From: Ruminococcus sp.
GTDB lineage: Bacteria; Bacillota; Clostridia; Oscillospirales; Acutalibacteraceae
Direction: 5' to 3'
Length of the DNA: 43,959 nucleotides
Assembly (NCBI GenBank): GCA_017404665.1
Contig: JAFRBX010000041.1
Coordinates: forward strand, 1-43,959
Shown here: piece after piece, positions 1 to 43,959 of the stretch
Numbering within the stretch: position 1 is the stretch's first letter
Layout: each line of letters begins with the position of its first letter
Program-made: the position numbers and the translations under genes
Notes under the pieces: generated by a model
Told to the model about the DNA's origin: nothing
Databases searched by the model: none
What the model saw: the letters and a program-made list of their open reading frames with translations, nothing else

Positions 1-1
1 C

Positions 2-1324
2 GTTTACGCGGTGCGGTGTGAGAGCCCGCTGATCGTCGGTCAGGGTCAGGACGAGGTGTTCATCGCCTCCGACGTACCCGCCATCATCAAATATACCAAG
101 AACTACTATCTGCTCGAACAGGGCGAGATCGCCATTTTGAAAGATGGCAGCGCAGAATTTCGCTCCCTGCACGGCAGACCGCTCAAAAAGGAATTGCTCT
201 TCGCCGACTGGGACGAGGACAGCGCCGAGAAGGGCGGTTATCCGCACTATATGCTCAAGGAGATCCACGAGCAGCCCACGGCTGTCAAAACGACGATCAC
301 GCCGCGCATCGAGGACGGTCTGCCAAACCTGTCCGAGTGTGGTATCATCTTCGGAACGCTGAGAAATCTGAAAAACATCTTCATTGTTGCCTGCGGCACC
401 GCCATGCACGCGGGAATGGTCGGCAAATATGTCATCGAAAAGCTCGCGCGCGTTTCCGTGACGGTCGATATCGCCTCTGAGTTCCGCTATCGCGACCCGC
501 TGCTGACACACGACGACCTGATCATCATTATCAGCCAGAGCGGCGAGACCGCCGACAGCAAGGCGGTACTGAGCCTTGCCAAGTCACGCGGCGCCAAGAC
601 GCTCGCGATCGTCAACGTCAAAGGCAGCTCCATCGCCAGAGAAGCCGACATGGTCATCTACACCCATGCGGGTCCCGAGATCGCCGTCGCCTCCACCAAG
701 GCGTATATGGTCCAGCTTGCGGTCATGTATCTTTTCGCCTTTGAAACGGCTCTCGCCAAGGGCAAGCTTGAAGAGAAGGAATGCCGCAGACTGACTGCCG
801 AGCTCCTCAAAATGCCCGACATCATTGAGAAAACGATCAACAAGGTCGTGGATATATGCCAGTTTGTTTCCACCAAGCTGATCACCGCCGACAGCCTACT
901 GTATATCGGCAGGGGACTTGACTATGCTCTCTCGATGGAAGGCTCCTTAAAGCTCAAGGAGATCAGCTATATCCATTCCGAGAGCTACGCCGCGGGCGAG
1001 CTCAAGCACGGCACGATCTCGCTGATCACGGAGGGTATGCCCGTGATCGCTGTCGCGACCCAGAACACCCTGCTCGAAAAAACCGTCAGCAATATCAAAG
1101 AGGTCAAGGCACGCGGCGCGATGACGATCGTGATTTGTGACGAGCGCGCGGATATCGACGCGGACGCGGTCGATTACATGATCCGTATTCCGAAGATCAA
1201 CGAGACTTTGATGCCAATGGTCGCGACGGTGCCCATGCAGCTTCTCGCCTACTATACCTCGGTCAACAAGGGCAACGACGTCGATAAACCCCGCAACCTC
1301 GCCAAATCCGTAACGGTTGAGTAG
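2..1324 (+). CDS. glmS: glutamine--fructose-6-phosphate aminotransferase, C-terminal part (5' end outside window)
   Basis: GlmS makes glucosamine-6-phosphate from fructose-6-phosphate and glutamine, the first step to UDP-GlcNAc and cell wall. The reading frame is open from base 2 (VYAVRCESPLIVG...), so the GTG at 11 is an internal Val and not a start. The family is about 600 residues; here about 440 are visible, so the Cys1 glutaminase nucleophile and most of the N-terminal domain lie upstream. Both SIS isomerase domains are present: CGTAMHAG, SQSGETADS and ASTKAY in the first, and SLKLKEISYIHSESYAAGELKHG in the second. The C-terminus (DKPRNLAKSVTVE) is canonical. The gene fits the nitrogen theme of the region because it consumes glutamine. 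The 5' leader, where a glmS ribozyme would sit, is not in the window. Confidence 0.97.
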   Translation, partial: VYAVRCESPLIVGQGQDEVFIASDVPAIIKYTKNYYLLEQGEIAILKDGSAEFRSLHGRPLKKELLFADWDEDSAEKGGYPHYMLKEIHEQPTAVKTTITPRIEDGLPNLSECGIIFGTLRNLKNIFIVACGTAMHAGMVGKYVIEKLARVSVTVDIASEFRYRDPLLTHDDLIIIISQSGETADSKAVLSLAKSRGAKTLAIVNVKGSSIAREADMVIYTHAGPEIAVASTKAYMVQLAVMYLFAFETALAKGKLEEKECRRLTAELLKMPDIIEKTINKVVDICQFVSTKLITADSLLYIGRGLDYALSMEGSLKLKEISYIHSESYAAGELKHGTISLITEGMPVIAVATQNTLLEKTVSNIKEVKARGAMTIVICDERADIDADAVDYMIRIPKINETLMPMVATVPMQLLAYYTSVNKGNDVDKPRNLAKSVTVE

Positions 1325-1344
1325 TCAGCTTCCCCTCGGGAAGG

Positions 1345-1520
1345 TTAAAATGCCGTAGGCAATTCATGGCGAAGCCAAATCTTGCCGCAGGCAAATCGTG
1401 CTGTAGGCAATTCATGCACGAAGTGCAAATCATTGATGAATTGACAGCAGAGCTGTCATGAATTGCGCCGCCGGCGCATGATTTGATTTCATCATGATTT
1501 GAATCGCATAGCGATTCATG
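1345..1520. repeat. array of mini-palindromes with constant spacers
   Basis: The stretch after glmS is a run of short inverted repeats with 3-6 bp stems. Several have GNA triloops: GCC-GTA-GGC, GGC-GAA-GCC, GCC-GCA-GGC, GCAC-GAA-GTGC. Longer ones follow: GACAGC-AGA-GCTGTC, GCGCCG-CCGGCGC and ATCGCATAGCGAT. They are joined by near-constant AAATC or AATTCAT spacers at roughly 20-bp intervals. Stems differ between units while spacers stay the same, so this is not simple tandem duplication. It ends in a C6/G6 palindrome (CCCCCC-ACGA-GGGGGG). No gene is visible. Confidence 0.75.
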
Positions 1521-1547
1521 CCCCCCACGAGGGGGGAAGGTTTTTTG

Positions 1548-1583
1548 AAAAAAATACAGACCCCGTCGCAAAGCGGGGTCTGT
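1548..1583 (-). terminator. intrinsic terminator of the candidate small RNA
   Basis: On the minus strand a 10-bp stem (ACAGACCCCG / CGGGGTCTGT, 8-nt loop) is followed by A then seven T. The plus strand lacks a T tract, so the orientation is clear. No minus-strand gene precedes it, which is why a non-coding transcript is proposed. Confidence 0.85.
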
Positions 1584-1738
1584 AAACCAAAGGGGAGTGT
1601 GTGCAAGTTTTCTTTTGGCAATAATGTTGATGAAGTATGTATTGTTTGAAGAAATCTCCCCTAAAGTCCGTGTTGATCCTGATCAGCGGTGACAGATCAG
1701 GATAACGAAAAAAGAAGGGTTTTGGGATTCCAAAACAG

Positions 1739-1788
1739 CAAAAAAGACGCCTTGAACCCCTTGGGGGATTCAAGACGCCTTTGTCTTT
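1739..1788 (-). promoter_or_regulatory. ANTAR-type antitermination leader of the candidate small RNA
   Basis: Minus strand: stem AAGAC, loop AAAGGC, stem GTCTT at 1787-1772. This overlaps the 5' arm of a 17-bp terminator stem (1744-1781) that is followed by six T. The terminator pairs fully only on the minus strand, where two positions are G-U; on the plus strand they would be A-C mismatches. This fixes the direction of transcription. Confidence 0.7.
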
Positions 1789-1797
1789 ACTGTCTGC

Positions 1798-1826
1798 ATT
1801 ATACGCTCCGACAAACCGATTGTCAA
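1798..1826 (-). promoter_or_regulatory. sigma-A promoter of the candidate small RNA
   Basis: TTGACA (minus strand, 1826-1821), 17-bp spacer, TATAAT (1803-1798). Perfect consensus hexamers; nearly the same arrangement as the glnN promoter. Confidence 0.8.
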
Positions 1827-1868
1827 GTCTTTTTATAAAATTATTTTAACGCTTTGATGTGCGAAAGA

Positions 1869-1897
1869 TTGACACGGCACCTCGATAATGTTATGAT
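1869..1897 (+). promoter_or_regulatory. promoter of the glnA-like gene
   Basis: TTGACA 1869-1874, 17-bp spacer, TATGAT 1892-1897. Transcription would start near 1904, giving a leader of only about 29 nt with no antitermination hairpin, unlike the neighbouring nitrogen genes. Confidence 0.75.
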
Positions 1898-1932
1898 ACA
1901 CACAGAGCGATTTGATTAAAGAGGGTGTCACC

Positions 1933-3141
1933 GTGACAACGGAAGAAAACCAGATCATGCAGTATATCGAGGAAGAGGACGTCAAGTTCATCCGCCTTGC
2001 TTTTTGCGATATTTTCGGCGTACAAAAGAATATATCAGTCCAACCTACGGAGCTCCACAGAGCGTTTGAAAAGGGCTATCCGATCGACGCCTCTTACGTT
2101 GCGGGCTTCGGCGGCGATTACGGCGTAGACGTTTGGCTTCATCCCGAAGCAGATACCGTTTCCGTCCTCCCGTGGCGGCCTGAGCACGGCAAGGTGATCC
2201 GTATGTTCTGCTCACTTTGCTATGCCGACGGCAAGCTAATCGAGGCTGATACGCGTTCTTTGCTGCGCGGCGCCGTGGAATATGCCCGTCAAAAGGGCTA
2301 TCGGTTCCACTTTAAGTCCGAGATGCAATTCTATCTCTTCAAGACCGATGATAGCGGCAATCGCACCTATACGCCCTACGATCACGCGGGCTATATGGAT
2401 ATCGCACCGCTCGATAAGGGCGAGAACATCCGCCGCGAGGTATGTCTGACGCTGGAGCAGATGGGGATCATGCCCGAAAGCTCTCACCATGAGGCGGGAC
2501 CCGGTCAGAATGAGATCGACTTCAAGTATGCACACGCCCTGCCCTCAGCCGATAATACAAGCACCTTTATCTCCGTCGTCCGCACGATCGCCGCGCGCAA
2601 CGGTCTGTTTGCCGATTTTTCGCCGAAGCCGATCTCCGATAAGCCCGGCTCGGCGCTCCATATCAGAATGTCGGTCAAAGCAAAGACCGGCGAGGAAGTC
2701 ACCGATCGAGCCATCGCCGGCATCCTGAAAAACATCGCGGATATGACGATCTTTCTCAATCCGACCGAAAAATCCTTCAAGCGATTCAGCAAGATGAAGG
2801 CGCCGAAGTACATCACATGGTCTGACAAAAACCGCGCTCAGCTGATTTTTGCGACCCGTACCGAGAGCGGCGGCAGATGCTTACAGCTTCGCTCACCCGA
2901 CCCCAACGCCAACCCGTATTTGGCGTTCGCGCTGATGATCTACGCTGCGGTCGACGGCATTGAGAACAACGATCCCCTTCCGCCTTCGACCGATACACAG
3001 CAGCAATACCTTTCCTCCTGTGAGCGAAATGAAGCGGAGCTTCTGCCCGATACCCTTGTCAGGGCACAAAGTGCCGCTGTGAACAGCGACTTCATCAAGA
3101 GGTTCATTCCCGAAAGCATTATCAAAGCATATTGTAGCTGA
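1933..3141 (+). CDS. short glutamine synthetase-family protein (GSI-like)
   Basis: The GTG at 1933 is chosen over the TTG at 1912 because AAGAGGGTG (1919-1927) sits just ahead of it and the product then begins MTTEENQIMQYIEEEDVKFIRL, as in clostridial GlnA. The product is 402 residues against about 440-470 for GSI. The beta-grasp start (RLAFCDIFGVQKNIS) and catalytic core are recognisable: SEMQFYLF, EAGPGQNEIDF, SALHIRMSV, NPTEKSFKRF, RSPDPNANPYLAFALM. Departures from the usual consensus include GSALHIRMS for GSGMHxHxS and LIFAT where an Arg-containing LIRIP is usual. The C-terminal segment is short, so no adenylylation-tyrosine region is seen. It may be a true ammonia-glutamate ligase, a gamma-glutamyl ligase relative, or a regulatory paralogue. 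Confidence 0.85.
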   Translation: MTTEENQIMQYIEEEDVKFIRLAFCDIFGVQKNISVQPTELHRAFEKGYPIDASYVAGFGGDYGVDVWLHPEADTVSVLPWRPEHGKVIRMFCSLCYADGKLIEADTRSLLRGAVEYARQKGYRFHFKSEMQFYLFKTDDSGNRTYTPYDHAGYMDIAPLDKGENIRREVCLTLEQMGIMPESSHHEAGPGQNEIDFKYAHALPSADNTSTFISVVRTIAARNGLFADFSPKPISDKPGSALHIRMSVKAKTGEEVTDRAIAGILKNIADMTIFLNPTEKSFKRFSKMKAPKYITWSDKNRAQLIFATRTESGGRCLQLRSPDPNANPYLAFALMIYAAVDGIENNDPLPPSTDTQQQYLSSCERNEAELLPDTLVRAQSAAVNSDFIKRFIPESIIKAYCS

Positions 3142-3149
3142 TATAACAA

Positions 3150-3337
3150 AAGAGGCTGTCGCAAAACAAAAAATGTCATTCTGAGGCAGCGCCGAAGAAT
3201 CTGAAAGTGCTCGACTTTCCGTTAGATTACACATGATAGGTGTAACCTAATTGGATAAATTGCACTATAAGATTCTTCGCTAAAGCTCAGAATGACACAC
3301 TGAGGGGCTATCGCTATGCTTAGTGCGACAGCCCCTT
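3150..3337. repeat. nested palindromic repeat element
   Basis: Outer inverted ends: AGGCTGTCGC (3152-3161) and GCGACAGCCCC (3325-3335). Inner ends: GTCATTCTGAG (3174-3184) and CTCAGAATGAC (3286-3296). The last 35 bp fold as GGGGCTATCGC...GCGACAGCCCC, fully paired with a G-U on the minus strand, so this end can act as the terminator of dapL. It looks like a MITE-like insertion between convergent genes. Confidence 0.75.
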
Positions 3338-3341
3338 CATT

Positions 3342-4520
3342 TTATCTCAATATCTTTTTGATCCTCTCTACTGCTTCTATCGTATTCTCTCTGTCGCCGA
3401 AGGACGTCAGGCGGAAATAGCCCTCGCCCTGACTGCCGAAGCCCTCGCCGGGTGTTCCGACCACCTGAGCGTTCTCGAGAAGAGTATCAAAAAACTCCCA
3501 GCTCCCCATGCCCTTAGGACATTCGAGCCAGATATACGGCGAGTTTTTACCGCCCGTATAGAATATCCCCAGCTCGTCGAGCGCCTTGGAAATGATCCGC
3601 GCGTTCTCTTTATAGTAGGCAATATTGGCTTTGAATTCTTTCTGCCCTTTCTCGGAGAATACGGCGGCCGCGGCGCACTGAACGGGATAGGACACGCCGT
3701 TGAATTTGGTCGCCTGTCGGCGGTACCAGAGAGCATGGATATTATGACCGTCTCGGATAAGCTTCTTCGGGATCACCGTATAGCCGCAGCGCACACCGGT
3801 AAAGCCTGCTGTCTTTGACAAAGAGCAGAACTCGATCGCGCATTCTCTTGCCCCGTCGATCGCAAAGATCGAGCGCGGACAGTCGTCCTCGATAAACGCT
3901 TCATATGCCGCGTCATAGAGAATGATCGCGTCATGCCCATTGGCATAGTCCACCCATGCTTTGAGCTGTTCGGCATCATACGCCGCGCCGGTGGGATTAT
4001 TCGGGGAGCAAAGGTAGATGATATCCGCGTGAACACTCTCGTCGGGCATCGGGAGAAAACGATTTTCCCTTGTACCGGGCGCATATATGATCCTTCTGCC
4101 TGCCATGATGTTTGCGTCAACATAGACCGGATAGACCGGATCGGGGATCAGCACGGTGTTGTCAGCGCCGAAGATATCGCCGATATTGCCCGTGTCGGAC
4201 TTGGCGCCGTCGCTGATAAAGACTTCATCCGCTCCGACTGTTACCCCAAAGCCTGCGTAATATTTCGCGACAGCCTCGCGTACAAAGTCATAGCCCTCAT
4301 ACTCGGGATAGCCCTTGAAGGTCTCTTTGAGGCTCAGCTCTCCCGCGCCGACCTTCATCGCCTGTACAGCAGTGCGCGGCAGAGGGAGCGTCACATCGCC
4401 GATACCGAGTCGGATGAGCTTTTGGTCGGGATGAGCGGCGGCATACGCCGAGGTTTTCTTCGCTATCTCAGCAAAGAGATAGTTCGGGACCAAGTTATCA
4501 AAATTTCGATTGATTTTCAT
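3342..4520 (-). CDS. dapL: LL-diaminopimelate aminotransferase
   Basis: DapL converts tetrahydrodipicolinate directly to LL-diaminopimelate with glutamate as amino donor. It is a one-step bypass in lysine and peptidoglycan synthesis, and dapF, the next enzyme, lies at the end of this window. The start is the ATG at 4520 (MKINRNFDNLVPNYLF) with GGAAGGAA just upstream, giving 392 residues, the usual length of about 390-410. Fold-type I PLP features: RLGIGDVTLPLP, SDGAKSDTGN, PDPVYPVYVD, SPNNPTG, the PLP-lysine region SLSKTAGFTGVRCGY, and FRLTSFG near the C-terminus. It lies 57 bp after nitR on the same strand with only a repeat between, so cotranscription with nitR is likely. Confidence 0.96.
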   Translation of the reverse strand: MKINRNFDNLVPNYLFAEIAKKTSAYAAAHPDQKLIRLGIGDVTLPLPRTAVQAMKVGAGELSLKETFKGYPEYEGYDFVREAVAKYYAGFGVTVGADEVFISDGAKSDTGNIGDIFGADNTVLIPDPVYPVYVDANIMAGRRIIYAPGTRENRFLPMPDESVHADIIYLCSPNNPTGAAYDAEQLKAWVDYANGHDAIILYDAAYEAFIEDDCPRSIFAIDGARECAIEFCSLSKTAGFTGVRCGYTVIPKKLIRDGHNIHALWYRRQATKFNGVSYPVQCAAAAVFSEKGQKEFKANIAYYKENARIISKALDELGIFYTGGKNSPYIWLECPKGMGSWEFFDTLLENAQVVGTPGEGFGSQGEGYFRLTSFGDRENTIEAVERIKKILR

Positions 4521-4536
4521 GTTGTTTCCTTCCTTG

Positions 4537-4579
4537 TTCGGTTGAGATTGCCACAGCCCTAACGGGCTTCGCAATGACT
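4537..4579. repeat. GTCATTGCGA...TGGCAATCTC palindromic repeat, copy 1
   Basis: On the minus strand it reads TAGTCATTGCGAAGCCC, a short loop, then GGGCTGTGGCAATCTCAACC. It fills the nitR-dapL gap, and its TAG is the stop codon of nitR. The copy at 33096-33140 is nearly identical. Confidence 0.85.
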
Positions 4580-5162
4580 ATTTTAAGTATCGGTCGATTA
4601 CGATCTGAGCCGCCTGTCGCTTGGTGATGCCTGCGTTCATCGCCTGTTTTTCGATATACTGATGCGCGTCGCTTTCGCTCATATCTTCGTTGTCGATCAA
4701 AAACCATTTTGCCTTGTTGACGATGCGGATCTCTTGGAGCTTGTCCTCGGCCTTGCCTGCCTTTTTCTGTACCGTCCTGAGCATTTCACGCGCGGAGATC
4801 AGGAGCGATACAGCCTGCAGGATCGTCTGCTGAGAGGACGGCTTGCGAACGACAAAAACACCGTGAGAGACCGTCCTTTGCATGATATCCTCATACACGT
4901 CGGAGGACGCGAAAATCACCGCCAGCGTGCCGATATGCTCGGTCACATCGATGCACAGGCGCGAGCCGAACTCGTCTTTAAGCGGCGCGTTGACGATGAC
5001 AAAATCATAGCGCTTCTCCGTCAGGTTTCGCCTCGCCTCGCCCGCGTTCGTCACATGATCGGTATGAAAATTCCTTTGGCGCAGAAGGGAGCTTATCTCT
5101 TGCATAAACCTTTCAGACGACGAGACCACCATCGCCTGATAGCGCAGTTGTTCTAAAGACAT
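4578..5162 (-). CDS. nitR: ANTAR-domain RNA-binding antiterminator with degenerate receiver (NitR-like)
   Basis: The start is the ATG at 5162 (MSLEQLRYQAMVV) with AAGGGAGAT ahead, giving 194 residues. Residues 1-120 form a receiver-like domain without the phosphorylation set: Asn58 (VIVNAPL) replaces the acceptor Asp and the acidic pair after strand 1 is SSS, though the conserved Lys remains (VVRKPSS). A helical linker follows. The ANTAR domain (about 133-193) has KAKWFLIDNEDMSESDAHQYIEKQAM and RQAAQIVIDRYLK. ANTAR proteins bind small RNA hairpins and block terminators; clostridial NitR encoded beside glnA is the closest precedent. Its own leader carries the same hairpin as glnN, amtB and purF, which suggests autoregulation. 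Without a phospho-site the signal is probably a partner protein or ligand. Confidence 0.88.
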   Translation of the reverse strand: MSLEQLRYQAMVVSSSERFMQEISSLLRQRNFHTDHVTNAGEARRNLTEKRYDFVIVNAPLKDEFGSRLCIDVTEHIGTLAVIFASSDVYEDIMQRTVSHGVFVVRKPSSQQTILQAVSLLISAREMLRTVQKKAGKAEDKLQEIRIVNKAKWFLIDNEDMSESDAHQYIEKQAMNAGITKRQAAQIVIDRYLK

Positions 5163-5209
5163 ATCTCCCTTCACCCCTTTTATACCGTACACGGAAGTAC
5201 GATCAACGT

Positions 5210-5258
5210 AAAAAGGCGCTATTCGGGCACGAGCTCCCAAATAAACGCCTTTGTTTAT
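5210..5258 (-). promoter_or_regulatory. ANTAR-type antitermination leader of nitR
   Basis: Minus strand: stem ATAAAC, loop AAAGGC, stem GTTTAT (5258-5241), six perfect pairs. It overlaps the 5' arm of a terminator, AAAGGCG ... CGCCTTTTT (5252-5210), with an inner AUUUGGG/CCCGAAU stem. The stem differs from that of glnN at paired positions while the loop is unchanged, which is compensatory variation. Confidence 0.78.
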
Positions 5259-5265
5259 CGTGCAT

Positions 5266-5294
5266 ATTATAGCATTACTCGCATAATATGTCAA
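5266..5294 (-). promoter_or_regulatory. promoter of nitR-dapL
   Basis: TTGACA (5294-5289), 17-bp spacer, TATAAT (5271-5266) on the minus strand; perfect consensus. Confidence 0.85.
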
Positions 5295-5348
5295 TCGTTT
5301 AAAACTTCAAAGCGTTAAATTTTTTTGATAATTTTTTCACGATTACTC

Positions 5349-5377
5349 TTGACAAACGAAAAGTCGGGGCGTATAAT
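5349..5377 (+). promoter_or_regulatory. promoter of glnN
   Basis: TTGACA 5349-5354, 17-bp spacer, TATAAT 5372-5377. The nitR promoter lies divergently about 55 bp away. Confidence 0.87.
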
Positions 5378-5387
5378 GCGTGCTGTA

Positions 5388-5441
5388 AAGACAAAGGCGT
5401 TTTGAACCTGTGTGGTTTGAAACGCCTTTGTCTATTTCTTT
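5388..5441 (+). promoter_or_regulatory. ANTAR-type antitermination leader of glnN
   Basis: Hairpin AAGAC-(AAAGGC)-GTTTT at 5388-5403. The alternative is a 20-bp terminator stem (5389-5408 with 5414-5433, loop TGTGT), pairing throughout with two G-U, then ATTTCTTT. The small hairpin and the terminator share bases, so only one can form. Confidence 0.8.
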
Positions 5442-5460
5442 ATGAAAAGGAGAAGGTATT

Positions 5461-7554
5461 ATGGCAAACGTAGCAGAATATTTCGGAAGTCTGGTATTTG
5501 ACGACAAGACGATGAAAGAGCGGCTGGATCCCAAGATCTACAAGCAGCTCCGCAAAACGATCGACGACGGCGAGCAGCTGAATATTCAGGTAGCGAACGC
5601 CGTAGCCGCGGCATTGAAGGAATGGGCGGTCGAGAAGGGTGCGACCCATTACACCCACTGGTTCCAGCCGCTGACCGGTATCACCGCCGAGAAGCATGAC
5701 AGCTTTATCACTCCCTCTCCCGATGGCAGAGTGATCATGGAATTCTCCGGCAAGGAGCTGATCAAGGGCGAGCCCGACGCGTCCTCGTTCCCATCGGGCG
5801 GTCTGCGCGCGACCTTTGAAGCAAGAGGCTATACCGCGTGGGACCCCACCTCCTACGCTTTCATCAAGGGCAAGACCCTTTGTATCCCCACCGCGTTCGC
5901 TTCCTACAGCTCCGACGCGCTGGATAAGAAAACCCCGCTGTTGCGCTCCATGCAGGCGCTGAATATCCAGGCAATGCGCGTGTTAAAGCTCTTCGGCAAC
6001 GATGACGTCAAGCGCGTCGTCACCTCTGTCGGTCCCGAGCAGGAATATTTCCTTGTTCCCAAGGAGCTGTACGCAAAGCGCAAGGATTTGATCTATACTG
6101 GCCGCACGCTCTTCGGAGCGCGTCCTCCTAAGGGTCAGGAGCTCGACGATCACTACTTCGGTACCATCAAGCCGCGCGTCCTCGCGTATATGGAGGATCT
6201 CAACGATGAGTTGTGGAAGCTCGGGATCCTCGCAAAAACCCAGCATAACGAGGTCGCTCCGGCACAGCATGAGCTGGCTCCCATCTACACGACGACCAAC
6301 GTCGCGACAGATCACAACCAGCTGACCATGGAGATCATGCAGAAGGTCGCGGAGCGCCACGGTCTGGTATGTCTGCTGCATGAAAAGCCCTTCAAGGGCG
6401 TGAACGGCTCGGGCAAGCACAACAACTGGTCGATCGGTACGGATACCGGCGTCAACCTGCTCACTCCCGGTGAGACGCCGTTTGAGAACGTGCAGTTCCT
6501 GCTGTTCCTCGTAGCGGTCATCAAGGCGGTCGACGAGTATCAGGATCTGCTGAGATTGTCCGTCGCGACCGCGGGCAACGATCACCGCTTAGGCGCGAAT
6601 GAAGCGCCGCCCGCCGTCATCTCCATCTTCCTCGGCGACGAGCTGACCGCTGTACTGGACGCGATCGAGAACGATACCGAGTATGAGGGCACAAAGAAGA
6701 AATACATGAAGCTCGGCGTTGACGTTCTGCCGCGATTCAGACGCGATACCACCGACCGCAACCGCACCTCGCCCTTCGCGTTTACAGGCAATAAGTTTGA
6801 GTTCCGCATGCTCGGCTCCTCTAACTCCATCGCCTGCTGTAACATGATGCTCAACTCCGCTGTCGCGGATGTCTTGAAGCAGTTTGCGGATGTGCTGGAG
6901 GATTCCGAGGACTTTGAAAACGATGTTCACACCCTGATCCGCAAGACGATCAAGGAGCATAAGCGCATCATCTTCAACGGCAACGGCTATGACGACGCCT
7001 GGATCGAAGAAGCCGAGAAGCGCGGTCTCTCCAATCTCAAAACGACTGCCGACGCGATGCCGCATCTGCTGGACGAAAAGAATGTTGCGATGCTGACCGC
7101 TCACAAGGTATTTACCGTCGCTGAGCTTGAGAGCCGCATGGAGATCATGCTCGAGAACTATGTCAAGCAGGTCAACATCGAAGCGCTGACGATGGTGGAT
7201 ATGACCGGCAAGCAGATCATCCCCGCGATCGAGACCTATCTGATGAAGCTCTTGAAGAATGTTTCCATGAAGAAGGCGATCTCTCCCGATATCAGCTGTG
7301 CTTATGAAACCACTAACATCGAGAAGCTCTCCGCCGCCTGTGACGAGATGAGCGCCAACGCGGGTATCCTCGAGCGTTTGGTAGATCACCTCGCGCATAT
7401 CGACGATATCGTAGAGCAAGCGAACTTCGTCCGCGATGAACTCCTGCCGCAGATGGATACACTGCGCAACTATGCCGACGCGGCAGAAGCGGTCGTTGAC
7501 GCTGAGATCTGGCCGCTGCCGACCTACGGCGAGCTGCTCTTCGGAGTAAGATGA
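5461..7554 (+). CDS. glnN: glutamine synthetase type III
   Basis: Makes glutamine from glutamate, ammonia and ATP in the cytoplasm. The ATG at 5461 has AGGAGAAGG ahead; 697 residues, the GSIII size, far larger than GSI. GSIII signatures: SSFPSGG near 108, EQEYFLV near 193, [12 protein letters not shown] near 263, [17 protein letters not shown] near 308-324, LGANEAPP, and [20 protein letters not shown] enzymes are not adenylylated, so control must lie elsewhere, here plausibly in the antitermination leader. amtB follows 116 bp downstream with no clear promoter, so glnN-amtB is a likely operon. A second GSIII gene lies at 40477-42573. Confidence 0.97.
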
Positions 7555-7609
7555 GTTAGAAATAAGAACTAAGAAAGAAGAAATATGAACTTCTTAGCTG
7601 ATTGACAAT

Positions 7610-7650
7610 GTACAAAGGCGTACTCTGCTTTCGCGGGGTACGCCTCATTT
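7610..7650 (+). promoter_or_regulatory. ANTAR-type antitermination leader between glnN and amtB
   Basis: Hairpin GTAC-(AAAGGC)-GTAC at 7610-7623. The alternative is a 13-bp stem, AGGCGTACTCTGC / GCGGGGTACGCCT (7616-7645, loop TTTC), then CATTTCATATTT, a weak T tract. A TTGACA at 7603 has no -10 at proper spacing, so this looks like an internal attenuator on readthrough from glnN. Confidence 0.7.
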
Positions 7651-7670
7651 CATATTTGGAAGGTGAAACT

Positions 7671-9452
7671 ATGACAGTAGAATTTTGGTTTTTGATCGGC
7701 GCCGCTCTGGTGTTCTGGATGCAGGCAGGCTTTGCGATGGTAGAAGCGGGCTTTACCCGCGCCAAGAACGCCGGCAATATCATCATGAAAAACCTGATGG
7801 ACTTTTGTATCGGCACGGTGGTATTTGCCCTGTTGGGCTATACCATCATGATGGGGGAGGATACCTTATTCGGTCTGATCGGTATCCCGAACATGGACTT
7901 ATTTACCCACTTCAAGGCGTTCATCGCGTCTCCCGGGAACGGCGACTTTACCGCCGCTTCCACCTTTGTGTTCAACCTTGTTTTCTGCGCGACGACCGCA
8001 ACGATCGTTTCCGGCGCTATGGCAGAGAGGACGAAGTTCTCCGCTTACTGCATCTATTCGGGCGTGATCTCCCTGTTCATCTACCCGATCGAAGCGCACT
8101 GGATCTGGGGCGGCGGCTGGCTCAGTCAGCTCGGCTTTCATGACTACGCAGGCTCCTGCGCGATCCACATGGTCGGCGGTATCGCGGCGTTGGTAGGCGC
8201 GGCGATCTTAGGTCCCAGACTCGGCAAGTATGAGCGTGATGAAAACGGTAGGGTCATCAAGGTCAACGCGTTCCCCGGTCACAACATCGTTATCGGCGCT
8301 TTAGGCGTATTCATCCTGTGGCTCGGCTGGTACGGCTTCAACGGCGCGGCGGCGACCACTCCGAGTGAGCTTGCGTCGATCTTTCTGACCACCACGATCG
8401 CTCCCGCTGTCGCCACCTGCGTCACCATGGCGTTCACATGGATCAAAAACGGCAAGCCCGATGTATCCATGTGCCTGAACGCTTCTCTCGCCGGACTGGT
8501 CGGCGTGACCGCTGGGTGTGACGCCTTTGACGCGATCGGTGCCTCAGTCGTCGGCGTCGTGTCCGGTATCCTCGTCGTTGTCGTTGTCGAGGCGCTCGAC
8601 ATGAAGCTGCATATCGATGATCCCGTCGGAGCGGTAGGTGTGCATATGGCGAACGGTATCTGGGGCACGATCGCGGTCGGCCTGCTCGCGAATCCCGACG
8701 CTCCCGCAGGGCTCAGCGGCTTGCTGTATACAGGAGATTTCCGTCAGCTCGGCTTACAGGTCTTGGGCTTCGGCTCCGTCGGTATCTACGCGGCGATCAT
8801 GATGGTCATCACCTTTGTGATCATCAAAAAGACGATCGGACTGCGCGCAACGGCTGAGGAGGAGATCATGGGTCTCGACATCACCGAGCACGGTCTGCCG
8901 TCGGCATACGCGGGCTTTGCGGCGACATCGGAGGACTATTCCGTATACGGAGAGGACGTCGCCGTTGTCGCGGGGGATATACCCGTGGCTGAGGCTGTCG
9001 AAGTCAAGAGCGTTCCGTCCTTCAATAATACTGTCATTGCGAGGAGCACGACAAACGTGTCGGGCGACGTGGCAATCCCACAAAATCAAGAAGCCGTTAC
9101 CTTCACGAAGATCGAGATCATCTGCAAGGAAGCTCGGTTTGAAAAGCTCAAGAGAGCGATGGCGCAGCTCGGTATCACCGGCATGACCGTCACCCATGTC
9201 ATGGGCTACGGTTCTCAGAAGGGCAAGCCCGAATATTACCGCGGCGTTTTGGTCGATACCAACCTGCTGCCAAAGATCCAGGTCGAGATGGTCGTATCCG
9301 CGATCCCTGTCCGCGATGTGATCGAAGCGGCGAAGAAGGCGCTCTATACCGGACACATCGGTGACGGCAAGATCTTTGTTTACAACGTAGATAACGTGGT
9401 CAAGGTCCGTACCGGTGAAGAGGGCTACGCCGCTCTGCAGGATATAGAATAA
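7671..9452 (+). CDS. amtB: ammonium channel AmtB fused to a PII signal-transduction domain
   Basis: The ATG at 7671 follows GGAAGGTGAAACT; 593 residues. Residues 1-410 are an Amt/MEP channel with about eleven membrane helices and the twin pore histidines (CAIHMVGG near 166, VGVHMANGIWG near 325). Residues 478-593 are a PII (GlnB/GlnK) domain: TKIEIICKEARFEKLKRAM, the T-loop GYGSQKGKPEYYRG, and YTGHIGDGKIFV. Aligned with E. coli GlnB, the uridylylated Tyr51 position is Val, so control by uridylylation is unlikely; ATP/ADP/2-oxoglutarate sensing remains possible. A free GlnK normally plugs AmtB, so the fusion would tether the plug in a 3:3 trimer. Residues 454-470 of the linker are encoded by an intergenic-type repeat read in frame. 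Confidence 0.95.
   Translation: MTVEFWFLIGAALVFWMQAGFAMVEAGFTRAKNAGNIIMKNLMDFCIGTVVFALLGYTIMMGEDTLFGLIGIPNMDLFTHFKAFIASPGNGDFTAASTFVFNLVFCATTATIVSGAMAERTKFSAYCIYSGVISLFIYPIEAHWIWGGGWLSQLGFHDYAGSCAIHMVGGIAALVGAAILGPRLGKYERDENGRVIKVNAFPGHNIVIGALGVFILWLGWYGFNGAAATTPSELASIFLTTTIAPAVATCVTMAFTWIKNGKPDVSMCLNASLAGLVGVTAGCDAFDAIGASVVGVVSGILVVVVVEALDMKLHIDDPVGAVGVHMANGIWGTIAVGLLANPDAPAGLSGLLYTGDFRQLGLQVLGFGSVGIYAAIMMVITFVIIKKTIGLRATAEEEIMGLDITEHGLPSAYAGFAATSEDYSVYGEDVAVVAGDIPVAEAVEVKSVPSFNNTVIARSTTNVSGDVAIPQNQEAVTFTKIEIICKEARFEKLKRAMAQLGITGMTVTHVMGYGSQKGKPEYYRGVLVDTNLLPKIQVEMVVSAIPVRDVIEAAKKALYTGHIGDGKIFVYNVDNVVKVRTGEEGYAALQDIE
9032..9080 (+). repeat. GTCATTGCGA...TGGCAATCCC repeat inside the amtB reading frame
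   Basis: TGTCATTGCGAGGAGCACGA, a short loop, then TCGGGCGACGTGGCAATCCCA matches the intergenic repeat family at 4537, 33096 and 42773. It is translated in frame as TVIARSTTNVSGDVAIP in the AmtB-PII linker. Confidence 0.88.
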
Positions 9453-9542
9453 CGGGTTTTCGGGAGCCGAAACCGTTCCCTTCAAAATATCTGAATCATA
9501 ACTCTCATTAAGTTGCCTAAAAGACTGGCTCCCTTCAACCAT

Positions 9543-9571
9543 AGACCCCGAGGATCATTTCTTCGGGGTCT
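9543..9571 (+). terminator. terminator of glnN-amtB
   Basis: AGACCCCGA / TTCGGGGTCT, 9-bp stem, then GTTCTTG; the purF promoter begins five bases later. The T tract is short. Confidence 0.6.
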
Positions 9572-9575
9572 GTTC

Positions 9576-9604
9576 TTGACAAATGACGCGCTGAGTCATA
9601 TAAT
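9576..9604 (+). promoter_or_regulatory. promoter of purF-carA-carB
   Basis: TTGACA 9576-9581, 17-bp spacer, TATAAT 9599-9604; perfect consensus. Confidence 0.87.
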
Positions 9605-9609
9605 ACATG

Positions 9610-9656
9610 AAGGCAAAGACGCCTTGGATCTTCCAAAGCGTCTTTGCCATTTTTTT
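9610..9656 (+). promoter_or_regulatory. ANTAR-type antitermination leader of purF-carAB
   Basis: Hairpin AAGGC-(AAAGAC)-GCCTT at 9610-9625, five perfect pairs, with A and G kept at loop positions 1 and 4. It is exclusive with the terminator GGCAAAGACGC...GCGTCTTTGCC (9612-9648), which is followed by A and seven T. The stem differs from every other copy yet pairs perfectly. Confidence 0.8.
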
Positions 9657-9688
9657 ATGCTCAAAAACCATGAACAAGAGGTTTTATG

Positions 9689-11119
9689 ATGAACAGTACA
9701 CATGAAGAATGCGGCGTGTTCGGCATCTACAGCACGGCCGACGATGATTTAGCCGCGTTGACCTATTACGGACTGTATGCCCTGCAGCACCGCGGACAGG
9801 AAAGCGCCGGTATCGCCCTAAACGATGACGGTGTGTTCCGCTGTATCAAAGGCGAAGGCTTAATCAGCGAGGTGTTCAGCGGCGATAAGCTCCGCTCCCT
9901 CGGTACAGGTCATATCGCGGTCGGTCATGTGCGCTATGCCACCACGGGGAGCAACGCCGCGCAGAATATCCAGCCGCTCTTAGTCAATCACCATAAAGGC
10001 AGGATGGCGCTGTGCCATAACGGCAACCTGTCTAATTCCTATCTGCTGAGGACAAGGTTAGAAGAAAACGGTGCGATCTTCCATACGACGACCGACTCCG
10101 AGGTCATCTCCTATATGATCGTTCAGGAGCGACTGCGTCATGGCTCGATCGAGAATGCCGTCAGCGCGGCGATGGAGTCCATCGAGGGCGCGTACTCGCT
10201 CGTGATCTGCTCACCGCAAAAGCTGATCGCCGTCCGTGATCCGCACGGATTCCGTCCGCTGTGCTACGGCGTGACCGAAAGCGGCAGTGTGGTATTCGCC
10301 TCGGAATCATGCGCACTGGACGCGGTCGGCGCCAAGCTCGTCAGAGATCTGCGCCCCGGTGAGATGGCGATCGTCGATAAAAACGGTCTGCGATTTGACA
10401 CGGCGCACTGCGATAAAGAGCCGAAACACTTCTGCGTGTTTGAATACATCTATTTTGCGCGTCCCGATTCGGTGATCGACGGTGCGTCCGTCAGTCTGTG
10501 CCGCAGGAGAGCAGGCAGATTTCTTGCAAAGGAGCACCCTGTCGACGCGGATATCGTCATCGGCGTTCCGGATTCGGGGTTGGAGGCGGCGATCGGTTAC
10601 TCGTATGAATCAGGGATACCATATGCCATCGGTTTCACCAAGAACAAATACATCGCGCGTACCTTCATCACCCCGGGACAGGGCTCGCGTGAGGCGGGCG
10701 TGGGGATCAAGCTCAACCCGATCCGTGAGATCGTCAAAGATAAGCGCGTCGTGCTGATCGATGATTCGATCGTGCGCGGTACGACCTGCCGTCGTATTGC
10801 CGAGTTGTTATGGCAGGCAGGCGTCAAGGAGATCCATATGCGCGTCAGCGCGCCGCCCTTTGTCGCTCCGTGCTACTACGGTACCGACATCGACTCCGCC
10901 GACGTGCTGATCGCTAACCGCATGAACACCGCTGAGATCGCAAAGGAGATCGGCGTGACCTCGCTCGGTTACCTCAGCGTTGAAAATGTCAGGCTGCTGA
11001 CGGGAACGGACAGCGGCTTTTGTACCGCATGCTTCGGTGGAAGCTATCCGACCGCGATTCCCGACAAAACCGCGAAGAATCGCTTTGAAATCAAAATCAG
11101 CGAACAGCAAAAGGGATGA
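9689..11119 (+). CDS. purF: amidophosphoribosyltransferase
   Basis: First committed step of purine synthesis: PRPP plus glutamine to phosphoribosylamine. Two ATGs lie in tandem (9686, 9689); the second has better spacing from GAGG (9678-9681). A short propeptide (MNSTHEE) precedes the nucleophile Cys in ECGVFGIY, so self-processing is expected. The Ntn glutaminase half has QHRGQESAGIA and LCHNGNLSN. The PRPP loop is VVLIDDSIVRGTT. Cysteines at HFCVFEYIYF and SGFCTACFGG are placed as in Bacillus-type PurF with a 4Fe-4S cluster. It overlaps carA by 4 bp. Placing purF with carAB under a nitrogen antiterminator leader is unusual and groups glutamine-consuming first steps of purine, pyrimidine and arginine synthesis. 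Confidence 0.96.
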   Translation: MNSTHEECGVFGIYSTADDDLAALTYYGLYALQHRGQESAGIALNDDGVFRCIKGEGLISEVFSGDKLRSLGTGHIAVGHVRYATTGSNAAQNIQPLLVNHHKGRMALCHNGNLSNSYLLRTRLEENGAIFHTTTDSEVISYMIVQERLRHGSIENAVSAAMESIEGAYSLVICSPQKLIAVRDPHGFRPLCYGVTESGSVVFASESCALDAVGAKLVRDLRPGEMAIVDKNGLRFDTAHCDKEPKHFCVFEYIYFARPDSVIDGASVSLCRRRAGRFLAKEHPVDADIVIGVPDSGLEAAIGYSYESGIPYAIGFTKNKYIARTFITPGQGSREAGVGIKLNPIREIVKDKRVVLIDDSIVRGTTCRRIAELLWQAGVKEIHMRVSAPPFVAPCYYGTDIDSADVLIANRMNTAEIAKEIGVTSLGYLSVENVRLLTGTDSGFCTACFGGSYPTAIPDKTAKNRFEIKISEQQKG

Positions 11120-12228
11120 AGAAAATGTACGACAGATCAAATTTTGATCGTAAATTGATCTTAGAAAACGGCGCCGTATTTTACGGAAAGGGCTTTGGCT
11201 GTACGGACGACAGGATCGTTGAGATCGTGTTCAACACCTCGCCCGTCGGCTATCAGGAGATCCTGTCCGACCCGTCATATACCGATCAGGGCGTCGTCAT
11301 GGCGTATCCGCTCATCGGCAACTACGGCATGGCGGACGACGATTATGAGTGCGATACGCCGACCATCGGCGCGCTGATCGTGCGCGAGTACAACGGCGAG
11401 CCGTCCAACTTCCGCAGTAAAGAACCTTTAGAGGATGTGATGAAGCGTTACGGCATCGTCGGCATCAGCGAAGTCGATACCAGACGGTTGATCCGGCATA
11501 TCCGCGATCACGGCTCCTGCAAGGGGCTGATCACCTCTGCAAATACCCCGGCAGAGGCTGCAGAAAAAGCGATCAAAGAAGCCACGCTTCCGCATGACGC
11601 GGTCAGCCGCGTCAGCAGAAACCGATTTCAGAGATATGATTCAGCCGAGCATATATATCATGTCGTCGCGATCGACTGCGGTATGAAACTGAATATCGTG
11701 CGTTCGCTCACGCATAGAGGGTGCGACGTGATGGTCGTGCCGTGGAACACTTCCGCTGTAGATATCCTTTCACTTGATCCCGACGGCGTTTTCCTTTCCA
11801 ACGGCCCCGGCGATCCCGAGGATGTTCCCGAGGTGATCGATGCCGTGAAGGGGCTGATCGGCACCGTCCCGATCTTCGGTATCTGCCTGGGTCATCAGAT
11901 CCTGTCTCTCGCATACGGAGCGAAGACCTATAAGCTGAAATTCGGTCATCGCGGCGGCAATCATCCTGTCAAGAATCTGTTGACAAACAAAATCGAGATC
12001 ACCTCACAGAACCATTCCTACGCGGTAGATGCCGAGAGTCTGAAAGGGACGCCCTTGACCGCGACGCACATCAATCTGCTTGACGATACCATCGAAGGCG
12101 TAGCATGTGCAGATGACCGCGCCTTCGGCGTGCAGTATCATCCCGAATCCGCTCCGGGACCGCAGGACAGCTCCTATCTGTTTGATCAGTTTATCGACTT
12201 GATGAAGGAGGCGAAGGGTGATGCCTAA
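11116..12228 (+). CDS. carA: carbamoyl-phosphate synthase small (glutaminase) subunit
   Basis: Releases ammonia from glutamine and channels it to CarB for carbamoyl phosphate. The ATG at 11116 overlaps the purF stop (ATGA); 370 residues, normal for CarA. The N-terminal domain begins [17 protein letters not shown]. The class I glutaminase has [12 protein letters not shown], the nucleophile Cys in [14 protein letters not shown], and the His-Glu pair in [11 protein letters not shown]. It overlaps carB, as expected for a translationally coupled complex. Confidence 0.97.
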
Positions 12229-15200
12229 GAGAACAGACATCAAAAGGATCATGGTCATCGGCTCGGGCCCGATCGTTATCGGTCAGGCGGCGGAGTTCGA
12301 CTACGCAGGCACTCAGGCGTGCTTGGCGCTAAAAGAAGAGGGTTACGAGGTTATCCTGTGCAACTCTAATCCCGCGACCATTATGACGGATACGATGATT
12401 GCGGACAAGATGTATATGGAGCCGCTGACCCTCGAGTATATCGCAAAGATCATCCGCAAGGAGCGCCCCGACGCGATCCTGCCCGGCATCGGCGGACAGA
12501 CGGGCTTGAATCTGGCGATGGAGTTAGAGCGCAGGGGTGTTCTGAAAGAATGTCAGGTCGAGCTGCTCGGTACCTCCTCCGAGAGTATCGAGCGCGCCGA
12601 GGACAGAGAGATGTTCAAGGAAATGTGCGAGAGTATCGGCGAGCCGGTTATTCCGTCACAGATCACCTATGATCTTGATGAAGCAAAGAAGGCAGCGGCT
12701 AAAGTAGGCTATCCTGTCGTGCTCCGACCTGCGTTCACCCTCGGCGGTACAGGCGGCGGCTTTGCAGACAGCGAAGCTGAACTCTTGGAGATCGGCAGAC
12801 AGGCATTTGCCCTCAGTCCCGTCCATCAAGTGTTGATCGAAAAGTCCGTCAAGGGATATAAGGAGATCGAGTATGAGGTCATTCGTGACGCGAACGATAC
12901 CGCGATCACCGTCTGCAACATGGAGAACCTCGACCCGGTCGGCGTGCATACCGGCGACAGCGTTGTTGTATGCCCGTCCCAGACTTTGACCAATAAAGAA
13001 TACCATTTGCTGCGTGACAGCGCGTTGAATATCATTCGCACCTTGAAGATCGAGGGCGGGTGTAACGTGCAGTTTGCGCTTGATCCGCAGTCCTTTCAAT
13101 ACTATGTGATCGAGGTTAACCCTCGTGTGTCGCGTTCCTCGGCGCTGGCTTCTAAAGCCTCAGGTTATCCGATCGCCCGCGTCAGCGCAAAGATCGGCGT
13201 CGGACTGCGGCTCGAGGAGATTCCGCTCGCCAATACGCCCGCGTCCTTCGAGCCCGCGCTCGACTATGTCGTGACAAAGCTGCCGCGCTTTCCCTTCGAC
13301 AAATTCGCCTCCGCTCCCAACACCCTCGGCACCCAGATGAAGGCGACAGGCGAAATCATGAGCGTCGGCAGAACAATGGAAGAAAGTCTGCTCAAAGGCA
13401 TCCGCTCACTGGAAACAGGCGTCGATCATCTCTATCTCGAGAAGTTCAACGGTATGACAGCAGATGAATTGCTCAGATATATTAGCGACGGCACCGACGA
13501 CCGCATCTTTGCGATCGCCGAGCTGCTCAGGCAAAACATTGACATTGACACAATTTTTGAACAGACTGCAATCGACCGATTCTTTCTCCGCAAGCTGAGC
13601 AATATCATCGATACAGAGTGCGAGCTGAGCGCTCATATCCATGATGAAACCGCGTTATATCACGCAAAGCGAATGGGCTTCTCCGACAAGGTGATCGCGC
13701 GTTTGTGGAATACCGATGAATTGACGATCTATCATACCCGAAAAGAAAAAGGGATTTTCCCGATTTTCAAGATGATCGACACCTGCGCCTCCGAGTTCAA
13801 GAGCTATGTGCCGTACTTTTACTCCACATACGAGGAGGAGAATGAGAGTGTTCGCACCGATCAGAAAAAGATCATCGTGCTCGGCGCGGGCCCCATCCGT
13901 ATCGGTCAGGGCGTTGAGTTCGACTACAGTACCGTCCACGCGGTGCAGACCATCCGTCGCGCAGGATATGAAGCGATCATCATCAATAACAACCCCGAGA
14001 CCGTTTCCACCGACTACACCACCGCCGACAAGCTCTATTTCGAGCCGCTCACTCCCGAGGACGTCATGGCGATCATTGACTTTGAACAGCCCGAGGGCGT
14101 TATCGCGTCCTTAGGCGGTCAGACTGCGATCAACCTCGCTCAGCCGCTCATGGACAGAGGCGTGAAGATCATCGGTACAGACTGTGCGGCGATCGAGAGA
14201 GCCGAGAACCGCGACAGCTTCAACGCCATCATCAAGGAGCTCGGTATCCCGCAGCCCGCGGGCAAGGCGGTCACCTCTATCGAAGAGGGCGTCAAGGCTG
14301 CCGCTGAGATCGGCTACCCCGTTTTGGTTAGACCTTCCTTTGTCCTCGGCGGTCGCGCCATGCAGATCGTCAGCAAAGAGGAAGATTTAAGACACTACCT
14401 CAAGACTGCGGTTGAAATTGACGAGGATGAGCCCGTTCTGGTCGATAAATACATCATGGGTAAAGAGGTCGAGGTCGACGCGATCTGCGACGGCGTTGAT
14501 GTGTTCGTTCCCGGTATCATGGAGCTTGTCGAGCGTACCGGCGTACATTCGGGAGACTCTATCTCCGTTTATCCCTCTTTCTCTATCTCCGACAAGGTCA
14601 AGGGCATTATCCTCCAGTACGCGAAGAAGCTCGGTAAAGCCATCGGCATCATCGGTCTGTACAATATTCAGTTTATCGTAGATGAAAACGACGACGTTTA
14701 TATTATAGAAGTCAACCCGAGATCGTCGAGAACCGTTCCGTTCCTCTCTAAGTCCACAGGCTACTCTCTCGCGGATATCGCGACCGAGGTCATTCTCGGC
14801 AAGAGCCTGAAGGAGCAGGGAATCTTCCAGCTTTATCCCGAGGAGAAGAAGCGCTACTATGTCAAAGTCCCGGTATTCTCCTTCCAGAAGATCAAGGGTC
14901 TCGACGCTTATCTCTCTCCCGAAATGAAGTCTACAGGCGAAGCAATCGGCTACGATAAAAAGCTATCCCGTGCAATGTACAAGGCGCTCGTTGCGGCAGG
15001 CACCAAAGTGCAGAACTACGGTACCGTCATTGTCACCCTTGCCGACGAGGATAAGGAGGAGGCTATCCCGCTGGTACGTCGCTTCTACAACCTCGGCTTC
15101 AACATCGAAGCGACCGACCTGACCGCCAAGGTCATACGCGAGAACGGTATCAAGACCCGCAAGCTGGGCAAGATCAGCGAGGGCAGCACCGAGATCCTCG

Positions 15201-15400
15201 ACGCGATCCGCGCAGGCTACGTCAGCTACGTTATCAACACTCGCGCCATCATGTCAGGCGTGCACTATGAGGACGGTACGGCGATCCGTCAGACGGCTGT
15301 CGAGAACGGCGTGACTATCTTCACATCATTAGATACCGTTCGTGTATTGCTTGATGTCCTCGAGGAGACCACGCTGACGATCTCGACCATCGATTTGTAG
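12221..15400 (+). CDS. carB: carbamoyl-phosphate synthase large subunit
   Basis: Synthesises carbamoyl phosphate from bicarbonate, ammonia and two ATP. The ATG at 12221 is preferred over the GTG at 12218 because AAGGAGG is at 12205-12211; 1059 residues. Two homologous ATP-grasp halves are visible, beginning [21 protein letters not shown] and [19 protein letters not shown]. The metal and ATP sites [21 protein letters not shown] and [21 protein letters not shown] occur at matching positions. The C-terminal MGS-like allosteric domain (about 930-1059) includes [20 protein letters not shown] and ends TISTIDL. The 8-bp overlap with carA implies coupled translation. Confidence 0.98.
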
Positions 15401-15430
15401 CAGGCAAAGTTTTAAAACATTTATATATCT

Positions 15431-15496
15431 AAAAAGGCAACCTAAGCAAATGAGTATAAAGCGTTGATAACTCTCAAGCGCATGGATGCCTTTTTT
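15431..15496 (+). terminator. probable terminator after carB
   Basis: AAAAAGGCA (15431-15439) pairs with TGCCTTTTTT (15487-15496). The loop is long and may hold an inner stem (GAG...CTC). The T6 tract supports termination. Confidence 0.55.
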
Positions 15497-15580
15497 CGTT
15501 GTTCAGTGAGTTCCGAAAGATAGTTTTTGATTGAATAACATTGTGTTCAACAGGAATATGAGCCTGCGATATAACTCTGA

Positions 15581-15829
15581 ATATGTAATAACCTGCGCAC
15601 GAAAAGTAAATTTTTACTTCGCTATATCAAAGAAAAAGCTACCGACTTGCATTTGCTTTACACCAAGGAGAAGCGAAATAATCATAAAGTTTTCACCCTG
15701 AATTACAACCGAAAAGAGCCCGAGTACGATGGTACGATGAAATCGTCATACACCCCTGAAGTGATGAAAAAGCCCGGTGAAGAGCCGTTTGTCGGCATTT
15801 CTGAGAACGGTCTGCACCGTACCGCGTAA
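15581..15829 (+). other. unidentified open frame, possible gene remnant
   Basis: The frame is open from a stop at 15578 to TAA at 15827-15829. The only early start is a TTG at 15647 without a clear ribosome site. The translation (...HLLYTKEKRNNHKVFTLNY... to ...EEPFVGISENGLHRTA) is lysine-rich with plausible composition, but I recognise no family. It lies in an AT-richer stretch between carB and the barstar locus, so it may be the tail of a decayed or transferred gene. No function is proposed. Confidence 0.25.
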
Positions 15830-16136
15830 ATCATCGTACCATATTCAGATGGTTTTTTCAGCGTTTGAAACTCAACAATTTTGAGCAGGTAAAAGCGGGG
15901 GTCGCTTACGCGGCTTCCTCCGCCGATCACATCGGACGGCAGAGCCGACCGTTTCGCTGTTCTTAGGGGTTTTCCTTAGGAGGGTTGCAAAAGGGTCGTC
16001 CCATTTCAAACAATGGTGAAAAGATTACTCCGCATTGACAAAGAAAAAGTCGAAATAATAAGAGCTGAATCAACAAAAAATCGGAAAGATCTCAAATTAC
16101 CGCTTACGTTTTTTAGAAATCCTAATGCGAAAATTA
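15830..16136. other. intergenic stretch without a recognisable gene
   Basis: About 300 bp with no supported coding sequence. A G+C-rich patch (15897-15960) contains short inverted repeats (TCCGCCGAT/ATCGGACGG), and GGGTCGTCCC occurs near 15990. It may be debris of a mobile element. A frame from 16013 runs through two terminator hairpins and is not credible. Confidence 0.4.
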
Positions 16137-16174
16137 AAGCCATGTTTCAACTTCCGCCGAAACATGGCTTTTTC
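16137..16174 (+). terminator. terminator hairpin 1
   Basis: AAGCCATGTTTC / GAAACATGGCTT, 12-bp stem, then TTTC. The opposite strand reads TTTAATTTT after the stem, so it may work both ways and end the barstar transcript. Confidence 0.75.
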
Positions 16175-16182
16175 TACAGCCT

Positions 16183-16216
16183 GAAATCGGCAGGAACAAT
16201 CCTGCCGATTTCTTTT
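16183..16216 (+). terminator. terminator hairpin 2
   Basis: GAAATCGGCAGGA / TCCTGCCGATTTC, 13-bp perfect stem with a 4-nt loop, then TTTT. In tandem with the hairpin at 16137. Confidence 0.8.
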
Positions 16217-16256
16217 GTAAAATATGGTCAATGTTTTGGAATTATTTGATAACGAA

Positions 16257-16538
16257 TCAGGAAATGATATTGAATTCCACGTTCGGTGTGTTAACAGACA
16301 CATCTTTGAATACTTGGAGCATGGGTCTAATTGCCTGCTGTAATTCTTCTTTCAAAGAGTTGATGCCGCAAATGTCTACAACGACTCTGCCTTCGTCATA
16401 GAATAATCCATCAAGGCAGTCCCACAACGCGTCCCAATTCTCTCCGTAATAATCCGGTAGCTCGAACTCAGTTTTAAGTGTTTTGTGAATCTCTGAAATG
16501 TACTGACAATTCTCGAAGTTAATGATGATTTTCTTCAT
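16257..16538 (-). CDS. barstar-family ribonuclease inhibitor
   Basis: Barstar binds and blocks the active site of barnase-type RNases. The ATG at 16538 (MKKIIINFENCQYISEIHKTLK) has AAGGAGATAATC directly ahead; 93 residues, the usual barstar size. The family core is present: LPDYYGENWDALWDCLDGL, with the acidic residues of the RNase-binding helix, and VVVDICGINSLKEEL. Eleven bases upstream ends the 3' remnant of a barnase gene, so this was a toxin-immunity or RNase-inhibitor pair. The inhibitor is intact while the enzyme is not, so it may be kept as immunity against incoming RNase toxins or simply be a survivor. Confidence 0.92.
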   Translation of the reverse strand: MKKIIINFENCQYISEIHKTLKTEFELPDYYGENWDALWDCLDGLFYDEGRVVVDICGINSLKEELQQAIRPMLQVFKDVSVNTPNVEFNIIS

Positions 16539-16548
16539 GATTATCTCC

Positions 16549-16704
16549 TTAAATGATTTCAATAAATGTTCTGTAATGGTCAAAGGTCACAAATATCAAT
16601 CCGTCGTTTGAATAAAGGATTCTTTGTTCGTTCCTTACACCGTCGGATTTATTGATATCTGCTTTATACCATAAGTCGCGTTTTGCGTTGTGGTCATATT
16701 GTGG
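16549..16704 (-). pseudogene. 3' remnant of a barnase-type ribonuclease gene
   Basis: Minus strand, 51 codons open after a TGA at 16707-16705. It reads RDLWYKADIN, then GVRNEQRILYSNDGLIF, then DHYRTFIEII and stop. This aligns without gaps to the C-terminal half of barnase: Arg83, Arg87 and His102 equivalents are kept (VRN, QRI, DHY). The catalytic base Glu73 is Lys (WYKADIN against WREADIN), and the N-terminal half is absent. So the enzyme is truncated and mutated. It ends just before barstar, the standard gene order. The break coincides with a perfect 13-bp inverted repeat at 16698-16727. Confidence 0.85.
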
Positions 16705-16727
16705 TCAAAACCACTTTTGACCACAAT
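16698..16727. repeat. 13-bp inverted repeat at the barnase truncation point
   Basis: ATTGTGGTCAAAA, CCAC, TTTTGACCACAAT: a perfect hairpin with a 4-nt loop. The barnase frame is lost within it, so it may mark a deletion junction, or be a terminator or operator. Confidence 0.8.
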
Positions 16728-16864
16728 TTGACTCGAAATCTTTCAGAGCTGTTTTCAGGTTGAATGAAGCCAATTAAAACTGACAGAACCCCGAAAACCC
16801 ACTGTTTAAGCCACTTTTGAGCAAAAGATAACAGCTCCCGATACCGAAATATCGAGAGCTGTTA

Positions 16865-16941
16865 TGGCGCGCTGGAAGGGACTCGAACCCCCGACCTTTT
16901 GGTTCGTAGCCAAACACTCTATCCAGCTGAGCTACCAGCGC
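16865..16941 (-). tRNA. tRNA-Arg(ACG)
   Basis: Minus strand, 77 nt with encoded CCA. Acceptor GCGCTGG / CCAGCGC with discriminator G. D-arm GCTC...GAGT, anticodon stem TTTGG / CCAAA around loop CTACGAA (anticodon ACG, read as ICG for CGU/CGC/CGA), and T-arm GGGGGTTCGAGTCCC. All stems pair. Confidence 0.97.
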
Positions 16942-17082
16942 GTGTAAATGCGTCGTAGCCACCCACTCTAAAGGCGAGCTACCAGCGCGTGTAAATGCGT
17001 CGTAGCCACCCACTCTAAAGGCGAGCTACCAGCGCGTGTAAATGCGTCGTAGCCACCCACTCTAAAGGCGAGCTGCCAGCGC
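16942..17082 (-). repeat. three tandem 47-bp repeats derived from the tRNA-Arg 5' half
   Basis: Units at 16942-16988, 16989-17035 and 17036-17082 directly precede the tRNA on its own strand. Units 1 and 2 are identical; unit 3 has one change (GCTGCCAGC). Read on the minus strand each contains GCGCTGGTAGCTC (acceptor and D-stem of tRNA-Arg) and GGCTACGA (anticodon region), with a changed D-loop and no T-arm. They look like partial tRNA duplications followed by expansion. Confidence 0.9.
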
Positions 17083-17293
17083 ATAGGTCCGATGCGTCGA
17101 AAACTCGGCGCAGGGTATGAAAACGGCTCATTGCCGTAATTGATATATTATCACATTTTTTTGGAAAAAGCAAGTAAAGATTGCGAGAAATAGAAAAAGT
17201 TTTTTCGGGGATTTTTTAGCAGAGTGTACAATAATCGCTTTTGTGCCGAATCCGCATATGATGTCCGGTTCGGCGTTGAACAGGATATACCTA
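17083..17293. other. intergenic region holding the tRNA promoter
   Basis: No gene is seen. On the minus strand TTGCTT, 17 bp, then TAATAT (around 17143-17170) is a plausible tRNA-Arg promoter; the transcript would run through the three tRNA-like repeats first. Confidence 0.4.
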
Positions 17294-17322
17294 TAGACAA
17301 AACCGCGCGGAATCTGTATAAT
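17294..17322 (+). promoter_or_regulatory. promoter of the acyltransferase gene
   Basis: TAGACA 17294-17299, 17-bp spacer, TATAAT 17317-17322. Confidence 0.7.
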
Positions 17323-17358
17323 CATAAGGTAACCTGTCGAAAGAACGGAGAATCTTGT

Positions 17359-18222
17359 ATGTTTGATCCGAAAACAAACAAATATCCCTATCCTTTGGAG
17401 ACGGACAGGCATTATCTGCCGGTCAGAAAGGACCGCGGCATCGTTTTTGATGAGAACTATCCCTATATCGACACGAGCCTGGGCTTTCGCTTCGTCGATT
17501 TGTGGGTTCGCTTTTTACTGTATACGGTCGTTTTTCCCGCGACATACATTCGTCTGGGGCTGAAGATCGAGGGAAGAGAGAATCTGAAAAAGCATCGGGA
17601 GACGCTCGATCGGGGCGTCATCTCTGTCAGCAACCATGTCCATCTGTGGGATTACCTCGCGATCAGATGCGCGATCAAGCCGAAGAATTCCCATGTGCTG
17701 GTGTGGCAGCCCAACATCAACGGCGAGAACGGTCCGCTGATCCGTCATGTCGGCGGCATTCCGATCCCCGAGACCGGGCGCAGGGCGACCGAGGCGTATA
17801 TCGGTACAATCCATCAATTGCTTGATGACGGCGGATGGCTTCAGGTGTATGCCGAGGGCAGTATGTGGGAGTATTACGCGCCGATCCGTCCGTTCAAGCG
17901 CGGCGCCGCGTTCATCGCCTGTGATACCGGCAAGCCCGTTCTGCCGATGGCGTTTTCCTATCGCGAGCCCTCTTGGATCCGCAGAAACATTTTCCGTCAG
18001 CTCGCCTGCTTCACCCTGCGTATCGGCGAGCCGCTTTACGCCGATGAAACGCTCGCAAAAAGAGCGCGTCAGATCGACCTGACAAAGCGCTGTCACGCGG
18101 CGGTGTGTGATCTTGCGGGCATCAAGCCCGAGGAGAATCTCTACGAGCCCGTATTCTGTGATTTCGCGCGTATCGATTATTATACGACCGAGTACGGCGC
18201 GGGATATAAGGGCTCGCATTAG
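17359..18222 (+). CDS. PlsC-like 1-acylglycerol-3-phosphate acyltransferase family protein
   Basis: Probably transfers an acyl chain to a lysophospholipid or related acceptor at the membrane. The ATG at 17359 (MFDPKTNKYPYPLET) lies behind CGGAG and 37 bp after the -10; 287 residues, slightly long for PlsC. The catalytic HX4D motif is SNHVHLWD, and the EGTR-type motif is present as EGSMWEYYAPIRPFKRGAAFIA. One hydrophobic segment (FRFVDLWVRFLLYTVVFPATYIRLGL) precedes the catalytic motif and can anchor the protein. It is monocistronic: the TPP-riboswitch promoter follows 28 bp after the stop. The exact acceptor cannot be told. Confidence 0.85.
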   Translation: MFDPKTNKYPYPLETDRHYLPVRKDRGIVFDENYPYIDTSLGFRFVDLWVRFLLYTVVFPATYIRLGLKIEGRENLKKHRETLDRGVISVSNHVHLWDYLAIRCAIKPKNSHVLVWQPNINGENGPLIRHVGGIPIPETGRRATEAYIGTIHQLLDDGGWLQVYAEGSMWEYYAPIRPFKRGAAFIACDTGKPVLPMAFSYREPSWIRRNIFRQLACFTLRIGEPLYADETLAKRARQIDLTKRCHAAVCDLAGIKPEENLYEPVFCDFARIDYYTTEYGAGYKGSH

Positions 18223-18250
18223 CTGTTTGTATGACCGATCAAAAACCGTC

Positions 18251-18279
18251 TTGACAAATGATGACGGCGGGTATACTAT
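18251..18279 (+). promoter_or_regulatory. promoter of the TPP-riboswitch operon
   Basis: TTGACA 18251-18256, 17-bp spacer, TACTAT 18274-18279 (or TATACT two bases earlier). Confidence 0.75.
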
Positions 18280-18297
18280 AGACATCAGAAAAAACAC

Positions 18298-18390
18298 CAC
18301 GGGGGAGCTGACGCGAAAGTCGGCTGAGAAAGGGATGGATGTTTCCCTGACCCTATACCTGATACGGATAATGCCGTCGTAGGGAGCTGT
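18298..18390 (+). ncRNA. TPP riboswitch (THI element)
   Basis: The aptamer core is unmistakable: CACGGGGGAGCTG, GGCTGAGAAAGGG, GACCCTATACCTGATACGG, ATAATGCCGTCGTAGGGAG. The CTGAGA box and the ACCTGAT...GGATAAT...CGTAGGGA box match the consensus, with one base change in GATACGGAT. Thiamine pyrophosphate binding should lower expression of thiT and the pyrophosphokinase through the terminator 12 bp downstream. Confidence 0.95.
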
Positions 18391-18401
18391 AAGAAATTTT
18401 G

Positions 18402-18429
18402 GCGCCATGCGATTGCGTGGTGCTTTTTT
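18402..18429 (+). terminator. riboswitch-controlled terminator
   Basis: GCGCCATGC / GCGTGGTGC, nine pairs including two G-U, loop GATT, then six T. It is placed as the expression platform of the TPP riboswitch. Confidence 0.85.
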
Positions 18430-18496
18430 GTTATTACATTATTGTCATCGCTCAGGCTGACACGTGCGCCGACGATGGCGAAAGGAAGGAAGTATT

Positions 18497-19345
18497 ATGA
18501 GTAAAATCGAAAAAGTTGACCCGATGCGGGGCGTCAAGATGACGCAGAAGCTGACCGAAACCGGCTTGATGCTGGCGCTGGCGGTCATCCTGAGCATCGT
18601 CAAGATCGCCGAGCTGCCCTACGGGGGCTCTATCACGCTGGCGTCCATGCTGCCGATGATTATCATCGCCTACCGCTACGGCGTCGGCTGGGGCTCGCTG
18701 GCGGGTGTGGTGTACGGTCTGATCCAGATGATCTTAGGCATGAACAACGTATCCTACGCTACCAGCATCATCGCGGCGATTGCGATCATCTTGCTGGACT
18801 ATCTGTTCGCGTTCACGGTAACCTGCCTGGGCGGTCTGTTCCGCGGCATGAAGAGCCAGTCCGCCGCCTTCGGCATAGGAGCGCTTTTGGTGTGCTTCGC
18901 GCGCTATGTGTTCCATGTGATCTCCGGCTGTACCGTATGGGCGGGTCTGTCCATCCCCACCGGCGACGCGTTCTTCTATTCGATGATCTATAACGCGACC
19001 TATATGCTGCCCGAAACGATCATCACCGTTGTCGCGGCGCTCTATCTGGGCTCTGTGATCGACTTTTCCTCGCCCCGACTCAAGGCGGCAAATGTCGAGC
19101 GTATTCCGATGCCCGCGCATGTGCTGAATGTGATCTCCGGGCTGCTGTTCGTGTCGGCGATCGCCGCCGTGGTCGCGATGGTGTTCCCGAAGCTGCAGAA
19201 CGCCGACAGCGGTGAATTCGATATCACCGGCATCTCTTCGGTCAATACGACGGCGATCATCATTGTAGCGGCAGTGGCGCTGGTCATTATCTGCGCGCTG
19301 CAGCTGGTCAAGCTCTATGTCGTCAAGAACGCGAAGGAGTCATGA
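18497..19345 (+). CDS. thiT: energy-coupled thiamine transporter ThiT
   Basis: Membrane S-component that binds thiamine for an ECF transporter; it needs the shared EcfA-A'-T module encoded elsewhere. The ATG at 18497 follows AAGGAAGGA; 282 residues. The ThiT core (about 15-195) has KLTETGLMLALAVILSIVKI, YRYGVGWGSLAGVVYGLIQ and, near the thiamine site, GCTVWAGLSIP with SMIYNATYMLPETIIT. Two extra hydrophobic segments at the C-terminus (VLNVISGLLFVSAIAAVVAMVF and TTAIIIVAAVALVIICALQ) make it longer than the roughly 190-residue family; their role is unknown. The riboswitch upstream and the kinase downstream support thiamine specificity. Confidence 0.93.
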   Translation: MSKIEKVDPMRGVKMTQKLTETGLMLALAVILSIVKIAELPYGGSITLASMLPMIIIAYRYGVGWGSLAGVVYGLIQMILGMNNVSYATSIIAAIAIILLDYLFAFTVTCLGGLFRGMKSQSAAFGIGALLVCFARYVFHVISGCTVWAGLSIPTGDAFFYSMIYNATYMLPETIITVVAALYLGSVIDFSSPRLKAANVERIPMPAHVLNVISGLLFVSAIAAVVAMVFPKLQNADSGEFDITGISSVNTTAIIIVAAVALVIICALQLVKLYVVKNAKES

Positions 19346-19956
19346 GCCGCTGTTTTATCTTCGGCGCATTGCCGGTAAGCCGCCTGACCGAAGCGCCGCG
19401 GGAGAGCGATTTGATCATCGCCGCCGATAAAGGCTATGACGTCGCGCTGTCGCTGGGGCTGACGCCTGATCTCGTCGTGGGAGATTTCGATTCTCGCTCG
19501 GAAGCGCCCGAGGTGGAAAACCTTATCCGTTTACAGGTGCGAAAAGATGATACCGACGTCGGTCATGCCGTAGAGCTGGGCTTTGAACGCGGATACAGCG
19601 ACTTTGTCGTGTACGGCGCGGTGGGCGGTCTGCTGGATCACACCTTCGCGAACGTCGTCATCGCCCACGATATCGCCCGCAGGGGCGGCAAGGCGCTGTT
19701 CATCGGTGAGGAATACTCCTTCACTGTCCTGCATAATTCCGAAAAGGAATTATGTCCCCGCGGCGGCGGCAGGATATCTGTTTTCGCCTTGGGAGGCACG
19801 GCAAAGGGCGTGACGATCCGCGGACTGAGCTATGAGACGGAGGATCTCACCCTGCGCTGTACCGATCATGTCGGCGTGAGCAACGCTTTTATCGGCAAGC
19901 CCGCGTCTGTTTCCGTTGACGAAGGCAATCTGCTGGTCGTGTGGCAGACGGAATAA
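19342..19956 (+). CDS. thiN: thiamine pyrophosphokinase
   Basis: Converts imported thiamine plus ATP to thiamine pyrophosphate, completing salvage with ThiT. The ATG at 19342 overlaps the thiT stop (ATGA); 204 residues, normal. Motifs: IIAADKGYDVALSLGLTPDLVVGDFDS, then RKDDTDVGHAVE, GAVGGLLDHTFANV, and the C-terminal substrate-binding part VGVSNAFIGKPASVSVDEGNLLVV. Its product is the riboswitch ligand, closing a feedback loop. Confidence 0.96.
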   Translation: MSRCFIFGALPVSRLTEAPRESDLIIAADKGYDVALSLGLTPDLVVGDFDSRSEAPEVENLIRLQVRKDDTDVGHAVELGFERGYSDFVVYGAVGGLLDHTFANVVIAHDIARRGGKALFIGEEYSFTVLHNSEKELCPRGGGRISVFALGGTAKGVTIRGLSYETEDLTLRCTDHVGVSNAFIGKPASVSVDEGNLLVVWQTE

Positions 19957-19994
19957 CGCGGGAAGCTGTTATAATCGAAAAATGTCATTTGACG

Positions 19995-20026
19995 GAGCTG
20001 CTGTGCTTTTGGCGCGGCAGCTTTTT
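19995..20026 (+). terminator. terminator of thiT-thiN
   Basis: AGCTGCTGT pairs with GCGCGGCAGCT (two G-U) and is followed by TTTTTC. Confidence 0.7.
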
Positions 20027-20055
20027 CATATAAAAAAACGAGAATGATTCGTGTA

Positions 20056-20084
20056 TTGCAAAACTGCGCTGCATACGATATAAT
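20056..20084 (+). promoter_or_regulatory. promoter of the phosphoesterase-CYTH pair
   Basis: TTGCAA 20056-20061, 17-bp spacer, TATAAT 20079-20084. Confidence 0.78.
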
Positions 20085-20124
20085 ATACGATATCAAATCA
20101 TATTAATGCAAGGGAGGTATCGTG

Positions 20125-20928
20125 ATGTCAAAAGCTGTGATCACGCGCTATACCGTGGACAGCGGTCTTTCGCTGAAAAGTCCCGTCCGTATCGCGCACG
20201 CGTCCGATCTGCATGAGCGCGGCTGCGATGATATCCTCGAAATGATTCGCGCCGAGAATCCCGACCTTATCATGATCACCGGCGACGTCTTTGAGCGCTA
20301 TGATAACCGTCCGCAGTATGATTTTGAGCGCCGTCCGCTCAAGCGCCTGATCATCAACATCCTCCACTACGGCAACTACTTGCTCACGAAGCTGATGCCG
20401 AATCCCAAAAAAGCGCATGAAGAAAACGCCCGGCGTTTTCTGCGGGAGGCGGTCAAGCTCGCGCCGGTCTACATGAGCCTCGGCAACCACGAGCAAAAGC
20501 TCCTCGAACGCGACTATGCTTTTCTGCGCAGGACGGGAGTGACCCTGCTCGAAAACGCCGATACGCAGGTTCGCGTCGGGGATTTCCGATTCACGCTCGG
20601 CGGTATGTCCGTCTGGGATTATGAAGCATGGCTTCCGAACTTTCTCAAAAAGGACGGCTATAAGATACTCCTGTGCCACAAGCCGGATATGTACGTCGAT
20701 CTGCTGACGGACAGCGGCGTCGACCTCACCCTCTCCGGTCATACCCACGGCGGCCAGATTCGGGTAGGGAAGAGGGGTTTCTTTGTCCCGGGTCAGGGAT
20801 TATTCGGCAAGTATGCCCACGGCAGCTTTTTCGGCGGCAGGCTGATCGTCTCTGCGGGGTGTGCCAATACGGCGGCCTGTCCGCGGTTCTTCAACCCGCG
20901 CGAGCTGGTGATGATAGAGGTGAAATGA
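20125..20928 (+). CDS. calcineurin-like metallophosphoesterase (YkuE-like)
   Basis: Two-metal phosphoesterase. The ATG at 20125 is chosen over the GTG at 20122 for its 7-nt spacing from AGGGAGG; 267 residues. Metal-binding motifs in order: DLHE in IAHASDLHERG, GDVFERYDN, GNHE in SLGNHEQKLLE, LLCHKPD, and GHTHGGQIR. Between them is an insert (RRPLKRLIINILHYGNYLLTKLMP) that could touch the membrane, as in relatives acting on lipid-linked substrates. No signal peptide. Translation is coupled to a CYTH gene by a 4-bp overlap. The substrate cannot be read from sequence. Confidence 0.88.
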   Translation: MSKAVITRYTVDSGLSLKSPVRIAHASDLHERGCDDILEMIRAENPDLIMITGDVFERYDNRPQYDFERRPLKRLIINILHYGNYLLTKLMPNPKKAHEENARRFLREAVKLAPVYMSLGNHEQKLLERDYAFLRRTGVTLLENADTQVRVGDFRFTLGGMSVWDYEAWLPNFLKKDGYKILLCHKPDMYVDLLTDSGVDLTLSGHTHGGQIRVGKRGFFVPGQGLFGKYAHGSFFGGRLIVSAGCANTAACPRFFNPRELVMIEVK

Positions 20929-21452
20929 TGGAGCATTTTGATATCGATATAGCGCCCTTGGAAATTGAGCGCAAATTTTTGATCGCCTATCCCGACACGG
21001 AAAAGCTGAAAGCGATGCCCGATTACCGCTGTGTGCAGATAGAGCAAAGCTATCTGCAGGCGTCGGATGACTTTGTCGGCGGGCGCGTAAGGCGTATCGT
21101 CGACGGCGACGCCATACGGTATGTCTATACCTACAAAATGAAGTTGTCGGACGTTACGCGCCGCGAGTATGAGCGCGAGATCACCGAGGAGGAATATCAC
21201 GACCTGCTCAGGCGCAGGATCCCCGGGACGATCACGATCGAAAAGAATCGACACAGTTTTTCCTACGGCGGCTTGACCTATGAGCTGGATGTTTACAGCT
21301 TCTGGGAGGACAGGGCGACCTTGGAGGCGGAGGTTGAAAGCGAGGATACGCATATTCCGATCCCGCCGTGCGTCACACTCATCAAAGAGGTGACCCATGA
21401 CCGCCGCTATAACAATTCTCAATTATCGCATAATAAAGGTATCATTGAATAA
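20925..21452 (+). CDS. CYTH-domain protein (triphosphate tunnel metalloenzyme family)
   Basis: Members hydrolyse or cyclise triphosphates such as tripolyphosphate, ATP or thiamine triphosphate. The ATG at 20925 overlaps the preceding stop; 175 residues. The diagnostic EXEXK motif near the N-terminus is present as LEIERKFLIAYPD. Alternating basic and acidic tunnel residues follow: RVRRIVDGDAIRYVYTYKMK, RREYEREI, TIEKNRHSF, LDVY and LEAEVE. Its pairing with a metallophosphoesterase suggests phosphate-ester or polyphosphate metabolism, but no specific substrate can be assigned. Confidence 0.88.
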   Translation: MMEHFDIDIAPLEIERKFLIAYPDTEKLKAMPDYRCVQIEQSYLQASDDFVGGRVRRIVDGDAIRYVYTYKMKLSDVTRREYEREITEEEYHDLLRRRIPGTITIEKNRHSFSYGGLTYELDVYSFWEDRATLEAEVESEDTHIPIPPCVTLIKEVTHDRRYNNSQLSHNKGIIE

Positions 21453-21645
21453 AGGGGCTGTCGGAATCGGAGCAAAGCAGAGCAGAGTCGACAATGTCCC
21501 TCTGACGGACATGCGTATCACGGGTTGCACGAAGCTTTTCCAGCCCCCTCGTCAGAGGGGGCTTTGTCAGTGCTTAAGAGATGGATATTATCCGACGGGA
21601 AAGACCCTGAAATAGGAAATTGAAGAATTATTAAAAATAAAAAAA
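21453..21645 (+). terminator. repeat-containing intergenic region with a terminator at 21542-21566
   Basis: AGCCCCCTC-GTC-AGAGGGGGCT followed by TTGT, a strong stem with a short T tract. The same CCCCCTC/GAGGGGG motif recurs at 24179, 38612, 38813 and 43791, so this terminator is part of a repeat family. No gene in this stretch. Confidence 0.6.
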
Positions 21646-21662
21646 TTAACGTTTCTCGTTAA
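21646..21662. promoter_or_regulatory. operator 1 (TTAACG-N5-CGTTAA)
   Basis: Perfect 6-bp dyad with 5-bp spacing, eight bases before the -35. A second copy is at 21702-21718. Confidence 0.75.
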
Positions 21663-21669
21663 AAACCTA

Positions 21670-21697
21670 TTGACAAATGAAAAATCCATGCTATACT
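21670..21697 (+). promoter_or_regulatory. promoter of the DUF2975-Xre operon
   Basis: TTGACA 21670-21675, 16-bp spacer, TATACT 21692-21697, bracketed by the two operators. Confidence 0.75.
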
Positions 21698-21701
21698 ATA
21701 G

Positions 21702-21749
21702 TTAACGATAAACGTTAAATCGTTAATCTTATCCAATCAATTGTTAACG
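21702..21749. promoter_or_regulatory. operator 2 (TTAACG-N5-CGTTAA) plus further half-sites
   Basis: A perfect dyad at 21702-21718 overlaps the expected transcription start. Further half-sites CGTTAA (21721-21726) and TTAACG (21744-21749) follow. Likely target of the small repressor encoded at 22452. Confidence 0.75.
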
Positions 21750-21764
21750 TAAAGGAGAAATATC

Positions 21765-22442
21765 ATGGAAAATTCAGTCAAGAGAAAGATCAACGTTTTC
21801 GGCAAGGTCATGAAGATCATCACCACCGTTATCATCGTCTGCCTGCTGGTCGCGGAGGGCTTTATGCTGGTCGGCGGCGTCATCGTAGCGATCGTTCCGA
21901 AGGACAGCGTGACCGTTGACGCGGCTGTGAACGCGGATATCAAAGTAAATACCGGCTATTTCGGCTTAGACGATGGTCAGGTTTCGGTCAAAGCGGGCGA
22001 TACAAAGATCGTGGTCGGGGATATCGGTTCCGGTGATTTTCAAATCAATAGCGAGAATGGCGTTACGCACATGAACAGCAATTTTAGGGATATGCATTTT
22101 GATCTGAACACAGCGCTCCTGCTGATCGTTTACGGTATGGTATCTCTCGCCGCCGTCATCGTTGCGCTGTACTTCTTCAAGGCGCTGATGAAGCAGTTCA
22201 TGATCTGCGACAGCCCGTTTTCCGACGGCGTGGTGCAGAAGATGCGCCATTTTGCCATCGCGCTGATCCCCTGCGTAGTCGTTGCGGAGGGCATGAAAAA
22301 GGCGATCGGCGGCGTCATCAGCGACAGCTTTACCTTTGATTTCGACTTTATCTCTGTCGCCTTTGTATTCATCATCTTCGTCCTGACGATGGTATTCAAG
22401 TACGGTACCGAGCTCCAGAAGGAGCACGACGATATGGTATAA
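21765..22442 (+). CDS. DUF2975-like integral membrane protein
   Basis: 225 residues; the ATG at 21765 has AAAGGAGAAATATC ahead. Hydrophobic segments at about 17-43 (MKIITTVIIVCLLVAEGFML), 115-140 (ALLLIVYGMVSLAAVIVAL), 160-180 (FAIALIPCVVVAEG) and 195-215 (ISVAFVFIIFVLTMVF). A polar extracytoplasmic loop lies between the first two. The C-terminal part, FSDGVVQKMRHFAIALIPC and FKYGTELQKEHDDMV, matches the pattern of DUF2975 proteins, which are commonly followed by a YozG-type repressor exactly as here. Function unknown; envelope stress or competence-like roles have been guessed for the family but nothing here proves one. Confidence 0.75.
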   Translation: MENSVKRKINVFGKVMKIITTVIIVCLLVAEGFMLVGGVIVAIVPKDSVTVDAAVNADIKVNTGYFGLDDGQVSVKAGDTKIVVGDIGSGDFQINSENGVTHMNSNFRDMHFDLNTALLLIVYGMVSLAAVIVALYFFKALMKQFMICDSPFSDGVVQKMRHFAIALIPCVVVAEGMKKAIGGVISDSFTFDFDFISVAFVFIIFVLTMVFKYGTELQKEHDDMV

Positions 22443-22451
22443 GGTGAAGCT

Positions 22452-22664
22452 ATGGGAAAGATCATCGTAAGGCTCGACCGCGTGATGGCTGACCGCAAGA
22501 TCGGGCTCAATGAGCTGAGCGAGCAGGTCGGTATCTCCAACGTCAATCTCTCTAAGCTCAAGAACGGTCATATCAGTGCGATCCGCTTCTCCACGCTGAT
22601 CGCGATCTGCGGGGCGCTGCACTGCCAGCCCGGCGATCTGCTGGAGTATACGGAGGAAGAATGA
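22452..22664 (+). CDS. small Cro/CI-family (Xre, YozG-like) transcriptional regulator
   Basis: 70 residues, a bare helix-turn-helix: IIVRLDRVMADRKIGLNELSEQVGISNVNLSKLKNGHISAIRFSTLIAICGALHCQPGDLLEY, with recognition helix around SNVNLSKLKNG. The ATG at 22452 is 9 bp after the DUF2975 stop with AAGGTGAAGCT ahead. It is the obvious candidate to bind the TTAACG-N5-CGTTAA sites at the operon promoter and autoregulate. Confidence 0.92.
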   Translation: MGKIIVRLDRVMADRKIGLNELSEQVGISNVNLSKLKNGHISAIRFSTLIAICGALHCQPGDLLEYTEEE

Positions 22665-22666
22665 CA

Positions 22667-22830
22667 TTAATACTAATTTCCAATTAAACCCTTTAACATC
22701 TATTGCGCCAAATTGCGCATAGCTTCGTTGTCAGGCTTGACATACGTCAGTATGCCTGCGCCCTCCGCCTCGCTCTGCACAATTTTTCGCTAATATCTGT
22801 TTTAAAGCTTTTTATTAGAAATTAGTATAA
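22667..22830. mobile_element. MITE-like element with 13-14-bp inverted ends
   Basis: Left end TTAATACTAATTTC (22667-22680), right end GAAATTAGTATAA (22818-22830), 164 bp in total with no coding capacity. Internal inverted pieces include CTTGACATACGTCAGTATG. The left end begins two bases after the regulator's stop codon. Confidence 0.7.
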
Positions 22831-22831
22831 A

Positions 22832-22866
22832 AAACAACATCCCGAGGGAAAGCTCCCCCGGGATGC
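22832..22866 (-). terminator. terminator of the minus-strand thrC operon
   Basis: On the minus strand CATCCCGGGGG / CCCTCGGGATG pairs throughout with one G-U, then TTGTTTTTTA. The plus-strand version has an A-C mismatch. Confidence 0.78.
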
Positions 22867-22919
22867 CGTTTTATATATACCCAAAAAAGTGGTTAGTGGA
22901 TAGTGGCTAGTAATAACTG

Positions 22920-24149
22920 TCAGCGGCTCAATCCGAATTTTTTCTCGAATTCCGCTAAATCATTTTTGCAATGCATTGGTTCTCCGACGGCTTTGATCGC
23001 AGATTCGATATCCTTCAGACCGTTGCCGGTGACGATGGATACGATGACAGCGTCCTTCGGCAGCTTTCCCTCGCGGCTGAGCTTCATCAGCCCCGCCGTC
23101 GCGGTGACGCCTGCCGGCTCGCCGAACACGCCCGCGTTTTTCGCCAGATATTGCTGCGCTTCTCTGATCTCGTCGTCGGTAACGTTGACGCAGATACCGC
23201 CGCTGTTTTTGATGGCACCCACCGCCTTATCGGGATTGCGCGGTACGCCGACGGCGATAGAATCGGCGAAGGTGTTCTCTTCCTGCGGCTGCCACGGCGT
23301 ATCGGTCATCACAGCGGTGTTGATCGGGCAGCAGCCCTGCGCCTGCACGCTGATGATGCGCGGGATCCTGTCGATCAGCCCGACCATGTACATGTCGTAC
23401 AGACCCTTGTACACGCCCGCGATCGTACAGCCGTCGCCGACCGATACCGCGACAAAGTCGGGCGCTTCAAAGTGAAGCTGTTCGCAGATCTCATGCGCGA
23501 CGGTCTTTTTGCCCTCGCTGAGATAGGGGTTGATGGCGGCGTTGCGGTTGTACCAGCCGTACTTGTCGATGGCGGCTTTGGAAAGTTCAAAGGTCTCTTC
23601 ATAGCTGCCGTCCACGGCGGTCAGATTCGCGCCGAACATCATTAGCTGGGCGATCTTTCCCTTGGGTGCGCGCGCAGGGACAAAGATGTAGGTCTTGAGT
23701 CCCGCTTTTGCCGCGTTGCCCGCGAGGGAGGATGCCGCGTTGCCCGTCGAGGAACAGGCGATGGTGTCGTAGCCCGCTTCGATCGCCTTTGTCACCGCCA
23801 TCGCGGAGGCGCGGTCTTTCAGGGATGCGGTCGGATTGACGCCGTCGTCCTTGATATACAGCCTTTTGACGCCGAGGTCGCGCGCGATGTTTGCCGCTTC
23901 ATACAGCGGCGACATCCCGACCCGCAGCCCCGCGGGGACGGTGTCCTCTTCGATCGGCAGCAGCTCGCGGTAGCGCCACATGGTGGGGTCGTCACGCTTC
24001 GCCAGCACTTCTTTATTAAATTTGGTTTTGATCGTTTCGTAGTCATAGATCACGTCGAGGATACCGCCGCACTCACAGGTGGTGATATCCGGCGCGGGAG
24101 CATAGGTCGCCCCGCATTTGACGCATTGACAGTATTTGATGTGGTTCAT
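22920..24149 (-). CDS. thrC: threonine synthase
   Basis: PLP enzyme converting O-phosphohomoserine to threonine, or a paralogue with a different substrate. 409 residues; the ATG at 24149 lies behind AAAGGAAAACACT. The N-terminus has a zinc-ribbon CxxC pair (CVKCG, CECGG) seen in many threonine synthases. The PLP lysine is in NPTASLKDRASAMAV, and the phosphate loop region is ACSSTGNAASSLAGNAA. Later motifs are AVSVGDGCTIAGVYKG and GEPAGVTATAGL. It is the last gene of an operon with a YheO-like regulator and an unfamiliar PLP enzyme, not with hom or thrB. That context leaves room for a catabolic role, such as acting on a phosphorylated or hydroxy amino acid. Confidence 0.88.
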   Translation of the reverse strand: MNHIKYCQCVKCGATYAPAPDITTCECGGILDVIYDYETIKTKFNKEVLAKRDDPTMWRYRELLPIEEDTVPAGLRVGMSPLYEAANIARDLGVKRLYIKDDGVNPTASLKDRASAMAVTKAIEAGYDTIACSSTGNAASSLAGNAAKAGLKTYIFVPARAPKGKIAQLMMFGANLTAVDGSYEETFELSKAAIDKYGWYNRNAAINPYLSEGKKTVAHEICEQLHFEAPDFVAVSVGDGCTIAGVYKGLYDMYMVGLIDRIPRIISVQAQGCCPINTAVMTDTPWQPQEENTFADSIAVGVPRNPDKAVGAIKNSGGICVNVTDDEIREAQQYLAKNAGVFGEPAGVTATAGLMKLSREGKLPKDAVIVSIVTGNGLKDIESAIKAVGEPMHCKNDLAEFEKKFGLSR

Positions 24150-24178
24150 AGTGTTTTCCTTTACCGGAGCGGTATGTG

Positions 24179-24201
24179 CCGCCCCCTCTGACGAGGGAGC
24201 C
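24179..24201. repeat. CCCCCTCTGACGAGGG repeat fragment
   Basis: Short palindromic repeat between the PLP-enzyme and threonine synthase genes, same family as at 21542, 38612, 38813 and 43791. Confidence 0.65.
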
Positions 24202-24240
24202 GAGTAAACGCCCTGCTCCTCGATTCAGTTGATCATTACT

Positions 24241-25704
24241 TTACAGCAGTCCTACCTTTTCGTTGAACGCCTCGATATATTCGTCGAGCTGATCCGCCTG
24301 TTGATGCACGGCGTCCCAGGTGTTCTCGGTATCATACCACAGGGCGTTGAGCTCCTCTACCGTTCTGCCCTGCTGTTCGACCCATGTGTAGTACTTCAGG
24401 TTATGCACGCGCTTGCGCTCCTTATAGGTCAGCTCCAGCATATTGTCGTCCTTGAGGTTCAGGATGTGCAGATTATGGTCGAGCTCCGCCTTGTGCATAT
24501 CGTACTCGCCGTACATCTCGCCGAGCTCCTTGATGCGGCTCTGATACATCGCGGCGCTGTCGGTCAGGACGGTGCCGATCACATCGTTCTCGGTAAACTC
24601 GAAGTACTTTGCCATCTTGATACAGCACAGCACGTTCGCGATGCCGCTGATACCTAAGAGGCTGAGCTGCTCCGCGAGCTCTCTTTCCACGCCCGCGGAA
24701 ACCAGATAGTCGATACCCGCGGGGTCGTTGAACAGTCTGAGCAGCCGCTGGCTGTCCTCGTCGTCGATGTCGATGACCATGTCGGTGTTTTTGACGTTGT
24801 GGATCCACGGGATATGCTTGTCGCCGATGCCCTCGATGCGGTGACCGCCGAAGCCGTTATCTAAGATGGTCGGGCACTGCAGGGCTTCGCCGACGGCGAG
24901 CTTCAGGTTCGGATACTGTTCCTTCAGATAATCGCCCGCGCTCATGGTGCCCGCGCTGCCGGAGGTGAAGCATGCCCCCGCAAAGCGGTCGTGCTCGCCC
25001 TTGATGGCTTCAAACGCATCTTTCAGCGCGTGACCTGTTACATTATAATGCCACAGCGGATTGCCCATCTCTTCAAACTGGTTGAAGATCATGACCTCGG
25101 GGCGCTGTTTGAGCTCCCATGTCTTATCGAATATTTCCTTTACATTCGACTCACAGCCGGGGGTCGCGATGACCTCGCCCGCGATCTTTGAGAGCCATTC
25201 AAAGCGCTCGCGGCTCATTTCAGCCGGCAGGATCGCGATGCTGTCGCAGGACAGGAGCTTTGAGTTGAACGCGCCGCCGCGGCAGTAGTTGCCGGTCGAG
25301 GGCCATACCGCCTTGTGACGGGTCGCGTCGAACTGACCGGTGACCAGTCGGGGCGCCAAGCATCCGAAGCTCGCGCCGACCTTGTGACAGCCGGTGGGGA
25401 ACCACTTGCCGACGATCGCGAAGATGCGCGCCTTCACGCCGGTCAGGGCGGAGGGCAGTTCGATGATGTTCGGCACCTCGCGGAACAGACCGCCGCTTTC
25501 CTTGGGCTCGTTCTTCCATGTGATGCGGAACAGGTTGACGGGATCAACATCCCACAGACCCGTTGTCCTGAGCTTATCCTTGATTTGCTCGGGGATCAGC
25601 TCGGGATGCTGCATCTGGCGTATGGTGGGGATGATGATATGGTTCTCCCGCGCCTTTTCGATATTGTGCTGTAATCCTTCTTTGTTAACGGTAAAATCGA
25701 TCAT
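24241..25704 (-). CDS. fold-type II PLP-dependent enzyme of unknown substrate
   Basis: 487 residues; the ATG at 25704 follows AAGGAGGAACCTACC. It belongs to the tryptophan synthase beta/cysteine synthase superfamily. The PLP lysine is probably in PTGCHKVGASFGC. The asparagine loop is WPSTGNYCRGGAFNSKLL, and a glycine/serine phosphate-binding stretch is FTSGSAGTMSAGDYLK. It is much longer than cysteine synthase (about 310) and has a distinctive C-terminal part (YKERKRVHNLKYYTWVEQQGRTVEELNALW). It is not the usual YgeX diaminopropionate ammonia-lyase by length or motifs, but could catalyse a similar elimination. It lies 37 bp after the YheO-like regulator and 91 bp before thrC. Confidence 0.75.
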   Translation of the reverse strand: MIDFTVNKEGLQHNIEKARENHIIIPTIRQMQHPELIPEQIKDKLRTTGLWDVDPVNLFRITWKNEPKESGGLFREVPNIIELPSALTGVKARIFAIVGKWFPTGCHKVGASFGCLAPRLVTGQFDATRHKAVWPSTGNYCRGGAFNSKLLSCDSIAILPAEMSRERFEWLSKIAGEVIATPGCESNVKEIFDKTWELKQRPEVMIFNQFEEMGNPLWHYNVTGHALKDAFEAIKGEHDRFAGACFTSGSAGTMSAGDYLKEQYPNLKLAVGEALQCPTILDNGFGGHRIEGIGDKHIPWIHNVKNTDMVIDIDDEDSQRLLRLFNDPAGIDYLVSAGVERELAEQLSLLGISGIANVLCCIKMAKYFEFTENDVIGTVLTDSAAMYQSRIKELGEMYGEYDMHKAELDHNLHILNLKDDNMLELTYKERKRVHNLKYYTWVEQQGRTVEELNALWYDTENTWDAVHQQADQLDEYIEAFNEKVGLL

Positions 25705-25741
25705 GGTAGGTTCCTCCTTATTGAAAAGTGTTCGGTAACTG

Positions 25742-26395
25742 TTATGTGTTTTCTGTATCTTCCCCCGTATCCGTCAGGTATGAATACAGGGTGAACTTCG
25801 ATATCCCGAAGTAGGTCGCGATCTTGTCGCCCGATTTGGTGATCAGCAGTGCGCCCTTGCTGTTGAGCCATCGGATGGCGCGCTGTTTGTCGTCCTTGTT
25901 CATCAGGGACACGGGCTTGCCGACCAGCTGCGTCGATTGCCACAGCAGCTCGTCGAGCAGCTCGCCGACGTGGGGCGTGATCTTCTGGGGCTCTGAGGCG
26001 GTCGCGGGGGCGGTCAGCTCTGTCAGCGACGCGGCGGCTACGCTCAGCGCGGTGATATCGTGATTGACGGAAAAAATCGCGATCGCCCTGCCGCTTTCAT
26101 CACGGATGTAAACGGTAGTGGACTTGAGCACCTTGCCGTCCGAGGTTTTGGTGAAGTAGCCGATGCGATCCTCGCGGTTTTGCTCCGCCTGACTGAGCTC
26201 CTCGAGCACGACTGCCGAGGCGCCGTCGCCGACCTTGCGACCCGTGACCTCGCCGTTTTCTATGTAGATGATCGAGCTGTCGGCGGCGTTCTCACCCGTC
26301 AGGTCATGCACGGCGACCTCACAGCTTTTTCCGTAGTGCATGGCGATGGCGTGCGCCAGCGAGCAAAGACAGTTTTTCATCTGCGGATCCAGCAT
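25742..26395 (-). CDS. YheO/DauR-like PAS-HTH transcriptional regulator
   Basis: 217 residues; the ATG at 26395 follows AGAGGTGTTCCC. The N-terminal YheO-like PAS domain (about 5-110) has CEVAVHDLTGENAADSSIIYIENGEVTGRKVGD and KSTTVYIRDESGRAIAIFSVNHDIT. A linker rich in Ala/Thr/Pro follows. The C-terminal HTH (about 165-210) has QRAIRWLNSKGALLITKSGDKIATYFGISKFTLYSYL. DauR of Pseudomonas, a relative, represses D-arginine catabolic genes. Here the gene leads the PLP-enzyme-thrC operon and probably senses its amino-acid-like substrate. Confidence 0.88.
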   Translation of the reverse strand: MLDPQMKNCLCSLAHAIAMHYGKSCEVAVHDLTGENAADSSIIYIENGEVTGRKVGDGASAVVLEELSQAEQNREDRIGYFTKTSDGKVLKSTTVYIRDESGRAIAIFSVNHDITALSVAAASLTELTAPATASEPQKITPHVGELLDELLWQSTQLVGKPVSLMNKDDKQRAIRWLNSKGALLITKSGDKIATYFGISKFTLYSYLTDTGEDTENT

Positions 26396-26467
26396 GGGAA
26401 CACCTCTTTTCCTATCATACGACCGTTCGGTTCACAAAAATTTTGAGGTAAACTAACAACTATTTAT

Positions 26468-26496
26468 ATTGTAATACATCACGCGGAGATTATCAA
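26468..26496 (-). promoter_or_regulatory. promoter of the regulator-PLP enzyme-thrC operon
   Basis: TTGATA (26496-26491), 17-bp spacer, TACAAT (26473-26468) on the minus strand. A CCGTTCGG palindrome lies in the leader near 26427. Confidence 0.7.
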
Positions 26497-26560
26497 TGGT
26501 TACCGACAACTTTTTCAATAAATATTTCACATATTTTTTTGGTATGCGGCAAGAAAGAGC

Positions 26561-26589
26561 TTTCAAAAGCTACCGGAAAATGCTATAAT
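26561..26589 (+). promoter_or_regulatory. promoter of the PHP-domain gene
   Basis: TTTCAA, 17 bp, TATAAT (26584-26589). It diverges from the promoter at 26468-26496. Confidence 0.6.
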
Positions 26590-26642
26590 AAAAAACAACA
26601 GATTTTTTGACATCCCCATGATAAGAACGGAGGTTTTGCGTG

Positions 26643-27488
26643 ATGTCCGCATACTGTGATCTGCATACCCATTCCGTCTATTCCGACGGTACCTTGACGC
26701 CCGAAGAGCTGGTGGACGCGGCTGTCGGCGCGGGGCTGTCGGCGCTGGCGCTGACCGACCACAATACCGCAGCGGGGCTGGAGGACTTTGCCCGTGCGGC
26801 ACAGGGGAAGCCTATCGAAGCCGTACCCGGCGTGGAGTTCACCACTGCCGATCACGGGCAGGAGCTGCATATCCTGGGGCTCTTCATCCCGCCCGCGTCT
26901 CATAAGGAGATCAACCAATATATCAACAGGGTCCAGATCCTCAAGGATGAAAGCAACTACAAGCTGGTCAGCCGCCTGCGCGAGCACGGCTATGATATCC
27001 GTTATGTCGATATCATGGAGGCGTCCAAGGGCAATATCAACAGAGCCAACATCGCCGCCGAGCTGCTGAAAAAGGGATATGTCGGCAGCATCGACGAGGC
27101 GTTCAAAACCCTGCTGCATAAGGACTACGGGCTGTACGAACCGCCCGAGCGGCTTTCGGCGATCGAGACGATCTCATTCATCCGATCGGTCGGCGCGGTC
27201 GCGGTATGGGCGCACCCGTATTTTCATGTGACCTTTGATTGGGCGGAGGAGTTCTTGCCCCGCGCCAAAGACGCCGGCTTGCAGGGTATGGAGACCCTGT
27301 ACAGCACCTATGATGAGGAAACGACAGAAAAGGCGCGGGAAGTATGCAGACGCTTCGGCTTATGCGAGAGCGGCGGCAGTGATTTTCACGGGGCGAACAA
27401 GCCGCATATCGCGCTTGGAACGGGCATGGGAAACCTGCGGATCCCGTATGCGTTTTACGAAAAGCTCAGCGCTTTGAAAAATGCCTAA
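26643..27488 (+). CDS. PHP-domain phosphoesterase
   Basis: Metal-dependent phosphatase or nuclease of the PHP family, close in length and motifs to 3',5'-nucleoside bisphosphate phosphatase (YciV/RNase AM type). 281 residues from ATG 26643 (GTG 26640 is an alternative; CGGAGG at 26628-26633 serves either). Metal ligands: DLHTHSVYSDGTLTPEELV, ALTDHNT, PGVEFTT, VWAHPYFH, and GGSDFHGANKP. It stands alone between the PLP operon and ygeY. A nucleotide-recycling role would fit the purine theme, but the substrate is inferred only from family. Confidence 0.88.
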   Translation: MSAYCDLHTHSVYSDGTLTPEELVDAAVGAGLSALALTDHNTAAGLEDFARAAQGKPIEAVPGVEFTTADHGQELHILGLFIPPASHKEINQYINRVQILKDESNYKLVSRLREHGYDIRYVDIMEASKGNINRANIAAELLKKGYVGSIDEAFKTLLHKDYGLYEPPERLSAIETISFIRSVGAVAVWAHPYFHVTFDWAEEFLPRAKDAGLQGMETLYSTYDEETTEKAREVCRRFGLCESGGSDFHGANKPHIALGTGMGNLRIPYAFYEKLSALKNA

Positions 27489-27516
27489 AAATTTATAAGA
27501 AAACCGAAAATTTTAT

Positions 27517-27544
27517 TTGACATCACGTGCGGATATAGTATAAT
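27517..27544 (+). promoter_or_regulatory. promoter of ygeY
   Basis: TTGACA 27517-27522, 16-bp spacer, TATAAT 27539-27544. Confidence 0.78.
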
Positions 27545-27605
27545 TGAATCATAAGGTACAGGCACAACACCGTTTGTTTTTAATGACAGATAAGGAGGAG
27601 TATCA

Positions 27606-28811
27606 ATGGATTTTGACGCGATCAAAAAGGCAGCCGAAGGCTATGAAAAGGACATGACCGCTTTCCTGCGGGAGCTGATCGCTATTCCGAGCGAGTCAGC
27701 CGAGGAGGAGGGCGTCGCCAAGCGCATTCTGCAGGAGATGGAAAAGCTCGGCTTTGACGAATGCTTCATCGACCCGATGGGCAACGTCCACGGCGTGATG
27801 GGCACGGGCGACAAGATCATCGCCTACGACGGACACATCGACACCGTCGGACTCGGCGAGCTTAGTAACTGGAAGTTCGACCCCTACAAGGGCTATGAGA
27901 ATGAGACTGAGATCGGCGGACGCGGCGGCTCCGACCAGACGGGCGGCGTGGTCTCATCCGTATACGGCGCGAAGATCATGAAGGACCTCGGGCTGATCCC
28001 GGAGGGCTATAAGGTGCTGGTTACCGGCACCGTGCAGGAGGAGGACTGCGACGGACTTTGCTGGCAGTACATCCACAACGAAATGAACATCACGCCCGAG
28101 TTCGTCGTCATCACCGAGCCGACCGACAAGGGCATCTACCGCGGTCACCGCGGTCGTATGGAGATCCGCGTGGAGGTCAAGGGCATATCCTGCCACGGCT
28201 CCGCGCCCGAGCGAGGCGACAACGCGATCTATAAGATGGCTGAGATCGTGCTGGACGTCAAGGCGCTCAACGACCGCCTGCATGACGATCCCTTCCTCGG
28301 CAAGGGCACCGTCACCGTGACCCAGCAGTTCTATAACTCCCCCTCCCGCTGCGCGGTTGCGGACTTTGCGGCGATCTCGCTTGACCGTCGCCTGACCGAC
28401 GGCGAGACATGGGAGAGCGCTTTAGAGGAAGTACGGAATCTGCCGTCCGTTAAAAAGTACGGCGCAGAGGTCAGCATGTACAAGTACGAGCGTCCCTCGT
28501 GGACGGGGCTCGTCTATCCGACCGAGTGCTACTTCCCGACATGGGTCATCCCCGAGAGCCATCCCGCCTGCAGGGCGATGGTCGCTTCTCACAAGGGCAT
28601 GTACGGCGAGCCGCGCGTCGACAAGTGGACGTTCTCGACCAACGGCGTTTCGATCATGGGACGCTACGGCATCCCGTGCATCGGCTTCGGCCCCGGCGCC
28701 GAGGCGCAGGCGCACGCGCCCAACGAGATCACGTGGAAAGCCGATCTTGTACGCTGCGCGGCGGTGTATGCGGCAGTGCCGGAGTGCTACGCGGAAGGCT
28801 CCCTTTCCTAA
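27606..28811 (+). CDS. ygeY: YgeY-family M20 metallohydrolase
   Basis: M20/ArgE-like zinc hydrolase of the YgeY family found in selenium-linked purine catabolic clusters. The ATG at 27606 has AAGGAGGAGTATCA ahead; 401 residues. Metal motifs: [19 protein letters not shown], the Glu pair [23 protein letters not shown], and HAPNE near the C-terminus. Gut uric-acid degradation work places ygeX, ygeY, ygeW, ygfK and ssnA in one gene set; YgeY probably cleaves a ureido or amide intermediate. The C-terminus is odd: after YAAVPECY the frame enters a repeat that adds AEGSLS and supplies the TAA. ygeW and carbamate kinase follow. Confidence 0.92.
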
Positions 28812-29257
28812 GGGAGCTGTCAGCGCAGCTGACTGAGGGTTGAAATGAGCAAAGATAAACCTATTCCCAGACAAAAACAATCAAGAAATAATGCACGTAC
28901 ATTACGAAAGAATCCTACAAAGGAAGAAAACCATCTTTGGTATGATTTTTTGAGAAGCTATCCCATACGTTTTCACAGACAGTATGTCATAGAATCATAT
29001 ATCGTTGACTTCTTTTGTCCGAAAGCAAGACTGGTTATTGAACTGGACGGCAACCAGCATTACGAGAAAGATAGTGCTGTATGCTATGATTTCAATCGCA
29101 CAAAAGAGATAGAAAAATACGGCATCATGGTATTGCGCTATACAAACCTTGATATACATAGACGATTTAGGCAGGTTTGTGAAGATATTGATAACCATGT
29201 GCAGGAGAGGATGCAACCCTCCGGCGCTGCGCGCCACCTCCCTTAGGAAAGGGAGGC
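28797..29257 (+). mobile_element. candidate mobile unit: DUF559 gene between inverted repeats
   Basis: Left end 28797-28842 reads GGCTCCCTTTCCTAAGGGAG...GAGGGTTG. Right end 29214-29257 is its imperfect reverse complement, CAACCCTCC...CTCCCTTAGGAAAGGGAGGC. The DUF559 start codon is two bases after the left end, and its last eleven codons lie inside the right end. Both ends are themselves palindromic (CTCCCTTTCCTAAGGGAG). It sits inside the ygeY-ygeW-arcC series, where no nuclease gene is expected. Confidence 0.6.
28845..29246 (+). CDS. DUF559 endonuclease-domain protein (Vsr-like fold)
   Basis: 133 residues; ATG at 28845. Typical DUF559: LRKNPTKEENHLWYDFLRSYPIRFHRQYVI, then the nuclease core YIVDFFCPKARLVIELDGNQHYEK with the D...E.D.N acidic set, and GIMVLRYTNLDIHRR. 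The family resembles the very-short-patch-repair nuclease Vsr and other PD-(D/E)XK enzymes; its biological role is not established. The C-terminal SGAARHLP is translated from the right inverted repeat, which also gives the stop. The higher A+T content than ygeY and ygeW suggests arrival by transfer. Confidence 0.88.
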   Translation: MSKDKPIPRQKQSRNNARTLRKNPTKEENHLWYDFLRSYPIRFHRQYVIESYIVDFFCPKARLVIELDGNQHYEKDSAVCYDFNRTKEIEKYGIMVLRYTNLDIHRRFRQVCEDIDNHVQERMQPSGAARHLP

Positions 29258-29345
29258 AAAACCCTCCGCCCTATCGGGCACCTCCCTTAGGAAAGGGAGG
29301 CAAAACCCTCCGCCCTATCGGGCACCTCCCTTAGGAAAGGGAGGC
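29214..29345. repeat. three tandem ~44-bp palindromic repeats
   Basis: Units at 29214-29257, 29258-29301 and 29302-29345, each AACCCTCC-stem-CACCTCCCTTAGGAAAGGGAGGC. Units 2 and 3 are identical (inner stem CCCTATCGGG); unit 1 has GGCGCTGCGCGCC instead. The ygeW ribosome site starts right after unit 3. Confidence 0.9.
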
Positions 29346-29363
29346 TATGAAAGGATGTACTAT

Positions 29364-30557
29364 ATGACCAAAACAGCAGAACTCGCCGCAAAGCTCCGCG
29401 GCTTGAATATCCAAAATATGTACGAAAACGACTTCTTCCTGACATGGGACAAGACGGACGACGAGATCGCCGCCGTATTTGCGGTAGCCGACGCGCTCCG
29501 CGACCTCAGGGAGAGGAATATCTCCACCAAAATCTTTGACTCAGGGTTAGGGATCAGCAATTTCCGCGACAACTCCACCCGCACCCGCTTCTCCTTTGCC
29601 TCCGCGTGCAACCTGCTCGGCTTAGAGGTACAGGATCTGGACGAGGGCAAGAGCCAGATCGCCCACGGCGAGACCGTGCGCGAGACCGCCAACATGATCT
29701 CGTTCATGGCGGACGTCGTCGGTATCCGCGACGATATGTACATCGGCAAGGGTCACACCTACCAGCAGGATGTCGTTGACGCGCTCAAGGAGGGCTATCA
29801 GGACGGCGTCCTCGAGCAGAAGCCCACGCTCGTCAATCTCCAATGCGACATTGACCACCCGACCCAGACGCTTGCCGATCTCGACCATGTCATTCACTAT
29901 TTCGGCGGAGTCGAGAATCTGAAAGGCAAGAAGGTCGCCATGACGTGGGCGTACTCGCCGAGCTACGGCAAGCCGCTGAGCGTTCCGCAGGGCGTGATCG
30001 GTCTGTTCACCCGCTTCGGCATGGACGTCGTGCTCGCCCATCCCGAGGGTTATGACGTCATGCCCGAGGTCGAGGAGGTCGCCAAAGCGAACGCCGAAAA
30101 GAACGGCGGCAGCTTCCAAAAAACCAACGATATGAAAGAAGCGTTTCAAGACGCCGACATCGTTTATCCCAAGAGCTGGGCGTCCTTTGCCGCGATGGAA
30201 AAACGCACCGAGCTCTACGGCAAGGGCGATTTTGAGGGCATCGACAAGCTCGAAAAGGAGCTCCTCGCCGAGAACGCGACCCATAAGGACTGGGAGTGTA
30301 CCGAAGAGATGATGAAGCTCACCAAGGACGGCAAGGCGCTGTACCTGCACTGCCTGCCCGCCGATATCACCGACGTCTCCTGCAGGGAGGGCGAGGTAGC
30401 GGCTTCCGTATTTGACCGCTATCGCGCGCCGCTGTATAAGCAGGCGTCCTACAAGCCCTATATCATCGCCGCGATGATCTTCCTCGCAAAGGTGAAGGAT
30501 CCCGCGAAGGCGCTGGAGGAATTAGAGGCGGCAGGAAAAGAGCGGAAAGCGTATTAA
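29364..30557 (+). CDS. ygeW: knotted carbamoyltransferase YgeW
   Basis: Member of the aspartate/ornithine carbamoyltransferase superfamily. YgeW is thought to work in the catabolic direction, passing a carbamoyl group to phosphate for carbamate kinase; its natural substrate is not settled. The ATG at 29364 (MTKTAELAAKLRG) is 8 nt after GAAAGGA; an ATG at 29355 is also in frame but its site would overlap. About 397 residues, the YgeW length, longer than ornithine carbamoyltransferase. The carbamoyl-phosphate loop is NSTRTRFSFASA; HPTQTLADL and LYLHCLPADITDVSC follow. Neighbours ygeY and carbamate kinase confirm the call. Confidence 0.94.
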   Translation: MTKTAELAAKLRGLNIQNMYENDFFLTWDKTDDEIAAVFAVADALRDLRERNISTKIFDSGLGISNFRDNSTRTRFSFASACNLLGLEVQDLDEGKSQIAHGETVRETANMISFMADVVGIRDDMYIGKGHTYQQDVVDALKEGYQDGVLEQKPTLVNLQCDIDHPTQTLADLDHVIHYFGGVENLKGKKVAMTWAYSPSYGKPLSVPQGVIGLFTRFGMDVVLAHPEGYDVMPEVEEVAKANAEKNGGSFQKTNDMKEAFQDADIVYPKSWASFAAMEKRTELYGKGDFEGIDKLEKELLAENATHKDWECTEEMMKLTKDGKALYLHCLPADITDVSCREGEVAASVFDRYRAPLYKQASYKPYIIAAMIFLAKVKDPAKALEELEAAGKERKAY

Positions 30558-30560
30558 AAT

Positions 30561-30686
30561 AGAGAACAGATAAAAGATAACAGATAACAGTTGAGGGAAA
30601 CGCTTCGCGTTTTGAATTCTAATATAATATGACCGAGCAAAGCGAGAAACCGCAACTGTTATCTATTCTCTGTTCTCTGTTATCTA
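30561..30686. repeat. palindromic element with heptad-repeat arms, copy 1
   Basis: Arms AGAGAACAGATAAAAGATAA...CAGTTG and CAACTG...TTATCTATTCTCTGTTCTCT are built from GATAACA-type heptads. The core carries GGGAAACGCTTCGCGTTTTG and CGAGCAAAGCGAG. Same architecture at 34753-34896 and 42591-42718. Confidence 0.8.
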
Positions 30687-30717
30687 TGGAGCTGTGTTTC
30701 ATACAGGGAATACCATT

Positions 30718-31653
30718 ATGAAAAAGATCGTCGTTGCTCTCGGCGGGAACGCCCTGGGCAAAAATCTGAATGAACAATTGAACGCGGTGAAATTCACCGC
30801 GAAGGCGATCGCCGACCTGATCGAGGACGGCAGCGAGGTCGTCATCACCCACGGCAACGGGCCGCAGGTGGGGCGCATCGACTCCGCGATGGCGGCGCTT
30901 TGCCGCGAGGACAGCTCTGTGGAGCGCACGCCGCTGTCGATGTGCGTCGCCATGAGTCAGGCGTACATCGGCTACGATATCCAGAACGCCCTGCGCGAGG
31001 AGCTGCTCTCCCGCGGGATCAAAAAGCCCGTCGCGACCATCGTCACGCAGGTGCTGGTGGACGGAAACGATCCGGCGCTGAGCAACCCCGAAAAGCCCAT
31101 CGGCAAGTTCATGACCGCCGAAGAAGCGCAGAAAGAGCATGAAAAGCTCGGCTTTACCATGCGCGAGGACGCAGGACGCGGCTGGCGCAGGGTGGTGCCC
31201 TCTCCCGAGCCGAAGCGCATCGTCGAGCTGGACGCGATCCGCGCGTCTGTCGATGACGGCAGCGTCGTGATTTGCTGCGGAGGCGGCGGGATCCCCGTCA
31301 AAAAAGTCGGTCACTTCCTCAAGGGCGTCGGCGCGGTGATCGACAAGGATAACGTGTCCGCTCTGCTCGCCGATCACCTCAACGCCGATATCCTCCTGAT
31401 CCTGACAGCGATCGAAAAGGTCAAGATCCGCTTCGGCAAGCCCGATGAGCTCAGCCTTGACAGCATGAGTTTGGAGGATGTACGCCGCTATATCGCCGAC
31501 GGCGAATTTGCCGCGGGCAGCATGCTCCCGAAGGTGGAGGCAGCCGCGCGCTTTGTCAAGGGCGGCGCGGGCAGGAGAGCGATCATCGCCGCCCTGCATC
31601 AGGCTGGCGACGCGATCAAGGGTAAGGCGGGAACGGTCATTTTTAGTGAATAG
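30718..31653 (+). CDS. arcC: carbamate kinase
   Basis: Converts carbamoyl phosphate plus ADP to ATP, carbon dioxide and ammonia, the energy-yielding end of the YgeW route. The ATG at 30718 (MKKIVVALGGNALG) has CAGGGAA ahead; 311 residues, normal. Motifs: VALGGNALGKN, ITHGNGPQVGRIDSAM, CCGGGGIPV, LADHLNADILLILT, and GSMLPKVEAAARFV. With ygeW it forms a carbamoyl-X to ATP module, as in E. coli yqeA beside ygeW. A palindromic repeat lies between the two genes, so mRNA processing there is possible. Confidence 0.96.
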   Translation: MKKIVVALGGNALGKNLNEQLNAVKFTAKAIADLIEDGSEVVITHGNGPQVGRIDSAMAALCREDSSVERTPLSMCVAMSQAYIGYDIQNALREELLSRGIKKPVATIVTQVLVDGNDPALSNPEKPIGKFMTAEEAQKEHEKLGFTMREDAGRGWRRVVPSPEPKRIVELDAIRASVDDGSVVICCGGGGIPVKKVGHFLKGVGAVIDKDNVSALLADHLNADILLILTAIEKVKIRFGKPDELSLDSMSLEDVRRYIADGEFAAGSMLPKVEAAARFVKGGAGRRAIIAALHQAGDAIKGKAGTVIFSE

Positions 31654-31790
31654 CGGTTAGTGATTAGTGGTTAGTTTAATAAAAATATACGCTCATGGTT
31701 TTTTGAACACCATGAGCGTTTGCTTTATTTATCGGGTGCGGGCAGGACACATGTGTCCGCCCGCCTGATCAACTAATCACTAGCCACTAA
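31654..31790. repeat. palindromic element with heptad-repeat arms, copy 2, including a terminator
   Basis: Arms GGTTAGTGATTAGTGGTTAG and CTAATCACTAGCCACTAATC flank ACGCTCATGGT-N9-ACCATGAGCGT. The right arm gives guaD its last codons and its TAG. Confidence 0.78.
31689..31719. terminator. bidirectional terminator between arcC and guaD
   Basis: ACGCTCATGGT / ACCATGAGCGT, 11-bp perfect stem, with TTGCTTTATTT on the plus side and A-rich sequence (TATTTTTATT on the minus strand) on the other. The genes converge here. Confidence 0.8.
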
Positions 31791-33057
31791 TCAAAGCTCC
31801 TCTGCAGTACTTCGCCTTCAGCGCCTTGACGTCGCCGCCAAGGTAGATCGCTCTCTCCAACCGTTCCCTGAGCGACAGCGGCTGGGGATGGGGGAGAAGG
31901 CTGTCGTCGATCACGATCGCGTCGAATTCATAGCCCTTTTCAAAAGAGCCGACCTTGCCGAAGAAGGAGCCGCCGCCCTTGGTCGCCATGTAAAAGACCT
32001 CGGCGACATTCAGCGGCTTGCTGTGCTGATCGACCAGCCGCCAGTACAGGCGGCTGACCTGCAGCGCGTCCACCATCGCGGTGAAGATGCTCTCGCTGTG
32101 ACCGCCCGCGACGTCCGAGCCCAGTCCGATGTGCATATCCATATCCAGATACCTTCTGACCGGCGCCGCGCCCGAGGCGACGTTCATGTTCGACGCGGGA
32201 CAGTGGGCGATGTACACGCCGTTTTCCTTCATGCGGGCGATCTCGTCATCGTCCGAGTACACACAGTGCGCCATCACGGTTTGTGTATGATTGCCGAACA
32301 GCCCGAAGCGGTCGTAGGTATCGCCGTAGTTTTTTGCCTGCGGGCACAGCTCGCGCACCCATTCCACCTCGCCGGGGTTCTCGCTCAGGTGCGACTGCAC
32401 GCGCACATCGTATTTTTTTGCCAGCTCCCCCAGACCCTGCATCAGCTCGTCGGTGCAGGAGGGCGTAAAGCGCGGGGTGATGATCGGATGGGTATTTTTG
32501 TATAGCTCCTTCGTATCGAGGATGAAGCGCTCCGTATCGGCGAGGGACGCCTCTGCGCTTTCCTCGCGCAGCTCGTCGGGCGAGTTGCGGTCCATGTTGA
32601 CCTTGCCGACGAAGCTGACGGCGCCCGTGTCCTCCAGCATATCCATCAACAGCTCGGTCGACCCTCTGTGCAGGGTGCCGAAGACGCACAGCCGCGTGGT
32701 CGCGCTCTTCTTCACTGCTTTGGTAAAGATGTGGTAAGCTCTGTACGCGTAGGTGAGATCCCAGTATTTCGCCTCTTCGGGAAAGGCGTAGGTGTTCAGC
32801 CAGTCGAGCAGCTCCCGGTCCATGCCCAGCCCGCGATAGGCATACTGCGGCGCGTGGATGTGCAGATCGACCATGCCGGGCATGACCAGCCTCCCGCTGC
32901 AGTCGTGCACGGGCAGATGGGCGTATTGTTCGGGAATTTGGCTGAAAACGCCTGCGCACAAGCCGTTTTCGCAGATCAAATATGCGTTTTCCAATGTGCG
33001 CAGATCGTTTTTATCGGCGCTGTAGCAGACGTCACCGTGTATGATAAAGCTGTTCAT
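31780..33057 (-). CDS. guaD: guanine deaminase
   Basis: Hydrolyses guanine to xanthine and ammonia. The ATG at 33057 (MNSFIIHGDVCYSADKND) follows CGGAGGATCACG; 425 residues, typical. Metal-dependent amidohydrolase signatures: PGMVDLHIHAPQYAYRGLGMD and LLDWLNTYAFPEEAKY, which are characteristic of guanine deaminase, then RFTPSC, VQSHLSEN, HCVYSDDDE, HCPASNMN, and GLGSDVAGG. The last residues (ALISG) and the stop come from the repeat at 31654-31790. It diverges from the BMP importer operon and so pairs with base uptake. A related SsnA-type amidohydrolase is a less likely alternative. Confidence 0.92.
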   Translation of the reverse strand: MNSFIIHGDVCYSADKNDLRTLENAYLICENGLCAGVFSQIPEQYAHLPVHDCSGRLVMPGMVDLHIHAPQYAYRGLGMDRELLDWLNTYAFPEEAKYWDLTYAYRAYHIFTKAVKKSATTRLCVFGTLHRGSTELLMDMLEDTGAVSFVGKVNMDRNSPDELREESAEASLADTERFILDTKELYKNTHPIITPRFTPSCTDELMQGLGELAKKYDVRVQSHLSENPGEVEWVRELCPQAKNYGDTYDRFGLFGNHTQTVMAHCVYSDDDEIARMKENGVYIAHCPASNMNVASGAAPVRRYLDMDMHIGLGSDVAGGHSESIFTAMVDALQVSRLYWRLVDQHSKPLNVAEVFYMATKGGGSFFGKVGSFEKGYEFDAIVIDDSLLPHPQPLSLRERLERAIYLGGDVKALKAKYCRGALISG

Positions 33058-33095
33058 CGTGATCCTCCGTATAATGGGAGATAGTTTATTATAAA

Positions 33096-33140
33096 TAGTC
33101 ATTGCGAAGCCCTTTAGGGCTGTGGCAATCTCAACCGAAT
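33096..33140. repeat. GTCATTGCGA...TGGCAATCTC palindromic repeat, copy 3
   Basis: Nearly identical to the copy at 4537-4579. It lies in the 5' untranslated region of guaD, where it would form a hairpin. Confidence 0.85.
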
Positions 33141-33167
33141 CTATACTGTGGCAGTTTATTTATCCTT

Positions 33168-33196
33168 ATTATAACGCGTACCGCCCGCAGTTGCAA
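33168..33196 (-). promoter_or_regulatory. promoter of guaD
   Basis: TTGCAA (33196-33191), 17-bp spacer, TATAAT (33173-33168) on the minus strand. Confidence 0.75.
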
Positions 33197-33315
33197 CCGT
33201 ATTAATATGCGAATACAGAAATATTGAATAGCAATATCAGAGCGTTTTGTTCACACTTTGTTAAAAATGATAAAATAAATCGCATTATCCGAAACAATTT
33301 TTACGAAAATTTCAA

Positions 33316-33374
33316 TTGCCAACGATTGGAGGATTATGTATAATGATTCTGTAAGCGTGTTCCCGATTTGGGAA
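33316..33374 (+). promoter_or_regulatory. promoter and leader dyad of the BMP importer operon
   Basis: TTGCCA 33316-33321, 17-bp spacer, TATAAT 33339-33344. A TTCCC-GATTT-GGGAA dyad at 33360-33374 lies just past the expected start and could be an operator. The ~60-nt leader is too short for a purine riboswitch. Confidence 0.65.
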
Positions 33375-33413
33375 TACCTGTAAAAATCCTTTATATTAAT
33401 TCAGGAGGAAAAA

Positions 33414-34685
33414 ATGAAGAAAATTATTGCTTTAGTACTGGCTGTTCTCTTCGTATGCGGTGCGCTCGCGGCTTGCGGCGGGACTACCACCCCTACGACC
33501 GATGACGGCGCTGCCACCAAGGACGAGACTCCCGCTGCGAACGCTGATTTCAAGGCAGGCGTCGTACTGGTAGGCGACGAGAACGAGGGCTACACCTTCG
33601 CTCACATGGAAGGCATCAAGGGCGCCGCTCAGAAGCTCGGTATTGCTGACGACCAGATCATCTGGAAGTACAACATCCCCGAGGACGAGCAGTGCAAGGA
33701 CGCTTGCGACGACCTCGTAGGTCAGGGCTGCTCCGTGATCTTCACCAACTCTTACGGTCACCAGAGCTACACCCAGCAGGCTGCCGAGGAGTATCCGGAC
33801 GTACAGTTCGTTGCGATGACCGGCGATACCGCTAAGGCTTCGGGTCTCGAGAACTTCTCTAACGCTTTCACCCTCGTTTATGAGTCCAGATACGTATCCG
33901 GCGTTGTTGCGGGCATGAAGCTCCAGCAGCTGATCGACGACGGCAAGGTCGCCGACGAGAACATGGACGAAGACGGCAACATCAAGATCGGTTATGTAGG
34001 CGCTTATCCCTACGCTGAGGTTGTTTCCGGCTACACCGCTTTCTATCTCGGCATCAAGAGCATCGTTGAGAACGTTGCCATGGATGTTCAGTACACCAAC
34101 TCTTGGTTCGATATGGTCGCTGAAGGCGCTGCTGCCGACGCTCTGATGGCTCGCGGCTGCATCATCATCGGTCAGCATGCCGACTCCACCGGCGCTCCCT
34201 CTGCTGTACAGGCTGCTCTGGACGGCGGCAAGGAAGTTTATTCCGTAGGCTACAACGTTGACATGCTGTCTGTTGCTCCTACCGCTGCTCTGACCTCCGC
34301 TACCAACAACTGGGCTGTTTACTATGAGTATGCACTTGCTGCCGCTATGAACGGTGACAAGATCGAAACCAACTGGGCAGAAGGCTATCTGACCGACGCT
34401 GTTGCGATCACCGCTCTGGGCGAGTCCTGCGCTGAAGGCACTCAGGAGAAGGTCGACGAGGTTATCGCCGCGATCCAGTCCGGCGAGCTGCATGTTTTTG
34501 ATCAGGACAGCTTCACCGTAGGCGGCGAGAAGGTTGAGGAAGCTTTCGCTACCGATACCGACGGCGACTTTGTTCCGGACGCTGACAACGCGATGTTCGA
34601 CGGCTACTATCATGAGTCTTACTTCCAGTCTGCTCCGTCCTTCCAGCTGAGAATCGACGGCATCACAGAGCTGAACAACAACTAA
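33414..34685 (+). CDS. BMP-family lipoprotein, substrate-binding protein of a nucleobase/nucleoside ABC importer
   Basis: Extracytoplasmic binding protein anchored by lipid. The ATG at 33414 follows AGGAGGAAAAA. A lipoprotein signal peptide ends LAAC (lipobox, Cys near residue 21), then a Thr/Ala-rich linker. The PBP1 (BMP/PnrA) fold shows GVVLVGDENEGYTFAHMEGIKGAA, VIFTNSYGHQ, IKIGYVGAYPYAEVVSGYTAFYLG and GCIIIGQHADSTGAPSAVQ. BMP proteins with these ATPase and permease partners import purine nucleosides or bases. Codon choice is biased toward GCT and GTT compared with neighbours, and a weak terminator follows, both suggesting strong expression. Substrate inferred from adjacent guanine and 8-oxoguanine deaminases. 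Confidence 0.9.
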   Translation: MKKIIALVLAVLFVCGALAACGGTTTPTTDDGAATKDETPAANADFKAGVVLVGDENEGYTFAHMEGIKGAAQKLGIADDQIIWKYNIPEDEQCKDACDDLVGQGCSVIFTNSYGHQSYTQQAAEEYPDVQFVAMTGDTAKASGLENFSNAFTLVYESRYVSGVVAGMKLQQLIDDGKVADENMDEDGNIKIGYVGAYPYAEVVSGYTAFYLGIKSIVENVAMDVQYTNSWFDMVAEGAAADALMARGCIIIGQHADSTGAPSAVQAALDGGKEVYSVGYNVDMLSVAPTAALTSATNNWAVYYEYALAAAMNGDKIETNWAEGYLTDAVAITALGESCAEGTQEKVDEVIAAIQSGELHVFDQDSFTVGGEKVEEAFATDTDGDFVPDADNAMFDGYYHESYFQSAPSFQLRIDGITELNNN

Positions 34686-34707
34686 TCTGTAACGACTGAA
34701 TAAGGTA

Positions 34708-34736
34708 AAGGGAAGCTGAAAATTCGGCTTCCCTTT
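34708..34736 (+). terminator. leaky terminator between binding protein and ATPase genes
   Basis: AAAGGGAAGC / GCTTCCCTTT, 10-bp stem, then only ATCC, so readthrough is expected. This pattern keeps the binding protein in excess over the membrane parts. Confidence 0.6.
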
Positions 34737-34752
34737 ATCCAGTTTATATTCC

Positions 34753-34896
34753 GGTTAAGAGTTAATAGTTAAGAGTGAAGAGCTGCGGGAAACGCTGACG
34801 CGTTTTGGATTGATAGTACGTTGGTTCTTCTCATATAATCGGGTGCGGATGTCCCGCCCTCCACTATTCACTATTCACTATTCACTCTTCACTAAG
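34753..34896. repeat. palindromic element with heptad-repeat arms, copy 3
   Basis: Arms GGTTAAGAGTTAATAGTTAA...GTGAAGAG and ACTATTCACTATTCAC...CTCTTCAC flank a core with GGGAAACGCTGACGCGTTTTG. It lies inside the importer operon. Confidence 0.75.
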
Positions 34897-34913
34897 ACAA
34901 GGGGGGTTAAGTT

Positions 34914-36476
34914 TTGGAAAACAACATTGCTGTCAGCATGAAGCATATCACCAAGGCGTTCGGTACCAAGGTCGTCGCGAACAAGGACGTATCCATGGAT
35001 ATCCGCAAGGGTGAGATCCTCGCGCTGCTCGGCGAAAACGGCTCCGGCAAAACGACCCTGATGAACATGCTCTCGGGCATCTACCATCAGGATTCGGGTC
35101 AGATCTTTGTCGGCGGGCAGGAGGTGCACATCACCTCGCCCAAGGACGCCTACGATCTCGGCATCGGCATGATCCATCAGCACTTCAAGCTGGTCGACGT
35201 CCTGACCGCCACCGAGAACGTCGCGCTGGGCATGGATAAAAAGAAAGCCAAGAACAACCGCGTGATCGCCAAGGCGATCGAGGATATCTGCAGCAAATAC
35301 GGCTTTGACGTTGACCCGAAGAAGAAGGTCTACAACATGACCGTATCCCAGAAGCAGACGCTGGAGATCGTCAAGACGCTCTACCGCGGCGCGAACATCC
35401 TGATCCTCGACGAGCCCACCGCCGTTCTGACGCCGCAGGAAACGGACAAGCTCTTTGCCGTTCTGCGCAACATGAAGGCGGACGGCAAGTCCATCATCAT
35501 CATCACCCATAAGCTGCACGAGGTGCTCGCGATCTCCGATCGCGTTTCGATCCTCCGCAAGGGCGAGTATATCGGCACCGTTCAGACGAGCGAGGCGACT
35601 GTCCAGTCGCTGACCGAAATGATGGTCGGTCAGAAGGTCGAGCTGGATATTGAGCGTCCCGAAATCGAGGATAAGCAGCTCAGGCTCTCGGTCGAGCACC
35701 TGACCTGTCTGGATAAATACGGCGTGACCGCGCTGGACGACGTGTCCTTCGACGCTTACGGCGGCGAGATCTTAGGTATCGCCGGTATCTCCGGCTCCGG
35801 TCAGAAACAGCTGCTCGAATCGATCGCGGGCCTGCAGGAGGCGCAGCCGGGCAGCTCCATCATCTATTTCAATCCCGAAACCGGCGAAAAGGAACAGATC
35901 ATCGGCAAGAACGTCACCCAGATCAAGAAGATGGGCGTCGCCCTCTCCTTTGTTCCCGAGGACAGACTCGGCATGGGTCTGGTCGGCACGATGGGCATGA
36001 CCGACAACATGATGCTCCGCTCCTATAAGAGAGGACATTCGATTTTTGCCGACCGCAAGGCGCCCCGCGACCTTGCCAATAAGGTCAAGGACGAGCTTGA
36101 GGTCATGACTCCGAGCATTCAGACGCCCGTGCGCAGGCTTTCCGGCGGCAACGTACAGAAGGTGCTCGTCGGCAGAGAGATCGCTTCCGAGCCTACCGTG
36201 CTGATGGCGGCTTACGCCGTGCGCGGCTTGGATATCAATACATCCTACACCATTTATCACCTCCTCAATGAGGAGAAAAAGAAGGGTACCGCCGTCATCT
36301 ATGTCGGCGAGGATCTGGACGTGCTGCTCGCGCTGTGCGACCGCATCGCCGTGCTGTGCGACGGCAAGCTCAACGGTATCGTGGACGGCAGGACCGTCAC
36401 GAAGGAAGAGGTCGGCGAGCTGATGACACATTTGAAGGAAACGGAGGTGACCGCAGATGACGGCAGCAACGCATAA
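34914..36476 (+). CDS. ABC importer ATP-binding protein, two ATPase domains (NupA/YufO-like)
   Basis: 520 residues with a TTG start at 34914, six bases after GGGGGGTT; MENNIAVSMKHITKAFG. Domain 1 has Walker A LLGENGSGKTTL, a degenerate signature (NMTVSQKQTLEIV) and Walker B LILDEPTAVLTPQE. Domain 2 has a degenerate P-loop (GIAGISGSGQKQLLE), the signature LSGGNVQKVLVGREI and VLMAAYAVRGLDI in place of Walker B, as is normal in this subfamily. It couples ATP hydrolysis to uptake through the two downstream permeases. It overlaps the first permease gene by 20 bp. Confidence 0.94.
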   Translation: MENNIAVSMKHITKAFGTKVVANKDVSMDIRKGEILALLGENGSGKTTLMNMLSGIYHQDSGQIFVGGQEVHITSPKDAYDLGIGMIHQHFKLVDVLTATENVALGMDKKKAKNNRVIAKAIEDICSKYGFDVDPKKKVYNMTVSQKQTLEIVKTLYRGANILILDEPTAVLTPQETDKLFAVLRNMKADGKSIIIITHKLHEVLAISDRVSILRKGEYIGTVQTSEATVQSLTEMMVGQKVELDIERPEIEDKQLRLSVEHLTCLDKYGVTALDDVSFDAYGGEILGIAGISGSGQKQLLESIAGLQEAQPGSSIIYFNPETGEKEQIIGKNVTQIKKMGVALSFVPEDRLGMGLVGTMGMTDNMMLRSYKRGHSIFADRKAPRDLANKVKDELEVMTPSIQTPVRRLSGGNVQKVLVGREIASEPTVLMAAYAVRGLDINTSYTIYHLLNEEKKKGTAVIYVGEDLDVLLALCDRIAVLCDGKLNGIVDGRTVTKEEVGELMTHLKETEVTADDGSNA

Positions 36477-37581
36477 AAGAGACCAGCTGGTGCGCATGGT
36501 GCGCCGCGAGACGATGCCGCTGTGGAAATCCGTCATGGTGCGCCTTATCGCGGTCGTCGCGTCTCTGCTGGTCGCCGGTGTGATCATTTATCTGCTCACG
36601 GGCGCCAGCCCCATAAAGGTATACGAATCCATGCTGCAGGGCGCCTTCGGCAATTCTGCGGCGAATTACGCGCAGAAGAGCTGGATCACCGTGCGCGATA
36701 CGATGATGCTCCTGTGTATCGCGGTGGGTTTAGCTCCCGCGTTCAAGATGAAATTTTGGAACATCGGCGCCGAGGGTCAGGTGCTCGTCGGCGGTATCGC
36801 TACCGCGGCTTGCATGATCTATCTCAAGAACCTGCCGCCTGTACTCTTGTTCCTCTGCATGGTCGGCGCTTCGCTGCTGGCGGGCGCTGTCTGGGGTCTG
36901 CTCCCCGCCGTGTTCAAGGCAAAATGGGACACCAACGAGACCCTCTTCACTCTGATGATGAACTATGTCGCCTTTCAGCTGACGTCCTTCTTCGTCGCCA
37001 AATGGGAGAACCCCATCGGCTCCAACAAGGTCGGCATCATCAACCAAGGGGCGCAGAACCAGCAGGGCTGGTTCCCCTCGATCTTCGGTCAGGATTATAT
37101 GCTCAACGTCATCCTCGTCATGGCGCTGACCGTCGGGATGTTCTTCTACCTCAAGTATTCTAAGCAGGGCTATGAGATCGCCGTCATCGGTGATTCTCAG
37201 AACACCGCCCGCTATGCCGGTATCTCGGTCAAAAAGGTCATCATCCGCACCATGCTGATCTCCGGCGCGATCTGCGGTCTGGCGGGCTTCATCACCGTGT
37301 CCGGCTCCGCGCATACCATTTCTACCTCTACCGCCGGCGGCAAGGGCTTCACCGCGATCATCGTCGCGTGGCTGGCGAAGTTCAACACCTTTACCATGAT
37401 CTTAGTCGCGCTGCTGATCACCGTGCTCGACAAGGGCGCGATCCAGGTAGCGACCCAGTTCAATATCAGCAAGGATATGTCCAACATGATCACGGGCATC
37501 ATCCTGTTCTTCATCATCGGCTCCGAGTTCTTCATCAACTACAAGCTGATAATGCGTAAAAAAGAGAAGGAGGCGGCGTAA
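36457..37581 (+). CDS. ABC importer permease 1 (NupB/YufP-like)
   Basis: 374 residues; the ATG at 36457 has GGAGGTGACCGCAG ahead, inside the end of the ATPase gene. About nine to ten hydrophobic segments, starting LIAVVASLLVAGVIIYLLTG. BPD-transporter family 2 features: APAFKMKFWNIGAEGQVLVGG, NETLFTLMMNYVAFQLTSFF, the EAA-like cytoplasmic loop GDSQNTARYAGISVKKVIIR, and GGKGFTAIIVAWLAKFN. Forms a heteromeric channel with permease 2, whose ATG follows directly on this gene's TAA. Confidence 0.93.
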   Translation: MTAATHKRDQLVRMVRRETMPLWKSVMVRLIAVVASLLVAGVIIYLLTGASPIKVYESMLQGAFGNSAANYAQKSWITVRDTMMLLCIAVGLAPAFKMKFWNIGAEGQVLVGGIATAACMIYLKNLPPVLLFLCMVGASLLAGAVWGLLPAVFKAKWDTNETLFTLMMNYVAFQLTSFFVAKWENPIGSNKVGIINQGAQNQQGWFPSIFGQDYMLNVILVMALTVGMFFYLKYSKQGYEIAVIGDSQNTARYAGISVKKVIIRTMLISGAICGLAGFITVSGSAHTISTSTAGGKGFTAIIVAWLAKFNTFTMILVALLITVLDKGAIQVATQFNISKDMSNMITGIILFFIIGSEFFINYKLIMRKKEKEAA

Positions 37582-38568
37582 ATGGTAGGATTTATCTCCC
37601 TGTTCCAGCAGGCGGTCGTCTTCGGCACCATCATCATGTTCGGCGCTGTCGGTGAGATCATCACCGAAAAGAGCGGCAACCTCAACCTCGGCGTGCCCGG
37701 TATCATGTACCTGGGCGGTATCTCCTCTCTGATCGGCGTGTTCTTCTACGAGAATTCGACCGATAACCCCAGCAAGCTCGTATGCGCGCTGATCGCCATC
37801 CTGTGCGCGTTCCTCGCGGCGGCGCTGGGCGGTCTGATCTTCAGCTTTCTGACCATCACCCTCAGAGCCAATCAGAACGTCACCGGTCTGACGCTGACCA
37901 TCTTCGGCTCGGGCGTCGCGAACTTCTTCGGCGGCTCGCTGAACCAGCTGTCCGGCGGCGTCGGTCAGCTCCGCGTTCCCGCTACCTCCGACGCGTTCCG
38001 CACCCAGCTGCCCGGTCTGTCCTCGATCGGCGGCGCTGTGGGCAAGATGTTCTTCCAATACGGCTGGCTCGCTTATGTCGCGATCGTCGTCGCGATCCTC
38101 GCTCAGGTGTTCCTGAGCAAAAGCCGCGCGGGTCTGAACCTGCGCGCGGTCGGCGAGAACCCCGCTACCGCTGACGCGGCGGGCATCAACGTCACCCTGT
38201 ACAAGTACCTCGCCACCTGCATCGGCGCGGGTATCTCGGGTCTGGGCGGATTGTACTACGTCATGGACTTCACACAGGGCAAATGGGCGAACGACGGCAC
38301 CGTCGAGAGTCTCGGCTGGCTCGCTGTCGCACTGGTCATCTTCACCACATGGCGTCCCAAGAACGCGATCTGGGGCTCCTACCTCTTCGGTATCCTCTAC
38401 TGGGTCTATATGTACATCGTCGGTATCTCCCGCGCGTCTCAGGAGCTGTTCAAGATGCTGCCCTACGTGGTCACCATCATCGTACTGATCTTCATCTCCC
38501 TGAGGAAGAAGCGCGAGAACCAGCCGCCAGAGGCGCTGGGTCTGTCGTACTTCCGCGAAGATAGGTAG
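37582..38568 (+). CDS. ABC importer permease 2 (NupC/YufQ-like)
   Basis: 328 residues; the ATG at 37582 touches the stop of permease 1, with AAGGAGG 7 bp ahead. Signature stretches: FGAVGEIITEKSGNLNLGVPGIMYLGG, LRANQNVTGLTLTIFGSGVANFFGG, the coupling-loop GENPATADAAGINVTLYKYL, and LGWLAVALVIFTTWRPKNAIWG. About eight membrane segments. Last gene of the importer operon; an 8-oxoguanine deaminase follows after a large palindromic element. Confidence 0.93.
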   Translation: MVGFISLFQQAVVFGTIIMFGAVGEIITEKSGNLNLGVPGIMYLGGISSLIGVFFYENSTDNPSKLVCALIAILCAFLAAALGGLIFSFLTITLRANQNVTGLTLTIFGSGVANFFGGSLNQLSGGVGQLRVPATSDAFRTQLPGLSSIGGAVGKMFFQYGWLAYVAIVVAILAQVFLSKSRAGLNLRAVGENPATADAAGINVTLYKYLATCIGAGISGLGGLYYVMDFTQGKWANDGTVESLGWLAVALVIFTTWRPKNAIWGSYLFGILYWVYMYIVGISRASQELFKMLPYVVTIIVLIFISLRKKRENQPPEALGLSYFREDR

Positions 38569-38569
38569 T

Positions 38570-38840
38570 TTCGCTTCGCTCAAAAGAATAACGAAAACGT
38601 TTATACCGCCCCCTCTGACGGACACGCGTGTCACGGGGGTTGGGGGAGAGATAACGCTGCATTGTTGTAACACACCGTCTTTTTGACTCAAGCCGACATG
38701 GAAATATCATTGCATACGGTATTGAGTCAGGCGTTTCAAAGGAACTGTAACGCTGCGTTATCTCTCCCCCGCGGTTTATACGGTATTCTCTATCCATTCT
38801 TTTCGTTCGCTTGCCCCCTCGTCAGAGGGGGCGCTGACAT
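38570..38840. repeat. nested compound palindromic element
   Basis: Outer pair GCCCCCTCTGACG (38611) with CGTCAGAGGGGGC (38826). Next pair GGGGGAGAGATAACGCTGCA...TGTAAC (38643) with TGTAACGCTGCGTTATCTCTCCCCC (38746-38770; shortened comparison). Inner pair TTGACTCAA with ATTGAGTCA. The nesting suggests one palindromic element inserted in another. No coding sequence. Confidence 0.75.
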
Positions 38841-38880
38841 TTGCGACTGGATCATCCTATATCAATTGAAAGGCAATACT

Positions 38881-40239
38881 ATGACTTTACTGCTGAAAAA
38901 CCTGCGCTCCGTAGTGACCTGCGACGCGGATAACCTTGTGCTCGGCGGCGTCGACATCCTGTGTGAAAACGGCGTCATTACCGATATCGGCAAAAAACTT
39001 CAGAAAACCGCCGACAGGGTGATCGACGGGACGCATCTGCTGTGCTATCCGGGACTCGTCAACACCCATCATCATTTTTACCAGATCTTTTCGCGCAATC
39101 TGCCGCAGGTGCAGGGCTTACAGCTCTTTGACTGGCTGACCGCGCTGTACACGATCTGGGAGCGGCTCGACCCCGAGCTTGTTTATCTGAGCTCACAGTG
39201 CGCGCTGGCGGCGCTGATGAAGTCCGGCTGCACCACGGCATTTGACCACCATTACGTGTTCCCCGGGGCGAGCAGCCTCGATCTGCTGGACGCCCAGTTC
39301 TCGGCGGCGGATGCCTTGGGCGCGCGGATGGCGGCGTCCCGCGGCTCGATGAACCTCTCTCAAAAGGAAGGCGGTCTGCCGCCCGACAGTGTGGTGCAGA
39401 CCACCGACGCGATATTAAAGGACAGTCAGGCGGCTGTCGAGAAGTACCACGACCGCTCCTTCGGCGCGATGCACACGGTCGCGCTGGCGCCCTGCTCGCC
39501 GTTCTCTGCGTCCTCCGATCTGTATCGCGAGAGCGCAAAGCTCGCGCGCGAGCTCGGCGTGTGCCTGCACACCCATCTGTGCGAAACGCTTGACGAGGAA
39601 AACTACACTCTCTCTGCGTTCGGCATGCGTCCGCTCGACTATATGCAGAGCCTCGGCTTCATCGGCAGTGACGTCTGGTACGCCCACGGCATCCACTTCA
39701 ACGACGAGGAGCTGAAAGTATTGGCGGACACCGGCACGGGCGTCGCCCACTGCCCCGCCTCCAACATGAAGCTCGCTTCCGGCGCGGCAAGGATCCCGGA
39801 TATGCTGCGGCTGGGCGTGCCCGTATCGCTCGCCGTGGACGGCTCCGCCTCCAACGACGGCAGCGACCTGCTGCAGGAGCTCAGGCTCGGCTACCTGCTC
39901 GGCAGGGTGATATACGGCGATGACGCGCCTACTGCCTACGATTACCTCAAGATAGCGACAAATGGAGGCGCGCGCGTCCTCGGCAGGTCGGACATCGGCA
40001 GTATCGAAATCGGCAAATGCGCCGATCTGTTCATGGTCGACAGCCGGCGGCTCGATATCGTCGGCGCGTCCTACAGCCCCGAAAATCTCCCGGCGGCGGT
40101 CGGCTTCTCCGGCGCGGCGGATTACACCGTTGTGAACGGCGAAGTGACCGTCGAGAACGGCAGGCTGACCATGATCGACGAAGAAAAGCTCGCCTTTGAC
40201 AGCGAGCGGAAAATCAAAGAGTATCTCGGTTTAATTTGA
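38881..40239 (+). CDS. 8-oxoguanine deaminase-like amidohydrolase
   Basis: 452 residues; the ATG at 38881 follows GAAAGGCAATACT. Metal-dependent amidohydrolase: NTHHHFYQIFSRNLPQVQGLQLFDWLTALYTIWERLDPE matches the 8-oxoguanine deaminase / hydroxydechloroatrazine ethylaminohydrolase group. Later motifs are AFDHHYVFPG, LHTHLCET, YAHGIHFNDEE, HCPASNMKLASG, and LAVDGSASNDGSDLLQE. 8-oxoguanine deamination gives uric acid and ammonia, so beside guanine deaminase and a nucleobase importer the call is coherent. SsnA- or isoguanine-type substrates cannot be excluded. Confidence 0.85.
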   Translation: MTLLLKNLRSVVTCDADNLVLGGVDILCENGVITDIGKKLQKTADRVIDGTHLLCYPGLVNTHHHFYQIFSRNLPQVQGLQLFDWLTALYTIWERLDPELVYLSSQCALAALMKSGCTTAFDHHYVFPGASSLDLLDAQFSAADALGARMAASRGSMNLSQKEGGLPPDSVVQTTDAILKDSQAAVEKYHDRSFGAMHTVALAPCSPFSASSDLYRESAKLARELGVCLHTHLCETLDEENYTLSAFGMRPLDYMQSLGFIGSDVWYAHGIHFNDEELKVLADTGTGVAHCPASNMKLASGAARIPDMLRLGVPVSLAVDGSASNDGSDLLQELRLGYLLGRVIYGDDAPTAYDYLKIATNGGARVLGRSDIGSIEIGKCADLFMVDSRRLDIVGASYSPENLPAAVGFSGAADYTVVNGEVTVENGRLTMIDEEKLAFDSERKIKEYLGLI

Positions 40240-40267
40240 ATATATGATTGAATCTGAAAAAAAAGAA

Positions 40268-40295
40268 ACGGACAGGTTTGCGCCTGTCCGTTTTA
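40268..40295 (+). terminator. terminator of the importer-deaminase unit
   Basis: ACGGACAGG-TTTGCG-CCTGTCCGT then TTTAG; strong 9-bp stem. Confidence 0.82.
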
Positions 40296-40317
40296 GTCGT
40301 TTATTTGAAGTTCAATG

Positions 40318-40425
40318 TATCCCCGCGGGTTTGCCGGAAAAGGAGACGCATCCCCGCGGGTCAGAATGATATAGGTTATACTATACGTCAGTGCGCAGAA
40401 AATGTGACGCGTCACCGCGGGTCAG
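40318..40425. repeat. three TCCCCGCGGGT-type direct repeats
   Basis: TATCCCCGCGGGTT (40317), CATCCCCGCGGGTC (40348) and CGTCACCGCGGGTC (40407). Each holds the palindrome CCCGCGGG or a one-base variant. Spacings of 31 and 59 bp are roughly in a 1:2 ratio. No gene lies here. Confidence 0.6.
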
Positions 40426-40459
40426 TTGATGAAAAGAACAAACTGCGTGAGTGCGCGGC

Positions 40460-40478
40460 AAAAAAGGCACGCGTGCCT
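40460..40478 (-). terminator. terminator of the second glnN
   Basis: Minus strand AGGCA-CGCG-TGCCT then TTTTTT. The stem overlaps the last base pairs of the coding sequence. Confidence 0.78.
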
Positions 40479-42573
40479 ACTGGACGCTGAATAAAAGCTC
40501 GCCGTAGCTTGGGTAGGGCCAGTACTCGGACGCAGTGCACATCTCCATCTCGTCGGAGATCGCGCGCAGCTCATCCATCGTCTTGAGCGTTTCGTTGCAG
40601 CAGTACTCCGCGTGGCTCTGGATGTTTTTGCGGTAGGCGATCGAGCCTCCGACCTTAGAGTCGAGCTCGTCGATCTTTTCGCTGAACGCCGCGAGCAGGT
40701 CGCTGAGCTTGTTCAACAGCTTGATTTCCGCGTCGACGCGGATATCCTCGGATACCGCGCGCTTGCGCTGTATCGTTTCTGCCAGCTCGCCCGTGAACGC
40801 GGATACGGCGGGGAAGATGTCCTTCTTCGCCATGTCGAGCATCGTCAGCGCTTCAAGATCGATGATCTTGATGTAGTTTTCGAGCAGGATCTCCTGCCGC
40901 GCCCTGACCTCGGTCTCGTTGAAGATGTGATTGCGCTCAAAGAGATCGAGATTTTTCTTGGTGGTGTATTTTTTCAGCGCCTCGGGCGTGGAGCGCAGGT
41001 TCAGCAGTCCGCGGGCTTCCGCCTCGGCTCTCCACTCGTCGGTGTAGCCGTCGCCGTTGAAGATGATGCGGCGGTGCTTTTTCAGATTCTTGCGGATCAG
41101 CCGGCGTACAGCGGCGTCGATATCGTTCGCTTTCTCCAGCTCGTCGGAGAAGGAGGACAGCACGTCGGCGACCATGGTGTTGAGCATGATGTTGGGACAG
41201 GAGATGTTCAGCGCCGAGCCCAGCGCGCGGAACTCGAACTTGTTGCCCGTAAAGGCAAAGGGCGAGGTGCGGTTGCGGTCGGTGGTGTCCTTGCGGATCT
41301 CCGGCAGCGCCTCGGCGCCGGTGTTCATGATGACCTTGCCCTGGCTTTCATAGTCATCGCCGTTGATGATCGCCTCGACGATCGCTTCGAGGTCGTCGCC
41401 CAAAAACATCGAGATAATGAATGGGGGCGCTTCGTCGCCGCCCATGCGGTGGTCGTTGCCGGCGGTCGCGACAGACAGCCTTAAAAGGTCCTGATATTCA
41501 TCGACCGCTTTGATCACGGCGGTCAAAAACAGCAGGAACTGGGTGTTTTCCTCGGGCTTTTTGCCGGGCTTTAAGAGGTTTTCGCCTGTGTTTGTCGAGA
41601 GCGACCAGTTGTTGTGTTTGCCGGATCCGTTCACGCCCTTAAAGGGCTTTTCGTGCAAGAGACATACCATGCCGTGCTCTCGCGCGATGCGCTTCATCAG
41701 CTCCATCGTCAGCTGATTGTGATCAGCGGCAATGTTGACGGTGGTGAAGATCGGCGCCAGCTCATGCTGTGCGGGCGCGACCTCGTTGTGCTCGGTCTTG
41801 GCGTAGATGCCCAGCTTCCACAGCTCCTCGTCCAGCTCAGCCATAAACGCCTTGACGCGCTGCTTGATCGCGCCGAAGTAGTGATCGTCGAGCTGCTGCC
41901 CCTTCGGCGAGCGCGCGCCGAACAGGGTGCGTCCGGTATATTTGAGGTCCTTTCTGAGGTCGTACATTTCCTTGTCGATCAAAAAGTACTCCTGCTCGGG
42001 GCCGACGGTCGCGTCCACGCGGGTGATATCCGTCCTGCCTAAGAGGTGCAGGATGCGCACCGCCTCGTGATTGATGCGGTCCATCGAGCGCAGCAGCGGC
42101 GTTTTCTTGTCCAGCACGTCGCCGGTGTACGACATGAACGCGGTGGGGATGCACAGGGTGTTGTCCTTGACAAAGGCGGGCGAGGTGGGGTCCCATGTCG
42201 TGTAGCCGCGCGCTTCAAAGGTAGCGCGGATGCCGCCGGAGGGGAAGGAGGACGCGTCCGGCTCGCCCTTGATCAGCTCCTTGCCGGAGAATTCCATGAT
42301 CACATGGCCGTCGGCGTGGGGAGAGATAAAGCTGTCGTGCTTTTCGGCGGTGATGCCGGTCATCGGCTGGAACCAGTGGGTGTAGTGGGTACAGCCCTTT
42401 TCGATCGCCCATTCCTTCATTGCGTCGGCGACTGCGTTTGCGACCTCGATACTGAGCGTGGTGCCGCTTTCGATGCTCGCGTGCAGCGCCGCGTAGGTTT
42501 CCTGCGTCAGCCTGACGCGCATTTTCTCGTCATTGAATACGTTTGAGGCAAAAATGCCGGGTACGTCTATCAT
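40477..42573 (-). CDS. glnN: glutamine synthetase type III, second paralogue
   Basis: 698 residues; the ATG at 42573 ([18 protein letters not shown]) follows GGGAGGTATAT. Collinear with the GSIII at 5461 and with the same signatures: [70 protein letters not shown], and [15 protein letters not shown]. The C-terminal third diverges most. Its leader has no AAAGRC hairpin but a palindromic repeat, so it is not an obvious NitR target. Placed beside the purine-catabolic genes, it could capture ammonia freed by the deaminases and carbamate kinase, leaving the first copy for general nitrogen limitation. Confidence 0.95.
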
Positions 42574-42590
42574 ATATACCTCCCGGTTAT

Positions 42591-42718
42591 AGAGAATAGA
42601 GAAAAGATAACAGATAACAGTGTAGGGAAACGCTTCGCGTTTTGGATTCCAATTTAAAAACTGAACGAGCGAAGCGAGAATCATTCACTATTCTCTTTTC
42701 TCTATTATCTATTATCTA
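42591..42718. repeat. palindromic element with heptad-repeat arms, copy 4
   Basis: Arms AGAGAATAGAGAAAAGATAA...CAGTG and CACTATTCTCTTTTCTCTAT...ATCT; core GGGAAACGCTTCGCGTTTTG and CGAGCGAAGCGAG. It forms the leader region of the second glnN. Confidence 0.8.
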
Positions 42719-42772
42719 GTAATAAAGTATATTCGATTCCGCCGTCCGTGTCAACTAAAACAGGTATATTAA

Positions 42773-42875
42773 TTGTCATTGCGAGGGGCGCAATCATTAA
42801 GGTTGAGATTGCCGCGTCGGAACATAGTTCCTCCTCGCAATGACAATCTGAAATGCGCCCCGCGGCAATCTCACC
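42773..42875. repeat. GTCATTGCGA-family repeat, compound copy 4
   Basis: TTGTCATTGCGAGG (42773) and CCTCGCAATGACAA (42833) make a 14-bp inverted pair around a second half-copy (GGTTGAGATTGCCGCG). Another half-copy, CGCGGCAATCTCACCC, follows and ends just before the dapF -35. Confidence 0.82.
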
Positions 42876-42878
42876 CGA

Positions 42879-42907
42879 TTGACAATTACAGTGATTCCCA
42901 GTATAAT
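42879..42907 (+). promoter_or_regulatory. promoter of dapF
   Basis: TTGACA 42879-42884, 17-bp spacer, TATAAT 42902-42907; the -35 abuts the repeat. Confidence 0.83.
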
Positions 42908-42927
42908 TGTCCCGAAAGGGTGATTGT

Positions 42928-43776
42928 ATGAAAAAACTGCGTTTCACGAAGATGCACGGCATCTCTAACGATTATGTCTATATCAGCACATTTGACCAAC
43001 AGGAAGAGGACTGGGAGAAGCTCGCGATCCGCCTGTCCGACCGCCGCACTGGTATCGGCGGCGACGGGATCATCCTCGTCTGTCCGTCAAAGGTCGCCGA
43101 CGCGAAGATGCGCATTTTCAATGCCGACGGCAGCGAGGGCAAGATGTGCGGCAACGGCGTCCGCTGTGTCGGCAAGTTCGTCTACGACAAGGGGCTTGTC
43201 CCCGCGGAAAAAACCACCGTCACGATCGAAACGCTCAGCGGTATCAAGACGCTTGAGCTGACCGTGAAAGGCGGCAAGGTGCAGTCAGCCCGCGTCGATA
43301 TGGAGGCGGCGATCCTCGACCCCGCATCTATTCCCGTCAAATACGACGGCGACAGGATGATCGACGCGCCCTTGCAGGTGAACGGTAAAATTTGGAACGT
43401 CACCGCCGTATCCATGGGCAATCCGCACTGCGTGACCTTTGTCGATGACGTCGACGCTTTGGAGCTCGAAAAAATCGGACCGCATTTTGAGAACCATCCC
43501 GCTTTCCCTGAGCGGGTGAATACCGAGTTCGTGAAAGTGATCGACGATCATACCCTGCAGATGCGCGTGTGGGAGCGCGGCTCGGGTGAGACATGGGCGT
43601 GCGGTACGGGCGCCTGCGCGACCGCCGTGGCGGCATGTCTGAACGGCTATTGCAAAAAGGGCGAGGATATCACCGTACGCCTGCGCGGCGGCGATCTTAC
43701 CATCCGCTATACCGACGAGACCGTCATCATGACGGGACCTGCCTCGACTGTCTTTGAGGGAGAAGTAGAGGTATAA
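42928..43776 (+). CDS. dapF: diaminopimelate epimerase
   Basis: Interconverts LL- and meso-diaminopimelate, the step after DapL, for peptidoglycan and lysine. The ATG at 42928 (MKKLRFTKMHGISNDYVY) lies behind AAAGGGTGATT; 282 residues. Both catalytic cysteines are present: NADGSEGKMCGNGVRC in the first half and ETWACGTGACATA in the second. MGNPHCVTF and WERGSGE also match. Single-gene transcript as far as can be seen; dapL at 3342-4520 completes the route. Confidence 0.97.
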   Translation: MKKLRFTKMHGISNDYVYISTFDQQEEDWEKLAIRLSDRRTGIGGDGIILVCPSKVADAKMRIFNADGSEGKMCGNGVRCVGKFVYDKGLVPAEKTTVTIETLSGIKTLELTVKGGKVQSARVDMEAAILDPASIPVKYDGDRMIDAPLQVNGKIWNVTAVSMGNPHCVTFVDDVDALELEKIGPHFENHPAFPERVNTEFVKVIDDHTLQMRVWERGSGETWACGTGACATAVAACLNGYCKKGEDITVRLRGGDLTIRYTDETVIMTGPASTVFEGEVEV

Positions 43777-43959
43777 ATGGAACGTATTTACCGCCCCCTC
43801 TGACGAGGTACCCCCGTTGGGCAATGTCGTCAACTTAAGGTGAAAATGCTCATACAGCCCTCACAGCGTTTGCGGAGGGTGCCCGTAAGGGCGGGAGGGT
43901 CGACATGGTAGAAACGAATCAATATCATCTATGTCTTTCGTTTCAGCCGGGGCGACCCC
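43777..43959. other. repeat-rich end of window
   Basis: It starts with another CCCCCTCTGACGAGG fragment (43791). A large imperfect hairpin lies at 43899-43958: GGGTCG...GAAACGA pairs with TTCGTTTC...CGACCC. No coding sequence; likely another palindromic element continuing past the window. Confidence 0.5.

Follow-up and report, generated by a model that had tools for sequence, protein, structure and literature searches.

A probable NitR (ANTAR) antitermination regulon of single-hexaloop transcription attenuators in Ruminococcus sp.

The window, i.e. the whole stretch of 43,959 nt of Ruminococcus sp. that was analysed (contig JAFRBX010000041.1), encodes the ANTAR protein NitR1 together with genes for glutamine synthetase, ammonium transport and glutamine-consuming enzymes. 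Five units, each a small hexaloop hairpin within an intrinsic terminator, lie in its leaders. The features, with scores against model R1 for the units, are:

1548..1739, minus strand: conserved noncoding RNA (ncRNA) with its own 3′ terminator (stem 1556-1583)
1740..1790, minus strand: ncRNA leader unit, AAGAC-AAAGGC-GTCTT in terminator (50.7 bits, E 9.9e-8)
1798..1826, minus strand: ncRNA promoter, TTGACA-17-TATAAT, divergent from glnA1
4578..5162, minus strand: nitR1, pseudo-receiver and ANTAR protein of 194 aa (Pfam ANTAR 48 bits, Response_reg 38 bits)
5209..5260, minus strand: nitR1 leader unit, GATAAAC-AAAGGC-GTTTATT in terminator, loop 5252-5247 (37.3 bits, E 1.3e-4)
5266..5294, minus strand: nitR1 promoter, TTGACA-17-TATAAT
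5349..5377, plus strand: glnN promoter, TTGACA-17-TATAAT
5385..5441, plus strand: glnN leader unit, AAGAC-AAAGGC-GTTTT in terminator, loop 5393-5398 (53.4 bits, E 2.3e-8)
5461..7554, plus strand: glnN, type III glutamine synthetase (Pfam GSIII_N 264 bits)
7606..7653, plus strand: amtB unit, GTAC-AAAGGC-GTAC in terminator, loop 7614-7619 (38.9 bits, E 5.4e-5)
7671..9452, plus strand: amtB with fused P-II domain (Pfam Ammonium_transp and P-II)
9576..9604, plus strand: purF promoter, TTGACA-17-TATAAT
9607..9656, plus strand: purF leader unit, AAGGC-AAAGAC-GCCTT in terminator, loop 9615-9620 (38.4 bits, E 6.9e-5)
9686..11119, plus strand: purF (Pfam GATase and Pribosyltran)
11116..15400, plus strand: carA-carB, overlapping the purF end (Pfam)

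As the first-pass annotation had described, the leaders of nitR1, glnN, amtB-PII and purF-carAB each carry one hairpin with an AAAGRC loop that forms part of a terminator's 5′ arm. These four units were in the R1 seed and therefore match the model by construction. The minimum-energy folds of the four leaders are the terminators (−21.7 to −31.4 kcal/mol), and the small hairpin alone reaches −1.7 to −6.5 kcal/mol. The ANTAR gene had been placed in the middle of 5210..9656; the gene is present, but it lies to the left of this stretch and only its leader falls inside. For the amtB unit no promoter of its own was found between glnN and amtB, and purF, carA and carB presumably form one operon. An Rfam search of the window units gave no match. 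The R1 search of the genome, in which 150 of 745 first-look candidates were scored, yielded eight units and no other convincing one: the window's five and, on the adjoining contig, one at gdhA plus a double unit that precedes glnA2-nitR2. The other matches were four opposite-strand mirrors, which arise because the terminators are near-palindromic, and one hit at E 0.84. The ncRNA unit and those of the adjoining contig had not been part of the first-pass annotation. The identities of gdhA, glmS, dapL and three of the four parts of glutamate synthase were verified, while the labels nuoF and gltB3 are presumed assignments.

Two proteins of the genome score above the cut-off for the ANTAR domain (PF03861), NitR1 with 48 bits and NitR2, encoded behind glnA2 on the adjoining contig, with 49 bits. 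In 21 aligned NitR sequences S14 and N58 are kept at ≥90% at the receiver positions where, by our assignment, the phospho-Asp and the first acidic residue would be expected (N58 and S14, respectively); the complete acidic pair and the phospho-Asp of two-component response regulators are thus missing, and NitR2 gave no Pfam Response_reg match at 1e-5. NitR is thus probably not phosphorylated by the usual route, and gating by a partner or ligand is to be expected. In our alignment K152, E163 and M175 are the counterparts of EutV Lys149, Glu160 and Met172. His167, invariant in the 21 NitR sequences (numbering offset inferred), stands at the place of EutV Tyr164, which stacks on G4 in the EutV structure as described (PMC8934654); unlike EutV, NitR has a pseudo-receiver, as AmiR is described to have. 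Relatives of NitR in Clostridia are numerous (at least 589 among at least 592 pattern matches), and glnA lies directly 5′ of nitR in 73 of 80 loci selected by NitR and in 28 of 29 loci of another set. Glutamine users recur around NitR, i.e. purF and carAB, and elsewhere guaA and asnB. The membership of purF-carAB, which the first-pass annotation had called unusual, is backed by gene order: carA-carB follows the ANTAR gene in all 18 core-genus loci examined (15 further weak matches had no locus and stand outside this count). Against it, under a strict rule 5/7 purF leaders of the NitR-selected loci are without a unit, as are 66/77 glnA leaders. Where nitR and carAB form an operon in the core genus, no convincing unit was seen in the leader of nitR either; one locus has a promoterless candidate.

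The claim that stem bases change while pairing is kept and loop A1 and G4 stay constant holds well beyond the window. Of 23 rows 15 are distinct, and in these the stem cells are paired to 96% versus 76% in shuffles and the covariation score is 0.758 versus 0.347; none of 500 shuffles was as high in either measure. Two coarser measures did not rise above shuffles, with 101/500 as high for pairs changed and 270/500 for pair types. A set of 49 distinct units, paired at stem positions 1-4 by construction, has both-sided changes in 72 cells, whereas shuffles give 23.9 on average and at most 38. For the loop we rely on the 80 loci chosen by NitR alone, with any hexaloop allowed; five of them share contigs with loci used before and two are close kin of the window. 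Here a hexaloop hairpin comes after 81 of the 97 promoters of nitrogen genes, with A1 in 79/81, G4 in 79/81 and terminator overlap in 79/81, and a qualifying hairpin is absent after the remaining 16. A smaller test gave 54 hairpins for 57 promoters (A1 in 52, G4 in 53) and is biased, because most of its loci came from R1 matches. Elsewhere, individual genomes have a unit before guaA, purC or asnB, which likewise speaks for purF-carAB as members.

From these sequence patterns, it is very likely that the leaders form a NitR antitermination regulon whose transcription attenuators each rely on a single hexaloop. Transcription from a strong housekeeping promoter would begin either directly at a hairpin of 4-7 bp with the loop A-N-N-G-N-N or a few bases upstream of it. 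When NitR is not bound, the hairpin stretch would be absorbed into the much stronger terminator, so that transcription stops after about 50 nt and the genes are OFF by default. Upon nitrogen shortage, probably sensed as glutamine, active NitR would hold the hairpin and thereby block the terminator, allowing readthrough into glnN, amtB-PII, gdhA, glnA2-nitR2, nitR1, purF-carAB and the ncRNA. No separate P1 recruitment hairpin would be involved, and some leaders would represent two complete attenuators in series. As gating partner of NitR the first candidate would be glutamine synthetase, encoded directly 5′ of nitR in most relatives.

The characterised targets ami, nas and eut are all described as dual (PMC3369931), and an alternative is that the leaders are classical dual-hexaloop targets, in which a degenerate or overlooked second hairpin lies on the upstream side (P1) or the downstream side (P2). 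We regard this as improbable on account of the geometry. Upstream, only 5-10 nt separate the end of the −10 box from the stem in the nitR, glnN, purF and ncRNA leaders, in keeping with the compact single-hairpin variant that the first-pass annotation had suggested, and the gap is 4-16 nt in 78 units (up to ~21 permitted). With transcript starts predicted from the promoter sequences, only about −2 to +10 nt separate the assumed start from the stem, so there is no room for a P1 hairpin. Downstream, 3/78 units are followed by an additional A1/G4 hexaloop in the next 45 nt, versus 1.8 in shuffles, i.e. at chance level. The EutV-type arrangement, with P1 a short linker upstream of P2, thus appears to be absent. 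Two units are indeed present in some leaders: with mirrors dropped and the strict rule applied, 188 leaders in NitR-selected loci comprise 91 with one unit, 19 with two in series and 78 with none, so that 19 of 110 unit-bearing leaders are double. However, their loops are 64-202 nt apart (the value of 202 is spurious) and every unit comes with a separate terminator. In eutP, by contrast, A29 and A53, the conserved loop bases, are reported to lie 24 nt apart (PMC3369931), and a 20-nt extension is reported to abolish the effect (PMC8934654). In an earlier set, 101 candidate units were reduced to 90 in 81 leaders by dropping seven without a C-G closing pair and four mirrors; a promoter lies just 5′ of the first unit in 57/81 leaders. 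Of the nine double leaders of this earlier set, eight have loops 56-189 nt apart, one spurious case being set aside. The pairing of the window glnN unit with 5191 as a double leader was rejected as spurious (the one set aside among the nine), as was a glnN pair of the same kind in a NitR-selected locus.

The single hairpin could also be read by a different protein that binds RNA, or by a small RNA that senses glutamine, with NitR linked by coincidence; we consider this as unlikely as a hidden second hairpin. Of the 56 genomes in which NitR has no match at all, six carry an R1 match at 0.01, and in three of these six it reaches ≤1.5e-4. On the other hand, unit (E ≤1e-3) and NitR (≥110 bits) co-occur among 150 family genomes: 25 have both, seven the unit only, 20 NitR only and 98 neither (Fisher p 1.6e-10, kinship uncorrected). 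An R1 match at 1e-3 is thus absent in 20/45 genomes with NitR, a count in which R1 matches are underestimated because only 38 first-look candidates were scored per listed genome. Lack of the hairpin in relatives carrying nitR had been named by the first-pass annotation as the finding that would speak against the regulon; this association and the promoters of the NitR-selected loci instead point to its conservation. Moreover, A1 and G4 are the published ANTAR rule, recovered here without assuming it, and NitR keeps the three counterpart residues of EutV. A hairpin of 14-20 nt would also be too small for a typical aptamer. That the leaders are ordinary intrinsic terminators, with the inner hairpin a palindrome by-product, is least probable of all: the terminators are near-palindromic with R1 mirrors on the other strand, and 25/77 control promoters of the same loci have a hexaloop hairpin, but inner-stem pairing falls from 96% to 27-55% when slid, and of the 11 control hairpins with A1 and G4, five belong to the ncRNA and four precede guaA, amtB, purC and an ATP-synthase-like gene.

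The proposed attenuators share with EutV/eut, NasR/nasF and AmiR/amiE the ANTAR protein, the A1/G4 hexaloop, the overlap with the 5′ arm of the terminator and the nitrogen genes, as far as these are described (PMC3369931, PMC8934654). They differ in having one hairpin at the predicted 5′ end of the transcript instead of P1 and P2, and any additional hairpin has its own terminator. Deletion of P1 is reported to have abolished EutV-dependent induction in vivo (PMC3369931); a single hairpin working at transcription speed would therefore run counter to the best-studied case. According to the relevant passages of the EutV structure paper (PMC8934654), one hexaloop is the minimal binding site and P1 a recruitment hairpin needed for antitermination, and single sites may occur where there is no time limit of a transcribing polymerase. 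The same passages state that mycobacterial targets are not always dual and call for bioinformatics of single hexaloops. The geometry appears to be new: a single hexaloop would be a simpler switch than the pair of hairpins that has until now been taken to be required. The leaders would offer a large number of natural single-hexaloop attenuators in which promoter and hairpin are fused, and on these the single-site question is directly testable. NitR of Clostridium saccharobutylicum is likewise described as an ANTAR protein of the GS/GOGAT genes, which are induced by antitermination upon nitrogen limitation (PMC6316151, PMC4676874). Compared by description and not by leaders, the present system adds a proposed target RNA for this widespread clostridial nitrogen regulator, amidotransferases of nucleotide synthesis tied to nitrogen control, a probably nitrogen-regulated ncRNA and two nitR copies. 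Ramesh et al. 2012 predicted nitrogen regulons with PII, Amt and glutamate/glutamine synthases, with which the gene content of the present regulon overlaps strongly, as far as they are described; the model used there needed two hairpins, and single-unit leaders should therefore escape it.

A wider reading is tentative. Across Clostridia, NitR may act from one 5′-end hexaloop, so that P1 would not be needed where transcription begins with the target. Feedback-inhibited glutamine synthetase might hold NitR by its pseudo-receiver; the enzyme would then itself sense glutamine for a regulon of glutamine supply and demand with purF, carAB, guaA and asnB among its members, and the ncRNA might extend this regulon to other mRNAs.

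The ncRNA transcript of ~240 nt folds with z −7.2, is present in 11/161 genus genomes and keeps 363/363 base-pair cells on the minus strand versus 329 on the plus strand (11 of 12 copies). It has no match in Rfam at gathering score, and an identity with RsaE/RoxS (RF01820) was rejected (22.1 bits versus a gathering score of 79, E 0.15). A protein gene was discarded as well, the body having no ATG on the minus strand and indels among relatives breaking the frame. A target search with 13 starts gave a best duplex z of −2.1, for gdhA and one glnA1 start choice. Since genomes without the ncRNA in their retrieved loci share the 9+3 bp complementarity to gdhA, and the loop complement has 16 other near-matches in the genome (versus five for a reversed control pattern), no target is claimed. 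Like the sRNA EutX/Rli55, the ncRNA has an ANTAR hexaloop within a regulatory RNA. EutX is described as carrying a dual motif and one further single hexaloop and as sequestering EutV (PMC8934654), whereas here the hexaloop would be part of the attenuator controlling the ncRNA. Two TTG-started frames of 63 and 85 aa also lie in the ncRNA on the minus strand.

In the leaders of nitR, glnN, amtB-PII and purF-carAB, stems and loops are present as the first-pass annotation had given them. The small hairpin of these four leaders, predicted at -1.7 to -6.5 kcal/mol when alone, lies within the 5′ arm of a terminator predicted at -21.7 to -31.4 kcal/mol; because it is far more stable, the terminator would be the default fold. 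We call such a hexaloop hairpin (loop A1 and G4) inside the 5′ arm of an intrinsic terminator a unit. Further units occur in the same genome (2.47 Mb, 79 contigs, ~96% complete), in which the window is contig C17; the right end of contig C6 overlaps its left end inside glmS, and relatives have these genes on one contig.

1790-1740, minus strand: further unit of the same architecture, divergent from glnA1
1548-1739, minus strand: noncoding RNA (ncRNA) with its own terminator under an attenuator of the same architecture, predicted transcript from ~1790
Contig C6: one unit before gdhA, two in series before glnA2-nitR2
L056 (adjoining-contig locus) 3190-3372: glnA2-nitR2 leader, two complete attenuators in series, second loop AATGGC

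A covariance model, R1, was built from 22 units, with eight genome units in its seed. When 150 of 745 first-look candidates from the genome were scored, it matched those eight units, four opposite-strand mirrors and one site at E 0.84. As R1 sees it, the regulon is one nitrogen cluster comprising gdhA, glnA2-nitR2 (glmS next), the ncRNA, nitR1, glnN, amtB-PII and purF-carAB. R1 found no unit before glnA1, which has its own promoter-like sequence, nor a match in front of a second glnN-like gene (40477-42684, minus strand, 61% identity). In the product of amtB (7671-9452), a P-II domain is fused to the C-terminus; PMC4676874 describes a gene of C. thermocellum whose putative domains are AmtB and PII.

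Covariation was assessed on 23 ungapped hairpins, 15 of them distinct. Standard pairs fill 96% of pair cells (76% in shuffles, 27-55% in slid stems) and the covariation score is 0.758 versus 0.347 in shuffles; for both measures 0 of 500 shuffles were as high. Coarser counts, i.e. pairs changed on both sides (4) and further pair types (8), were not above shuffles. Co-occurrence was counted in 150 family genomes with a completeness of 90% or more (R1 E ≤1e-3, NitR ≥110 bits): 25 had both an R1 match and NitR, 7 the match only, 20 NitR only and 98 neither (Fisher p 1.6e-10, kinship ignored). R1 matches are undercounted here because 38 first-look candidates were scored per genome listed. Any NitR match is lacking in 56 genomes; at a looser limit of 0.01, R1 matches six of these, three at ≤1.5e-4.

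The cleanest test is provided by 80 loci picked by the NitR protein alone. We considered 97 promoters (TTGAC-16/18-TATAAT-like) at most 420 nt upstream of nitrogen genes recognised by tblastn with the protein set, and accepted any hexaloop with at least four Watson-Crick pairs, leaving the loop sequence free. Such a hairpin is present at 81 promoters and absent at 16; position 1 is A in 79/81, position 4 is G in 79/81, and 79/81 overlap a terminator. The proposed AAAGRC-type hairpin is thus conserved in relatives carrying nitR. At 77 other promoter-like sites of the same loci, the hairpin was found 25 times, 12 times with a terminator and 11 times with A1 and G4. Five of these 11 are ncRNA promoters, four precede guaA, amtB, purC and an ATP-synthase-like gene, and two remain (L211, which yielded no reading frame, and L251). 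The names guaA and purC come from NCBIfam matches of gene fragments scoring below whole-protein cut-offs; amtB and ATP synthase are our own, putative reading. The ANTAR-like unit at L258 (~1536, minus strand), before a putative ATP synthase subunit a gene, lies outside nitrogen metabolism; this gene fragment has no NCBIfam match.

Published ANTAR targets of the EutV type consist of two hexaloop hairpins, P1 and P2. In the 78 A1+G4 units of the NitR-selected set, 4-16 nt separate the -10 box from the stem (up to ~21 allowed), which places the stem start at about -2 to +10 if transcription begins, as assumed, 7 nt after that box; with this start an upstream P1 would have no room. A further A1/G4 hexaloop within 45 nt downstream occurs in 3/78 units, versus 1.8 in shuffles. 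Under a strict rule with mirrors dropped, 110 of 188 leaders of glnN, gltB, gdhA, glnA, amtB and purF have at least one unit (one in 91, two in 19), in keeping with the compact single-hairpin variant suggested in the first-pass annotation; 78, including 66 of glnA, have none. Loops in the 19 double leaders are 64-202 nt apart (the 202-nt pair is spurious), and 56-189 nt in an earlier set (eight leaders, one spurious set aside), each unit with its own terminator. In eutP, by contrast, the conserved loop bases A29/G32 and A53/G56 are 24 nt apart (PMC3369931), and a 20-nt extension abolished antitermination (PMC8934654). From this geometry, the NitR-linked leaders are, at the sequence level, single-hexaloop attenuators, sometimes repeated, and not dual-hexaloop motifs.

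Beyond its attenuator, the predicted ncRNA transcript runs to a strong terminator (1583-1548, minus strand). Conserved copies of its 3′ ~125 nt, 12 in all, come from 11 of the 161 genus genomes, and the preceding stretch is variable; in the 200 nt upstream of copy L173 there is no unit. The window copy folds with z -7.2. Across 11 of the 12 copies (L170, near-identical to L169, was left out), the minus strand keeps 363/363 pair cells of this fold and the plus strand 329, with one compensatory pair; therefore, the minus strand is likely the functional RNA. A conserved C-rich stretch, CUCCCCUUUGG, resembles what we take to be the C-rich motif of RsaE/RoxS. The Rfam RsaE score of 22.1, below the gathering score of 79, excludes membership. 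A lead to gdhA as target did not hold up.

Two ANTAR proteins were found in the genome, NitR1 and NitR2 (56-57% identical); the closest named NitR relatives among the matches listed are from uncultured Clostridia and Ruminococcus MAGs (96-97% identity). S14 and N58 each occur in at least 90% of 21 aligned receivers, presumably in place of the first acidic residue and the phospho-Asp. These substitutions favour control by a partner or ligand over histidine-kinase activation, as in AmiR, which has a pseudo-receiver and the partner AmiC. In our alignment, with the numbering offset inferred, invariant K152, E163 and M175 correspond to EutV Lys149, Glu160 and Met172, whereas Arg142 is not kept in NitR1 and invariant His167 aligns with Tyr164, which stacks on G4 in EutV (PMC8934654).

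The gene immediately preceding nitR is glnA in 73/80 NitR-selected and 28/29 family loci. Placing purF-carAB in the regulon had been called unusual, yet carA-carB follows nitR in 18/18 loci examined (of 33 weak matches of that kind) of the core genus, which has nitR-carAB operons; two further loci read glnA-nitR-carA-carB and one glnA-nitR-purF. This gene order is an independent link of NitR to glutamine-consuming synthesis. Core-genus nitR leaders hold no convincing unit; five core-genus glnN leaders have units with changed stems, e.g. CACAGC/GCTGTG. By eye, many of the nitR-carAB operons (L038-L055) share TTCTAATATGTAAT or TTCCTTTATGTAAA within ~100 nt upstream of nitR, a stretch without a hexaloop unit that is possibly another regulator's site.

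Initiation would most likely be constitutive, with termination near +50 by default; NitR would most likely stabilise the 5′-terminal hairpin as it emerges, depriving the terminator of its 5′ arm. Since transcription begins with this hairpin, a recruitment hairpin may be unnecessary. NitR is probably more active under glutamine shortage, and nitrogen limitation is the direction given for C. saccharobutylicum NitR (PMC6316151). Glutamine synthetase (GS) may be the gate of NitR, as suggested by gene order, by the pseudo-receiver and by a precedent from Bacillus, GS-TnrA, which that source mentions.

Already known are antitermination of GS/GOGAT genes by NitR (PMC6316151, PMC4676874), nitrogen genes preceded by ANTAR targets (PMC3369931), in vitro binding to a single hexaloop, and targets in mycobacteria that do not in every case follow the dual motif (both PMC8934654). 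In open-licence PMC literature we found no report of a promoter-fused single-hexaloop attenuator class with covariation and NitR linkage, of amidotransferase genes in the NitR regulon, or of an ncRNA under (predicted) NitR control; part may already be in print.

Elsewhere in the window, a tRNA gene occupies 16868-16941 (minus strand), with tandem partial copies that resemble its 5′ half at 16941-17090, and a TPP riboswitch lies at 18291-18402.
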